Origin: Bacteroidota bacterium
GTDB lineage: Bacteria > Bacteroidota > Bacteroidia > Sphingobacteriales > Sphingobacteriaceae
NCBI GenBank assembly: GCA_018828585.1
Contig: JAHJVW010000075.1
Span: forward strand, 1-47,706
Length of the DNA stretch: 47,706 nt
Direction of reading: 5' to 3'
Positions 1 to 47,706 of the stretch are shown piece by piece; positions within the stretch are counted from its first letter, which is position 1; each line of letters starts with the position of its first letter. The notes under the pieces were generated by a model that did no database searches, was not told the DNA's origin, and saw only the letters and a program-made list of their open reading frames with translations. A program made the position numbers and the translations under genes.

Positions 1-80
1 CCTTAAACATTGATTAATCACATTAGATAAACTGCCCAGTATTTCATTAACAAAATAACGTGATCAAAAACTCTAAAAAT

Positions 81-111
81 AAAAAAACTGTCTCGTTTAT
101 TTTTGAGACAG
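81..111 (-). terminator. Intrinsic terminator of the outer-membrane protein operon
   Basis: On the minus strand a 7-bp stem (CTGTCTC paired with GAGACAG, loop of 10) is followed by a run of T residues. It lies about 30 nt past the stop of the receptor gene that ends at 138, so it should end that transcript. Confidence 0.75.
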
Positions 112-137
112 CCTCTTTTACTTGGTAAATTATAAAA

Positions 138-2876
138 TTAATCGTCTCTTCTTCCTCTTCTGTCTCCACCACCAAAATCAGGGACTGTGGTAGATTTACC
201 TGCGAATTTTTGAAACTTCATCGTAAAAGTTAACATGAAATATCTTGCTAAACGGTTCGACTGATTGTCTAAAGTATAGTTTTCAGTGACGGTTCTACTG
301 ATGTTCGTATTTTGATTTAATAAATCGAAAGCTTGAAATCTTAAAGCACCTGTATTGCCTTTAAAAAATTGTTTTTCTAAATAAGAATTGATAATCAAAG
401 GATTTGCCGAAGTACTGTTGAAGCCGCTATTAAAGTTTTTATCTAAAGATGCGCCCCACAATAAAGTCTTGGTAAAATAGATTTTATGATCGTATCCTAA
501 CGTCCAGGTATTTACCGTGTTATTATTTGAGGTGTTTAACGAGTAATTAGTGTTATTCCAGCTGTAGCTAACAGAAGGTGTTATTTCTAACCAAGTTTTA
601 GGATTGATTTGAAAATTCAATCGTTGGTTTAAAACGGTGTTTTTACCAATATTTTTTTCACCATTAATCAACGAAATATTATTGTTATAATTTGCGAAAC
701 CTCTAAAGCTTAATACATAGGCTTTTTCTTTAAAGGGCTTTGAAAAGGCATAGAAACCGTTGATGGTATAATATCCACTCGCATTACCATAAGTAGTTGT
801 TCTAATCACACCCTGACTGCCGGAAGGATTAGAGATTTGATTGCTTACGATTTTATTTTTGGTAGTACTAAATGATAGATTCGAAAAAAATACATTTCCT
901 GATGCAAAATCAAAATTGTTGTATCTCGCATTAAAACGCGTAGAAAACTCAGCATCTAAGGCCGGATTACCAATTACGGGAAATTGTAAATTTGAATTAT
1001 CTAAAACAGGTTGCAGTTGCGAATAACTAGGTTGATTACTTCTGCCATCAACAGATAAGTTTAATTCTCTGGTTCTAGCAAATTTGTAGGTATATCTAGC
1101 CGTTGGGAAAATGTTTAAAGCTGTTCTTTTTAAAGTAGGATTATTTGCTGAAGATCCTTCTAAAGCGCTTGGCTGAATAGCCATTCCTAAAGTATAGTTG
1201 TACTTCTTTTGGTTTACACGGTAGTTTAATCCAAATCTGTTTGTGATAAATTTATAATCGTAATTATTACTCAAAACTGGGTCAACACTTGGATTATTAG
1301 TTGATGAATTACTTTTTAAAACTGAGCGGTCGTTATTGATATTTGCTAAACCATATGCATAATTAAATTCTAATGAATTAGTTTTAGACAATGGTTCGGT
1401 ATACGAAACTTTCATTCTATAATTATCCGTGTTATTATCATTAGCAATAATTTGACGCTGATATATATCTGTCTGACCAGATGAGGTATAATTAGTAGAG
1501 TTGTTGGTCACATCTTTATTATTGTTGTTAGATTGAGAGTTTACCTCTCCATTCAATGATAAATTTCTAGGCTTTGCTCCAAATCTATGGTTATATAAAA
1601 ACTCTAAACCATAATTAGGATTGGTGTAATCATTCGTACCTAATTCATTCCCTACATTTTTTCTTTGTCCGGATATGATATTAAAATTTGTATTTGAACC
1701 CCCGTTATTTGTGCCATAACTGTAATTTGGGGTTACTTTGAGGTAATTTAAACTGTCAATTTTATATTCGATATTAAAATTGAAACGATGATTGTTAGAA
1801 AGCGTGTTTGAATTTGCATCATTTATGTTGCTGATAGAGCCATTTCCAGTATCGGAGAAGACTTGTGAGCTATAGTTTAATGCATTGTTATTATTGTAGG
1901 TGAAACTGTAGCTACCATAGGCAGTTATTTTTTTAGACCACTCGTCACGGTAGTTGAAACCAAAGGATTTTACATCTGTTAAGCCACTATTGTTATCGCC
2001 TCCAAATCCTCCTCGTCCTCGTCCTCCTCCGTTTTGCACCAAATTAAAAATGTTTGCATTGGTATTATTTAAATTGGCTAAAGCCGATAATTGCTGTGAG
2101 TTATTAAAACTTGCTGCAAAAACAGAACCTTGATATCTATCGGTACTTCCACCACCTACAGTACCCCGCACAATTAATCCCTTATTTTTATCCTTCCGGA
2201 TGACTAAGTTTAAAATCTTTTCAGGATCTCCATCTTTTACTCCGGTGATATTTGCTTGATCTCCGTAGTCATCTACCACCTGCACTTTTTCAATTAAATC
2301 AGCAGGTAATTGTTGAGTTGCCGTTTTAACATCACCACCAAAAAAATCCTTTCCATTCACACGTATTTTGGTTATCGTTTTACCCTGAGCTGTTACATTT
2401 CCGTCTTTATCTACTTCAACTCCAGGTAGTTTTTTCAATAGATCTTCGGTAGTTGCGTTCGCTCTTAGTTTATAGGCATCAGATCTATATTCTAAAGTAT
2501 CTTCTTTTACCGTAACGTCTGGGATTCCATTAACTACTACTTCGTTCAACATTTTAGTATCATTACTTAAAATGATAGGATCTAAAACTAAACGGGTAGA
2601 GGTTGGGTCGAAAAGAAATCGCTTTTTAATTGTTTGATAGCCTAAGCCTGAAACTGTAATAGAAAATTGTGAAGACTTAATATTACTAAACACAAATATG
2701 CCATCAACATTTGTAGTGGCTGAGATGGTGTCTTTTGTAGTGGCAAGCTTTACAGATGCACCAATTACAGTGTTATCCGTAGAGTCTTTTACCACTCCGC
2801 TTACCTCTATGTTGCTTTGAGCTTTAAGTGAATATAACGTGAATAAACAAACAGTAAGCAATATTAATTTTTTCAT
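138..2876 (-). CDS. TonB-dependent-receptor-like outer-membrane beta-barrel protein
   Basis: 912 residues. A signal peptide (residues 1-19, cut near LKA-Q) is followed by a carboxypeptidase-regulatory-like beta-sandwich domain (about 22-105, with VSGVVKDSTDNTVIGASV), a plug-like region (about 110-235, with KLPGVEVDKDGNV and RVNGKDFFGGD), then a long Asn/Ser/aromatic-rich barrel. This matches the Bacteroidota 'outer membrane beta-barrel family' group that is related to SusC receptors but shorter. A Gly/Arg-rich patch lies near residues 283-295. A charged tail (GGGDRRGRRDD) follows the last predicted strand, so the protein does not end on the aromatic residue usual for barrels. It follows the secreted glycine-rich protein gene by 32 nt, in the same direction, downstream of a LytTR two-component pair. 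The ligand cannot be read from the sequence. Confidence 0.88.
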   Translation of the reverse strand: MKKLILLTVCLFTLYSLKAQSNIEVSGVVKDSTDNTVIGASVKLATTKDTISATTNVDGIFVFSNIKSSQFSITVSGLGYQTIKKRFLFDPTSTRLVLDPIILSNDTKMLNEVVVNGIPDVTVKEDTLEYRSDAYKLRANATTEDLLKKLPGVEVDKDGNVTAQGKTITKIRVNGKDFFGGDVKTATQQLPADLIEKVQVVDDYGDQANITGVKDGDPEKILNLVIRKDKNKGLIVRGTVGGGSTDRYQGSVFAASFNNSQQLSALANLNNTNANIFNLVQNGGGRGRGGFGGDNNSGLTDVKSFGFNYRDEWSKKITAYGSYSFTYNNNNALNYSSQVFSDTGNGSISNINDANSNTLSNNHRFNFNIEYKIDSLNYLKVTPNYSYGTNNGGSNTNFNIISGQRKNVGNELGTNDYTNPNYGLEFLYNHRFGAKPRNLSLNGEVNSQSNNNNKDVTNNSTNYTSSGQTDIYQRQIIANDNNTDNYRMKVSYTEPLSKTNSLEFNYAYGLANINNDRSVLKSNSSTNNPSVDPVLSNNYDYKFITNRFGLNYRVNQKKYNYTLGMAIQPSALEGSSANNPTLKRTALNIFPTARYTYKFARTRELNLSVDGRSNQPSYSQLQPVLDNSNLQFPVIGNPALDAEFSTRFNARYNNFDFASGNVFFSNLSFSTTKNKIVSNQISNPSGSQGVIRTTTYGNASGYYTINGFYAFSKPFKEKAYVLSFRGFANYNNNISLINGEKNIGKNTVLNQRLNFQINPKTWLEITPSVSYSWNNTNYSLNTSNNNTVNTWTLGYDHKIYFTKTLLWGASLDKNFNSGFNSTSANPLIINSYLEKQFFKGNTGALRFQAFDLLNQNTNISRTVTENYTLDNQSNRLARYFMLTFTMKFQKFAGKSTTVPDFGGGDRRGRRDD

Positions 2877-2908
2877 TTTATTTAAATTGAATGTATTTGA
2901 GAATTGAA

Positions 2909-3772
2909 TTATTTGGCGAGTTTGGCTTTAACCCAAAACGCTGTCGGCGTAAATAAAGCCATCATATTCACAGAACCCGCTTCGCCGCTAGGCCTTCCTC
3001 CTCCGTAGCTTCCTCCTCCAGAGCCACCGCCACCAAAACCACCGCTGGGTCTGCCTTCACCACCACCAAAACCTCCTCCACTACTTCCTGTCTCGGGTAA
3101 TTCTATTCCATTTAATCTGATGTTTACAGCAATGTCATCTGTACTTCCCAAATCAATATTAACCAGTTTTAGCGGAATAGCTAATTCATATATTAGGGCA
3201 TTTTTATCATTATAATTGATGCCTGTTTTGATTCCGTAAGTATTGTAAATAGAGATACTTTCTACACTGATGTCGTTTAAGCCGCTCACTTTAATTTCTT
3301 TAAACTGACTGATCATTTTTTTTCTCATTTCAGTTCTTTGTGCTTCTCTTTCTGCTGGGGTTCTCTCAGTTGGAGCTCCACTACCGCCTCTATTACCTTG
3401 TTCACCTCTTCCGCCTCTCATCGCACTCATCATTGCCACCCTATCAACCACAGGAAATGTAACCGTTGAACTTTCTTTTTTCTTCCCCTTATCATTTACC
3501 GAGACACTAATACCTCCAGCCATTATTTTACTTTGTTCTTGTTGGCCACTAGCCTTAATAAAAACATAAAGATTGTTAGCATCATGTGCTATGGCATAGT
3601 AAACTTTTGTGGTTTTATCATAGTTTGCTAATGAATCAGCAAATTCAGTTAACTTACCATCAATCTTTATTGATGCAGGTGCATAAGGTATGATTTCGTT
3701 ATTCTGAGCAAATGATGCTTGAACACCTAGAAAAAGAACGGAAGAGATCAGTAGTAATTGAATTTTTTTCAT
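2909..3772 (-). CDS. Secreted glycine-rich protein with a possible CBM9/DOMON-like domain
   Basis: 287 residues, not assigned to a named family. The signal peptide is residues 1-22 (ASFA-Q). Residues 28-110 (IPYAPASIKIDGKL..., VYYAIAHDANNLYVFIKA) look like the beta-sandwich seen in family 9 carbohydrate-binding or DOMON-like proteins; this is inference. A charged linker rich in R, E and G (about 115-150) is followed by a second beta-rich part and a Gly/Ser-rich stretch (about 228-265) with repeated GGGFGGG-like units. It lies just upstream of the barrel protein, which also has a GGGRGRGGFGG patch, so the two may work together at the outer membrane. It probably shares a transcript with that gene. 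Confidence 0.75.
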   Translation of the reverse strand: MKKIQLLLISSVLFLGVQASFAQNNEIIPYAPASIKIDGKLTEFADSLANYDKTTKVYYAIAHDANNLYVFIKASGQQEQSKIMAGGISVSVNDKGKKKESSTVTFPVVDRVAMMSAMRGGRGEQGNRGGSGAPTERTPAEREAQRTEMRKKMISQFKEIKVSGLNDISVESISIYNTYGIKTGINYNDKNALIYELAIPLKLVNIDLGSTDDIAVNIRLNGIELPETGSSGGGFGGGEGRPSGGFGGGGSGGGSYGGGRPSGEAGSVNMMALFTPTAFWVKAKLAK

Positions 3773-3894
3773 TTTTAAATTGGAATGAATATGTTTTTTA
3801 ACATTGCAATTTTAAATAAGCAATCGCTAAGCACATAAGTTATGATACCTAAGCCGATATAAAGTAGATGAAAAGGGGTTTAAAAGAGATTTGT

Positions 3895-4605
3895 TTACAG
3901 ATTTTTTTTGCTGATATGTTGCATTAATGCATCACGGTAGTGGTCAGTTACTGAAATTTCTTTATGTGGTAAAATCACATGATTTCTTTTAAATGCCGAC
4001 ATGTGATCTAAAGAAACGATAAATGATTTATGTACTCTTAAGAAATGATTACTATCTAGTTTTTCTTCTAGGTAGCGCATGCTTAATCTAGTAATAATAG
4101 GTTTTTCGGAATGTACTAGATATATTTTTATATAATCCTTTAAGCCTTCAACATATTCAATATCCTCTAGCTTGATTTTTATGTGGCTATAATCAGCATT
4201 AACAAAAAGGTACTGATTTGAAGGGATTTGCTCTGCTGGGGTTTGTTTGAGGTTGTATAAATCGTAAGCTTTGTTTACAGATTTTAGAAAGCGATCAAAA
4301 GGAACAGGTTTTAATAAATAGTCTATCACATCTAAATCAAAACCTTCTAAAGCGTATTTTTCATAAGCAGTAACTAATATGATCATTGGTGGGTTAACCA
4401 AACTTTTCACCATCTGTAAACCACTTAAGCCTGGCATCTGAATATCTAAAAAAAGAAGATCTACTTTTTCTTTTTGGATAAACTCTAACGCTTGCATTGC
4501 ATTTTTACAAGTGCCTGCTAATTCAAGAAACGGAACTTGTGATACATTATCGGCCATTAATTCCCTAGCTAAGGACTCATCATCTACAATTAAACATCTA
4601 ATCAT
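3895..4605 (-). CDS. LytTR-family response regulator
   Basis: 236 residues. An N-terminal receiver domain (1-120) has the acidic pair D8/D9, the phosphoacceptor D54 in [12 protein letters not shown], the T in LVTAYEKYA and the K in [12 protein letters not shown]-terminal LytTR DNA-binding domain (about 135-232) carries [15 protein letters not shown] and [10 protein letters not shown]. Its start overlaps the end of the kinase gene by 8 nt, so the two are translationally coupled. The next genes downstream, in the same direction after 122 nt, encode the secreted glycine-rich protein and the outer-membrane receptor; these are the likeliest targets, by position only. Confidence 0.93.
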
Positions 4606-5623
4606 GCATTTCTAATATTAGTTTTATAATGTAGCGTTCATGATCATTCGTAATCTTCAAATTATAATGATTTTTATACAATAAATCTAAACGCCTTTGT
4701 GTGTTTGCTAGTCCAATACCAGAACTTTCATCTTTACTTTCACCAATGGGTTGGATATCGTTATCAACTACGAAATTTAGCGTGTTTCCCAATATTTTTA
4801 AATCAATATTGATGGTTGGATTTACCAAAGTTCCCATTCCGTGTTTAAAAGCATTTTCAACAAACGGGATTAATAACATGGGCTCGAGTTTAAAATTATC
4901 TGGATTTCCCTCAACTTCAAAAGAAATTTTAACATCATCACCAAAACGTAACTTTTGTAAGTCTATATATCCTTGAAGATAGTTTATTTCTTGACTCAAG
5001 TTTATTTTTCCATGATTACCCTCGTAAAGCATATATCGTAAAAGAGAAGACAACTGCAAAAGTGCAGGCTCCATTTTATCACTTTTCTTTCTGGCTAATG
5101 AAACTAAATTGTTTAATACGTTGAACATGAAATGCGGGCTAACCTGCGAACGTAAAAAGCTGAGTTCGGTTTTTAAATTTTCAGTTTCCTTTTCTTTATT
5201 ATTTTTTTGATTTTTAATATGATCCATGATGATTCTGTAACTACAGCTGGTACCAAGAATAAAAATGTAAGAAATAATATTCGAAAAAATTGGACGACCC
5301 CATTTGCGTTTAGACGGAAACAGATGTAAATCTATATACTGGGAACAAAACCACGCAGCAACTACTAAAATCAAAATAATGACGATGTATAACGCCAATC
5401 CTTTTCTTTTAAAAATTTTTGGATAGATATAAAAGGCATTTAGATAAAAAATAATAGCTAAAAGCGCATTATTCAATAAAAAACGATACAAAGAGTAATC
5501 TGAAAATCTGTTTTCTGGTGCATTATATCTGAATAAAAATGGTGGTAAAACCAACATAATCCAAAAGACTAGATGTAATGTTGATAGTTGGATACCCGAA
5601 CTGGTAATTTTTAACTTCTTCAT
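4598..5623 (-). CDS. LytS/YehU-type membrane sensor histidine kinase
   Basis: Four predicted membrane segments in the first 140 residues (for example [16 protein letters not shown] and [17 protein letters not shown]) are followed by a short coiled coil and a His_kinase domain. The phospho-accepting His is in [15 protein letters not shown]. An ATPase domain follows, with N box [11 protein letters not shown] and the G-box [17 protein letters not shown] chose the ATG at 5623 ([10 protein letters not shown], about 341 residues). The frame is open 8 codons further to 5647, but those residues look non-native. It has no recognisable extracytoplasmic sensor domain, so the signal may be sensed in the membrane. 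It forms a pair with the overlapping LytTR regulator. Confidence 0.9.
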
Positions 5624-5647
5624 TCTTATTAAATAAATCATTAGCAA

Positions 5648-6026
5648 CTTAATAAATTGCTATAAGAATTCAATCTGCAAATAAATGAATAACAAAATAA
5701 CTTGAAGTCTAATAAAGCCCAAAGCAGGATATTTATAGACAAAAGGCGGGAGAAAATCTATTTTATCGAAAATGGTATTAAAAAATACCCGGAACTCACG
5801 TTCCGAGTCCGGGTATTTTTACACAATAAAACTTAGAAAAGATTTTAAACCATTTCTACAATGCGATTTAAAAATCTTTCACACAGCAATTAGCACAATG
5901 GCTGCGTGATACTAATACGTAAAAATTGAAATTAGGTTTTAATAATTTCAATCTTAAAATTAAGAAATTAAATTAATATCACTTAAAATTAAATTAATTA
6001 TTTTTAATCAAAAGGCTCTTAAACAG
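5648..6026. other. Intergenic stretch between kinase and helicase genes
   Basis: 379 nt, very AT-rich on the helicase side. Apart from the strong hairpin at 5781-5820 I see no coding sequence. I read both strands for a small cold-shock gene, which might be expected next to an RhlE-like helicase, and found none. Confidence 0.6.
5781..5820. terminator. Strong bidirectional terminator hairpin
   Basis: AAAAATACCCGGAACTC pairs with GAGTCCGGGTATTTTT, a 16-17 bp stem with one bulged base and loop ACGTTCC. A-runs and T-runs on the two outer sides let it work in both directions. It most likely ends the helicase transcript and shields the kinase promoter. Confidence 0.8.
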
Positions 6027-7304
6027 TTAGTTTCTATCGCCTGAGCGCTGCTTGAAGAATTTTTTCTTTGGCTTGGTCTCGGTTGATTTATCTTCTTTTT
6101 TCTTGTATGAATTTTGTTTTGGTCGTTGATTTCTAAAATCACTTTCTTTTTTTGCAGGGATAAATCCTGTAAAGGGATAAGGATGGTCCGTAATAACCGG
6201 AATGGAAATGTTAATCAACTTCTGGATATCTTTAAGAAATTCTTTCTCTTCCGCATCGCAAAAAGATAAGGCAGTACCATTAGCTCCAGCTCTTCCGGTT
6301 CGACCGATTCGGTGAACATAAGTTTCAGAAATATTTGGGATTTCGAAGTTAATCACATAAGCTAAATCATCAATATCAATTCCTCTAGCAGCAATATCTG
6401 TGGCTACCAAAACTCTTAATTTCTTATCCTTAAAGTCTGATAAAGCATTTTGACGAGCATTTTGAGACTTATTGCCATGTATAGCAGCTGATTTTATACC
6501 TTCTTTTGCTAACACCTTTACTACCTTATCAGCTCCATGTTTGGTGCGTGTAAATACCAAAGCAGTTTCTATCTTTTTATCGTCCAAAATATGCAAAAGC
6601 AAGTCATTTTTTTTGTTCTTATCTACATAATATAAAAACTGATTAATGGTTTCTGCAGTTGAAGAAACTGGCGTAACCTCTACTCTTACTGGGTTATTTA
6701 AAATGGTATTTGCCAGTTTGGTAATGGTTGGAGGCATAGTAGCCGAAAAAAATAAGGATTGTCTTTTCTGTGGCAAAGCAGCAATAATCTTATTCACATC
6801 ATGAATAAAACCCATATCCAGCATTCTATCTGCTTCATCTAATACAAAAAAATTAATTTCTCTTAAACTTATAAATCGCTGATTCATTAAGTCTAACAAC
6901 CTTCCTGGTGTAGCAATTAATATATCAATGCCTCTATGTAAAGCATCGGTTTGAGACTTCTGTCCAACTCCACCAAAAATCACGGTATGTGTTAAGTGTA
7001 AGTTTTTACCATAATCGCTAAAACTTTCTCCAATTTGTATAGCCAACTCACGTGTTGGTGTTACTATTAAGGCTTTAATTTTCCTAGAACCTTTTTGTTG
7101 CGGTCCTTGTTCATTCAATAACTGTAAAATGGGAATAGCAAATGCAGCTGTTTTCCCTGTACCTGTTTGGGCACATCCTAAAAGATCTTTCTTTTGTAGA
7201 AGTTGTGGAATAGCTTGAGACTGAATGGGTGTTGGATGTGTATATCCTAATGATTTTAGCGCCTTTTGAATAGGCTCTATTAAATTGAGTTCTTGAAATG
7301 TCAT
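6027..7304 (-). CDS. RhlE-like DEAD-box ATP-dependent RNA helicase
   Basis: 425 residues. The complete helicase motif set is present: Q motif [12 protein letters not shown], Walker [20 protein letters not shown], Walker B DEAD, SAT, then RecA2 motifs [20 protein letters not shown] and HRIGRTGR. A short basic tail follows ([15 protein letters not shown]), as in the RhlE group, where it helps RNA binding. These enzymes unwind short RNA duplexes during ribosome assembly, mRNA decay and cold adaptation. It has its own promoter (-7 box at 7375-7382), which gives a leader of about 65 nt. RhlE is the best match, but Bacteroidota carry several paralogs. Confidence 0.93.
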
Positions 7305-7374
7305 CTAATGTTGTCTTTGAAGTAAACCTAAGATCAACATGAATTTTTGATAACGGTGAACTTCCTATTTTTTG

Positions 7375-7382
7375 CAAAGGTA
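7375..7382 (-). promoter_or_regulatory. -7 promoter box of the DEAD-box helicase gene
   Basis: TACCTTTG on the minus strand is a perfect match to the Bacteroidota -7 consensus TAnnTTTG. It is followed by CAAAA. No clear -33 TTTG is seen at the usual spacing. The predicted start site is near 7370. Confidence 0.55.
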
Positions 7383-7428
7383 CGGCTAATATTCGGAAAA
7401 CGGTCGTGTCCTTAAAATCTAACATTAT

Positions 7429-7506
7429 TTGGGCGTTTTAACACGCTATCCCCTCATACTGCACTGGGCTTTATTCACAGGCAGGTATCCGCTGCTATCG
7501 TTAACG
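7429..7506 (+). repeat. Dispersed intergenic repeat, copy 1
   Basis: It begins TTGGGCGTTTTAACACGC and ends GGTATCCGCTGCTATCG. Copies 2 (19379-19468) and 3 (28354-28462, minus) share the start TTGGGCRTT, a central GGCTTTYCGCT-like block and the end GGTATCCGCTTCAATCCYTAA. It abuts the 3' end of the esterase gene. Confidence 0.7.
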
Positions 7507-7513
7507 TAAAAGC

Positions 7514-8350
7514 CTATTTAGCTTTAAACATTTTCTCAAAAGCATGATAAACTGCTAAATGTAAAGCGTCCGCATGTTCTTGACCCGCTAAGAAATCAAA
7601 ATATATTTTGGTGCTTTCATTTTTTTCAGCTTTTAATTTTTCGAAAAGTGTCTTTGCATCGTTCTCCATCACTTTTCCTTCTTTTCCAACGCCCACAAAA
7701 ATTTCTTTTACAGAATTTTCTTTAGGAAAATAAAATTTTAAAAGAGATTCATTATCCCACCATAAACTTGGGCTTACAATAATGTATCGATCAAATAAAT
7801 CAGGTTTCTTAAGCAGAATTTCAGTAGCCAAAAGACCTCCTAAAGATTGTCCTATAATGGTTTTATCATTTGAAACTAAATAATTATGTTGAATAAGCGG
7901 TTGTAATTCATCTGCAACAAACGCTATAAATTTTTCTGATTTGCCAGTTGTTGGAAAATCCTTTTTATCTTTTTTAATAGATGTTGGAAAGGTATAATTA
8001 CGTCTTCTATCAATGTTTGCTATTCCTACCACTATAGATTCGGGTACCATTTTTATCCAAGGAAATGAACCGAACTGAACAAGTCCAGCAATATGAATAA
8101 AATCTTCATCTACTGAACCATCTAATAAATAAATAACGGGATATTTCTTTAAAGAATCAGGTGAGTAACCATTTGGTAAATAGATGTTTAAAAGTCTATC
8201 TTCATTTAAAATATTTGAATGAACAGTCAAAGTTTCACCAATCGTAAATGATGCTTTTTTCTCAACTTTTAAAACTGATTTATCTTGTCCAAAAGCTGTA
8301 CAGGCTGTTATTAGTATAATCTGAAAGATTGTAATTTTAAATAATTTCAT
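7514..8350 (-). CDS. Secreted alpha/beta-hydrolase of the enterochelin-esterase-like family
   Basis: 278 residues. A signal sequence at the N-terminus contains ILITAC, so it could be either a lipoprotein or a normally cleaved protein. The hydrolase fold shows YPVIYLLDGS, VVGIANIDRRRNYTFP, the nucleophile elbow GQSLGG and a C-terminal acid/His region ending in GQEHADALHLAVYHAF. This matches the esterase D/IroE-like group (PF00756), which cleaves ester bonds in siderophores or small esters; the true substrate is unknown. It starts 4 nt after the stop of the small STAS-like gene, so the two are probably cotranscribed. Confidence 0.85.
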   Translation of the reverse strand: MKLFKITIFQIILITACTAFGQDKSVLKVEKKASFTIGETLTVHSNILNEDRLLNIYLPNGYSPDSLKKYPVIYLLDGSVDEDFIHIAGLVQFGSFPWIKMVPESIVVGIANIDRRRNYTFPTSIKKDKKDFPTTGKSEKFIAFVADELQPLIQHNYLVSNDKTIIGQSLGGLLATEILLKKPDLFDRYIIVSPSLWWDNESLLKFYFPKENSVKEIFVGVGKEGKVMENDAKTLFEKLKAEKNESTKIYFDFLAGQEHADALHLAVYHAFEKMFKAK

Positions 8351-8354
8351 GTTT

Positions 8355-8747
8355 TTAAAGGAATTGTTTTAACCAATCTTTAGCGTCTAAATCATTGGTA
8401 AATGATTTCATTGGGATTGGCGGAGTGTTTAATTTGAATAGAATATTCATGATAAGTTTTGACAAAGCTAGTTTAGAAACCATTGCCATTGCTGAATATA
8501 TTTCGGGCAGTTTTTCAGTAGAAAATTTGCGTGTAGCTTTATCAGGAATTGGTGAGTTTTTAAGATAGATTAATAACGGAACGGGTTTACTTTTAGTTAT
8601 TTTCTTCACCAAATCGACATTGTTGCCAATATTTTCGACGGTTCTTTTAATTCCGTTAGAATAAGAATAAAGTATACCTTCCTCATCAAAATAATAATTG
8701 GCAATTTCTCCTTTAATTAAAGGTTGATGTTTGTTAGGAATGTTCAT
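8355..8747 (-). CDS. Small STAS/SpoIIAA-like protein (DUF7793-type)
   Basis: 130 residues, no signal peptide. The layout is a beta-rich start (YYFDEEGILYSYS), a helix, the strand VPLLIYLKN, then a helical part and a C-terminal KSFTNDLDAKDWLKQFL. This is the pattern of the STAS/SpoIIAA-like DUF7793 group of Bacteroidota; the match is from memory. No biochemical role is established. It lies upstream of the esterase gene with a 4-nt gap. A near-consensus -7 box (TACTTTTA on the minus strand, 8754-8761) ends only 6 nt before the ATG. Confidence 0.75.
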   Translation of the reverse strand: MNIPNKHQPLIKGEIANYYFDEEGILYSYSNGIKRTVENIGNNVDLVKKITKSKPVPLLIYLKNSPIPDKATRKFSTEKLPEIYSAMAMVSKLALSKLIMNILFKLNTPPIPMKSFTNDLDAKDWLKQFL

Positions 8748-8777
8748 TATTGATAAAAGTATAGTTTTTTATTCAAG

Positions 8778-8813
8778 AAAAAAGCCATTCTGAATTTCGG
8801 AATGGCTTTTTTT
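8778..8813 (-). terminator. Terminator of pyruvate kinase
   Basis: GCCATTC and GAATGGC form the stem, flanked by an A-run and a T-run. On the minus strand it ends in a T tract about 20 nt after the pyk stop codon. The symmetrical A/T flanks could also stop transcription from the other side. Confidence 0.85.
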
Positions 8814-8834
8814 GATTTGAATGTAAGATATGGA

Positions 8835-10265
8835 TTACTCAATTACGCTTACCTTAATCATATTTGTTTTTCCTTTTTTCTCGATTGGAATAGCGGCGGT
8901 ATTAATTACCACATCTCCAGATTCGATTAATTTTTCAGCTTTCAAAACCTTGTTTACTTCACTAATTGTTTTATCGGTACTGTCAAATTTATCATAATAG
9001 AAACCTTTAACACCCCAAAGTAAACTTAAAGTGTTTAATAAATTACGGTTTGCAGTAAAAATATAAGTTCCAGCTTTTGGTCTGTGGCTACAAATTTGAA
9101 ATGCGGTATAACCTGATGAAGTCATTGATATAATACCCACTGCGTTGGTTTTATCAGCTAAAAATACCGCAGAGCTACAAACCGCATCGGCCATATAAGT
9201 TGCAGAAGTTTCATCTAGTTCTTTCTCTTGATAATATGGATAAGAAGTGTTTTCAACATGGCTTACAATTTTGCTCATCGTTTCAATAACTATGAGTGGA
9301 AACTCACCAACAGATGTTTCGCCACTCAGCATTACTGCATCAGCACCATCTAAAACTGAGTTTGCTACGTCATTCACTTCAGCTCTGGTTGGGCGAGGGG
9401 TGGTAATCATACTCTCTAACATTTGAGTTGCAACAATTACAGGTTTTGATGCCTTGTTACATTTCGCTGCAATCATTTTTTGTAGCACCGGAACTTCTTC
9501 TAAAGGCATTTCAACGCCCAAATCACCACGGGCAACCATAACGCCATCAGTTACTTCAATAATAGCATCAATATTGTCAATAGCTTCTGGTTTTTCAATT
9601 TTAGCAATTACACGAGCTGTTTTTCCACTTCTGCTGATGATTCTTTTTAAATCAATGATATCTTCTGCCTTACGTACGAAAGATAAGCCAATCCATTCCA
9701 CATCATTTTCTAATGCAAAATCAAGGTTAATTAAATCTTCTTCTGTTAAAGAGGGAATAGAGACTTTTGTATTCGGAAGGTTCACACCTTTACGGCTGGT
9801 TAAAACACCACCATGTATCACTTCGCAAATCACAGTATCTTTTCTATTGGTCTCAATAACTTTCAACTGTAACTTTCCATCATCCAATAAGATGATTTCA
9901 TTGGCCTTCACATCTTGCGGAAACGTTTCGTAAGTAATGTAGATTTGATCATCATCACCAATACACTCTTTAGTGGTAATTTTAACTCGAGTACCATTTA
10001 TTAAGTTAATACCTCCGTCTTTTACTAAACCAATTCTAATTTTTGGTCCTTGTAAATCGGCTAAAATTCCGATGTTGGTCTTATATTTTTGATTGATTTC
10101 TCTAATCGTATTAATTACTTTTTGATGATCTTCTTGCTTGCCATGCGAGAAGTTTAGGCGACAAACGTCAACACCAGCCTTTATCATAGACAATAAAACA
10201 TCTTTATTAGATGAGGCCGGACCAAGTGTTGCAACGATCTTGGTTCTTTTCTGAACTATTTTCAT
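8835..10265 (-). CDS. pyk: Pyruvate kinase
   Basis: 476 residues, full length for the bacterial enzyme. It transfers phosphate from phosphoenolpyruvate to ADP in the last step of glycolysis. Visible motifs are TKIVATLGPAS at the N-terminus, RLNFSHG, ADLQGPKIRIG, the active-site region ARVIAKIEKPEAIDNID with its catalytic Lys, VARGDLGVEMP, PVIVATQMLESMI, RAEVNDVANSVLDGADAVMLS and ETSVGEFP, followed by a C-terminal alpha/beta domain (about 350-476). It has its own promoter in the gap after the IPExxxVDY gene and its own terminator. pyk next to the IPExxxVDY gene and acpP-fabF-rnc is a layout I recognise from other Bacteroidota. Confidence 0.97.
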   Translation of the reverse strand: MKIVQKRTKIVATLGPASSNKDVLLSMIKAGVDVCRLNFSHGKQEDHQKVINTIREINQKYKTNIGILADLQGPKIRIGLVKDGGINLINGTRVKITTKECIGDDDQIYITYETFPQDVKANEIILLDDGKLQLKVIETNRKDTVICEVIHGGVLTSRKGVNLPNTKVSIPSLTEEDLINLDFALENDVEWIGLSFVRKAEDIIDLKRIISRSGKTARVIAKIEKPEAIDNIDAIIEVTDGVMVARGDLGVEMPLEEVPVLQKMIAAKCNKASKPVIVATQMLESMITTPRPTRAEVNDVANSVLDGADAVMLSGETSVGEFPLIVIETMSKIVSHVENTSYPYYQEKELDETSATYMADAVCSSAVFLADKTNAVGIISMTSSGYTAFQICSHRPKAGTYIFTANRNLLNTLSLLWGVKGFYYDKFDSTDKTISEVNKVLKAEKLIESGDVVINTAAIPIEKKGKTNMIKVSVIE

Positions 10266-10320
10266 ATAATATTTTTGGTTCTTTGGTTCAAATACAAAAA
10301 TTCGGTTTCGAATTAAGATT

Positions 10321-10353
10321 CAAAAGTAGTGTATTTTTAACACGAACTCAAAA
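10321..10353 (-). promoter_or_regulatory. Promoter of pyk
   Basis: On the minus strand a -33 element TTTTG (10353-10349) is separated by 20 nt from a perfect -7 box TACTTTTG (10328-10321). The spacing fits the Bacteroidota housekeeping promoter. The predicted start is near 10316, leaving a leader of about 50 nt. Confidence 0.7.
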
Positions 10354-10358
10354 TCAAT

Positions 10359-10775
10359 TTAAAAAAGCAAGTTCTCTTTTGATTTCAATTTGGTTGGATC
10401 AATCTCTACAGCAGCCTGAATGTCATTAATACTCTTTATTTGTCCTAAAAAAAGATCTAAATCTTCCTCATCAATAAATTCTTTAATTAGGATAAAATAA
10501 TCAGTTTCACGCATTTCTGGGATTAAAAAACCATCTGTCCCTTTATTGGCGATTAAATAAAACTGACATTCGGTATTAGTTATTTCATGTAAATAGCATG
10601 AAAAATAACGATTCTCATTCCCTTTAAACTGTAATTCTAATTCATCAACTTTTCTAAAATCAGTTTCAGCAAATTTATTGATGTAAAAGCATAGTCTGTA
10701 ATCCTTTAACAGAGAGGTGATAGCTATTAATATGAAATCAAAATCAAGTTCTAATTTTAAAAATTTTTTATTCAA
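10359..10775 (-). CDS. IPExxxVDY family protein
   Basis: 138 residues. The name-giving motif is here in the form IPEMRETDYFILIKEF (about residues 90-105). The family is restricted to Bacteroidota and has no known function. The start is TTG at 10775: the N-terminus MNKKFLKLELDFDF fits the family and no ATG lies nearby. It sits upstream of pyk and divergent from acpP-fabF-rnc, with 147 nt between the two start sites. The neighbourhood suggests a housekeeping role, but none can be named. Confidence 0.8.
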   Translation of the reverse strand: MNKKFLKLELDFDFILIAITSLLKDYRLCFYINKFAETDFRKVDELELQFKGNENRYFSCYLHEITNTECQFYLIANKGTDGFLIPEMRETDYFILIKEFIDEEDLDLFLGQIKSINDIQAAVEIDPTKLKSKENLLF

Positions 10776-10859
10776 GATTATAAAGATTAATTTAGGGCCT
10801 TGTTAAACCAATATATTGAACTTAATTGTATTGTCAAAATTACAGCAAAAACAAAAAGG

Positions 10860-10890
10860 TTTGATATTTGATAGAATTTATTTTTCTTTG
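10860..10890 (+). promoter_or_regulatory. Probable promoter of acpP-fabF-rnc
   Basis: TTTG at 10860-10863, then 19 nt, then TTTCTTTG at 10883-10890, one mismatch from TAnnTTTG. The predicted leader before the acpP ATG is about 28 nt. Confidence 0.5.
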
Positions 10891-10922
10891 CACAGAATTT
10901 TTAACCCTTAATTATAAGTATT

Positions 10923-11159
10923 ATGTCTGATATCGCTTCAAGAGTAAAAGCAATTATCGTTGAAAAACTAGGTGTAGACGAAGGTGAAGTAACACCAGAG
11001 GCTTCTTTCACTAACGATTTAGGTGCTGACTCATTAGACACCGTTGAATTAATCATGGAATTCGAGAAAGAATTCAACGTTGCTATCCCAGACGATCAGG
11101 CTGAAACCATCAGTACTGTTGGTCAGGCTATCGCTTACTTGGAAAAAAATGTAAAGTAA
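10923..11159 (+). CDS. acpP: Acyl carrier protein
   Basis: 78 residues, acidic. The phosphopantetheine attachment Ser is S37 in the [12 protein letters not shown] motif. It carries growing acyl chains as thioesters in type II fatty acid synthesis. The helical bundle and C-terminal IAYLEKNVK are typical. The gene directly precedes fabF (19-nt gap), the usual order for acyl-chain synthesis genes. Confidence 0.98.
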
Positions 11160-11178
11160 TTATTGCTTAATTGAATAA

Positions 11179-12432
11179 ATGGAGCTTAAAAGAGTTGTAG
11201 TTACAGGATTAGGTGCGCTTACTCCCATAGGTAAAACTGTCCCCGAGTTTTGGGACGGTTTAATTAATGGAGTAAGCGGTGCTGCTCCGATAACACGTTT
11301 TGATACAGAGAAATTCAAAACGAAGTTTGCCTGTGAGGTAAAAAACTTCGTCGCAGAAGATTATTTAGAGAAGAAAGAGGCTCGTAAGTTAGACCCATTT
11401 GTTCAATACGCATTAGTTGCTACAGAAGAAGCCGTTAAAGATGCTGGCTTAGACTTCGAAAAATTAAACACTAATCGAATTGGTGTAATTTGGGGATCAG
11501 GTATTGGGGGATTAAAAACATTTCTTGACGAAATCATGGAGTTCGCCAAGGGAGATGGAACTCCACGTCTAAATCCGTTTTTTATTCCTAAAATGATTAT
11601 TGATATTGCTCCAGGGCATATCTCTATGAAATACGGATTACGTGGCCCTAATTTTTCATGTGTTTCTGCATGTGCTTCTTCAACAAACGCTTTAATTGAC
11701 GCTTTTAATTATATCAGGCTAAACAAGGCTGATATGATTGTGAGTGGTGGCTCAGAAGCCATCTTAAATGAAGCGGGAATTGGCGGTTTCAATGCAATGC
11801 ATGCACTTTCTACCCGAAACGATGATCCTAAAACAGCTTCGCGTCCGTTTGATAAAGACCGCGATGGTTTTGTTGCCGGCGAAGGAGCGGGAACTATTAT
11901 TTTGGAAAGCTTGGAACATGCAAAAGCCAGAGGCGCAAAAATTTATGCTGAATTAGTTGGAGGAGGCATGAGTGCCGATGCTAATCACATTACAGCCCCA
12001 CACCCAGAAGGTTTGGGTGCAAAATTGGTCATGCAATCTGCATTAGATGATGCAGGTTTGACTACGGCTGATATTGATTATATCAACGTTCACGGTACTT
12101 CTACGCCATTAGGAGACATTAGCGAGACCAAAGCAATTGGACAACTTTTTGGAGAGGATGCTTATCGATTAAATATTAGTTCCACTAAATCCATGACGGG
12201 TCATCTTTTAGGAGCCGCCGGTGCAATCGAATCTATTGCTTGTATTTTGGCTATTAAAAATGGAATAGTTCCACCAACCATAAATCACTTTACTGATGAT
12301 CCATCTTTTGATGAGAAATTGAATTTCACATTCAATAAAGCTCAAAAAAGAGAAATTAATGCCGCTTTAAGTAATACATTTGGTTTTGGTGGTCATAATG
12401 CTTCGGTAATCTTCAAAAAGTTTGAAGAGTAA
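11179..12432 (+). CDS. fabF: 3-oxoacyl-[acyl-carrier-protein] synthase II
   Basis: 417 residues, full length. It condenses malonyl-ACP with acyl-ACP in fatty acid elongation. The catalytic triad is visible: C165 in SCVSACASS, His in NVHGTSTPLGD and His in KSMTGHLLGAAG. The C-terminal NTFGFGGHNASV glycine-rich loop is intact. It follows acpP, its carrier partner, and precedes rnc by 67 nt. Confidence 0.98.
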   Translation: MELKRVVVTGLGALTPIGKTVPEFWDGLINGVSGAAPITRFDTEKFKTKFACEVKNFVAEDYLEKKEARKLDPFVQYALVATEEAVKDAGLDFEKLNTNRIGVIWGSGIGGLKTFLDEIMEFAKGDGTPRLNPFFIPKMIIDIAPGHISMKYGLRGPNFSCVSACASSTNALIDAFNYIRLNKADMIVSGGSEAILNEAGIGGFNAMHALSTRNDDPKTASRPFDKDRDGFVAGEGAGTIILESLEHAKARGAKIYAELVGGGMSADANHITAPHPEGLGAKLVMQSALDDAGLTTADIDYINVHGTSTPLGDISETKAIGQLFGEDAYRLNISSTKSMTGHLLGAAGAIESIACILAIKNGIVPPTINHFTDDPSFDEKLNFTFNKAQKREINAALSNTFGFGGHNASVIFKKFEE

Positions 12433-12499
12433 TTACATAGACACCAACTAATTTTTAGGGCATAAACTGCAAATTTTGTGCTTATTGATTCTTCTTTAG

Positions 12500-13228
12500 A
12501 TGCCCCTATCAAAAATCTATAAGCTTCATCTTTCACCCGATCGTAAGTACGTGAAGGTTTTAAAGAACTTATTAGGCTTTGTCCCAGGTAATCTTTCCCT
12601 TTATAAAATGGCTTTTAGACATAAGTCTATGGCTATCGTATTAAAAAATGGATCTAAAAGTAGCAATGAACGCTTAGAGTTTTTAGGTGATGCTGTTTTA
12701 GGTTCAGTTGTAGCCGAAATACTTTTCAAGATTTATCCCTATAAAGATGAAGGTTTTTTAACTGAAATGCGCTCTAAGATTGTGAGGCGAGCTAATTTGA
12801 ATCAGTTAGGAAAGAAATTGGGGTTTGCAGAATTAATAGAATTCGATCCTAAAACAATAAATGTTACTTCTAATCATAGTTCACTGTTAGGCGATGGATT
12901 TGAAGCTTTAATTGGAGCCATTTATTTAGACAAGGGTTACGATTTTACCAAAGAATTCCTTTCTCAGAGAATCATCAAACCTCATATCGACATCCATACT
13001 TTAGAACTTACAGAAACGAATTTTAAAAGCAAACTCATCGAATGGTGTCAACGCCATTCTAAAGACATCACATTCGAATTGATTTCAAATGAAGAAGGAG
13101 AGAATAGTAAACTCTTTACCATTCAAGTTTTGATTGATGGAGAAGGAATGGCCTCTGGAATTGATTACAGTAAGAAAAATGCGGAGAAATTTGCAGCAGA
13201 GAAGACTTGTGAAGCTTTAGGAATTTAG
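12500..13228 (+). CDS. rnc: Ribonuclease III
   Basis: 242 residues. It cleaves double-stranded RNA in rRNA and mRNA processing. The RNase III signature NERLEFLGDAVLGSV is at about residues 55-70, the second acidic site is in DGFEALIGAIYLDKGY, and a C-terminal double-stranded-RNA-binding domain spans about 172-242 (KSKLIEWCQR ... KKNAEKFAAEKTCEALG). The stop codon overlaps the stop of the convergent gene by 3 nt. Confidence 0.97.
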   Translation: MPLSKIYKLHLSPDRKYVKVLKNLLGFVPGNLSLYKMAFRHKSMAIVLKNGSKSSNERLEFLGDAVLGSVVAEILFKIYPYKDEGFLTEMRSKIVRRANLNQLGKKLGFAELIEFDPKTINVTSNHSSLLGDGFEALIGAIYLDKGYDFTKEFLSQRIIKPHIDIHTLELTETNFKSKLIEWCQRHSKDITFELISNEEGENSKLFTIQVLIDGEGMASGIDYSKKNAEKFAAEKTCEALGI

Positions 13229-13920
13229 TTCTTTCTTTTCTTATATTTCTGAAAACAATCTTTTACATATTTCATATCATCATATCCGTTTCGGTAAATC
13301 ACGTCTCCAGGTTTTGGGCGATAGAGGTATTTAAATTCTACCAAATTTTCATCTTTTATAGGAATTGCTTTTTTGATAACTGCATCGTTAAAATGGCGAT
13401 CAACTTCAGATTCAGCATTTTCACGACTGATATAATTGCCAAATCTACGGGCGTTGTTTGCATCTTTTCCTATAAGCTCATTTAATGCAGTCAAAGGAGT
13501 AAAAATATAAGCCAACAAAGGAGGTTTTCCATTATAAAAAACGCCTTTACCTCTAAAATCATCTAATATTTCCTTTTGTTCTTGCTGTTTGGTTTTTTCT
13601 TTTACCACTACCTCTTTAAGAATCAAACTCTCAGACATATAGATAATGAGGTTTTGCTTTTTTGAAATTACCATATATGCATCTTGAAGACCATATCTAT
13701 AAAAATGAAGGGTATCAGCTAAATTAACTGTAATGGTAAAATTCCCGAATTCGTCGCTTTCGGATTTAATTTTTGATTGCTTGTTTTCTATTGTTACTTT
13801 CGACAAACGCTGTGATGTTCCTTTTTTAAAAATTAATCCTTTCAAAAGGATAGGTTCTTGTGCCAGTAGCTGTTGAAAGCAGACGAGACAAAAACATAAA
13901 AGAAGGGGTCTTTTAAACAT
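13225..13920 (-). CDS. Exported protein with carboxypeptidase-regulatory-like domain
   Basis: 231 residues. A signal peptide (about 1-20, QLLA-Q) is followed by a domain at 22-105 that looks like the CarboxypepD_reg-like beta-sandwich (LKGLIFKKGTSQRLSKVTI, FGNFTI). The C-terminal half is Lys/Arg-rich with no recognised fold and contains FRGKGVFYNGKPPLLAYIF. Proteins of this type are common and uncharacterised in Bacteroidota and may act in the periplasm or envelope. It is convergent with rnc and divergent from the acyltransferase gene (48-nt shared upstream). Confidence 0.75.
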   Translation of the reverse strand: MFKRPLLLCFCLVCFQQLLAQEPILLKGLIFKKGTSQRLSKVTIENKQSKIKSESDEFGNFTITVNLADTLHFYRYGLQDAYMVISKKQNLIIYMSESLILKEVVVKEKTKQQEQKEILDDFRGKGVFYNGKPPLLAYIFTPLTALNELIGKDANNARRFGNYISRENAESEVDRHFNDAVIKKAIPIKDENLVEFKYLYRPKPGDVIYRNGYDDMKYVKDCFQKYKKRKN

Positions 13921-13968
13921 TTTTAAAGATGTTTAAAATTTACGGATGATTTGTAGCCAAAACCTAAA

Positions 13969-14736
13969 ATGAAACCAATTTTAAGATTTTTTAACATATT
14001 ATATCTGTTATGGGGCTTTATTAGCTTTTTCATTTTTATGATGCTGATGCTGCCTTTTGTTTGGCTTTCTTATACCATTCTTAACGGTAAACAAGCGAAT
14101 GATGTTGCCTTTAAATTTTTGAATGTTTGGGCTTTTGGTTTCAATACTTTAATGGGCTACCGATATAAAATCTTTAATAGAGAGTTTGTAAAAAAAGATA
14201 ACGCCTACATTTTCGTAGTCAATCATAATTCTTATTTAGATGCTCTGGCGGTTGTTCGCGTGATACCGCAATCATTTAAGCCGTTAGGAAAAATCGAAAT
14301 GGCAAAAATCCCAATCTTTGGATTTATTTATAAAAGATTGGTAGTTTTAATCGACAGAAGTTCTAAAGAAAGTCGGGATGAAAGTGTGTTAGCTTTAAAA
14401 AAGCAAATTGCTATTGGGCAATCAATTTTGATATTCCCAGAAGGAACGATGAATAAAACAACACAGCACCTTACAGATTTTTATGATGGTGCATTTAAAA
14501 TTGCGATAGAAACCCAAACCTCAATTTTGCCTTTAACCATTATCAACACTAAAGAATTAATGCCTAGATTAAACCCAACATCCATAAAGCCAGGGTTAAT
14601 CAAGTGTGTTTTCTCTCCAGAATTTCAGGTAAAAGGATTAACGCTAGATGATTTACCACAACTTAAAGCTAAAGTTTTTGCTGAAATGGAAGCACAATTG
14701 ATGCTTTATAAAGGATTGCCAAAACAATCTGATTAA
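13969..14736 (+). CDS. 1-acyl-sn-glycerol-3-phosphate acyltransferase (PlsC-like)
   Basis: 255 residues. It adds the second acyl chain to lysophosphatidic acid in phospholipid synthesis. The acyltransferase signatures are NHNSYLDAL (the HX4D motif) and FPEGTMNK, and a hydrophobic N-terminal segment (YLLWGFISFFIFMMLMLPF) anchors it in the membrane. Its position between fatty-acid and nucleotide genes fits a housekeeping role. Paralogs of this family can act on other lysolipids, so I leave the symbol empty. Confidence 0.88.
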   Translation: MKPILRFFNILYLLWGFISFFIFMMLMLPFVWLSYTILNGKQANDVAFKFLNVWAFGFNTLMGYRYKIFNREFVKKDNAYIFVVNHNSYLDALAVVRVIPQSFKPLGKIEMAKIPIFGFIYKRLVVLIDRSSKESRDESVLALKKQIAIGQSILIFPEGTMNKTTQHLTDFYDGAFKIAIETQTSILPLTIINTKELMPRLNPTSIKPGLIKCVFSPEFQVKGLTLDDLPQLKAKVFAEMEAQLMLYKGLPKQSD

Positions 14737-14751
14737 TTAATTGATAAATTT

Positions 14752-14759
14752 TATCTTTG
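14752..14759 (+). promoter_or_regulatory. -7 promoter box directly upstream of the YicC gene
   Basis: TATCTTTG is a perfect TAnnTTTG box ending only 3 nt before the ATG at 14763. With transcription starting 4-5 nt after the box, the mRNA would begin at or within the start codon, which suggests a leaderless message. No -33 TTTG is seen. Confidence 0.5.
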
Positions 14760-14762
14760 CAA

Positions 14763-15638
14763 ATGATTAAATCCATGACGGGATACGGTTCCGCAAGTAA
14801 AGATCTCGATAACGGAAAATATACCGTAGAACTCAAATCGCTGAATAGTAAGTTTCTAGAACTCAACATCAAGCTACCAAAAGCTTTTTCTGACAAAGAA
14901 TTTTTTTTAAGAAACGAGTGTAGCAAATTGTTAGAAAGAGGAAAAGTAATGTTGAGCATCACCGCAGAAACTACCGATTTAGCTTCAAAAGCGGCTACTA
15001 TTAATAAAGAACTGCTAAAATATTATCATCAAGAACTAAAATCAGTTGCCGACGATTTAAAATCAGATACGCAGCAATTAATGTCAATGGCGGTAAATTT
15101 TCCGGAGGTAGTAAAATTTGATGAGCAAGCTGTTTCTGAAGAAGAATGGAAACAAATGCTCAATACTTTTTATGTAGCAGTTAAAAATTTCCAAACTTTT
15201 CGATTAGATGAAGGCGCTGTTTTGGAAAAAGATTTAATATCGAGAATAGAAAGTATTTTGAATTTGATGAGTTTGGTAGAGAGAGATGAGCCTAATCGTG
15301 TTCCGGCAATAAAAGAAAAGCTGAATACCATGTTAGCAGATGCTGTTGGAAAAGAGAATGTAGACCAAAATCGTTTAGAGCAAGAGCTGATCTATTACAT
15401 TGATAAATTAGATATTACAGAAGAAAAAGTAAGATTGAAAAGCCATTGTAATTACTTTATCGAGACTTTGAAAGATAAAGATGCAAATGGTAAAAAGTTA
15501 GGTTTCATCTCTCAAGAAATTGGTCGCGAAATTAATACGATGGGTTCTAAAGCTAACGATGCCATTATCCAACGTTATGTTGTAGGAATGAAAGAAGAAT
15601 TAGAGAAAATTAAAGAACAATTGTTAAACGTTTTATAA
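14763..15638 (+). CDS. YicC/YloC-family endoribonuclease
   Basis: 291 residues. The YicC family has been reported to act as RNA-cleaving enzymes in mRNA/sRNA turnover. The family start MIKSMTGYG is clear, so I use the ATG at 14763; a TTG at 14757 is unlikely. The N-terminal YicC domain (ELKSLNSKFLELNIKLP) is followed by the C-terminal DUF1732 part, ending in GSKANDAIIQRYVVGMK. It precedes gmk, the standard neighbour of yicC genes. Confidence 0.9.
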   Translation: MIKSMTGYGSASKDLDNGKYTVELKSLNSKFLELNIKLPKAFSDKEFFLRNECSKLLERGKVMLSITAETTDLASKAATINKELLKYYHQELKSVADDLKSDTQQLMSMAVNFPEVVKFDEQAVSEEEWKQMLNTFYVAVKNFQTFRLDEGAVLEKDLISRIESILNLMSLVERDEPNRVPAIKEKLNTMLADAVGKENVDQNRLEQELIYYIDKLDITEEKVRLKSHCNYFIETLKDKDANGKKLGFISQEIGREINTMGSKANDAIIQRYVVGMKEELEKIKEQLLNVL

Positions 15639-15704
15639 AGTTTAAAGTAAAAGGTCTAAGGTAAAAAGCTTTAGATTTTCGATTTTGGCTTTTAGCTTAA
15701 AAAA

Positions 15705-16283
15705 ATGAAGCAAGGTAAACTCATTATATTTTCTGCTCCGTCGGGGGCAGGCAAAACAACAATTGTTCATCATCTTTTGAATACTTTTTCTGATAAAATA
15801 TCTTTTTCAATTTCTGCAACTACAAGGGAATCAAGAGGAGTCGAAGTCAATAACAAAGATTATTATTTCATTTCTAAAGAGGAGTTTCTGCATAAAGTTG
15901 CAAAGCATGATTTTGTAGAGTTTGAAGAAGTGTACTCAGGAACTTTTTACGGCACATTAAAAGATGAAATACAAAGAATTTGGAACGAAGGAAAATCTGT
16001 TGTTTTTGATTTAGATGTGGAAGGCGGTTTAAGACTGAAGAAAAAATATGGTGACAATGCTTTAGCGATATTTGTACAACCACCATCTTTAGAGGTTTTA
16101 ATCGAAAGATTAACAGGACGCGGCACAGATTCTATCGAAAAATTAAACGAACGCATCAGAAAGGCGGAAAAGGAATTAACTTATGCCCCAAAATTTGACG
16201 TTATATTAAAAAATAATGTATTAGAAAAAGCTTGTGAAGAGGCCGAACAATTAGTTTTGGATTTCATCAATAAAAAAGGATAA
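15705..16283 (+). CDS. gmk: Guanylate kinase
   Basis: 192 residues. It phosphorylates GMP to GDP using ATP. The P-loop FSAPSGAGKTT is at residues 8-18, the GMP-binding region is SFSISATTRESRGVEVNNKD, and DLDVEGGLRLKK and the lid region RLTGRGTDS follow. Length and motif order are normal. It follows yicC after 66 nt. Confidence 0.97.
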   Translation: MKQGKLIIFSAPSGAGKTTIVHHLLNTFSDKISFSISATTRESRGVEVNNKDYYFISKEEFLHKVAKHDFVEFEEVYSGTFYGTLKDEIQRIWNEGKSVVFDLDVEGGLRLKKKYGDNALAIFVQPPSLEVLIERLTGRGTDSIEKLNERIRKAEKELTYAPKFDVILKNNVLEKACEEAEQLVLDFINKKG

Positions 16284-16322
16284 GTTTTTCTTAATTTACA
16301 TTCAAAATCAACAGCTTGTAAA

Positions 16323-18806
16323 ATGTGTAGACGCTTTTTTATCAATAGCTTACTCTTGCTGCAACTTTGCTTTTTTGCAATTACGGCTCAAGCGCAAAAT
16401 CTTTCAGATTCGTTAATTAAGTTTCAGCTTAAAGATACCTCAAAAGTTAGTTTGGGATCATCAGATACTACCTTTAATATTTTGATTAAAAGGGTTGATA
16501 AGTATGCCGATCAGCTCAATCAAATTAATACTCAGCTAAGTAATGGGTTTGATACGCTTGAAATTAGTGATGATTTACCATTAATAGAAGCCCGTTTAAA
16601 CGTTTTTCAGAATAGGTCTTTTGATGGTAGCGTAGTTACCTTAAGGTTTCTTTCTAATTTTCAAGATTATTTTGCCACACTTCAAAAACAATTGAATAAA
16701 TGGGATAAGCAATTAACCACCTACAATACTTCTTTGGTAGGGATGCAAGAAATTCTATGTTCATTTACTACCGATTCGGTTTTTAGAAATTTACCGGCAG
16801 ATTCGGCTTTAAGAGATCGCTTTTTTACTCGCTTAAATGCTTTAGGGCCAAAATGGCATCGATTAGATTCTAGTAGCAATCAGGCATTATTAAAAATTGG
16901 TCTTTTAGTTAACCGGGTTTCTTCGGCACAGTTAGAGGTAAGCGATTTCAATGATCAAATCAACATCGGGCTAAAAAAATTAAATCAAAGAACCTTCACC
17001 AAAGAATATCCATATATATGGGATTTGAAATCTCCCAATTTTTTTAGCGAGTTAAAAGAAGGACTTTTTGATACCATAAGTATCAATTATAGGCTGTTGA
17101 TGTATTATTTAGGCTTTAGTTATAAAGTCCATATCATCAATGCTGTATTTTTCTTTTTACTGTTTATTTGGCTTTACAACAATAAAAATACGATTGTTAA
17201 AGATCACGATGCTAATGCTAAAACTATTTTTGAACAAGCCCCTTTAGCCTCCCGTTTCCCAATTTTGGCGGCATTAGCAGTAGTTTGCACCATAGGTCCA
17301 TTCTTTTATTATCATCCGCCCATTATTTTAGATCAGATCTATCTATTGGTTTTAATGATTGTTATCGGAATTATTGCCCGAAGATCTTTTTCTGAAACTG
17401 TTTTCCGCTCTTGGTTTATTTTAACAGGTTTTGTGTTTTTGTTAAATGTATCTAATCTATATTTCTTAGTTTATGCATCCGAAAGAATCGTTTTCTTTTT
17501 TCTCACCATCATAGTGCTCATTTTTTCTATCCGATATTACAAAAGGAACATTTTAAACAGCTATCCAGAAAAAATGGAGAAGTTTAGGTATGCGGTTTAT
17601 GCATATTTTGCCTTGCTTGTTTTTTCTATCATAGCCAATATTTTTGGGAGATATAGCTTAGCCAAAATTGCCACAACCACAGCGGTTTTCACCATGGTAG
17701 AAGGGTTAAGCTTATATGTTTTTGTACACATCATCACCGAAGGTATTTACCTTCAGATGGAGGTAGGCAAACTACACATCAGCCAGCTTTCATCTTATCT
17801 CGATTTTAAAAATTTAAAAAATAGAATTGGGAATTTCCTCAAGTTTATAGCCATTATTTTATTGTTTGTATTTTTTACACAAAACCTAGGCATATTCGAT
17901 AATATCTTTGATGAGACCAAAAACTTTTTAAGTCAGGTTAGAAAAATAGGTAGCACTTCCTTTACCTTTGGCAGTTTTATTCTTTTTGTTGGGATTATTT
18001 ATCTCGCCACTGTGATTGGAAAAGTAGTAAGTTATTTTTTCGAATTTGCCGATGAAAGCATCCGTAAAAAATCTCGAAAGGCAAAATACAGTTCTTCATT
18101 ACTTTTAGTACGACTCTCTATTTGGGTAATTGGATTTTTAATAGCCATTGCAGCTTCTGGCATTCCCTTAGATAAAATCACCATTATTATTGGTGCTTTG
18201 GGAGTAGGTATTGGCTTTGGTTTACAAAATATAGTAAATAATGTGGTATCTGGTTTGGTGATGGTTTTTGAAAAACCCATACAAGTTGGTGATTTAATTG
18301 AGGTAGGAAGTGAAGTTGGCACCGTTAGATCCATGGGGATTAGAGCGAGTAAAATTTTAACGCTCGATGGTTCAGAAGTGATTATTCCAAACGGAGATTT
18401 ATTGTCTCAAAACCTCATCAACTGGACACTTAGCAATACCCATAAGCGAATTTCTTTAGAAATTGGTGTAGCCTACGGCTCTGATATTGATTTGGTTAAA
18501 CAAATTTTTAAAGATATCTTAGAAAAGAGAGAGGATGTGATGCAAACCCCCTCGCCACTAATTTTATTGGATAATTTTGGGGATAGCTCTGTAAATTTCA
18601 GAATCCTCTTTTGGGTAGGTGATATAGACAATTGGCTAATCATTAAAAGCATTTTAATGAGTAATATTTTCGAAGAGTTCTATAAGCAAGGCGTACAAAT
18701 CCCTTTCCCACAACGCGATGTTCACATTTATATGAAAGATGGTGACAAAGAGCAAATAATAGGAAAGTTGGCGCCTAAAAATAAATCTGAAAATAACGAA
18801 AATTGA
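16323..18806 (+). CDS. Large MscS-family mechanosensitive channel
   Basis: 827 residues. A signal peptide (about 1-25, TAQA-Q) is followed by a periplasmic helical region (about 26-245) and many membrane segments (about 260-610). The last segments and the MscS core are clear: the pore helix region GALGVGIGFGLQNIVNNVV, then the beta domain FEKPIQVGDLIEVGSEVGTV and RSMGIRASKILTLDGSEVI. These channels open under membrane tension to release solutes during osmotic down-shock. The extra N-terminal region resembles that of large KefA-like members. It lies between gmk and nadD and overlaps the nadD start by 4 nt, so the two are coupled. Confidence 0.9.
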   Translation: MCRRFFINSLLLLQLCFFAITAQAQNLSDSLIKFQLKDTSKVSLGSSDTTFNILIKRVDKYADQLNQINTQLSNGFDTLEISDDLPLIEARLNVFQNRSFDGSVVTLRFLSNFQDYFATLQKQLNKWDKQLTTYNTSLVGMQEILCSFTTDSVFRNLPADSALRDRFFTRLNALGPKWHRLDSSSNQALLKIGLLVNRVSSAQLEVSDFNDQINIGLKKLNQRTFTKEYPYIWDLKSPNFFSELKEGLFDTISINYRLLMYYLGFSYKVHIINAVFFFLLFIWLYNNKNTIVKDHDANAKTIFEQAPLASRFPILAALAVVCTIGPFFYYHPPIILDQIYLLVLMIVIGIIARRSFSETVFRSWFILTGFVFLLNVSNLYFLVYASERIVFFFLTIIVLIFSIRYYKRNILNSYPEKMEKFRYAVYAYFALLVFSIIANIFGRYSLAKIATTTAVFTMVEGLSLYVFVHIITEGIYLQMEVGKLHISQLSSYLDFKNLKNRIGNFLKFIAIILLFVFFTQNLGIFDNIFDETKNFLSQVRKIGSTSFTFGSFILFVGIIYLATVIGKVVSYFFEFADESIRKKSRKAKYSSSLLLVRLSIWVIGFLIAIAASGIPLDKITIIIGALGVGIGFGLQNIVNNVVSGLVMVFEKPIQVGDLIEVGSEVGTVRSMGIRASKILTLDGSEVIIPNGDLLSQNLINWTLSNTHKRISLEIGVAYGSDIDLVKQIFKDILEKREDVMQTPSPLILLDNFGDSSVNFRILFWVGDIDNWLIIKSILMSNIFEEFYKQGVQIPFPQRDVHIYMKDGDKEQIIGKLAPKNKSENNEN

Positions 18807-19375
18807 AAGTAGGTCTGTTTTTTGGTTCATATAACCCGATACACATGGGTCATTTAATTATTGCGAATTACATGGCTAACCATACTGCTTTAGATAAAGT
18901 TTGGCTGGTGGTTTCTCCGCATAATCCTTTAAAAGAAAAAAAGGATTTGATTGAGATTTACGATCGATTAGAAATGGCCAAATTAGCCATTGAGGATTCA
19001 GAAAATATAATGGTGAGTGATGTGGAGCTTAAACTACCACAGCCTTCCTATACGATAGATACTTTAACATTATTAAGAGAGCTTTATCCTCATCATGAAT
19101 TTGTACTCATCATGGGATCAGACAATCTCAAATCTTTAAAAAAATGGAAAAATTATGAACTCATTTTAAGAGATTATCATATTTACGTTTATCCTCGGCC
19201 TGGCTTTATTGTGGAAGAATTTCAGAATCATCCATCAATTACCATTACAAAAACACCTTTAATGGAGCTTTCTTCTTCATTTATCAGGAAAGCTATCTCA
19301 GAAAAAAAAGATGTTAAATTCTTTTTGTCAGATAAAGTCATTGAATTTTTAGAAAGTAAGAGTTTATATAAATAA
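18803..19375 (+). CDS. nadD: Nicotinate-nucleotide adenylyltransferase
   Basis: 190 residues. It joins ATP and nicotinate mononucleotide in NAD synthesis. Visible motifs are GLFFGSYNPIHMGHL (nucleotidyltransferase HxGH), MGSDNLKSLKKWKNY and the C-terminal SSSFIRKAI (ISSTxIR-type). The start is TTG at 18803, which overlaps the stop of the channel gene (TTGA); the family N-terminus MKVGLFFGS begins exactly there. The reading frame gives no better ATG. Confidence 0.95.
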   Translation: MKVGLFFGSYNPIHMGHLIIANYMANHTALDKVWLVVSPHNPLKEKKDLIEIYDRLEMAKLAIEDSENIMVSDVELKLPQPSYTIDTLTLLRELYPHHEFVLIMGSDNLKSLKKWKNYELILRDYHIYVYPRPGFIVEEFQNHPSITITKTPLMELSSSFIRKAISEKKDVKFFLSDKVIEFLESKSLYK

Positions 19376-19378
19376 TTT

Positions 19379-19468
19379 TTGGGCATTCCCTTCGGGCTGG
19401 CTTTTCGCTCATACATCGCAAAGCCTTAATCTCAAGCTGGTATCCGCTTCAATCCCTAATGAAATGCG
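19379..19468 (+). repeat. Dispersed intergenic repeat, copy 2
   Basis: It starts TTGGGCATTCCCTTCGGG, has GGCTTTTCGCTCATAC in the middle and ends GGTATCCGCTTCAATCCC. It begins 4 nt after the nadD stop and has the same ends as the copies at 7429 and 28354. Confidence 0.7.
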
Positions 19469-19498
19469 ATTTTGACAAATTTTGTAGATAACAATCCT

Positions 19499-19506
19499 TA
19501 ATTTTG
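19499..19506 (+). promoter_or_regulatory. -7 promoter box of the miaE-like gene
   Basis: TAATTTTG is a perfect TAnnTTTG box ending 4 nt before the ATG at 19511. TTTGAC at 19471-19476 could serve as the upstream element but lies slightly too far away (24 nt). A leaderless mRNA is likely if this box is used. Confidence 0.5.
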
Positions 19507-19510
19507 CAAC

Positions 19511-20119
19511 ATGAGTGAAAAAACCATGTTTAAACTACAATTACCAACAGATCCGTTTTGGGTAAAAAACGTTGTAGAAAGTAATATCGAAGAAATACTG
19601 GTTGACCATGCTTATTGCGAACAAAAAGCCGCAACTAATGCCATTACTTTAATTATTCAAAATCCTAATATTTCGGAGTTGGTGCAGGAGATGGCTGAGC
19701 TTGTAAAAGAAGAAATGGATCATTTTAAGCGTGTTCATGATATCATTTTGAAGAGAGGTTACGTATTAGGCTTAGAGCGTAAAGATAATTATGTTAATGA
19801 GCTGATGAAGTTCTTAAAGCGTGGTGGTGGAGAAGCAAAGAGAACAGAAAGCATGGTTGATCGTTTATTATTAGCAGCTATGATTGAAGCCAGAAGTTGT
19901 GAGCGTTTTAAAGTGCTGTCAGAGTATGTTGACGATAAAGAATTAGCTGATTTTTATCATGAATTAATGGTATCTGAAGCTAATCATTACACTTTATTTA
20001 TTGGTTTAGCTCGTAAATACGGTATTGGAATTGATGTTGAAAAGCGCTGGCAAGAATGGTTAACCTACGAAGGTGAAGTGATTAAGAATTACGGAAAAGG
20101 CGAAACAATTCATGGATAA
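19511..20119 (+). CDS. miaE: tRNA-(ms2io6A)-hydroxylase (MiaE-like)
   Basis: 202 residues. MiaE enzymes use a diiron site to hydroxylate the modified adenosine 37 of tRNA. The ferritin-like helices hold candidate iron ligands in DHAYCEQKAA, EEMDHFKRVHD, EARSCERFKVL and EANHYTLF (E and H residues at the usual spacing). Length fits the family. The small DUF5808 gene begins 5 nt after the stop. The Bacteroidota members are assigned by homology. Confidence 0.88.
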   Translation: MSEKTMFKLQLPTDPFWVKNVVESNIEEILVDHAYCEQKAATNAITLIIQNPNISELVQEMAELVKEEMDHFKRVHDIILKRGYVLGLERKDNYVNELMKFLKRGGGEAKRTESMVDRLLLAAMIEARSCERFKVLSEYVDDKELADFYHELMVSEANHYTLFIGLARKYGIGIDVEKRWQEWLTYEGEVIKNYGKGETIHG

Positions 20120-20124
20120 GTGAT

Positions 20125-20316
20125 ATGGGAAATAAACAAGATACACACGATTACAAATGGGGATTATTCTATTTTAATCCCGATGACGAAAATTTAATTG
20201 CTCCAAAGGCTAATTCTATCTTCGGGTGGACATTGAATTTCGCCAAACCCTTGGCATATATTTTTATATTGATTTTATTTTTGATTCTTATTCTGATTAC
20301 CCGGTTATTTAAATAG
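20125..20316 (+). CDS. Small DUF5808 membrane protein
   Basis: 63 residues. The DUF5808 signature KWGLFYFNPDDENL...GWTLNFAKP is followed by one membrane helix (AYIFILILFLILILI). Function unknown. It lies 5 nt after miaE and is probably cotranscribed. The C-terminus overlaps the convergent gene by 8 nt. Confidence 0.8.
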   Translation: MGNKQDTHDYKWGLFYFNPDDENLIAPKANSIFGWTLNFAKPLAYIFILILFLILILITRLFK

Positions 20317-21340
20317 CGTTCTTATTAGCTTGGGGCGTTTCTTTCGCCTTCATCTTTATGAAATTGCTCAAGTAATTATCAATTATATCAATATCGATAG
20401 CATCATGAATGAGACCGATGAATAAATCTGGCCTGATGATCATGGTTTTTCTTTCGCCTTTTCTAATCTTAAAATATTCGAAAACGCTTTCGTTCTTTTC
20501 GGTTTGTGGTAAATAATAAAATTGAATAGGATAGTTTAATTGAATCCATCGGGCAATCGCAAATAAATTAGTTGGAATTAAATTGCCAAAAAGAATCAAA
20601 GAAAATTGATGGTAAGCACACCAATGATGTAAGCTAGTCTCAAGCTTTTGCTTTTCGTCATAAATTTTCAAATCAGGGAGTAACTCTCCTGCCTCTACTT
20701 TTCTTTCTTGACTCAGGTGCAAGCTCAACTTACTATCAATCAAATTTGGAAAAGCTTTTATTTTTTTTCTAGCAATTCGATTCAATAAATGGGATGGTTT
20801 ATTTACTTTTTCTAGTTGATTTTTAATAAGGTCGCTTTCGCTAAATCTCGTGTCGAGAATAGTTTGATTAAGCGTTCTTTTTATAACGCCAATGATACGC
20901 CAACCCATCAAAAAGATATTTGTAAGGTTAATGTTTAGCTTATCGGAGATGATGATGTCTTCCTTTTTAAAATGAAATGAAGTTTTGTGATGATGGATTT
21001 GCTCGTCTTTCTCAAGCTCGAATTCAATTTTACCTTTATGGTGTTGTTTAATGCTTGTTTTCCAAATGACGCTACAAAGGTTCTTTGCTAAAAGCTTCAA
21101 AGTTTGTTTGATAAAATCTGAATAATCAATCTGATGATCTTTCAGTTCATATCCAATTTCTTTTAGAAATTTTAGTTCATCATCATCGATTGAGAAATCA
21201 TCAGTATATAGCGTATCAATTTTCTCGTCAGCATCAATTACTAAAACTTTAATTCCATTTGCACTCAATAGTGCAGCAAAAGTTAGAGAAACTAGATTTC
21301 CCACCTCAATTAAAACTTCTGAATTTTCAGGAATTCTCAT
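20309..21340 (-). CDS. Degenerate flavin aromatic-hydroxylase-like protein
   Basis: 343 residues. Read against class A flavin hydroxylases (MhpA/PheA type, about 540-600 residues), four blocks seem to survive in order. An N-terminal Rossmann-like stretch VLIEVGNLVSLTFAALL..GIKVLVIDADEK is followed by a DDDELKFLKEIG block (cf. IDDEALRFLKSIGL). Next comes FLMGWRIIGVIKR (cf. NLGWKLAAVLRG), then the thioredoxin-like C-terminal segment AGELLPDLKIYDE ... FSLILFGN ... FKIRKGERKTMIIRPDLF. The FAD-binding GxGxxG is replaced by EVGNLVS, the GD(A/S)AH motif is absent, and the middle is shortened by about 200 residues. It probably no longer binds FAD. It overlaps the RsmI-like gene by ATGA, with AAAGGAG just upstream. 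The alignment is from memory, so the assignment is inference. Confidence 0.6.
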   Translation of the reverse strand: MRIPENSEVLIEVGNLVSLTFAALLSANGIKVLVIDADEKIDTLYTDDFSIDDDELKFLKEIGYELKDHQIDYSDFIKQTLKLLAKNLCSVIWKTSIKQHHKGKIEFELEKDEQIHHHKTSFHFKKEDIIISDKLNINLTNIFLMGWRIIGVIKRTLNQTILDTRFSESDLIKNQLEKVNKPSHLLNRIARKKIKAFPNLIDSKLSLHLSQERKVEAGELLPDLKIYDEKQKLETSLHHWCAYHQFSLILFGNLIPTNLFAIARWIQLNYPIQFYYLPQTEKNESVFEYFKIRKGERKTMIIRPDLFIGLIHDAIDIDIIDNYLSNFIKMKAKETPQANKNAI

Positions 21341-22050
21341 CTACTCCTTTGCAAAAGAAAAATGGCTGGCTTTTTATGTAAATCAATTTTTTCTTTTTTC
21401 CAATCTCCTATAGATTTGGTTTGTATCAATTCGTCTTCTGCGGTGAGGTTACAAGCAACACACAATTTAGTGTCGTTTTTACAAGAGGCTAAAATGTCAG
21501 TAAATAAAGGGTTGTTTCTAAAAGGCGTTTCGATGAAAAGCTGGGTTTGTTTAAAGCGCTCAGAGAAACCCTCCAACTCTTTAATTCTTTTAATTCTTGC
21601 CATTTTATCGATGGGAATATAGCCATGAAAAGCAAAACTTTGTCCATTAAAGCCCGATCCCATCAAAGCCAAAAGAATAGAACTTGGGCCTACCAACGGA
21701 ATCACTTTAATATTTCTTTTATGAGCTTCGGCAACAATATCGGCGCCAGGATCCGCAACGCCTGGACAACCTGCTTCACTCATTAAACCCACATCATTAC
21801 CAGCTTCTAAACCTTCAAAATATTCACTTAAACTACCATCACGTTGATGCTTTCCATAATCATGAATCATCAATTCACTTTGTGGTGTTTTTAACCCTGC
21901 GTTTTTTAAACAACGCCTTGCGGTTTTTTCATTTTCAACAATATATTCCTTCAAATGATTGATGGTGTTGGATAAATAAGGAGTTAACGATTTCTCTTCC
22001 GCTCCTTCTGCCATTACCACAGGAATTAAATATAATATGCCTTTAATCAT
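21337..22050 (-). CDS. RsmI-like SAM-dependent methyltransferase
   Basis: 237 residues. The tetrapyrrole-methylase-fold core is clear: MSEAGCPGVADPGADIVAEA, IPLVGPSSILLALMGSGF and the C-terminal CVACNLTAEDELIQTKSI. RsmI methylates the ribose of 16S rRNA C1402. The canonical N-terminal TPIGN and AEDTRxT segments are replaced here (YLIPVVMAEGAEEKSL, VENEKTARRCLK), so this is a divergent short paralog seen in Bacteroidota and its target is not certain. The last four bases overlap the start of the hydroxylase-like gene. Confidence 0.82.
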   Translation of the reverse strand: MIKGILYLIPVVMAEGAEEKSLTPYLSNTINHLKEYIVENEKTARRCLKNAGLKTPQSELMIHDYGKHQRDGSLSEYFEGLEAGNDVGLMSEAGCPGVADPGADIVAEAHKRNIKVIPLVGPSSILLALMGSGFNGQSFAFHGYIPIDKMARIKRIKELEGFSERFKQTQLFIETPFRNNPLFTDILASCKNDTKLCVACNLTAEDELIQTKSIGDWKKEKIDLHKKPAIFLLQRSR

Positions 22051-22138
22051 ACTACAAATTAAACCATTTGGCTTTAAATAACTCCAATTACTAAATATTA
22101 AAATTTATTGACACCTTTCTACTATTGCTATCGTCATT

Positions 22139-22159
22139 AATTAAACGCTTTGTTTAATT
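22139..22159. promoter_or_regulatory. Inverted repeat upstream of the DUF6600 gene
   Basis: AATTAAAC and GTTTAATT form an 8-bp perfect inverted repeat with a 5-nt centre. It lies in the 260-nt region between the RsmI-like gene and the DUF6600 gene and could be an operator. Confidence 0.3.
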
Positions 22160-22310
22160 GAAATTAGTTCTTATATCAATATTATAGTTTGATCACTATT
22201 GATAAATCAACAGAATATTTGGTCATATAATAGTATAATAAAACAATTAATGATATTAAACTGAATATTGAGGCGTTAATGATTTATCAATCAATTTAAA
22301 AAAGGGAAAC

Positions 22311-23585
22311 ATGGGCAGTAAAACGAAAAACACGGTGAAGGCTTTAGGAATATTTCTTTTATTCATTGGCCTTAGTTTTAACAGAGTGCAAGCGCACCCT
22401 CGTGAAAACATAAGTTTGCAAGTATTTTATGATGAATTATCATCTTACGGAGATTGGATTAACAACCCACAATACGGTTATGTTTGGCGACCAAATGTAG
22501 ATCGAGACTTTAGACCTTATTACACAAACGGACATTGGGTAATGACAGAATATGGAAACACATGGGTTTCTGATTATAATTGGGGTTGGGCAGCTTTCCA
22601 TTACGGAAGATGGTTTTATGATGATTATGATGGATGGGTTTGGATGCCAGACACCGAATGGGGACCGGCTTGGGTAAGTTGGAGAACTGGTGGAGGATAT
22701 TATGGTTGGGCGCCATTAGCACCTCGAATCAATATCAACATAAATTTTGGAAGATATTATGTGCCAGACAATTATTGGGTGTTTATTCCTCAAAGATGTA
22801 TCTACTATCCTTCTTACGGAAGATATTGGGAGCCAAGAAGAAATGTGTATATTATTCACAATACCACCATTATCAATAATATTTACACCAATAGGAATGC
22901 TAGATATTATAGTGGACCTGGTATTGATGATGTAAGAAGAGCTACTAGAAACGATGTGCCTGTTTATAGAATTGCTGATGATAGCAGACCTGGTACCTCA
23001 AGAGTAACGAGAGATGCTGTAAATATTTACAGACCGGATGTTAGAAGAGAAGAAAATAGAGATGCTGCACCAAGAAATATTGCTAGCACCAATAGCAGAC
23101 CAAGTAGGGAAAGTGATAATGGAACCTTAGGCAGGGGAAATAGTGGAGATAATGCTTATCAAAGGTCTGTAAGATCTGATAATGAAAACAATAATGATAG
23201 GGGAATTCAAAGACCAGATAGACCTAGTAGATCAAGTGATAATAACAGTGGTTCTTCAAGCAGATCTGATGTTCCCAATAGACCAGAAAGAGCAGAGCGT
23301 TCGCAAACTCCTTCAAGTTCACAAAGGCCGGTAGATCGTAGTTCTTCAAATGATTCTAGGAACACACCATCTCGACCAGAGTCAAGTAGAGAAAATAATC
23401 GTCCTGAAAGAGTAGAGCGTAATCAACCTGCACCAAGACAGGAAACAAGAACAGAGAGCAGGCCTCAAAGAAATGAGCCGGTTTCATCTCCTCGTCAGGA
23501 AACTCCAAGGTCTCAACCTCAAAGAGAAAGCGGTTCTCAAAGAACGGAAAGTTCTAACGGAAGACCAAGTAATAGAGGTAATTAA
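22311..23585 (+). CDS. Exported DUF6600 protein with long disordered tail
   Basis: 424 residues. After a signal sequence (about 1-28, VQA-H) residues 40-185 are Tyr/Trp/Gly-rich with repeated motifs such as YGYVWRPN, HYGRWFYDDYDGWVWMP and GGYYGWAPLAP, the DUF6600 pattern. Residues 215-424 are low complexity, rich in Arg, Ser, Pro, Asn and Glu, and should be unstructured. Function is not known; secretion and envelope association are likely. The gene has its own upstream region, with the inverted repeats 22139-22159 and 22199/22290, and its own terminator. Confidence 0.82.
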   Translation: MGSKTKNTVKALGIFLLFIGLSFNRVQAHPRENISLQVFYDELSSYGDWINNPQYGYVWRPNVDRDFRPYYTNGHWVMTEYGNTWVSDYNWGWAAFHYGRWFYDDYDGWVWMPDTEWGPAWVSWRTGGGYYGWAPLAPRINININFGRYYVPDNYWVFIPQRCIYYPSYGRYWEPRRNVYIIHNTTIINNIYTNRNARYYSGPGIDDVRRATRNDVPVYRIADDSRPGTSRVTRDAVNIYRPDVRREENRDAAPRNIASTNSRPSRESDNGTLGRGNSGDNAYQRSVRSDNENNNDRGIQRPDRPSRSSDNNSGSSSRSDVPNRPERAERSQTPSSSQRPVDRSSSNDSRNTPSRPESSRENNRPERVERNQPAPRQETRTESRPQRNEPVSSPRQETPRSQPQRESGSQRTESSNGRPSNRGN

Positions 23586-23604
23586 AAATTAACATATAAA
23601 ACAT

Positions 23605-23648
23605 ACATAAGAGCTCATGATTTAAATCATGGGCTCTTATGTTTTTTT
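23605..23648 (+). terminator. Terminator of the DUF6600 gene
   Basis: ACATAAGAGC and GCTCTTATGT form the outer stem around CATGATTTAAATCATG, followed by seven T residues. The stop codon of the opposing NIPSNAP gene lies inside the T tract, so the element separates convergent transcripts. Confidence 0.85.
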
Positions 23649-24423
23649 ATAAATCAGAGTAAGAGGTACTTCTTAAAAAGGTACTTTCTATTTTAGATAC
23701 AGTATTTTTGTATTCAGGCAATACCGATATTGTTTTCCAAGCCTCATCTGCACCAAAAGCTTTCCAATGTGCTTCTCGGTCGTCCATGTTTTCATAACTA
23801 GTGAGGTACATTAAGTTAGGCATTTTAGATCCTGCAATTACACTTCCATAAAATATAGGATTAAAGTTTAATCGAGTAAAAATTTTTGTTTCACCACCGT
23901 CATTAAACATCTCCACCTTTTTTTGGTGCAATAGTTCAGTAGCGCTTTCGTAACTTCTTAACTCATAAACTTTGTCCTCTGAAGAGTTTTTTAAATTTGG
24001 TTTTTGTAGGATGGGCGCAGTTGAAAAACTGTTTAAAAGAATACTTTCTTTTCTACTATATGGCGCTTCGTTATAGGCAGCTTTTATATATTTGTTGCCT
24101 GCTATTAAGTAATTTTTATCAAGCTCTATCTGTTGATTAACTTTAATAAAATGGCTAAAAGAGTGGTAGGGGATGATTAAGAATAAGCGCTTATCTTGAG
24201 CAAAATCGAGCGGTTTAAAAACCCCAATTCTATCTATCTTTTGCTGATGAAATGCCGGAATAAGTGCTTCCTTTAAATAGTTTTCGGTTTGTTTAACTTG
24301 AGCATCATTCTCAAAGTGGTAAACAATAATTTGAACTAATTCGGCTTGTTTTGCCTTTAATGTGGTAGTTAAAAAACTTAGTAAAATTAAAAATGTAAAG
24401 GTTTTGAGGATAGTTTTTGGCAT
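23647..24423 (-). CDS. Exported NIPSNAP-family protein
   Basis: 258 residues. A signal peptide (about 1-24, TLKA-K) is followed by two NIPSNAP-type ferredoxin-like repeats. The second one, KVYELRSYESATELLHQKK ... MPNLMYLTSYENMDDREAHW, is the classic form; the first (VQIIVYHFENDAQVKQTENYL) is weaker. The family is poorly understood, and Bacteroidota members are usually exported. It is convergent with the DUF6600 gene and divergent from the SMP-30-like gene. Confidence 0.85.
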   Translation of the reverse strand: MPKTILKTFTFLILLSFLTTTLKAKQAELVQIIVYHFENDAQVKQTENYLKEALIPAFHQQKIDRIGVFKPLDFAQDKRLFLIIPYHSFSHFIKVNQQIELDKNYLIAGNKYIKAAYNEAPYSRKESILLNSFSTAPILQKPNLKNSSEDKVYELRSYESATELLHQKKVEMFNDGGETKIFTRLNFNPIFYGSVIAGSKMPNLMYLTSYENMDDREAHWKAFGADEAWKTISVLPEYKNTVSKIESTFLRSTSYSDL

Positions 24424-24632
24424 GATATGGTCTGTTTTATAATGAAAAATTATTAGCTAATTTAGTTTTTGAATATGTTTAAAGTCTTTATTTCTACTAA
24501 AGGTATAACAATTATATCGACTTAAATTGGTGGAAATTAAAAAAACATACATTTTAAAATATTTTACAAGGTTAGAAACCGGAATAGTTTTATCTTGTTG
24601 ATGAGAAAACTATTAAATTTAAAATTAAGAAC

Positions 24633-25448
24633 ATGAAAAAACTAATTATTCTCGCTTTGCTAGCGTTTGCAATTAACTCACGAGCTCAAGTTAAAAAATT
24701 AACCAAATTATGGGAAACAATTGATCTACCAACACCAGAATCTGTTTTGCCAGCTGGTAAAATTCTATATGTTTCACTGATCGATGGAGACGCTAGCAAA
24801 GTTGATGGGAAAGGGGGTATCGCTATTTTGAGTACTGATGGAAAAATCATTAATAAGGATTGGATCACCGGTTTAAATGCACCTAAAGGAATGGGTATTT
24901 ATGATGGGAAATTATACGCAGCGGATATTAATGAGGTAGTGGTGATTGATATAAAGGGAAATAAGGTCATTCAAAAAATTCCTATAGAAGGCACTACATT
25001 CTTGAATGATATTACCATTGACCAACAGGGAAACGTATTTGTTTCTGATACACGTTTAGGTACTGTTTATAAAATAAAAAATAGCAAAGCCGAGTTGTAT
25101 TTAGATCAGTTACCGAATGCAAATGGTTTAAAAGCAATAGGAAAGGATTTGTACATTTTAAGTGGTCCAACCTTAGTTAAGGTTGATCAACATGGTAAAA
25201 CCACGGTCATTGCCAAAGGTTTAGCTTCGGGCGGAGACGGTTTAGAGCCATTAGGCAAGGATGCTTTTTTAGTATCATGCTGGGCGGGATTGGTTTATGA
25301 GATTAAGATGAATGGAATCGTTACTCAGTTAATGGACACCCGAGCTGAGAAAATAAATACTGCTGATATAGGTTTTGATGCAAAAAAGAAAATCATGTTT
25401 GTACCTACATTTCTTAAAAATTCGGTGATAGCGTATCAGGTTAATTAA
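24633..25448 (+). CDS. Exported SMP-30/gluconolactonase-like beta-propeller
   Basis: 271 residues with a signal peptide (about 1-18, SRA-Q). The repeated blocks ILYVSLIDGD, LNDITIDQQGNVFVSDTRLGT, LDQLPNANGLKAIGKDLYI and DAFLVSCWAGLVYEI follow the six-bladed propeller of SMP-30 lactonases or NHL proteins. Metal-binding acidic residues are plausible at NDITID and GGDGLE. No substrate can be read. It stands upstream of the kduD remnant and uxaC, but a 210-nt gap and a separate upstream region make joint function uncertain. Confidence 0.75.
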   Translation: MKKLIILALLAFAINSRAQVKKLTKLWETIDLPTPESVLPAGKILYVSLIDGDASKVDGKGGIAILSTDGKIINKDWITGLNAPKGMGIYDGKLYAADINEVVVIDIKGNKVIQKIPIEGTTFLNDITIDQQGNVFVSDTRLGTVYKIKNSKAELYLDQLPNANGLKAIGKDLYILSGPTLVKVDQHGKTTVIAKGLASGGDGLEPLGKDAFLVSCWAGLVYEIKMNGIVTQLMDTRAEKINTADIGFDAKKKIMFVPTFLKNSVIAYQVN

Positions 25449-25658
25449 AAAGCCTTTAGTTCTTATTCAAAAATTTATTTCGAATTCCCATCAATTTATT
25501 TTAGTGGATATATATGCTATTTATATTTTTTATCGGTAACGATTGCATAAATAAATAGGCGACATTGGTTTAAAACCGAGCTTAAAATTGTTCATAACCA
25601 ATTAGTGTTGATTGATAAGTCAAATTGTATTTGAAATTGATTTTTAGATTAAAATAGT
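25449..25658. other. Upstream region of the kduD remnant and uxaC
   Basis: 210 nt, AT-rich, without coding sequence. The only notable motif is TATCGGTAACGATTGCAT at 25531-25548, treated below as a possible operator. Confidence 0.5.
25531..25550 (+). promoter_or_regulatory. Possible LacI-type operator
   Basis: ATCG and CGAT flank GTAA (ATCGGTAACGAT), an imperfect dyad of the kind bound by LacI-family sugar regulators. It sits about 110 nt upstream of the kduD remnant and 240 nt upstream of uxaC, so it fits a hexuronate-responsive promoter. The match is visual only. Confidence 0.3.
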
Positions 25659-25781
25659 ATGAATATTTTTGACTTAAGCGGAAAAATAGCCCTAGTTACT
25701 GGTTGCAACAAAGGCATAGGGAAAGGTATGGCTTTAGCTGCAGCAGACATCATCGGTGTGTCAGCCAATAAAATTAAATAA
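25659..25781 (+). pseudogene. kduD: N-terminal remnant of a KduD-type short-chain dehydrogenase
   Basis: 40 codons then TAA. The start MNIFDLSGKIALVTG carries on as CNKGIGKGMAL, the N-terminus and Rossmann TGxxxGIG motif of 2-deoxy-D-gluconate 3-dehydrogenase/KduD. After GMALA the expected LAEAG segment is missing and ADIIGVS resumes, after which a short unrelated tail ends the frame. About 210 residues of the enzyme are lost. The remnant ends 10 nt before the uxaC ATG, so uxaC has inherited its promoter. KduD normally works in the same uronate breakdown pathway. Confidence 0.75.
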
Positions 25782-25791
25782 AATTCAAACC

Positions 25792-27198
25792 ATGAAAAAC
25801 GGAGCAGTAATTCCTGATGATTTTTTATTGTATTCAGAAAAGGCCAGAATATTATATCATCAATATGCGAAAGATTTACCCATTATAGATTACCACAACC
25901 ACCTGCCTTCGCAAGAAATTGCTGAAGGTAAAAATTTCAGAAGCATGACTGAAATTTGGTTAAAAGGCGATCATTATAAATGGAGAGCCATGCGAACCTT
26001 GGGTGTGAACGAACGCTTCATTACTGGTGATGCCTCGGATGAAGAAAAATTTATGGCCTGGGCAAAATGTGTTCCTGCAACGGTTCGTAATCCCTTGTTC
26101 CACTGGTCGCACATGGAGTTAAAAAATCCTTTTGGAATCAATTCTTATTTGAATGAGGACTCTGCGAAAGAGATTTATGCACATACCAGTCAGCTTTTGG
26201 CGCAGAAAGATTTTTCTACGCAAGGTTTATTAAAGAAATTCAATGTAAAAATGGTAGGAACAACTGATGATCCTACTGATAGTTTAGAATATCACAAAGC
26301 AATTATAGATCAGGGTTTCGAAATTAAGGTGAAGCCTTCTTTCCGTCCGGATAAATCGTTAATGATTGGCGATGTAAAAACTTACAGAGCCTACATTCAA
26401 AAGTTATCCGCAGCTTCTGGAGTTGAGATTACTGACTTGGAGTCATTATTAGGCGCTTTACGAAATAGAATCGAGTTTTTCGAGGCTCATGGTGCTTCAA
26501 TTTCTGATCATGGCTTAAACACCATTCCATCTAAAGTCACTTTGTCAGATGCTCAAAAATCTGAATTCAAAAAAGTGTTAAACGGCGACGCTGATTCATT
26601 CTCAGATCCTGATGCTTTTGCAGGTTACGTATTAACCGAAATCTGTAAAATTTATCACGAAAAAGGGTGGGTACAACAGTTCCATTTAGGCGCAATCAGA
26701 AATAACAACCACGGAATGATGCGTCAATTAGGGCCTGATACTGGTTATGATTCAATTGGTGACTTTAGTCAGGCTACAAGTTTATCTAATTTCTTAGGTA
26801 ATTTGAGTTTAGATGACCAATTGGCAAAAACCATTATCTACAACTTAAACCCTGCAGATAACGATGTTTTTGCAGCTATGATAGGCAACTTTGCCGATGG
26901 AAAAATCAAAGGTAAGGTTCAATTTGGATCAGGTTGGTGGTTTTTAGATCAAAAAGATGGAATGGAAAAACAATTGAATTCTTTATCCAACATGGGTGTG
27001 TTGAGTACTTTTGTAGGGATGTTGACGGACTCAAGGAGTTTCCTTTCTTACCCTCGTCACGAGTATTTCCGTAGAATTTTATGTAACCTTTTGGGTAACG
27101 AAATGGAAAACGGACAAGTGCCTGATGATGAAAAATGGATTGGTAAAATCGTTTCGGATATTTGCTATTATAATGCAAAAGAGTATTTCGGACTTTAA
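25792..27198 (+). CDS. uxaC: Glucuronate (uronate) isomerase
   Basis: 468 residues, full length. It interconverts D-glucuronate and D-fructuronate, and D-galacturonate and D-tagaturonate, the first step of hexuronate use. The metal-site motif IIDYHNHLP is at the N-terminus; TEIWLKGDHYKWRAMRTLGV, MVGTTDDPTDSL, QFHLGAIRNNN and the C-terminal MLTDSRSFLSYPRHEYFRR are all characteristic. I use the ATG at 25792; a GTG at 25756 in the same frame lies inside the kduD remnant. No other uronate gene is seen in the window. Confidence 0.96.
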   Translation: MKNGAVIPDDFLLYSEKARILYHQYAKDLPIIDYHNHLPSQEIAEGKNFRSMTEIWLKGDHYKWRAMRTLGVNERFITGDASDEEKFMAWAKCVPATVRNPLFHWSHMELKNPFGINSYLNEDSAKEIYAHTSQLLAQKDFSTQGLLKKFNVKMVGTTDDPTDSLEYHKAIIDQGFEIKVKPSFRPDKSLMIGDVKTYRAYIQKLSAASGVEITDLESLLGALRNRIEFFEAHGASISDHGLNTIPSKVTLSDAQKSEFKKVLNGDADSFSDPDAFAGYVLTEICKIYHEKGWVQQFHLGAIRNNNHGMMRQLGPDTGYDSIGDFSQATSLSNFLGNLSLDDQLAKTIIYNLNPADNDVFAAMIGNFADGKIKGKVQFGSGWWFLDQKDGMEKQLNSLSNMGVLSTFVGMLTDSRSFLSYPRHEYFRRILCNLLGNEMENGQVPDDEKWIGKIVSDICYYNAKEYFGL

Positions 27199-27224
27199 TA
27201 ATATTGTAATAAATAAATTGGTTT

Positions 27225-27258
27225 AAAGGATTCGTATTAGTTTACGAGTCCTTTTTTT
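27225..27258 (+). terminator. Terminator of uxaC
   Basis: AAAGGATTCGTA pairs with TACGAGTCCTTT (one T-G wobble) and is followed by a T tract. It begins 27 nt after the stop codon. Confidence 0.8.
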
Positions 27259-27292
27259 GAAAAAATAAGGTTAGTTTGTAATTGAGTTTTTT

Positions 27293-28216
27293 ATGGCAAC
27301 CGAAGAAAGTGAAATTCAAACAGATTACAACCACAGAATCAATAAGGTTTTCTCTTTTATTGATGAAAATTTAGATGCTGATTTATCCTTAGAAAAAGTT
27401 GCCGAAGTCGCTCACTTCTCTCCATTTCATTTTCATAGAATTTTCAAAGCCATCACTGGCGAAACCTTAAATGTTTATCTCAATCGTAGGCGGATTGAGA
27501 AAGCTGCCGCAACTTTAATTCATCAAAAGAATAAAAGTGTCACCGAGATTTCTTTGCAAAACGGCTTCACCAGTAATTCTTCTTTTACGCGAGCTTTCAA
27601 GAAATTTTATGGGGTTAGCCCGACTGAATTTCGTCAGCAAAATAACCTAAAGTTTAGCAAGATTAGCCAACTCGAAAGCAAGAATGGACAAGCCTATCCA
27701 AGCTTCGAGCAATACATTTGTGTCATTAATGATCTTAAAAATTGGATGAAAATGAATGCAAAAATTGAAGTAAAAGAAATCGCGAAAATGGACTTGGCTT
27801 ATGTGTCTAGCATTGGCCCTAAAAACTTGGAATCTGCTTATGCGAAATTGGTAAAATGGGCTACACCGCTTGGTTTATTGAAAGGCAACGAAACAAAAAT
27901 GGTGACGATTTATTATGATAGTTTTAAAGTAACTGATCCAGATAGAGTGAGAATGAGTGCTTGTCTAATTTTGGATGAACCCATAAAAATGAGTGGAGAA
28001 ATTGGCCTAACTACGATTGAAAAGGCAAAATGTATTGTTGGACATTTTGAAATTGGCCTACATGAATTCGAAAAATCATGGACGGGTTTATTTATTTGGA
28101 TGAATGAAAACGGTTATAAAAAAGCGGATAGAAACCCATTCGAAATTTACCACAACAACTTCAACGAACATCCGCAAAGGAAATGTATGGTTGATTTTTG
28201 TATTCCGGTTGAGTAG
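27293..28216 (+). CDS. AraC-family regulator with GyrI-like ligand domain
   Basis: 307 residues. Two helix-turn-helix motifs fill the first 115 residues (SLEKVAEVAHFSPFHFHRIF and VTEISLQNGFTSNSSFTRAF, ending in FYGVSPTEFR). The C-terminal part (about 155-305) begins IEVKEIAKMDLAYVSSIGP and has the GyrI/SbmC-like small-molecule-binding layout, with CIVGHFEIGLHEFEKSW. Regulators of this form often respond to drugs or cationic compounds. The ligand and targets are unknown; neighbours give no lead. Confidence 0.9.
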   Translation: MATEESEIQTDYNHRINKVFSFIDENLDADLSLEKVAEVAHFSPFHFHRIFKAITGETLNVYLNRRRIEKAAATLIHQKNKSVTEISLQNGFTSNSSFTRAFKKFYGVSPTEFRQQNNLKFSKISQLESKNGQAYPSFEQYICVINDLKNWMKMNAKIEVKEIAKMDLAYVSSIGPKNLESAYAKLVKWATPLGLLKGNETKMVTIYYDSFKVTDPDRVRMSACLILDEPIKMSGEIGLTTIEKAKCIVGHFEIGLHEFEKSWTGLFIWMNENGYKKADRNPFEIYHNNFNEHPQRKCMVDFCIPVE

Positions 28217-28255
28217 GTTTTAAAATAAATAGTATTAAGTTAAATATCCAAACCC

Positions 28256-28332
28256 TTGCAAGTGAGATGTCTCCTTTCGTAGACATGACGCTAAAATAAG
28301 CGTCACCTCGAGGAAACGAGCGGTCTCACAAG
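28256..28332. repeat. Hairpin-forming intergenic repeat
   Basis: Arms TGAGATGTCTC..ATGACGC and GCGTCACCTCG..GGTCTCACA face each other across a short AT spacer. The consensus resembles a Bacteroidota intergenic repeat that reads like TGAGA..TCGACATGACG..CGTCACCTCGAG..GTCTCACA. The octamer TTGCAAGT occurs at 28256-28263 and again at 28346-28353, flanking the element. Confidence 0.55.
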
Positions 28333-28353
28333 TAATGTTGCCATTTTGCAAGT

Positions 28354-28462
28354 CGCGTTAAGGATTGAAGCGGCATCCTTTTTTGTCATCCCGGAGTCGA
28401 AGGATAAGCAAAAAAGATATAGCGGAAAGCCTGTCCCGATAATTATCGGGAAAACGCCCAAA
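28354..28462 (-). repeat. Dispersed intergenic repeat, copy 3, with embedded palindrome
   Basis: Read on the minus strand it begins TTGGGCGTTTTCCCG and ends ATGCCGCTTCAATCC, matching the ends of copies 1 and 2. It holds a perfect 16-bp palindrome CCCGATAATTATCGGG (28435-28450) and a segment CTTCGACTCCGGGATGACA of another repeat type. Together with the element at 28256 it fills the 344-nt gap before htpG. Confidence 0.65.
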
Positions 28463-28560
28463 AAATTATCCCAAACTGTCATCTTGACACTCTAATCTCC
28501 TTTGGAACAAGCATTGATGTGTTGCATCTGTAAACTAAAATATAACAAGACAAACATATC

Positions 28561-30444
28561 ATGAAGGAAAAAGGAACGATTTCAATTCACACGGAGAATA
28601 TTTTCCCGATCATCAAAAAGTTTTTATACTCTGATAACGAGATATTTTTAAGAGAGTTGGTTTCTAACGCTGCAGATGCAACGCAAAAAATAAAACGTTT
28701 GGCTGGTTTAGGTCAGTATAATGGCGAACTGGGAGAATTACAGGTTGATGTTGCTTTCGATGCGAAAAAGAAAACCATCACCATTTCTGACAATGGTTTA
28801 GGAATGACTGCCGAAGAAATCAAGAAATACATAAACCAGATTGCTTTCTCGGGAGCCACAGAATTTGTTGAGAAATTTAAAGATGCGAAAGACGCCAATG
28901 AGATCATCGGTAAGTTCGGTTTAGGATTTTACTCGGCTTTTATGGTTTCTGACCATGTAGAAATTCAAACACTTTCTTATCAGGATGGTGCTGAGCCTGC
29001 TGCGTGGATTTGCGATGGTAGCACTGAGTTCGAAATTAAAAACGGTAAACGTAAAACTCGTGGAACGGATGTGATTTTACATATCAATAAAGAGTCGGAA
29101 GAGTTCTTAGACCAACATAAGTTACAACAGATTTTAGATAAATACTTCAAATTCTTGACCGTTCCTTTGGTTTTTGGTACGACTACCGACAGTGTAGAAG
29201 ATGGTGAAGATGCAGAAGGAAAGAAAAAATACAAATCGGTTGAAGTTCCAAATGTAATTAACGGAGCAAAGCCAATTTGGACACAAGCTCCGGCAGAATT
29301 AACGGATGAAGATTATTTGAAATTTTACAAAGAGCTTTATCCTTTCCAAGAAGATCCATTGTTTTGGATTCACTTAAATGTGGATTATCCTTTCAATTTA
29401 ACTGGAGTTTTATACTTCCCTAAATTGAAGAATGATGTAGAAATTCAGAGAAACAAAATCAAATTATTCAGCCGTCAGGTGTTTATTACCGATGAGGTGA
29501 AAGACATTGTTCCTGAGTTTTTAATGTTGTTGCATGGTGTAATTGATTCGCCGGATATTCCTTTAAACGTTTCACGTAGCTTCTTACAAGCTGATGGAAA
29601 TGTGAAAAAAATTAACAGCTATATCACTAAAAAAGTAGCTGAAAAGCTTGGAGAACTGTTCAAAAAAGACAGAGCTGCTTACGAAGCTAAATGGAGCGAT
29701 ATTGGTTTGTTTGTGAAATACGGAATGATTTCGGAAGAGAAATTCTACGATAAAGCCAAAGATTTCGCTTTGTTTACCAATACCGATAAAAAGAACTTTA
29801 CCATGGACGAGTACCGTGAAAAAGTGAAAGACATCCAAACTGATAAAGATGGAAACTTGGTGTATTTATACACGGTTGATCCGGCGAAGCAAGATGGATT
29901 TATCCAATCGGCAACGAAAAAAGGTTACGATGTTTTATTGATGGACACGCCAATTGATACACATTTTGTGAGTCAGATGGAGCAGAAATTAGAGAAAACA
30001 CAATTGAAACGTGTGGATTCTAGTACTGCGGATAAACTGATTGACAAAGGCGAGAAAATGGAGCATGTGCTGAGCGAAGACCAAACCAAACAGGTAAAAG
30101 AAATCTTCGAAAAAGCCATCAACAAACCTGCTTACCAAGTAGAGGTGGAAGCTTTAAGTCCGGATGAGTTACCAGTAACCGTAACCATGGACGAGTTTAT
30201 GCGCCGCATGAAAGATATGGCTGCAATGGGCGGTGGCATGAGTTTCTACGGAAACATGCCAGATAGCTACAAAGTTGCTATTAATGGTAACCATAAAATC
30301 GTGAATAAAATTTTGGCTTCCGCCGATGAAAAGGAACAAGGCGAATTGGCGAAACAGGCTTTCGATTTGGCCTTACTTTCTCAAGGGATGTTGACTGGAG
30401 CGGAGTTGACTGCTTTTGTGAATAGAAGTGTTTCGTTGATTTAA
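28561..30444 (+). CDS. htpG: Molecular chaperone HtpG (Hsp90)
   Basis: 627 residues, full length. The N-terminal ATPase motifs are IFLRELVSNAADA, DNGLGM, GATEFVEKF and GKFGLGFYSAFMV, and middle-domain SRSFLQADGNV follows. The C-terminal dimerisation region is present. HtpG helps fold and remodel client proteins after heat or other stress. Its upstream region is the repeat-rich 344-nt gap; no clear stress promoter was found. Confidence 0.97.
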   Translation: MKEKGTISIHTENIFPIIKKFLYSDNEIFLRELVSNAADATQKIKRLAGLGQYNGELGELQVDVAFDAKKKTITISDNGLGMTAEEIKKYINQIAFSGATEFVEKFKDAKDANEIIGKFGLGFYSAFMVSDHVEIQTLSYQDGAEPAAWICDGSTEFEIKNGKRKTRGTDVILHINKESEEFLDQHKLQQILDKYFKFLTVPLVFGTTTDSVEDGEDAEGKKKYKSVEVPNVINGAKPIWTQAPAELTDEDYLKFYKELYPFQEDPLFWIHLNVDYPFNLTGVLYFPKLKNDVEIQRNKIKLFSRQVFITDEVKDIVPEFLMLLHGVIDSPDIPLNVSRSFLQADGNVKKINSYITKKVAEKLGELFKKDRAAYEAKWSDIGLFVKYGMISEEKFYDKAKDFALFTNTDKKNFTMDEYREKVKDIQTDKDGNLVYLYTVDPAKQDGFIQSATKKGYDVLLMDTPIDTHFVSQMEQKLEKTQLKRVDSSTADKLIDKGEKMEHVLSEDQTKQVKEIFEKAINKPAYQVEVEALSPDELPVTVTMDEFMRRMKDMAAMGGGMSFYGNMPDSYKVAINGNHKIVNKILASADEKEQGELAKQAFDLALLSQGMLTGAELTAFVNRSVSLI

Positions 30445-30468
30445 GTAGAAAGCTTCGAGTTTAAAGTG

Positions 30469-30504
30469 AAAAGCCCTTCCGAATATTTTTGGAAGGGCTT
30501 TTTT
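30469..30504 (+). terminator. Terminator of htpG
   Basis: AAAAGCCCTTCC pairs with GGAAGGGCTTTT, loop of 10, then T residues. The A-run on the other side makes it usable by the opposing genes as well. Confidence 0.9.
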
Positions 30505-30515
30505 ACGATATATTA

Positions 30516-30734
30516 TTAGCTAATAAACTCTTTAAAAGTCTTTTCTTCGTCAAAATCGTTTAAGATTAATTCAATATGATGATCATTTATAATACCAATT
30601 TTAGAAAGCAGGTTAAATTCACTAGATAATTCATTCTTATTAAAATAGCGGTTATAAATGATGCCAATTATATCGGCAATTCTAATTTCAAAATTATTAT
30701 GAGATTCAAGAAATCTTAAATTTTCATATATCAT
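30516..30734 (-). CDS. Small uncharacterised protein downstream of the ORF6N gene
   Basis: 72 residues, acidic, no signal peptide or membrane segment. It has FEIRIADIIGIIYNRYFNKNEL and an acidic C-terminus (LILNDFDEEKTFKEFIS). I do not recognise a family. Its ATG overlaps the ORF6N stop in ATGA, so the two are translationally coupled. It could be a partner of the ORF6N protein or a leftover of its C-terminal region. Confidence 0.5.
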   Translation of the reverse strand: MIYENLRFLESHNNFEIRIADIIGIIYNRYFNKNELSSEFNLLSKIGIINDHHIELILNDFDEEKTFKEFIS

Positions 30735-31120
30735 TTTAATGTTAATCTTTTTTTTCCTTCTTGAGAAAATGTATATTTTTTAATAAGAATGATTATCATC
30801 CCAATTGCTTTATCGCTATTTAAAACTCCAGAAAGCATAGCAACACCTTGTTCTGTAAAAGCTTTAGGCATTTTTCTAGTTCCTCCCCAACTTGATGTTC
30901 CATTTTGGAATATCAAGTTTTTAAATTCTTCTTCGTTTAATTGGAACATGAAATCATCAGGAAAACGTTTAATATTTCTGCTTACCGCTTTATTAAGATT
31001 TCCAGTGCTTACCTGATAAAGTTCTGCTAAATCTTTATCCAGCATTACATTCTGCCCTCTTATAAAATGGATTTTATTTACCACAAACTCTTCAGGTAGT
31101 TTTGTTAAGTCGTTACTCAT
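30731..31120 (-). CDS. ORF6N-domain DNA-binding protein, possibly truncated
   Basis: About 129 residues from the ATG at 31120 (MSNDLTKLPEEF). The ORF6N domain is clear: VNKIHFIRGQNVMLDKDLAELY, VSTGNLNKAVSRNIKRFP, EFKNLIFQNGTSSWGG and KAFTEQGVAMLSGVLNSDKA. The region after SDKAI, usually a conserved VNIxIMRxF-type helix, is replaced by GMIIILIKKYTFSQEGKKRL, so the C-terminus looks altered. ORF6N domains are linked with phage and mobile DNA and bind DNA. The frame is open upstream to 31180, but that part runs through a palindrome and is unlikely to be coding. Confidence 0.7.
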   Translation of the reverse strand: MSNDLTKLPEEFVVNKIHFIRGQNVMLDKDLAELYQVSTGNLNKAVSRNIKRFPDDFMFQLNEEEFKNLIFQNGTSSWGGTRKMPKAFTEQGVAMLSGVLNSDKAIGMIIILIKKYTFSQEGKKRLTLK

Positions 31121-31148
31121 AGTGCTTGAATACCTAAATATATTTAAA

Positions 31149-31185
31149 GAAAATTGGATATCACAATTTGTGATTTCCAATTTTC
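31149..31185. promoter_or_regulatory. 37-nt near-perfect palindrome upstream of the ORF6N gene
   Basis: GAAAATTGGATATCACA and TGTGATTTCCAATTTTC are 17-nt arms with one mismatch and a 3-nt centre. It lies 28 nt upstream of the ORF6N start codon. The position suggests an operator, perhaps for the ORF6N protein itself. Confidence 0.6.
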
Positions 31186-31215
31186 AAAAACCCTTTTAAA
31201 CAGCAAACCCTTACT

Positions 31216-31253
31216 GTCCCATCAGGGTCTCTCGCAGAGGACCCCGATGGGAC
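31216..31253. repeat. 38-nt palindromic element inside a kinase remnant
   Basis: GTCCCATCAGGGTCTCT pairs with AGAGGACCCCGATGGGAC (one mismatch, one bulge, loop CGC). It resembles short palindromic repeats of related genomes. It is GC-rich against an AT-rich background, and kinase-like coding stops exactly at its edge. Confidence 0.65.
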
Positions 31254-31409
31254 TAAATTATTAATGTCCTTAGAAAAATAAATTTCAGCTGCTTCGGCAT
31301 GTTTGATTACATTTTGCCGAGTTTCTTTAGCGGCTAAATAAATATCTTTTCTGTTTTTTCCGTTAATTTTTAAATCAGGTATTTCATTGGGGAAGTCTAT
31401 TTTCAGCAA
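31254..31409 (-). pseudogene. Fragment of a NarL-type histidine kinase ATPase domain
   Basis: About 50 codons match the start of the HATPase domain of NarL/UhpB-like sensor kinases: FPNEIPDLKINGKNRKDIYL followed by AAKETRQNVIKHAEAAEIYF, in which the N box is KETxxNVIKHAEA. A stop codon lies three codons upstream of its first in-frame start, and homology ends where the palindrome at 31216-31253 begins. The rest of the kinase is missing on both sides. It is a dead remnant next to the ORF6N gene. Confidence 0.65.
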
Positions 31410-31627
31410 AAAAACTTAACATTTTAAAGTTGCGAATTGATTTGAACAACTTTTTTGATTTCAGTATCTTCACCTTAATAAAGCACAAAAAATCTTTAAG
31501 ATTAAAGTATATTTGAAAGAAGTAACATTGTCAAAAACTAATAGAGCTGGTTTAAAAAACCTTTCAGTTTAAATAATGTCATTGTCTAATCTCAAAACTA
31601 AAAATGGAGTATTAAACTGTTAGATAT

Positions 31628-32416
31628 ATGTCCTCTATAAAAGATATTATTCGTAATTGGCAAACTTTCTTTCCGTTTCTTCACGATCTTAGATTTGATT
31701 TACAGTTTGCCTGGAGGAAAATAAAAGGACAAACTCACGACTCTGATTTTGAATTGTTAAGTCAGATAAGTGTCCCTCTTGGGATGGATCTATTAGATGT
31801 GGGTGCTAATCGAGGGGAGGCACTACAATCATTATTAATGGCATTAAAAACCGATAATAATCAATTTTATAGTTTCGAGCCTAATGAGATTATTTTTCAA
31901 AAACTTAAATCGAGATATGGTAAACATGTAGGGGTAAACCTACGAAATTATGGGCTGGGACATGAAAAGGGAAGTTTTCAGCTTTATATTCCCTTTTATA
32001 GAAAATGGATGTTTGATGGTTTGGCTTCATTTATTAAGGAAGAAGTCGAAAGTTGGTTGCCTACTTTTATTTGGAATTTTAAACCCGAAAATCATTATTT
32101 AAAGGAGACAATATGCCAAATTGAAACTTTAGATAGTCAAAAATTAAACCCTTTCTTTATTAAACTAGATGTTCAAGGTTTTGAGCAACAGGTGCTAGAT
32201 GGTGGTAAGAAAACCTTAGAAGTTTCAAAGCCTATTTTATTGATTGAATCCATAAAACATGAGACTGAAGAATTTTTAAGCGTTATGGGTTATCAATTTT
32301 TTCACTATCAAAATAGAAAACTTCATTTAGGAAATGGATTGCTTAATACTTACTGTATTCCTCAAAATCGAATAAACGATTTAATGCATTTATTTTCCGA
32401 ATCACCAATTATTTAG
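31628..32416 (+). CDS. FkbM-family methyltransferase
   Basis: 262 residues. SAM-binding motif LDVGANRGEALQ is near residues 55-66, followed by YSFEPNEIIFQKLK and NYGLGHEKGSFQLYIP. The FkbM signature FFIKLDVQGFEQQVLDGG and the strand PILLIESI end the core. Members methylate sugars or polyketides, often in surface polysaccharide clusters, but no such cluster is here. It is monocistronic, with 218 nt of AT-rich sequence before it. Confidence 0.85.
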   Translation: MSSIKDIIRNWQTFFPFLHDLRFDLQFAWRKIKGQTHDSDFELLSQISVPLGMDLLDVGANRGEALQSLLMALKTDNNQFYSFEPNEIIFQKLKSRYGKHVGVNLRNYGLGHEKGSFQLYIPFYRKWMFDGLASFIKEEVESWLPTFIWNFKPENHYLKETICQIETLDSQKLNPFFIKLDVQGFEQQVLDGGKKTLEVSKPILLIESIKHETEEFLSVMGYQFFHYQNRKLHLGNGLLNTYCIPQNRINDLMHLFSESPII

Positions 32417-32530
32417 AAGTCATACATTTGAAACGTATGATTCAAAATAGCATAATTTACGCTAGAAAACAACTGATTTAAATGTGAATCTAAATGATAT
32501 TTTCACGTTAAATTAAAATTTTATGATCAC

Positions 32531-32580
32531 TTGGTATTCAATTTTAAAATAAAAATACCAAACAATCCGTATTCAATTTT
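32531..32580. promoter_or_regulatory. Repeat-rich region before the photolyase-like gene
   Basis: TTGGTATT (32531-32538) and AATACCAA (32554-32561) form an 8-bp inverted repeat, and GTATTCAATTTT occurs twice (32534-32545, 32569-32580). These are 20-70 nt upstream of the ATG and could be regulator sites. AT-rich background makes chance matches possible. Confidence 0.3.
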
Positions 32581-32598
32581 TCTTTTCTTAGTGAAAAT

Positions 32599-34113
32599 AT
32601 GATTGGAAAAGAAAATCTCGTTCAAGAGAAAATCAACCTAGTTTGGTTTAAACGAGACCTCCGTTTTACCGATCATGAAGCTTTGTATTTTGCTCAAAAA
32701 AGTAAGCTCCCGCTGTTATTGATTTATTGTTTCGAGCCATCCGTAATGTCTTATCCAGATAGCGATGTAAGGCATTGGCGTTTTGTGTATCAATCTTTAA
32801 TGGATATGCAAAGCAAGTTAAGAGGCATCCAAAGTGAAATATATATTTTCTACCAAGAAGTGGTAAATATTTTAAAAGCAATTCAAAGTAAATATCAAAT
32901 AGAAACCATCTTCTCACACGAAGAAACGGGCAATAAAATCACCTTCGATAAAGACATTTGGCTACAAAAGTTTTGTAACGAACAAGAAATTATTTGGAAT
33001 CAATACCAACAGTTTGGTGTGATTAGAGGGCTGAAATCTAGGAAAGGTTGGGAGCAACAATGGGAAGATAAGATGTGTGAATTTCCAAAATTTGTGGAAG
33101 AAGAAAAGTGGAATATTATCAAGTTATCAGATGACTTTTATGAAACTTTAAAGGGCGAGAATTTACCTATTGAAATCACAGCACCAAATAAAAATTTTCA
33201 ACCTGGAGGAGCGAGTTTTGCTTGGCGTTATCTCGAATCTTTTGTAAAAGAACGTCATGCAAATTACAGTAAGGATATTTCTAAACCAGCTTTAAGCAGG
33301 AAAAGCTGTAGCCGATTATCGCCCTATTTGGCTTATGGAAATATTTCCATGCGAATGGTTTATCGCTATACGCAACAACATTATAAAACATCAAATCATA
33401 AAAGGGATCTTACTAATTTTATGTCTCGTTTACATTGGCATTTCCATTTTATCCAAAAATTCGAAAATGAATGTCGGATGGAATTTGAGCATGTGAATAA
33501 AGGTTATGAAGCACTTATTAAGCCTAAAAATCCGCAATACATTAAAGCTTGGGAAGAAGGAAAAACTGGAGTCCCTTTGGTAGACGCTTGTATGCGATGT
33601 TTAGCAGCTACAGGCTATATTAATTTTAGGATGCGAGCAATGGTGGTTTCATTTTTCACTTTTAACCTTTGGCAGGATTGGCGAGAGCTCAACTTCTTTT
33701 TGGCGAAACAATTTTTAGATTACGAGCCGGGTATTCATTATCCACAGATACAAATGCAGGCAGGAGTTACTGGGGTAAATACGATTAGGATTTACAATCC
33801 TATCAAAAATGCGGAAGAACATGATGAAGATGGTGCTTTTGTGAAACAATGGCTACCCGAATTAAAAGAGATTCCTCCACATTTAATTTATGAGCCTTGG
33901 AAACTGAGTCAAATCGAACAAGAATTATATCACTGCAAAATTGGGTTGGATTATTCTTTTCCGATTGTAGATTTAGAGGCGAGCAGAAAATATGCAAGTG
34001 ATTTAATTTGGGGTTTAAGTAAAGATGGCGAAGTAAGAAAGGAAGGGAAACGCATTCTGAAAAAGCATGTGAATTTGGGAGACGCCAGTCAATCTAATGA
34101 AAATAGAAATTAG
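32599..34113 (+). CDS. Photolyase/cryptochrome-family flavoprotein, atypical
   Basis: 504 residues. The N-terminal antenna domain ([18 protein letters not shown]) is followed by an FAD-binding domain with [56 protein letters not shown] and IRIYNP. In class I photolyases the segment NNGGWQW carries the Asn that faces flavin N5 and the first Trp of the electron-transfer chain. Here it reads roughly GIHYPQIQM, so both seem changed. It probably binds FAD and absorbs light, but DNA repair is not assured. No cofactor or DNA-repair neighbour is seen. Confidence 0.82.
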
Positions 34114-34136
34114 GAAAATTATTCTATTTTAGTTTT

Positions 34137-34976
34137 ATGAAATCAATATCTATAGCTTTTATTCTCTTTATTTCTACATCGGCTTTTAGCCAGACAGATT
34201 CTATCACTTTTGTGAGCGCTAAATGGGAAAAACAAAGAATCACTTCAGGAGTAAAACTCAAACAACATCAGTTTAGTCAACTTTTTGGAGGTAGTAAATA
34301 TGTAAACATGCTAGAAATAAGGAATAGAAAAAAATTAAAATTCAGCTTTGATTTCGAGCCTCAAGAATTGATTTTAACCAGTAATTTCGCAAAAAGAAAA
34401 GATGCAATAGCTGCTATTAACGGAACGTTCTTCGATACAAAAAATGGGGGCTCAGTAGCTTTTCTAAAAGTGAATCATCAAGTCATTAATCATAGTGTTA
34501 AACGTCCAAACGGAAAAAGAACTTTATTTGCTGATGCTGGAGTGGTGATTAATAAAGGAAAAATAGGGATTGTAAATTGGAATGGCGAAGACGGTTGGGA
34601 AGAAAAATTACCGGATGAAAACGTGATGCTATCTGGTCCTTTGGTGGTTTATCATCATCAAATAATGCCTATTGATACTGCTGATGCTTTTAATAAGACG
34701 AAGCATCCTCGTTCTTTATTGGTGATCAGCAAAAAGAAAACGTACTTAATTGCTGTTGATGGAAGAAATGAATTTGCAGGTGGAATGAGTATGAATGAAT
34801 TAGCTAAAATTTCGATGTGGCTAAATGCTGATGCTGCTTTGAATTTGGACGGTGGCGGTTCAACCGGATTATATGTAAAAGATTTAGGAATAGTAAATCA
34901 TCCATCAGATAATAAAAAGTTTGATCATGAAGGCGAAAGAAAAGTGGCTAATGTCATTTTATTAAAAAAAGATTGA
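34137..34976 (+). CDS. Exported phosphodiester-glycosidase-like protein (NAGPA family)
   Basis: 279 residues. A signal peptide (about 1-18, SAFS-Q) is followed by the PF09992 fold: AINGTFFDTKNGGSVAF, SGPLVVYHHQ, HPRSLLVISKKKTYLIAVD and the C-terminal DGGGSTGLYV. The human relative removes GlcNAc caps from phosphomannose; bacterial members act on unknown glycans or phosphodiesters. TATTTTAG at 34125-34132, one mismatch from a -7 box, ends 4 nt before the ATG. The cupin gene follows after 6 nt. Confidence 0.85.
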   Translation: MKSISIAFILFISTSAFSQTDSITFVSAKWEKQRITSGVKLKQHQFSQLFGGSKYVNMLEIRNRKKLKFSFDFEPQELILTSNFAKRKDAIAAINGTFFDTKNGGSVAFLKVNHQVINHSVKRPNGKRTLFADAGVVINKGKIGIVNWNGEDGWEEKLPDENVMLSGPLVVYHHQIMPIDTADAFNKTKHPRSLLVISKKKTYLIAVDGRNEFAGGMSMNELAKISMWLNADAALNLDGGGSTGLYVKDLGIVNHPSDNKKFDHEGERKVANVILLKKD

Positions 34977-34982
34977 TTTAAG

Positions 34983-35471
34983 ATGATGAAAGACGCAAAG
35001 TATTTTATTGATAAAATTGGAATGCTTCCACATCCTGAGGGAGGATTTTATAAAGAGACTTATCGTTCTACAAATGAGATTGCAAATGCAGAAGGTAATC
35101 TAAGAAGTATTTCTACACCTATTAATTTTTTGTTAGAAAACAATAACAAATCTCATTTCCATAAAATAAAATCTGATGAATTGTGGTTTCACCACGAGGG
35201 TGAAACATTGGAAATTTTATCTATTCAAAACGGAGAGCTAATCCGTATTTTTTTAGGTAATAATTTAGAGAATGGAGAAGTTTTGCATACCACTATTCCA
35301 GCAAATATTTGGTTTGCATCTAGAATGAAAAACTACCAAGGTTTTGGTTTGGTAAGTTGTACTGTAGCTCCGGGTTTTGATTTTGCCGATTTTGAAATGG
35401 CAAAGAAAAATGAGTTGGCTAATGAATTTCCTCATCTGAAAGATATTATTGAGGAAATGACTTTAGAATAG
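34983..35471 (+). CDS. Cupin_5 (DUF985) domain protein
   Basis: 162 residues, no signal peptide. The family signature starts at LPHPEGGFYKETYRS, then INFLLENNNKSHFHKIKSDE with the cupin histidines (S-H-F-H), LWFHHEGETLEI, and the C-terminal YQGFGLVSCTVAPGFDFADFEM. These small sugar-epimerase-like cupins have no settled function. It lies 6 nt after the glycosidase-like gene and likely shares its transcript. Confidence 0.88.
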   Translation: MMKDAKYFIDKIGMLPHPEGGFYKETYRSTNEIANAEGNLRSISTPINFLLENNNKSHFHKIKSDELWFHHEGETLEILSIQNGELIRIFLGNNLENGEVLHTTIPANIWFASRMKNYQGFGLVSCTVAPGFDFADFEMAKKNELANEFPHLKDIIEEMTLE

Positions 35472-35482
35472 AGTTCAATTCT

Positions 35483-35552
35483 TGTCAGACTGAGCGGAAT
35501 CGAAGTCTTTTTGTATTCTAATAATACATTTCGACTCCGCTTAATATGACAT
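35483..35552. repeat. Hairpin-forming dispersed repeat between convergent genes
   Basis: GTCAGACTGAGCGGAATCGA and its inverted partner TTCGACTCCGCTTAATATGA face each other across about 20 nt. The arms fit a Bacteroidota repeat with the core TGAGCGxAxTCGAA. It stands between two genes that converge, where it could act as a transcription stop. Confidence 0.7.
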
Positions 35553-35584
35553 ATAAGGTAATTTAAAAAGCCTTATCACAGTAA

Positions 35585-37888
35585 TTAATCCTGTTTCGCT
35601 CCCTTCAGTGGAAACTCTTTCGGATGTTTTTTACCCATTAAATTCTCTACAAAATAGTCCCATCTTCTGCGCATCATATAGGGACCAAAAGCACCATAAC
35701 CGTGACGGCTGTTAGGGAAAACAATTAAATCGTAATCTTTATTGGCTTTCTCTAATGCTTCTACTACCAACAAGGTATTTTGCGGTGGTACGTTATCATC
35801 CAATAAACCGTGAGCCAACAATAATTTACCTTTTAGGTTTTTGGCATAAAGTTGATTCGCATGTGCTGCATAATCAGAGTTTTCGATTAAGCCGTCATAT
35901 CTTTCGCCCCAATCATCTTCATAATTTCTGTTATCATGATTTCCTGACTCGGAGATACCTACTTTAAAGAAATCTGGATAGTTAAACATAGCTGCTGCGG
36001 TTGCAAAACCACCACCCGAATGTCCCCAAATTCCAACTCGGTCTAAATCCATCGGATAAGTTTTAGCCAATTGCTGAATAGCCGTAACCTGATCTGGTAA
36101 AGTATTTATCGACATGTTTCCATAGCTCATATCATGAAAGCTTTTTGAGCGATTAGGATTGCTTGTGCCTTCGATAACCACCACTATAAAGCCTAACTCG
36201 GCTAAAGCCTGATGATCGCCTCTTGAAGCGGAAAACGACCAAGAACCCACGCTTCCACCCTGTGGACCAGGATAGATATAATCAATCACCGGATATTTTT
36301 TACCCGCAATCATTTGTGTGGGCGTAAAAACTAATCCGTAAATAGCTGTTTTGCCATCAGCGGTCATTAATTTAACGGGACTCGGAGCTTTCCAGCCCAT
36401 TGCTGTTAATTGGCTAATATCTGTTTTAGCTAATTCTGTAATCAGTTTACCATTGATATCTTTTAAAATGGTTACTTGTGGTACATTAGGTTGAGAGTAG
36501 GTATCTATAAGATATTTTTCGGATGGTGTAAAACTAATTTGATGATTTCCGGCATCTTCAGTTAAATCCTTCAAGCTTTTTCCATCAAAACCAATACTGA
36601 AAAAGTGTGTGAAATAAGGATTTTTAGCATCCTTTCCATCGGCTAGAAAATAAAGTAATCTGTTTTTCTCATCTACCTTAACCAATTTGGTTACTACAAA
36701 ATCACCTTTGGTGATTTGATTTTTAAGTTTTCCTGTTTGTGAATCGTACAGGTATAAATGACCCCAATCATCTCTTTCAGAGTACCAAATGATTTCATTG
36801 CTATTGGCTAAATATCTCCAGTTAATTGCCCCTTGTCCAGATTCGTATTGCGTAGCAACTACTTCCTCAAAAACCTCTCTCACTTTTCCAGTGGCAGCAT
36901 CAGCAATTCTGAATTTCTCTATTTTATGATCCCTAGAAGTAGAAAGAAACGCTAATTGAGAAGCATCCGCAGTCCAATCCACATCATCAAAAGTACCACT
37001 GCTAGAAATATCATCGCTTAATGAAGCTCGGTGTGGGTCCGCAGGGACATCCAACTTAATCACCTTAGGATTATCTATATCAATAATTACTCGTTCAATC
37101 ATTGGGATGTATTTATCGCCAACAAAGGGATATTTCCATTTCTGTAATTTGGGCGCCCCTACGTTGGTCGTTACCAAATACATCTCATTTACATTTCGCT
37201 GGTCTTGTTTAAAAGTGGCAATCTTTTTAGAATCGGGCGACCAACGTAAAATAGCAGCATCGCTATGTGTCCAACCCGCATTATCGGTAGCGTAGCCGTA
37301 ATCTTCCACACCATCAGTAGTGAGCTGAGTTTCTTTTCCTGTTTCTAGGTTTTTAACCCATAAATTAAAATCTTTTATAAATGCAGATAGTTTTCCGTTT
37401 GGTGATTCAACCGAGCCTCTGCTTCTTCTGTTAATACTTTCAACCGTTGGGGGTTCATTATCCACAACTAGTTTATTGGTTTTAAAAGTGTAGTTATAAT
37501 CGTTTTTATCTAAGTTAAAATGCATTGATTTTTCATCATCGGCAATGCTTACAAATTGAATAGGTAATTGATCAGCCTTATAAGTTTTACCTGTCATTTT
37601 TGATAAAGCAACAGCCAATTTTTGATGATCAAAAGCTGGTTTGTTACTTTTCTTTGCTGGGTCAACAATAAGGAACTGAGTTCCGTTAGCCGTTTTATTT
37701 TCAAACCAAAAATGATCACCTGCTAACCAATTTGGTCTAACAACTCCGCCGGAGATTAATTTAGCAGTATTGTAGCCTAAAAAGCTTTCTGCATTTTGAT
37801 AATCTTTAAAGGTTACCGAATCTTGAGATTGCGCCTGAGCATGATGAAAGAAAAGTGCTGCCGAAGCTAACAAAATATATTTTTTCAT
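35585..37888 (-). CDS. Exported S9 family (DPP IV-like) serine peptidase
   Basis: 767 residues. The signal peptide ends near residue 19 (AQA-Q). The N-terminal beta-propeller (about 80-490) is the DPPIV_N type, with WSPDSKKIATFK and DVDWTADASQLAFLS. The C-terminal alpha/beta-hydrolase has the nucleophile in GIWGHSGGGFATAAAMF, Asp in LLDDNVPPQNT and His in SRHGYG. These enzymes remove dipeptides or process oligopeptides in the periplasm. It is a single-gene unit, convergent with the cupin gene. Confidence 0.92.
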   Translation of the reverse strand: MKKYILLASAALFFHHAQAQSQDSVTFKDYQNAESFLGYNTAKLISGGVVRPNWLAGDHFWFENKTANGTQFLIVDPAKKSNKPAFDHQKLAVALSKMTGKTYKADQLPIQFVSIADDEKSMHFNLDKNDYNYTFKTNKLVVDNEPPTVESINRRSRGSVESPNGKLSAFIKDFNLWVKNLETGKETQLTTDGVEDYGYATDNAGWTHSDAAILRWSPDSKKIATFKQDQRNVNEMYLVTTNVGAPKLQKWKYPFVGDKYIPMIERVIIDIDNPKVIKLDVPADPHRASLSDDISSSGTFDDVDWTADASQLAFLSTSRDHKIEKFRIADAATGKVREVFEEVVATQYESGQGAINWRYLANSNEIIWYSERDDWGHLYLYDSQTGKLKNQITKGDFVVTKLVKVDEKNRLLYFLADGKDAKNPYFTHFFSIGFDGKSLKDLTEDAGNHQISFTPSEKYLIDTYSQPNVPQVTILKDINGKLITELAKTDISQLTAMGWKAPSPVKLMTADGKTAIYGLVFTPTQMIAGKKYPVIDYIYPGPQGGSVGSWSFSASRGDHQALAELGFIVVVIEGTSNPNRSKSFHDMSYGNMSINTLPDQVTAIQQLAKTYPMDLDRVGIWGHSGGGFATAAAMFNYPDFFKVGISESGNHDNRNYEDDWGERYDGLIENSDYAAHANQLYAKNLKGKLLLAHGLLDDNVPPQNTLLVVEALEKANKDYDLIVFPNSRHGYGAFGPYMMRRRWDYFVENLMGKKHPKEFPLKGAKQD

Positions 37889-37985
37889 GATGTTTAAAAT
37901 TTGATGAATTTAAAAATAGGAGTTTTGAGTAGAAACTCGAGGAATTATCAAGAATAATACAAATTAGCATTTGTTATAACAAAGA

Positions 37986-38012
37986 AAAGCCCCGATAGAA
38001 TCAGGGCCTTTC
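37986..38012 (-). terminator. Likely terminator of the pirin gene
   Basis: On the minus strand GGCCCTGAT and ATCGGGGC form a hairpin with one mismatch followed by TTTTCTTT. It lies about 80 nt past the pirin stop codon. Confidence 0.5.
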
Positions 38013-38090
38013 AAATTTTGTCTCGGTGTTAACCTATGCTTACAAAAGTATAAATTTTATAAATTGTTTGGGCATTTTGAAAATTTAATT

Positions 38091-38942
38091 TTATCCCCAA
38101 CTGACCATTTTTCCACTTCTGTAATCTTGATATGCTTGTCTAATTTCATCTTCGGTATTCATTACAAAAGGCCCTTGAGAAACCACAGGTTCGTTAAAGG
38201 GTTTTGCATGGCCAAAAAGGATGTAAACTTCTTCTAAAGCCTCTACTTCAACAACACCCTCTTCCAACTCAAATTGCACTAAATTTCGCATAGAAACTTC
38301 TTGCCCGTTTACATTTAATTTACCCTTTACCACGTAAAAAAAGATCTGATTTTCTGCCGGAATATCCAAAGTCAGTTTGCCATTCTCTTTCATTCTGATG
38401 CTAGTCATGGTTAAACCACTTATCGAATCAATAGGACCTTGATGCCCTTCCATTTCACCAGAAATTAAATCAACGGTTACTTTGCCATTATCTAAGTCAA
38501 AATGCTCAATTTCATCAAAATCTAAACCTTTATAGCTAGGCTTTACCATTTTATGTTTAGCTGATAAATTCATCCAAAGCTGTAAAATTTCTTCTTCGCC
38601 ACCATTTTTGATAAATTCTTCCGAAGAAACTTCTGAATGGATTAAGCCACTTCCAGCGGTCATCCATTGGATACCGCCATCTCTATTAATATGCTCGCCT
38701 CCGCTAGAATCCTGATGAGAAATATCTCCTTTAATGATATAGGTTAAAGTTTCGAATCCTCGGTGAGGGTGCGGACCAAAAGGTAGGCCTTGATTGTTTT
38801 TTTCAAATACTTGTGGTCCATGATGGTGCAATAATAAAAATGGATCCAGATAATCCAAACTCGATGTAGGCAACGCTGTGTAAGTATTTAGATAGGCAAT
38901 GGGCGTATAAGCAGCTGGATGTATTTTTTTAATCGGTCTCAT
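38091..38942 (-). CDS. Pirin-family cupin protein
   Basis: 283 residues. The pirin motif set is present: DPFLLLHHHGPQVFE, FGPHPHRGFETLTYIIKGDI with the metal-binding His residues, HINRDGGIQWMTAGSGLIHSE, and a second cupin with IFFYVVKGKLNVNG. Pirins are iron-binding proteins; some oxidise quercetin, others act as regulators. It is transcribed alone and divergent from the M14 peptidase gene. Confidence 0.93.
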   Translation of the reverse strand: MRPIKKIHPAAYTPIAYLNTYTALPTSSLDYLDPFLLLHHHGPQVFEKNNQGLPFGPHPHRGFETLTYIIKGDISHQDSSGGEHINRDGGIQWMTAGSGLIHSEVSSEEFIKNGGEEEILQLWMNLSAKHKMVKPSYKGLDFDEIEHFDLDNGKVTVDLISGEMEGHQGPIDSISGLTMTSIRMKENGKLTLDIPAENQIFFYVVKGKLNVNGQEVSMRNLVQFELEEGVVEVEALEEVYILFGHAKPFNEPVVSQGPFVMNTEDEIRQAYQDYRSGKMVSWG

Positions 38943-39116
38943 TTTATAATGATTTAATTTTCAAAATAAGGAAAAAGAATAGAATGTTTTTTAAGAGTTG
39001 GGTTTTTAAGTTTGTTTGACAATTTACTGATATGGTAACAATTTTGTCACTCATTTTTGAGGGTAGCATTAAAAGGTTAAAATTTTTAACTTGCCTTTTG
39101 AACCTAATTCATTAAC

Positions 39117-41666
39117 ATGAGAAAACTTTACGCTTTATTATTCTTTTGCCTTTTTATCAGTTTTGCGAAAGCTCAAACTCCACTTTCTTACTATTTACCA
39201 CAAAATATTTCTTACGATGCTAAAATACCAAAGCCGCAAGATGTTTTTGGATTTAACGTTGGCGATCAGCATGTGAGTCATGACCAAGTGGTGATGTACA
39301 TGAAGGAATTAGACAGAGTTTCGGATAGAATAACAATGGTGGAATATGCGCAATCTTATGAGCATAGAAAGTTATTATTGTTAACAATTACTAGTCCAGA
39401 GAATCAAAAAAATATAGCGCAAATTAAAGCGCAACATGCGGCTTTGTCTGACCCTTCTAAATCGGCAGGTGCTAATCTAGAAAATATGCCGATTGTGGTT
39501 TGGCAGGGTTTCTCTGTTCATGGAAATGAGCCAAGTGGCGTAAACGCTGCCATGGTGCTGGCTTATTACTTGGCTGCGGCGCAAGGTCCTGAAGTTGATG
39601 AATTATTAAAAAACACAGTGATTCTTCTAGACCCAGCAATTAATCCTGATGGAATACAACGTTTCTCTACTTGGGTAAATGCGAATAAGAGCAATACTTT
39701 AGTAACAGACCCAAATTCTAGAGAATTTAACGAACCTTGGCCAAACGGAAGAACCAATCACTATTGGTTCGATTTAAATCGTGATTGGTTGCCGCTTCAA
39801 CACAATGAATCGAAAGGGAGATTAGAACAATTTCATGCTTGGAAACCAAATATTTTAACAGATCATCACGAGCAGGGAACCAATGCTACCTTCTTTTTTC
39901 AGCCCGGCGTTCCATCTAGAACAAACCCTTTAACACCAAAAATCAATCAAGAGTTAACTGCTAAAATTGGAGAATATCATGCGAAAGCATTAGACGAAAT
40001 TGGCTCGCTATATTTTACCAAAGAGAATTATGATGATTTTTATTACGGAAAAGGAAGTACCTATCCGGATATCAATGGTGCAGTCGGGATTTTATTCGAA
40101 CAGGCGAGTTCACGTGGTCATGCTCAGGAAAGTGACAATGGCATTGTGCGTTTTCCTTTCACTATTAAAAATCAAGTAGCAACTGCTTTTTCAACTTTAA
40201 AAGCAGCGCAAGGAATGCGAGTAGAAATGCTGAAATTTCAAAGGGACTTTTATAAAAACGCTGTAAATTTGGCTAAATCCGATGCGGTAAAGGGCTATGT
40301 TTTTGGTTCAGGTGATAATAACGCGATCAGTTATCATTTATTGGATATCTTAAAAAGACACCAAATTAAAGTGTATCAATTAGCTAAAAACACAAGTGTT
40401 TCTGGTAAAAATTTTGATAGTGAAGCTGCTTATGTGGTACCAACAGATCAAGCTCAATACACCACCTTAAAAGCAATTTTCACTAAACAGACTAAATTTC
40501 AGGATAGTTTATTTTATGATATTTCTGCATGGACTTTCCCCTTAGCCATGAATATCAAATATGCTGAGTTAGGTTCAACAGCTGGGCTATTAGGAACTGA
40601 AGTTGCCGCAGCAAAATTTCCAGAAGGTAAAATGTTAGGCCCTCAAACCAATTACGCTTATATTTTTGAATGGACAGAGTTTTACGCTCCGAAAGTTTTA
40701 AATGAAGTGCTTAAAAAAGGTTTATTAGCGAAAGTAGCTTCGAAGTCTTTTACCATTACGGTAAATGGAAAACCCAAAATTTTTGATGATGGAACTATCA
40801 TGATTCCTGCCCAGAATCAATCAATGGCTGCAGGAGAAATTTATCAACTTCTATCGGCTTTAGCCAAAGAAAACGGCGTTGATATTTTGCCTGTAGGAAC
40901 AGGAATTACCGAAGGAATCAATTTTGGAAGTGCCAATTTCAAAGTGGTGAAGCAGCCTAAAACACTTTTAGTTACAGGTGCTGGAGTAAATGCGAATGAT
41001 GCTGGGGAAGTTTGGCATTTATTGGATCAGCGTTTTGATATGCCACCAGTTTTGGTAGAGCAGTCGGATATGAACCGGATCAGTTTAGATAAATACAATG
41101 TCATCATCATGTCTGACGGTAGATACAGCTCTATCTCCCAAAGCGGCATTGATGAAATTAAAAGGTTTGTAAAAGCTGGCGGAACTTTAATTGCTCAAGG
41201 CGATGCCAACCGTTGGGCTATCGCAAACGGATTAATTAGCATCAAATACAAAACTATTAAAAATGTCGATTCAGTAGCTTTTAGAAATTACGATACACAG
41301 CAAGAAGTAGCTAGAGCGCAATATATTCCAGGTGCGATTTTTAATTGCCGAGTAGACAATACGCATCCAATTGCTTATGGAATTACGACTTCAGAAATTC
41401 CGGTTTTTAGAGAAGGAACAGGAATGTTTGAAAAACCTAGTGATCCTTTTGCCACTCCTTTAGCTTATACTTCAAAACCTTTATTGGCAGGTTATATCTC
41501 GCCTGCGAACGAGAAAATGTTGAAAGGTTCGGCGGCAATCATTTGCAGTAGCTTTGGTAGAGGCGAAGTGATTTCTTTTTCAGACAATCCAAACTTTAGG
41601 GCTTTTTGGTTTGGCACCAGTAAGTTGTTTATGAATGCTGTTTTCTTTGGACAAACGATTAGATAA
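39117..41666 (+). CDS. Exported M14-family zinc metallopeptidase
   Basis: 849 residues. The signal peptide ends near residue 19 (AKA-Q). The zinc motif HGNE is in WQGFSVHGNEPSGVNAAM, with DLNRDW and DHHEQGTNATFFF as further active-site blocks. The catalytic Glu is likely in GILFEQASSRGH. The C-terminal part (about 615-720) reads LLVTGAGVNANDAGEVW ... YNVIIMSDGRYSS and resembles a glutamine-amidotransferase-like domain found in large M14 proteins. It lies 3 nt upstream of an S9 peptidase gene, so the two form a peptide-degradation operon. Confidence 0.9.
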   Translation: MRKLYALLFFCLFISFAKAQTPLSYYLPQNISYDAKIPKPQDVFGFNVGDQHVSHDQVVMYMKELDRVSDRITMVEYAQSYEHRKLLLLTITSPENQKNIAQIKAQHAALSDPSKSAGANLENMPIVVWQGFSVHGNEPSGVNAAMVLAYYLAAAQGPEVDELLKNTVILLDPAINPDGIQRFSTWVNANKSNTLVTDPNSREFNEPWPNGRTNHYWFDLNRDWLPLQHNESKGRLEQFHAWKPNILTDHHEQGTNATFFFQPGVPSRTNPLTPKINQELTAKIGEYHAKALDEIGSLYFTKENYDDFYYGKGSTYPDINGAVGILFEQASSRGHAQESDNGIVRFPFTIKNQVATAFSTLKAAQGMRVEMLKFQRDFYKNAVNLAKSDAVKGYVFGSGDNNAISYHLLDILKRHQIKVYQLAKNTSVSGKNFDSEAAYVVPTDQAQYTTLKAIFTKQTKFQDSLFYDISAWTFPLAMNIKYAELGSTAGLLGTEVAAAKFPEGKMLGPQTNYAYIFEWTEFYAPKVLNEVLKKGLLAKVASKSFTITVNGKPKIFDDGTIMIPAQNQSMAAGEIYQLLSALAKENGVDILPVGTGITEGINFGSANFKVVKQPKTLLVTGAGVNANDAGEVWHLLDQRFDMPPVLVEQSDMNRISLDKYNVIIMSDGRYSSISQSGIDEIKRFVKAGGTLIAQGDANRWAIANGLISIKYKTIKNVDSVAFRNYDTQQEVARAQYIPGAIFNCRVDNTHPIAYGITTSEIPVFREGTGMFEKPSDPFATPLAYTSKPLLAGYISPANEKMLKGSAAIICSSFGRGEVISFSDNPNFRAFWFGTSKLFMNAVFFGQTIR

Positions 41667-41669
41667 AAA

Positions 41670-44033
41670 ATGAAAAGATATGTATTGATTACCTTCCTTT
41701 TAGGGAGTTTGAGTATTGCAAATGCACAGGAATTAGGGAAATTAACTGTTGACAAAATTATGCGAGATCCCGTTTGGATGGGAACATCTCCATCTAATAT
41801 TCAATGGAGTGCAGATAGTAAGACCATTTATTTTCAATGGAATCCTGAGGGAGCGAGCAAAAGCTCATGGTATTATATTACCACTTCTAATAGTAAACCT
41901 CAGAAACTGAGTAAGGAAGATGAGTTGGCTTTACCATCTTTCAGAGGAACACTCAATAAAGCCAAGACGAAAAAGCTTTATGAGAAAAATGGAGATATTT
42001 TTTTGTTGGATGTCAAATCAGGAAAATCAAAACAACTAACTAACACTATCGATAGAGAAAGCAGCTCGGATTTTGCCGAGAACGAAACAGCCATTGTTTA
42101 CCAACGCGGTGATAATTTATATGAGCAGTCTTTGGTGAATGGAGATTTGATACAGTTAACTAACTTTATTAGGAGCAAGAAAAGACCCGAGCCTAAATTA
42201 GATGATCAGGAAAAATGGCTAAAAAGCGAGCAGTTAACGCTTTTTGAGATTGTGAAAAAAGAAGATGTTGAGGAAAAGGAAAATAAAATTGAAGCAAAAT
42301 TTAGAGCTGCAAAACGCCCAACCGAAATCAATGTAGATGATAGTTTTATCAACGGATTGGCATTCAGTCCTGATGGGAAATATATCACTTATCGATTGAT
42401 TAAAAGAGCTGATGGTAAAGCAACGGTGGTTCCTAATTTCTTGGATGCATCTGGTTTTACTACCGACATAAATGGCAGAACTAAAGTAGGAGCACCGCAA
42501 TCTACCATGACCTCTTTTATATATGATTTAAGCAGAGACACTTCATACGCAGTAAAAACTTCCGAAATACCTGGGATTAAAGATATACCTGACTATATGA
42601 AGGATTATCCAAAAAAACTGGCCGAGATGCAGAAGAAAAATGAAGACAGGACGGTAAATGTTGGTAACACAGTTTGGAATGAGGAGGGAAGCAAAGCGGT
42701 AGTTTCTGTTAATGCTCAAGATAATAAAGACCGTTGGATCATGCTATTAAATGCTGCCGACGGAACGTTATCTTTATTAGACCGCCAACATGATGATGCT
42801 TGGATTGCTGGTCCGGGAATTGGCGGTTCTTATGGTGGAGGTAATTTGGGGTGGGTAAATGAAAATCATATTTATTTTCAAAGTGAAGCTTCTGGCTATT
42901 CTCATGTTTATACAGTTGATATAAACTCTAAAGCTAAAAAGCAATTGACTTCTGGCAATTGGGAAGTGCAATCATTGGATTTATCCAATGATAAAAAGAG
43001 CTTTTATTTTACTGCAAATATGGAGCATCCGGGAATAAAGCATTATTATAAAATAAGTGTAAGCGGGGGTGAAATTAGCAAGTTAACCAGCATGAAAGGT
43101 GGTAATGAGATGAGTCTTTCTCCTGATGAGAAATATTTAGCTGATTTGTATAGCTATTCTAATAAGCCATGGGAACTGTATTTGCAGCCTAATAAAGTTG
43201 GGGCAAAACCTATAGAAATCACCCATTCTACCACCAAAGAATTTGAATCCTACAACTGGAGAGATCCAGAGATGATTACTTTTAACAACCGTTATGGGAC
43301 TAAGGTTTATGCAAGGTTATACCAATCGGCAAACCCCAATGCATCCAAACCAGCAATTATTTTCGTACACGGAGCTGGTTATTTACAAAACGTACATTAC
43401 CAATGGAGTTCTTATTTTAGAGAATACATGTTCCATAATTTACTAGCTGATAATGGTTATACTGTATTAGATATTGATTACACAGGCAGCTCTGGTTATG
43501 GTCGTGATTTCAGAACGGGAATTTATCGCCACATGGGCGGAAAAGATTTGACCGATCAGGTTGATGGTGCTAAATTGTTAATCGAGAGATACGGTATTAA
43601 TCCAAAAAATATTGGTATTTACGGCGGATCTTATGGAGGTTTCATCACTTTAATGGCGATGTTTACTGAGCCTAATGTTTTTGCAGCAGGAGCAGGATTA
43701 CGCTCTGTAACCGATTGGGCACACTACAACCATGGTTATACTTCTAATATTTTAAACGAGCCTTATAATGATGAAAAGGCTTATCAAGTAAGTTCACCTA
43801 TTAATTTTGCTATAGGTTTAAAAGGTCATTTACTGATGTGCCATGGTATGGTTGATCAAAATGTTCATTTTCAAGATATTGTAAGATTGTCGCAAAAATT
43901 AATTGAACTTAAAAAGGAAAACTGGGAATTGGCAGTATTCCCGGTAGAGAATCATGGCTTTGAACAACCTACCAGTTGGAGAGATGAATATTCCAGAATT
44001 TTTAAACTGTTTCAAGAAAATTTGAAAAACTAA
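41670..44033 (+). CDS. Exported S9 family prolyl-oligopeptidase-like peptidase
   Basis: 787 residues. The signal peptide ends near residue 19 (ANA-Q). A WD40/DPPIV-type propeller (SNIQWSADSKTIYFQW and others) precedes a hydrolase domain whose nucleophile is in GIYGGSYGGFITLMAMF, Asp in CHGMVDQNVHFQD and His in VENHGFEQPTSW. An extended charged insert (about 170-215, rich in E and K) is unusual within the propeller. It follows the M14 gene by 3 nt. An AT-rich hairpin (AAAATCAAAAA and TTTTTGATTTT) after the stop may end the transcript. Confidence 0.92.
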   Translation: MKRYVLITFLLGSLSIANAQELGKLTVDKIMRDPVWMGTSPSNIQWSADSKTIYFQWNPEGASKSSWYYITTSNSKPQKLSKEDELALPSFRGTLNKAKTKKLYEKNGDIFLLDVKSGKSKQLTNTIDRESSSDFAENETAIVYQRGDNLYEQSLVNGDLIQLTNFIRSKKRPEPKLDDQEKWLKSEQLTLFEIVKKEDVEEKENKIEAKFRAAKRPTEINVDDSFINGLAFSPDGKYITYRLIKRADGKATVVPNFLDASGFTTDINGRTKVGAPQSTMTSFIYDLSRDTSYAVKTSEIPGIKDIPDYMKDYPKKLAEMQKKNEDRTVNVGNTVWNEEGSKAVVSVNAQDNKDRWIMLLNAADGTLSLLDRQHDDAWIAGPGIGGSYGGGNLGWVNENHIYFQSEASGYSHVYTVDINSKAKKQLTSGNWEVQSLDLSNDKKSFYFTANMEHPGIKHYYKISVSGGEISKLTSMKGGNEMSLSPDEKYLADLYSYSNKPWELYLQPNKVGAKPIEITHSTTKEFESYNWRDPEMITFNNRYGTKVYARLYQSANPNASKPAIIFVHGAGYLQNVHYQWSSYFREYMFHNLLADNGYTVLDIDYTGSSGYGRDFRTGIYRHMGGKDLTDQVDGAKLLIERYGINPKNIGIYGGSYGGFITLMAMFTEPNVFAAGAGLRSVTDWAHYNHGYTSNILNEPYNDEKAYQVSSPINFAIGLKGHLLMCHGMVDQNVHFQDIVRLSQKLIELKKENWELAVFPVENHGFEQPTSWRDEYSRIFKLFQENLKN

Positions 44034-44090
44034 AAAATCAAAAAAAAGTATAAAAGACTCCTTTTTGATTTTACTTTGTTTTATTGTTTG

Positions 44091-44840
44091 TTAAAAGAAA
44101 ACTTCAAAATTGGTCAGTTCGCAAACATTTTGATTACCCAACTTGAATAGTATATTTTTACGGTGAGTTTTAACAGTTTCAATGGAAATAAAAAGATCCT
44201 CTGCAATTTTGCGATTGCATTTTCCATGAATTGCCAGTTTTAAAATTTCTCGCTCTCGCTCTGTCAAGCTGTAAAACTTTTCGGCATTTTTAATGCTGAA
44301 GTCTCGGTTTTTAAATAGCTGTTTTAAAAGTAGAAAATAGTCATGAAATTCTTCGCAATTCACTTCAAATAAACACTGTATTTTGCCATTACTGTTTTCT
44401 TTAAAACTAATTTCAGGTAAATGATGGATATTTGATTTTGAAAAGGGTTTCGAAAACCAATCCAATGCAATCTGCTGGTCTTTAAAAAACCGAAGCTTCA
44501 ATTCATAATTGCCATTATTAAATAAATTATCGATACTGATAGAGGATAATATCTCATTCCCTATCAATACACCCACTTTACCATTGAACCCATCTTTAGT
44601 AACTTGATTATAAAAGAAGGAGTTAGTCCATGTTTGCAAACCCTCATTGAGTTGGAAATTGAAATCACGGTTATCCCAAAAGGTGTTTTTTGGTTTTGTT
44701 TTATAGTAGATTTCTTTAAAATGGGTCATGCCAGAAAGATACTGATCTGCAGTTTCGCAGTTGTTCCAGCTACCTTGTAAAGTGTTGATGTTTGGATGAT
44801 GCCCAATGGTAATTATTTTATCTCTATGAATAGTTTCCAT
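44091..44840 (-). CDS. STAS-like/LuxR-HTH fusion regulator
   Basis: 249 residues. The N-terminal half (about 1-135) follows a STAS/SpoIIAA-like layout known from stand-alone Bacteroidota proteins: QGSWNNCETADQYL, NRDFNFQLNEGLQTWTN, GKVGVLIGNEILSSISIDNL, LKLRFFKDQQIALDWF. The C-terminal 65 residues are a LuxR/NarL helix-turn-helix (LTEREREILKLAIHGKCNRK, then IAEDLFISIETVKTHRKNIL). There is no receiver domain. The domain pairing suggests a sensor-like regulator acting without phosphorylation. It is divergent from the lipoprotein-kinase operon, with 163 nt between the genes. Confidence 0.75.
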   Translation of the reverse strand: METIHRDKIITIGHHPNINTLQGSWNNCETADQYLSGMTHFKEIYYKTKPKNTFWDNRDFNFQLNEGLQTWTNSFFYNQVTKDGFNGKVGVLIGNEILSSISIDNLFNNGNYELKLRFFKDQQIALDWFSKPFSKSNIHHLPEISFKENSNGKIQCLFEVNCEEFHDYFLLLKQLFKNRDFSIKNAEKFYSLTEREREILKLAIHGKCNRKIAEDLFISIETVKTHRKNILFKLGNQNVCELTNFEVFF

Positions 44841-45003
44841 AATCCTGTGTTTTGATAGAATAAAGCTACCAAGGCATGGAATTTTTTAATTGAGGCTTAG
44901 CACCCAATTTTGTACCGTTAAAACACCCGAAAAAAATGTTAATCAACGGTTAATATTTATTTCTTTATTAGGTATTTTTAGGTTCATCAAAACTTAAAAA
45001 ATC

Positions 45004-45567
45004 ATGAAATTAAAAAAACACAATTATTTACTGCTGATTGTAGCAGCTTTGGCTTTTATTGCTTGTAATAATGAATCTAAAAATCTCAAGACAAATGAAA
45101 ATTCTGAAAAATGTCTTAATTCAGAAGACTCATTAAAGATTGCATTTTTCGACAAATATTTTGGTGAAATTGATACATCGGGATTTATTGGAGATGATTT
45201 AAAGAGCAGACCTGTTGATTCACTATTAGCTAGAGGATGCATTGAGAATTTTTTAAAATTAAAGAAGCCAATTAATGCCCTTAAATGGAATAAATTATTA
45301 GAAACGCAGACTGTTACATTTGATCTTAAAGAACTTACACCTTGGTTGATAAAAAATTTAATAAATAATGCAGATGTAGATTCATTAAAGATATTTTTAG
45401 GATCATATAATGATGATTACTTGAATAAATATCGAAGCAATGAAAGAGGTAAATTAAAAAATAGAGTATCTGTTTTTTTATGGCCTTATTTTAAAGGAAA
45501 TCCAGCAGTTTCGAATAAGAGTGGAGAAAAAGTTCAACCTTTTAATATTGGAGATCTACATCCATGA
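45004..45567 (+). CDS. Putative lipoprotein of unknown function
   Basis: 187 residues. A lipobox LAFIAC at the end of the signal peptide makes C21 the likely lipid-bearing residue. The mature part is hydrophilic with CLNSEDSLKIAFFDKYFGEI and a C-terminal block with FLWPYFKGNPAVSN. I do not recognise a family. The gene overlaps the next (membrane protein) gene by ATGA and opens an operon ending in a kinase-regulator pair. This context suggests a sensing or accessory role. Confidence 0.65.
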   Translation: MKLKKHNYLLLIVAALAFIACNNESKNLKTNENSEKCLNSEDSLKIAFFDKYFGEIDTSGFIGDDLKSRPVDSLLARGCIENFLKLKKPINALKWNKLLETQTVTFDLKELTPWLIKNLINNADVDSLKIFLGSYNDDYLNKYRSNERGKLKNRVSVFLWPYFKGNPAVSNKSGEKVQPFNIGDLHP

Positions 45568-46199
45568 TTAATGCATACTATTTCGAGTTTTTAGCTTTAT
45601 GCATAGCAATATATAGTTATGCAAAGCTAAAAAACTCATTTATGATTTGGTTTATCCCTTTTTTACTATTCACGTTTACATGTGAATTGAGTTCGGATAT
45701 TATATACACTAAATATGGTTTAGCTACTGATTGGATTTATAATATTCTTATTCCTTTAACTATAGGTTTTTACAGTTATATTTTTTATTGTTTAATCAAA
45801 AAAACAGAGCTTATATTCATCTTTAAAATAGGAGGGATCTTATTTTTGTTCCTTAACATTTATATCCTACTTAACCAATCTAGTTTTAGTATTACATTAT
45901 TGTTAGTTGGATCTATAATTCTCATTATTTTATCCTGTTATTATTTTTATTCATGTTTGTTAAATGATATTGATTTAAATAGTTATGAGGTTAAAGGCGG
46001 CTTATGGTTTGCATCTGGAATACTTATATTTTATAGTGGTATTTCAATTGTTTTCTCGTTGGTCAATTATATCAGAGAACATCATTTGAACATTGCGGGT
46101 ATGGCACTTTATAATTTTGTGCCTCGCTGTTTAAGCAGTATACTTTACGCTTGTATTTCAATTGCTTTATTAAAATGGAAAAAGCCTCAGGAGATTTAA
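45564..46199 (+). CDS. Multi-span membrane protein, likely sensor partner
   Basis: 211 residues with about seven hydrophobic segments (for example FEFLALCIAIYSYA, MIWFIPFLLFTFTCELSS, IYNILIPLTIGFYSYIFYCL, GGILFLFLNIYILL, SITLLLVGSIILIILSCYYF, GLWFASGILIFYSGISIVF and LSSILYACISIALL). Proteins with the same TDWIYNI-YxYIFY-CYYFYSCL pattern are found next to NarL-type kinases in other Bacteroidota, but no name exists that I know of. Its coding end overlaps the kinase start by 25 nt, so production of the two is coupled. It may be the sensing unit for the kinase, which lacks a large sensor of its own. Confidence 0.65.
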   Translation: MINAYYFEFLALCIAIYSYAKLKNSFMIWFIPFLLFTFTCELSSDIIYTKYGLATDWIYNILIPLTIGFYSYIFYCLIKKTELIFIFKIGGILFLFLNIYILLNQSSFSITLLLVGSIILIILSCYYFYSCLLNDIDLNSYEVKGGLWFASGILIFYSGISIVFSLVNYIREHHLNIAGMALYNFVPRCLSSILYACISIALLKWKKPQEI

Positions 46200-46957
46200 T
46201 AGGTGCGATCATTATTGCCAGTATTATTTTGGTCATTATTGTGGTTTTTTCGCTGCTCTTTTTTCTGCTTTATATTAAAAAGAAAACGACCCTGCATCAA
46301 CAAAATGAAAATATGAAAGTTGCATTTCAGCAAGAATTATTACAAACGCAAATCGAAATACAGGAAGAAACTTTTGCCTACATATCAGAAGAAATTCATG
46401 ATAATATTGGACAGGTTTTATCATTTCTCAAACTCAATTTAACCGTAGATGCTGCTAATTCTAAAGAAGAGTTAATCGAAAAAATAGAAGGAAGTCAGGA
46501 AATAGTAACTCAAGTCATAAAAGATGTGCGGGCTTTATCAAAAAGCCTGAGTTATGAGTTCTTAAAAGATTTTGGACTGGTAGAAACCATAAAGTACGAG
46601 ATAGAACGAATTAATCAGACGGGGCTATATCAAACTCATTTTAATGTATTTGGAGATCCATTTTCTTTTCCAAACCAACACAACCTTCTGATATTTAGGA
46701 TATTTCAAGAGTGTTTAAATAATATTATTAAACATTCTAGTGCTACTGAAATTGATGTCGCCATTGGTTATTATGACCATCATGCCGAATTAATGATTAA
46801 AGATAATGGGATTGGTTTTGATCAAGATTTGGATATTAAAAACGATGGCGCTGGGCTAAAGAACATGAAAAAGCGAGCAAGACTTTTATCTGCAAATGTA
46901 GAAGTGACTGCCCAACCAGGAAAGGGTACCATGATAAAACTATACATCCCTTGTTAG
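46175..46957 (+). CDS. NarL/DesK-type sensor histidine kinase
   Basis: 260 residues from the ATG at 46175. One membrane helix (residues 8-33), a short coiled coil, then HisKA_3 with H75 in YISEEIHDNIGQVLSF and an ATPase domain with N box FQECLNNIIKHSSATEI, KDNGIGFD and GAGLKNMKKRARLL. A longer frame from 46151 is open but lies within the membrane protein gene. The kinase has no extracytoplasmic domain, which makes the upstream membrane protein and lipoprotein good sensor candidates. The response-regulator gene begins 2 nt after its stop. Confidence 0.9.
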   Translation: MEKASGDLIGAIIIASIILVIIVVFSLLFFLLYIKKKTTLHQQNENMKVAFQQELLQTQIEIQEETFAYISEEIHDNIGQVLSFLKLNLTVDAANSKEELIEKIEGSQEIVTQVIKDVRALSKSLSYEFLKDFGLVETIKYEIERINQTGLYQTHFNVFGDPFSFPNQHNLLIFRIFQECLNNIIKHSSATEIDVAIGYYDHHAELMIKDNGIGFDQDLDIKNDGAGLKNMKKRARLLSANVEVTAQPGKGTMIKLYIPC

Positions 46958-46959
46958 TT

Positions 46960-47598
46960 ATGAAAAAAATGAAAATTGCATTGGCCGATGATCATCAACT
47001 TTTTAGAAGTGGATTAAGAGCCATGCTAAAAGATTTGGAAGATTTTGAGATTATTTATGAAGCAGATAACGGACAGGAGTTATTAGATAAAATCTCCGGG
47101 AAGCTAAAGCCCGATATCATCCTTTTAGATATCAAAATGCCACAAACCAATGGTTTTGAAGCCGTGGTTTTCATTAAAGAACATTATCCTTCCATAAAAA
47201 TTATTGTACTTTCTATGTTTTCTGACGAAGCATCAGTAATGAAAATGGTTAAAGAAGGAGTAGAGGGTTATTTGCTAAAGGATGCGAATAAACAAGAGTT
47301 TGTAGACGCTTTACGAACAGTTTCTGAAAACGAAGTTTATTACTCTACCGCGATAAATAAAGTGATCCAAAAGAGCTTCATCAGTAAAAAGCCAATTACC
47401 ATTAAGTTGAACGAGAATGAAACTAAATTTTTGACGCTACTTTGTCAGCAAATGAGCAATAAAGAAATTGCTGAAAAAATGAATTTAAGCATTAGAACCA
47501 TTGATGGCTATCGAGATCAACTTTTCGAGAAGTTAAACGTGAAGAGTAGGATTGGTTTAGTACTTTATGCCATCAAAAATAAGATAGTAAGCATCTAG
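46960..47598 (+). CDS. NarL/LuxR-type response regulator
   Basis: 212 residues from the ATG at 46960 (MKKMKIALADDHQLF); an ATG at 46969 is also possible. The receiver has D10/D11, phosphoacceptor D57 in ILLDIKMPQ, and K in GYLLKDANKQEFVDAL. The LuxR helix-turn-helix is ETKFLTLLCQQMSNKEIAEK followed by MNLSIRTIDGYRDQLFEKLN. It should be phosphorylated by the kinase next to it. A symmetric motif at 47660-47676 is a possible target site. Confidence 0.95.
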   Translation: MKKMKIALADDHQLFRSGLRAMLKDLEDFEIIYEADNGQELLDKISGKLKPDIILLDIKMPQTNGFEAVVFIKEHYPSIKIIVLSMFSDEASVMKMVKEGVEGYLLKDANKQEFVDALRTVSENEVYYSTAINKVIQKSFISKKPITIKLNENETKFLTLLCQQMSNKEIAEKMNLSIRTIDGYRDQLFEKLNVKSRIGLVLYAIKNKIVSI

Positions 47599-47659
47599 CA
47601 GTATAAAACACCTGATTTTATTATTTGATAATCATTTATGTTAATATTTTAAAATTTAT

Positions 47660-47694
47660 CCCCAATATACTTAGGGCGAAGAAGAATACTTTTG
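47660..47694 (+). promoter_or_regulatory. Operator-like dyad and -7 box at the right edge
   Basis: CCCCAA (47660-47665) and TTAGGG (47671-47676) form an imperfect dyad with a 5-nt centre. A perfect -7 box TACTTTTG (47687-47694) follows. The dyad takes the place of the -33 element, a layout expected for activator-dependent promoters. It would drive a gene beyond the window; no gene is present after 47598. Confidence 0.45.
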
Positions 47695-47706
47695 TTTGTA
47701 AGGAGC

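Follow-up and report, generated by a model that had tools for sequence, protein, structure and literature searches.

The window analyzed here, a 47,706-nucleotide stretch of DNA from a member of the Bacteroidota, contains a short ORF6N gene on its minus strand, with one palindrome inside the coding sequence and a longer one shortly before the start codon. The features of the locus are as follows; site types are named after a helix residue defined below, and L, G and C numbers denote loci, genomes and contigs.

30516..30734, minus strand: ORF of 72 aa that overlaps the ORF6N gene at its end, without a family above cut-off
30731..31120, minus strand: ORF6N gene, 129 aa from ATG, C terminus shorter than in relatives (PF10543, E 6e-35)
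30889..30919, minus strand: internal palindrome AACTTGATATTCCAAAATGGAACATCAAGTT, K-type, encoding NLIFQNGTSS; 13/15 pairs, reached by 0/400 synonymous resamples
30977..31009, minus strand: predicted recognition-helix codons (STGNLNKAVSR), from helix alignment and the model of a relative, L072 (helix 32-41)
31135..31142, minus strand: candidate -7 promoter box TATATTTA, 24 nt past the center of the upstream palindrome; prediction only
31149..31185, no strand: upstream palindrome with Q-type ORF6N half-sites TTGTGA/TCACAA; 17/18 pairs, kept in G005 (L303) and G014 (L308)

Against PF10543, the window protein scored 119.8 bits, with a curated cut-off of 27.8, and aligned over the whole domain (1-86). 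The 37-nt near-perfect palindrome that the earlier note on this DNA had placed 28 nt 5′ of the ORF6N gene was confirmed. Its sequence is GAAAATTGGATATCACAA-T-TTGTGATTTCCAATTTTC, with arms of 18 nt each (31149-31166 and 31168-31185) that pair at 17 of 18 positions around a 1-nt center, which is equivalent to the earlier description of 17-nt arms separated by 3 nt, and the gap to the ATG (31118-31120, minus strand) is exactly 28 nt. The structure is far beyond chance, as no dyad at 17/18 appeared when the window was shuffled 200 times under a first-order Markov model (expectation 0.0), and the expectation for dyads of at least 16/18 was 0.015. Two dyads of 17/18 were present in the window, the other being at about 23624; this second long near-perfect palindrome (23599-23648, 17/18 pairs) has no spacer, and its sequence is unlike that of 31149-31185.

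Allowing up to 3 mismatches, the full palindrome occurred once in the 3.58-Mb host genome. Its core, TCRCAAWTTGYGA, occurred three times in that genome, each time at an ORF6N gene, with 1 match for the reversed control pattern; the other two copies belong to a second ORF6N gene on contig C13, one lying upstream and one within the coding sequence. An intrinsic terminator at 31149-31185 was ruled out, the arms being A+T-rich with no T run directly after them on either strand. A structured-RNA reading was also rejected, as all Rfam matches were sub-threshold and there was no G-U excess. Between the palindrome and the neighboring FkbM gene (31211-31249) lies a hairpin-like repeat around CCCATCAGGGTCTCTCGCAGAGGACCCCGATGGGAC, with many matches in genomes of the same genus (G001, G003, G011, G014 and G017); judged by these matches, it is a palindromic repeat dispersed across the genus.

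Palindromes within ORF6N coding sequences

For a survey of 60 related genomes, a strict motif, TTGANNTNNCAANTTGNNANNTCAA, was employed, which gave 39 sites in 23 genomes, while the reversed control gave 0 in all 60. Of these 39 sites, 28 lay within ORF6N domains, 5 lay upstream of ORF6N genes and 6 lay elsewhere, all of them intergenic. Occurrence at many loci without ORF6N genes, which the earlier note had named as counting against its reading, was thus limited to these 6. Solo intergenic palindromes of ORF6N type (L139, L141 and L142) were seen in G013 (two, 5.4 kb apart), G008 and G012 with a common flank, TATGTGTTGGATACTTTGATATC, and these flank-sharing sites look like a dispersed element. 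ORF6N was present in 39 of the 148 genomes sampled from the phylum; among 50,697 phage records, relatives were found in 4, none of them annotated.

A set of 148 ORF6N genes was assembled from 80 relatives in named genomes, 66 matches from the 60 nearest genomes and the two genes of the host genome itself. A second, compensated palindrome was found within the coding sequence of almost all ORF6N genes studied, which come from many phyla, at the codons for [LW]xxQxxTS, in most genes some 60-90 nt past the helix codons. In the 81 of 82 genes measured, this internal palindrome had a mean of 13.3 of 15 pairs versus 6.35 after synonymous resampling at local codon usage, and in 76 of the 81 it was equalled by at most 4 of 400 synonymous redraws; the regular expression used for these 82 genes failed to match L013 and picked an incorrect copy in L041. 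With a position-free statistic applied to all 148 genes, p ≤ 0.01 was reached in 122 loop windows, compared with 5/148 and 2/147 in two control windows taken from these genes.

The arms vary widely among genes yet change jointly (TTGAGG/CCTCAA, TTGGAGG/CCTCCAA, CTAAGG/CCTTAG and GGTAT/ATACC). The same site DNA is also read in two frames: among genes with at least 10/12 pairs, it encodes SQ[FI]V in 153 and [IV]TNCD in 8. Because synonymous resampling fails to yield the palindrome and two reading frames are used, we conclude that the DNA sequence itself is conserved, beyond what conservation of the protein could account for; the protein stretch LRSQ[FI]VTS owes its own conservation largely to the DNA encoding it. 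Two or three palindromes per loop were present in L201, L177, L173, L185 and L041. A decayed ORF6N copy (G013, L309) retained a near-perfect internal palindrome, which a purely regulatory role would not demand. Tandem full and partial ORF6N copies were observed at L167 (G048:C5), L148 (G055:C46) and L149 (G032:C100).

Correspondence between helix residues and site letters

The letters beside the core of the site are sorted by residue X in the second helix of the helix-turn-helix (HTH; L-x-X-x-V-x-R-N), as scored in 136 of the 148 genes, with 12 skipped. Read outward from the center, Q at this position goes with the half-site TTGTGA, K with TTGGAA, E with TTGCGA and R with TTGGCA; three genes with X = L have TTGAAA or ATGAAA. 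Among 183 genes, 181 could be typed (L148b and L039 lack an anchor), and both arms agreed with X in 73/78 Q, 35/36 K, 37/39 E and 16/26 R genes. In the R class, the right arm was as predicted in 23 of 26.

The correspondence also predicted the sites of genes that had not been seen. Of 35 viral loci, 31 had a helix by pattern, and the predicted left half-site was present in 30 and both arms in 29 of these 31, a count that includes near-identical pairs (L205/206, L211/212, L233/234 and L235/236). A further 48 loci (45 from the 148-genome phylum survey and 3 viral) provided 44 helix-anchored genes, 43 of them with Q, K, E or R at X; at least one arm agreed in 40/43 and both in 34/43, scoring L298 (anchored on the wrong residue) and L283 (best dyad off the loop) as failures.

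When 84 protein columns were compared for association with the letters at d4-d5 (2.05 bits), n8, which is residue X, carried 1.67 bits and n11, one helical turn away, 1.42 bits. The next-best column, n7, had 0.49 bits, and all others had at most this value. For genes with a dyad of at least 10/12 (203 of 226), the next base inward, d3, followed n4, with C:G in 195/196 genes having R at n4 and A:T in 6/7 having N or S, and n12 was weakly linked to d7-d8. In the AlphaFold model of L072 (pLDDT 72), an HTH, the code residues are located within helix 32-41 or where it begins. A fold search of the PDB with this model gave no significant match (best E 0.28), and a sequence search of the PDB gave no relative, with one match at E 0.17. 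Classic protein-DNA contacts pair Gln with A, Arg and Lys with G, and Glu with C, and the residue-to-base code is close to these. In L285, L291, L294, L246 and L247, the helix ends in KNN or RNN rather than KRN, and the core is AAATTT or similar rather than CAAATTG.

Several controls bear on how such a correspondence could arise. Synonymous codons some 25-30 codons away from the helix track it: the Ser codon before Gln is TCA in 68/69 Q genes, TCG in 35/35 E genes and AGC in 9/10 R genes, and the Gly codon is GGA in 34/34 K genes and GGC in 20/21 R genes. Loops read in the alternative frame encode different amino acids and follow the same code, both for Q (L184, L186, L193, L218, L225 and L228) and for E (L229 and L288), and the alternative-frame R genes L271, L278 and L289 obey it in the right arm. 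On a tree of 161 genes built without helix and loop (20 of 181 were dropped for insufficient flanking sequence), tree-independent pairs on supported branches were concordant in 10.8/12 for Q, 7/7 for K and 9.9/10 for E, with 0 in the opposite direction; for the R class, 4 pairs were available, and the test was not significant. L014, which has a Q helix and otherwise resembles the K-type L011, carries one arm of each type. Together, the synonymous codons, alternative frames, tree pairs and mixed-arm L014 place the code beyond protein co-evolution or shared descent alone. Genes that break the rule were also found, namely L187 (R helix, TCG internal site) and L292 (Q helix, TTGCAA).

In the window protein, X is Lys44 (codon 30989-30991), and this K helix matches the half-sites TTGGAA/TTCCAA of the gene's own internal palindrome (30889-30919), which the protein would read in the scheme proposed below. 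A search for further K-type sites in the same genome returned only the internal site and one match with 1 mismatch; the control pattern also gave 1 match.

Palindromes near ORF6N promoters

The earlier note had proposed that the same dyad be sought upstream of other ORF6N genes, and such palindromes do occur there: 35 sites were found in 29 of 179 genes versus 0.0 in shuffles, so the promoter-proximal copies are real. In L022, three ORF6N-type palindromes, two Q-type and one E-type, stand in a row 34-98 nt before the ATG of a gene whose helix is E.

The type of an upstream site showed no dependence on the helix of the gene behind it. A match in at least one arm was seen for 15/35 sites, and 9/15 sites at genes with a Q helix were Q-type, as were 10/20 sites at other genes (Fisher p 0.73). 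A general rule by which upstream sites are operators for the protein of their own gene was therefore rejected, and promoter autoregulation is unsupported. The window is a case in point: 31149-31185 carries TTGTGA (Q type), whereas TTGGAA (K type) is predicted from the helix of the window protein, NLNKAV. Of the “autoregulatory operator” suggested in the earlier note, membership in a family of ORF6N-linked sites held up by sequence, but “auto” did not.

The Q-type site is retained at the same locus in G005 (L303) and G014 (L308), which argues that the upstream palindrome is probably functional. In G014 (L308 2110-2180), the syntenic ORF6N gene lacks its N-terminal half, and the upstream Q-type and internal K-type palindromes persist with centers about 40 nt apart. 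By its letters, 31149-31185 is probably an ORF6N-family operator whose likely reader is a Q-type ORF6N paralog. The host genome has two Q-type ORF6N copies, both on contig C13; the frame of one is interrupted, and the other is a fragment. Because of this broken frame, the cell may no longer produce the protein that would read the window palindrome.

For Bacteroidota, the accessible text of PMC7366714 gives the promoter consensus TAnnTTTG/TTTG in a -7/-33 arrangement and reports that the -33 motif was not found in Flavobacterium johnsoniae. Relative to the candidate box TATATTTA, the ATTG/TTTG of the palindrome center would fall near -33. This placement suggests that 31149-31185 lies over a promoter-like region, and it is suggestive only, because a TAnnTTT[GA] box follows just 10 of the 35 upstream sites.

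Proposed mechanism, alternatives and precedents

We consider it probable that ORF6N proteins are HTH binders of a palindrome in their own gene, that helix and site are related by a code, that the internal site serves autoregulation and that the Q-type promoter sites are read in trans. Under this proposal, the HTH proteins would bind, presumably as dimers, a palindrome of roughly 30 bp with a CA...TG core. Residues n8 and n11 would set d4-d5 (TG for Q, GA for K, CG for E, GC for R and AA for L), n4 would set d3, and n12 would weakly influence d7-d8. Each gene would hold the cognate palindrome within its coding sequence, and the match between helix and internal site makes it very probable that a binding site of each ORF6N protein lies in the gene encoding it. 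With recognition helix and site in one gene, the two are linked and travel together. The internal palindromes lie, as an intragenic roadblock would have it, inside the coding region of their own gene, and the bound protein would block elongating RNA polymerase, giving negative autoregulation of a mobile gene regardless of the promoter behind which it has landed. The promoter-near palindromes, which occur in a minority of genes and are mostly Q-type, would be operators for Q-type ORF6N proteins acting in trans, i.e. cross-regulation.

We also lean towards viewing the ORF6N gene as a self-contained module, in which a single horizontally mobile cassette, within ~120 nt of coding sequence, unites the helix with its cognate operator. 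Its specificity (Q, K, E, R or L) would switch jointly, it would arrive self-limiting, and paralogs may cross-regulate one another through promoter copies of the site.

Other explanations account for parts of these data. Simple promoter autoregulation, in which the window protein would bind 31149-31185 and repress its own promoter, draws on the position of the palindrome over a candidate promoter, its conservation at this locus in both G005 and G014, and several Q-type genes with matching upstream sites (L168, L183, L015 and OWN2). We regard it as unlikely, given the K helix facing a Q palindrome in the window and the match to own type at only 15 of 35 upstream sites. Instead of an operator, the internal palindrome could be a DNA target at which specificity cassettes of ORF6N genes recombine or are shuffled, or one used when the gene spreads in a homing-like way. 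L006 and L046 are alike in N- and C-terminal protein sequence and differ together in helix and loop, and the tandem ORF6N copies of G048 and G055 have similar ends and different middles, as if specificity cassettes had been exchanged. The tree shows at least 63 changes at X, and several in-frame palindromes may occupy one gene. Recombination stays a rival because decayed copies keep the palindrome and the L006/L046 cassettes look exchanged, but it is rather improbable overall: the code links the letters of the site directly to the helix of ORF6N, the palindrome also occurs close to promoters, and no recombinase or nuclease domain was found in the window protein by domain scan.

Maintenance of the palindromes by an mRNA hairpin (attenuation or an RNase site) instead of DNA binding would explain why the transcribed strand carries near-perfect inverted repeats. 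Site letters follow the HTH helix residue, however, and non-Watson-Crick pairs show no wobble excess in a raw count without a codon-based null (GT/TG 18 versus AC/CA 44), making this reading very improbable. It is equally hard to credit that a dispersed palindromic repeat is merely tolerated in ORF6N loops. Some loops do hold multiple copies, and the 6 of 39 strict sites that are intergenic include one flank common to three genomes, but 33 of the 39 are at ORF6N genes, and such a repeat would not account for the helix/site code.

With the binding scheme as the preferred reading, these results supply a widespread and barely studied family with a DNA target, a simple residue-to-base code that is testable with short DNA probes and a prediction of the site for most genes from sequence. 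An ORF6N gene with its internal site represents extreme linkage between regulator and operator, and if the module reading is true, each such gene brings the means of sensing and limiting itself into any new genome that it enters.

By its Pfam score, the window protein belongs to ORF6N (PF10543) within the ORF6N/KilA-N/Bro-N network of phage regulators. In the long ORF6N proteins L061, L063, L065, L070, L073, L078, L082 and L084, a C-terminal stretch appears to resemble a PLD-type domain. Palindromic sites within the gene of their own binding protein are known from parS inside spo0J/parB and from the PurR intragenic operator. The protein families differ, and parS shows almost no variation, unlike the ORF6N sites, which have diversified along with the helix. 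Rickettsia palindromic elements also lie in frame within genes; they are spread over many genes, in contrast to the strict ORF6N sites, which cluster at one family and co-vary with its helix. No DNA site for ORF6N was found in the literature searched, including the accessible text of PMC10111431; most subscription journals lay outside this search, so an earlier description is possible. The best precedent for the internal site is the controller protein C.Kpn2I, which, according to the accessible text of PMC6237814, binds within its own coding region, stalls RNA polymerase and blocks elongation. The site is likewise within the protein's own gene, but C.Kpn2I is the controller of a restriction-modification system and lies outside the ORF6N family, and its binding was demonstrated, whereas that of ORF6N proteins is inferred (PMC6237814). 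A family-wide helix/site code distinguishes ORF6N, none being described for C.Kpn2I in that text (PMC6237814).
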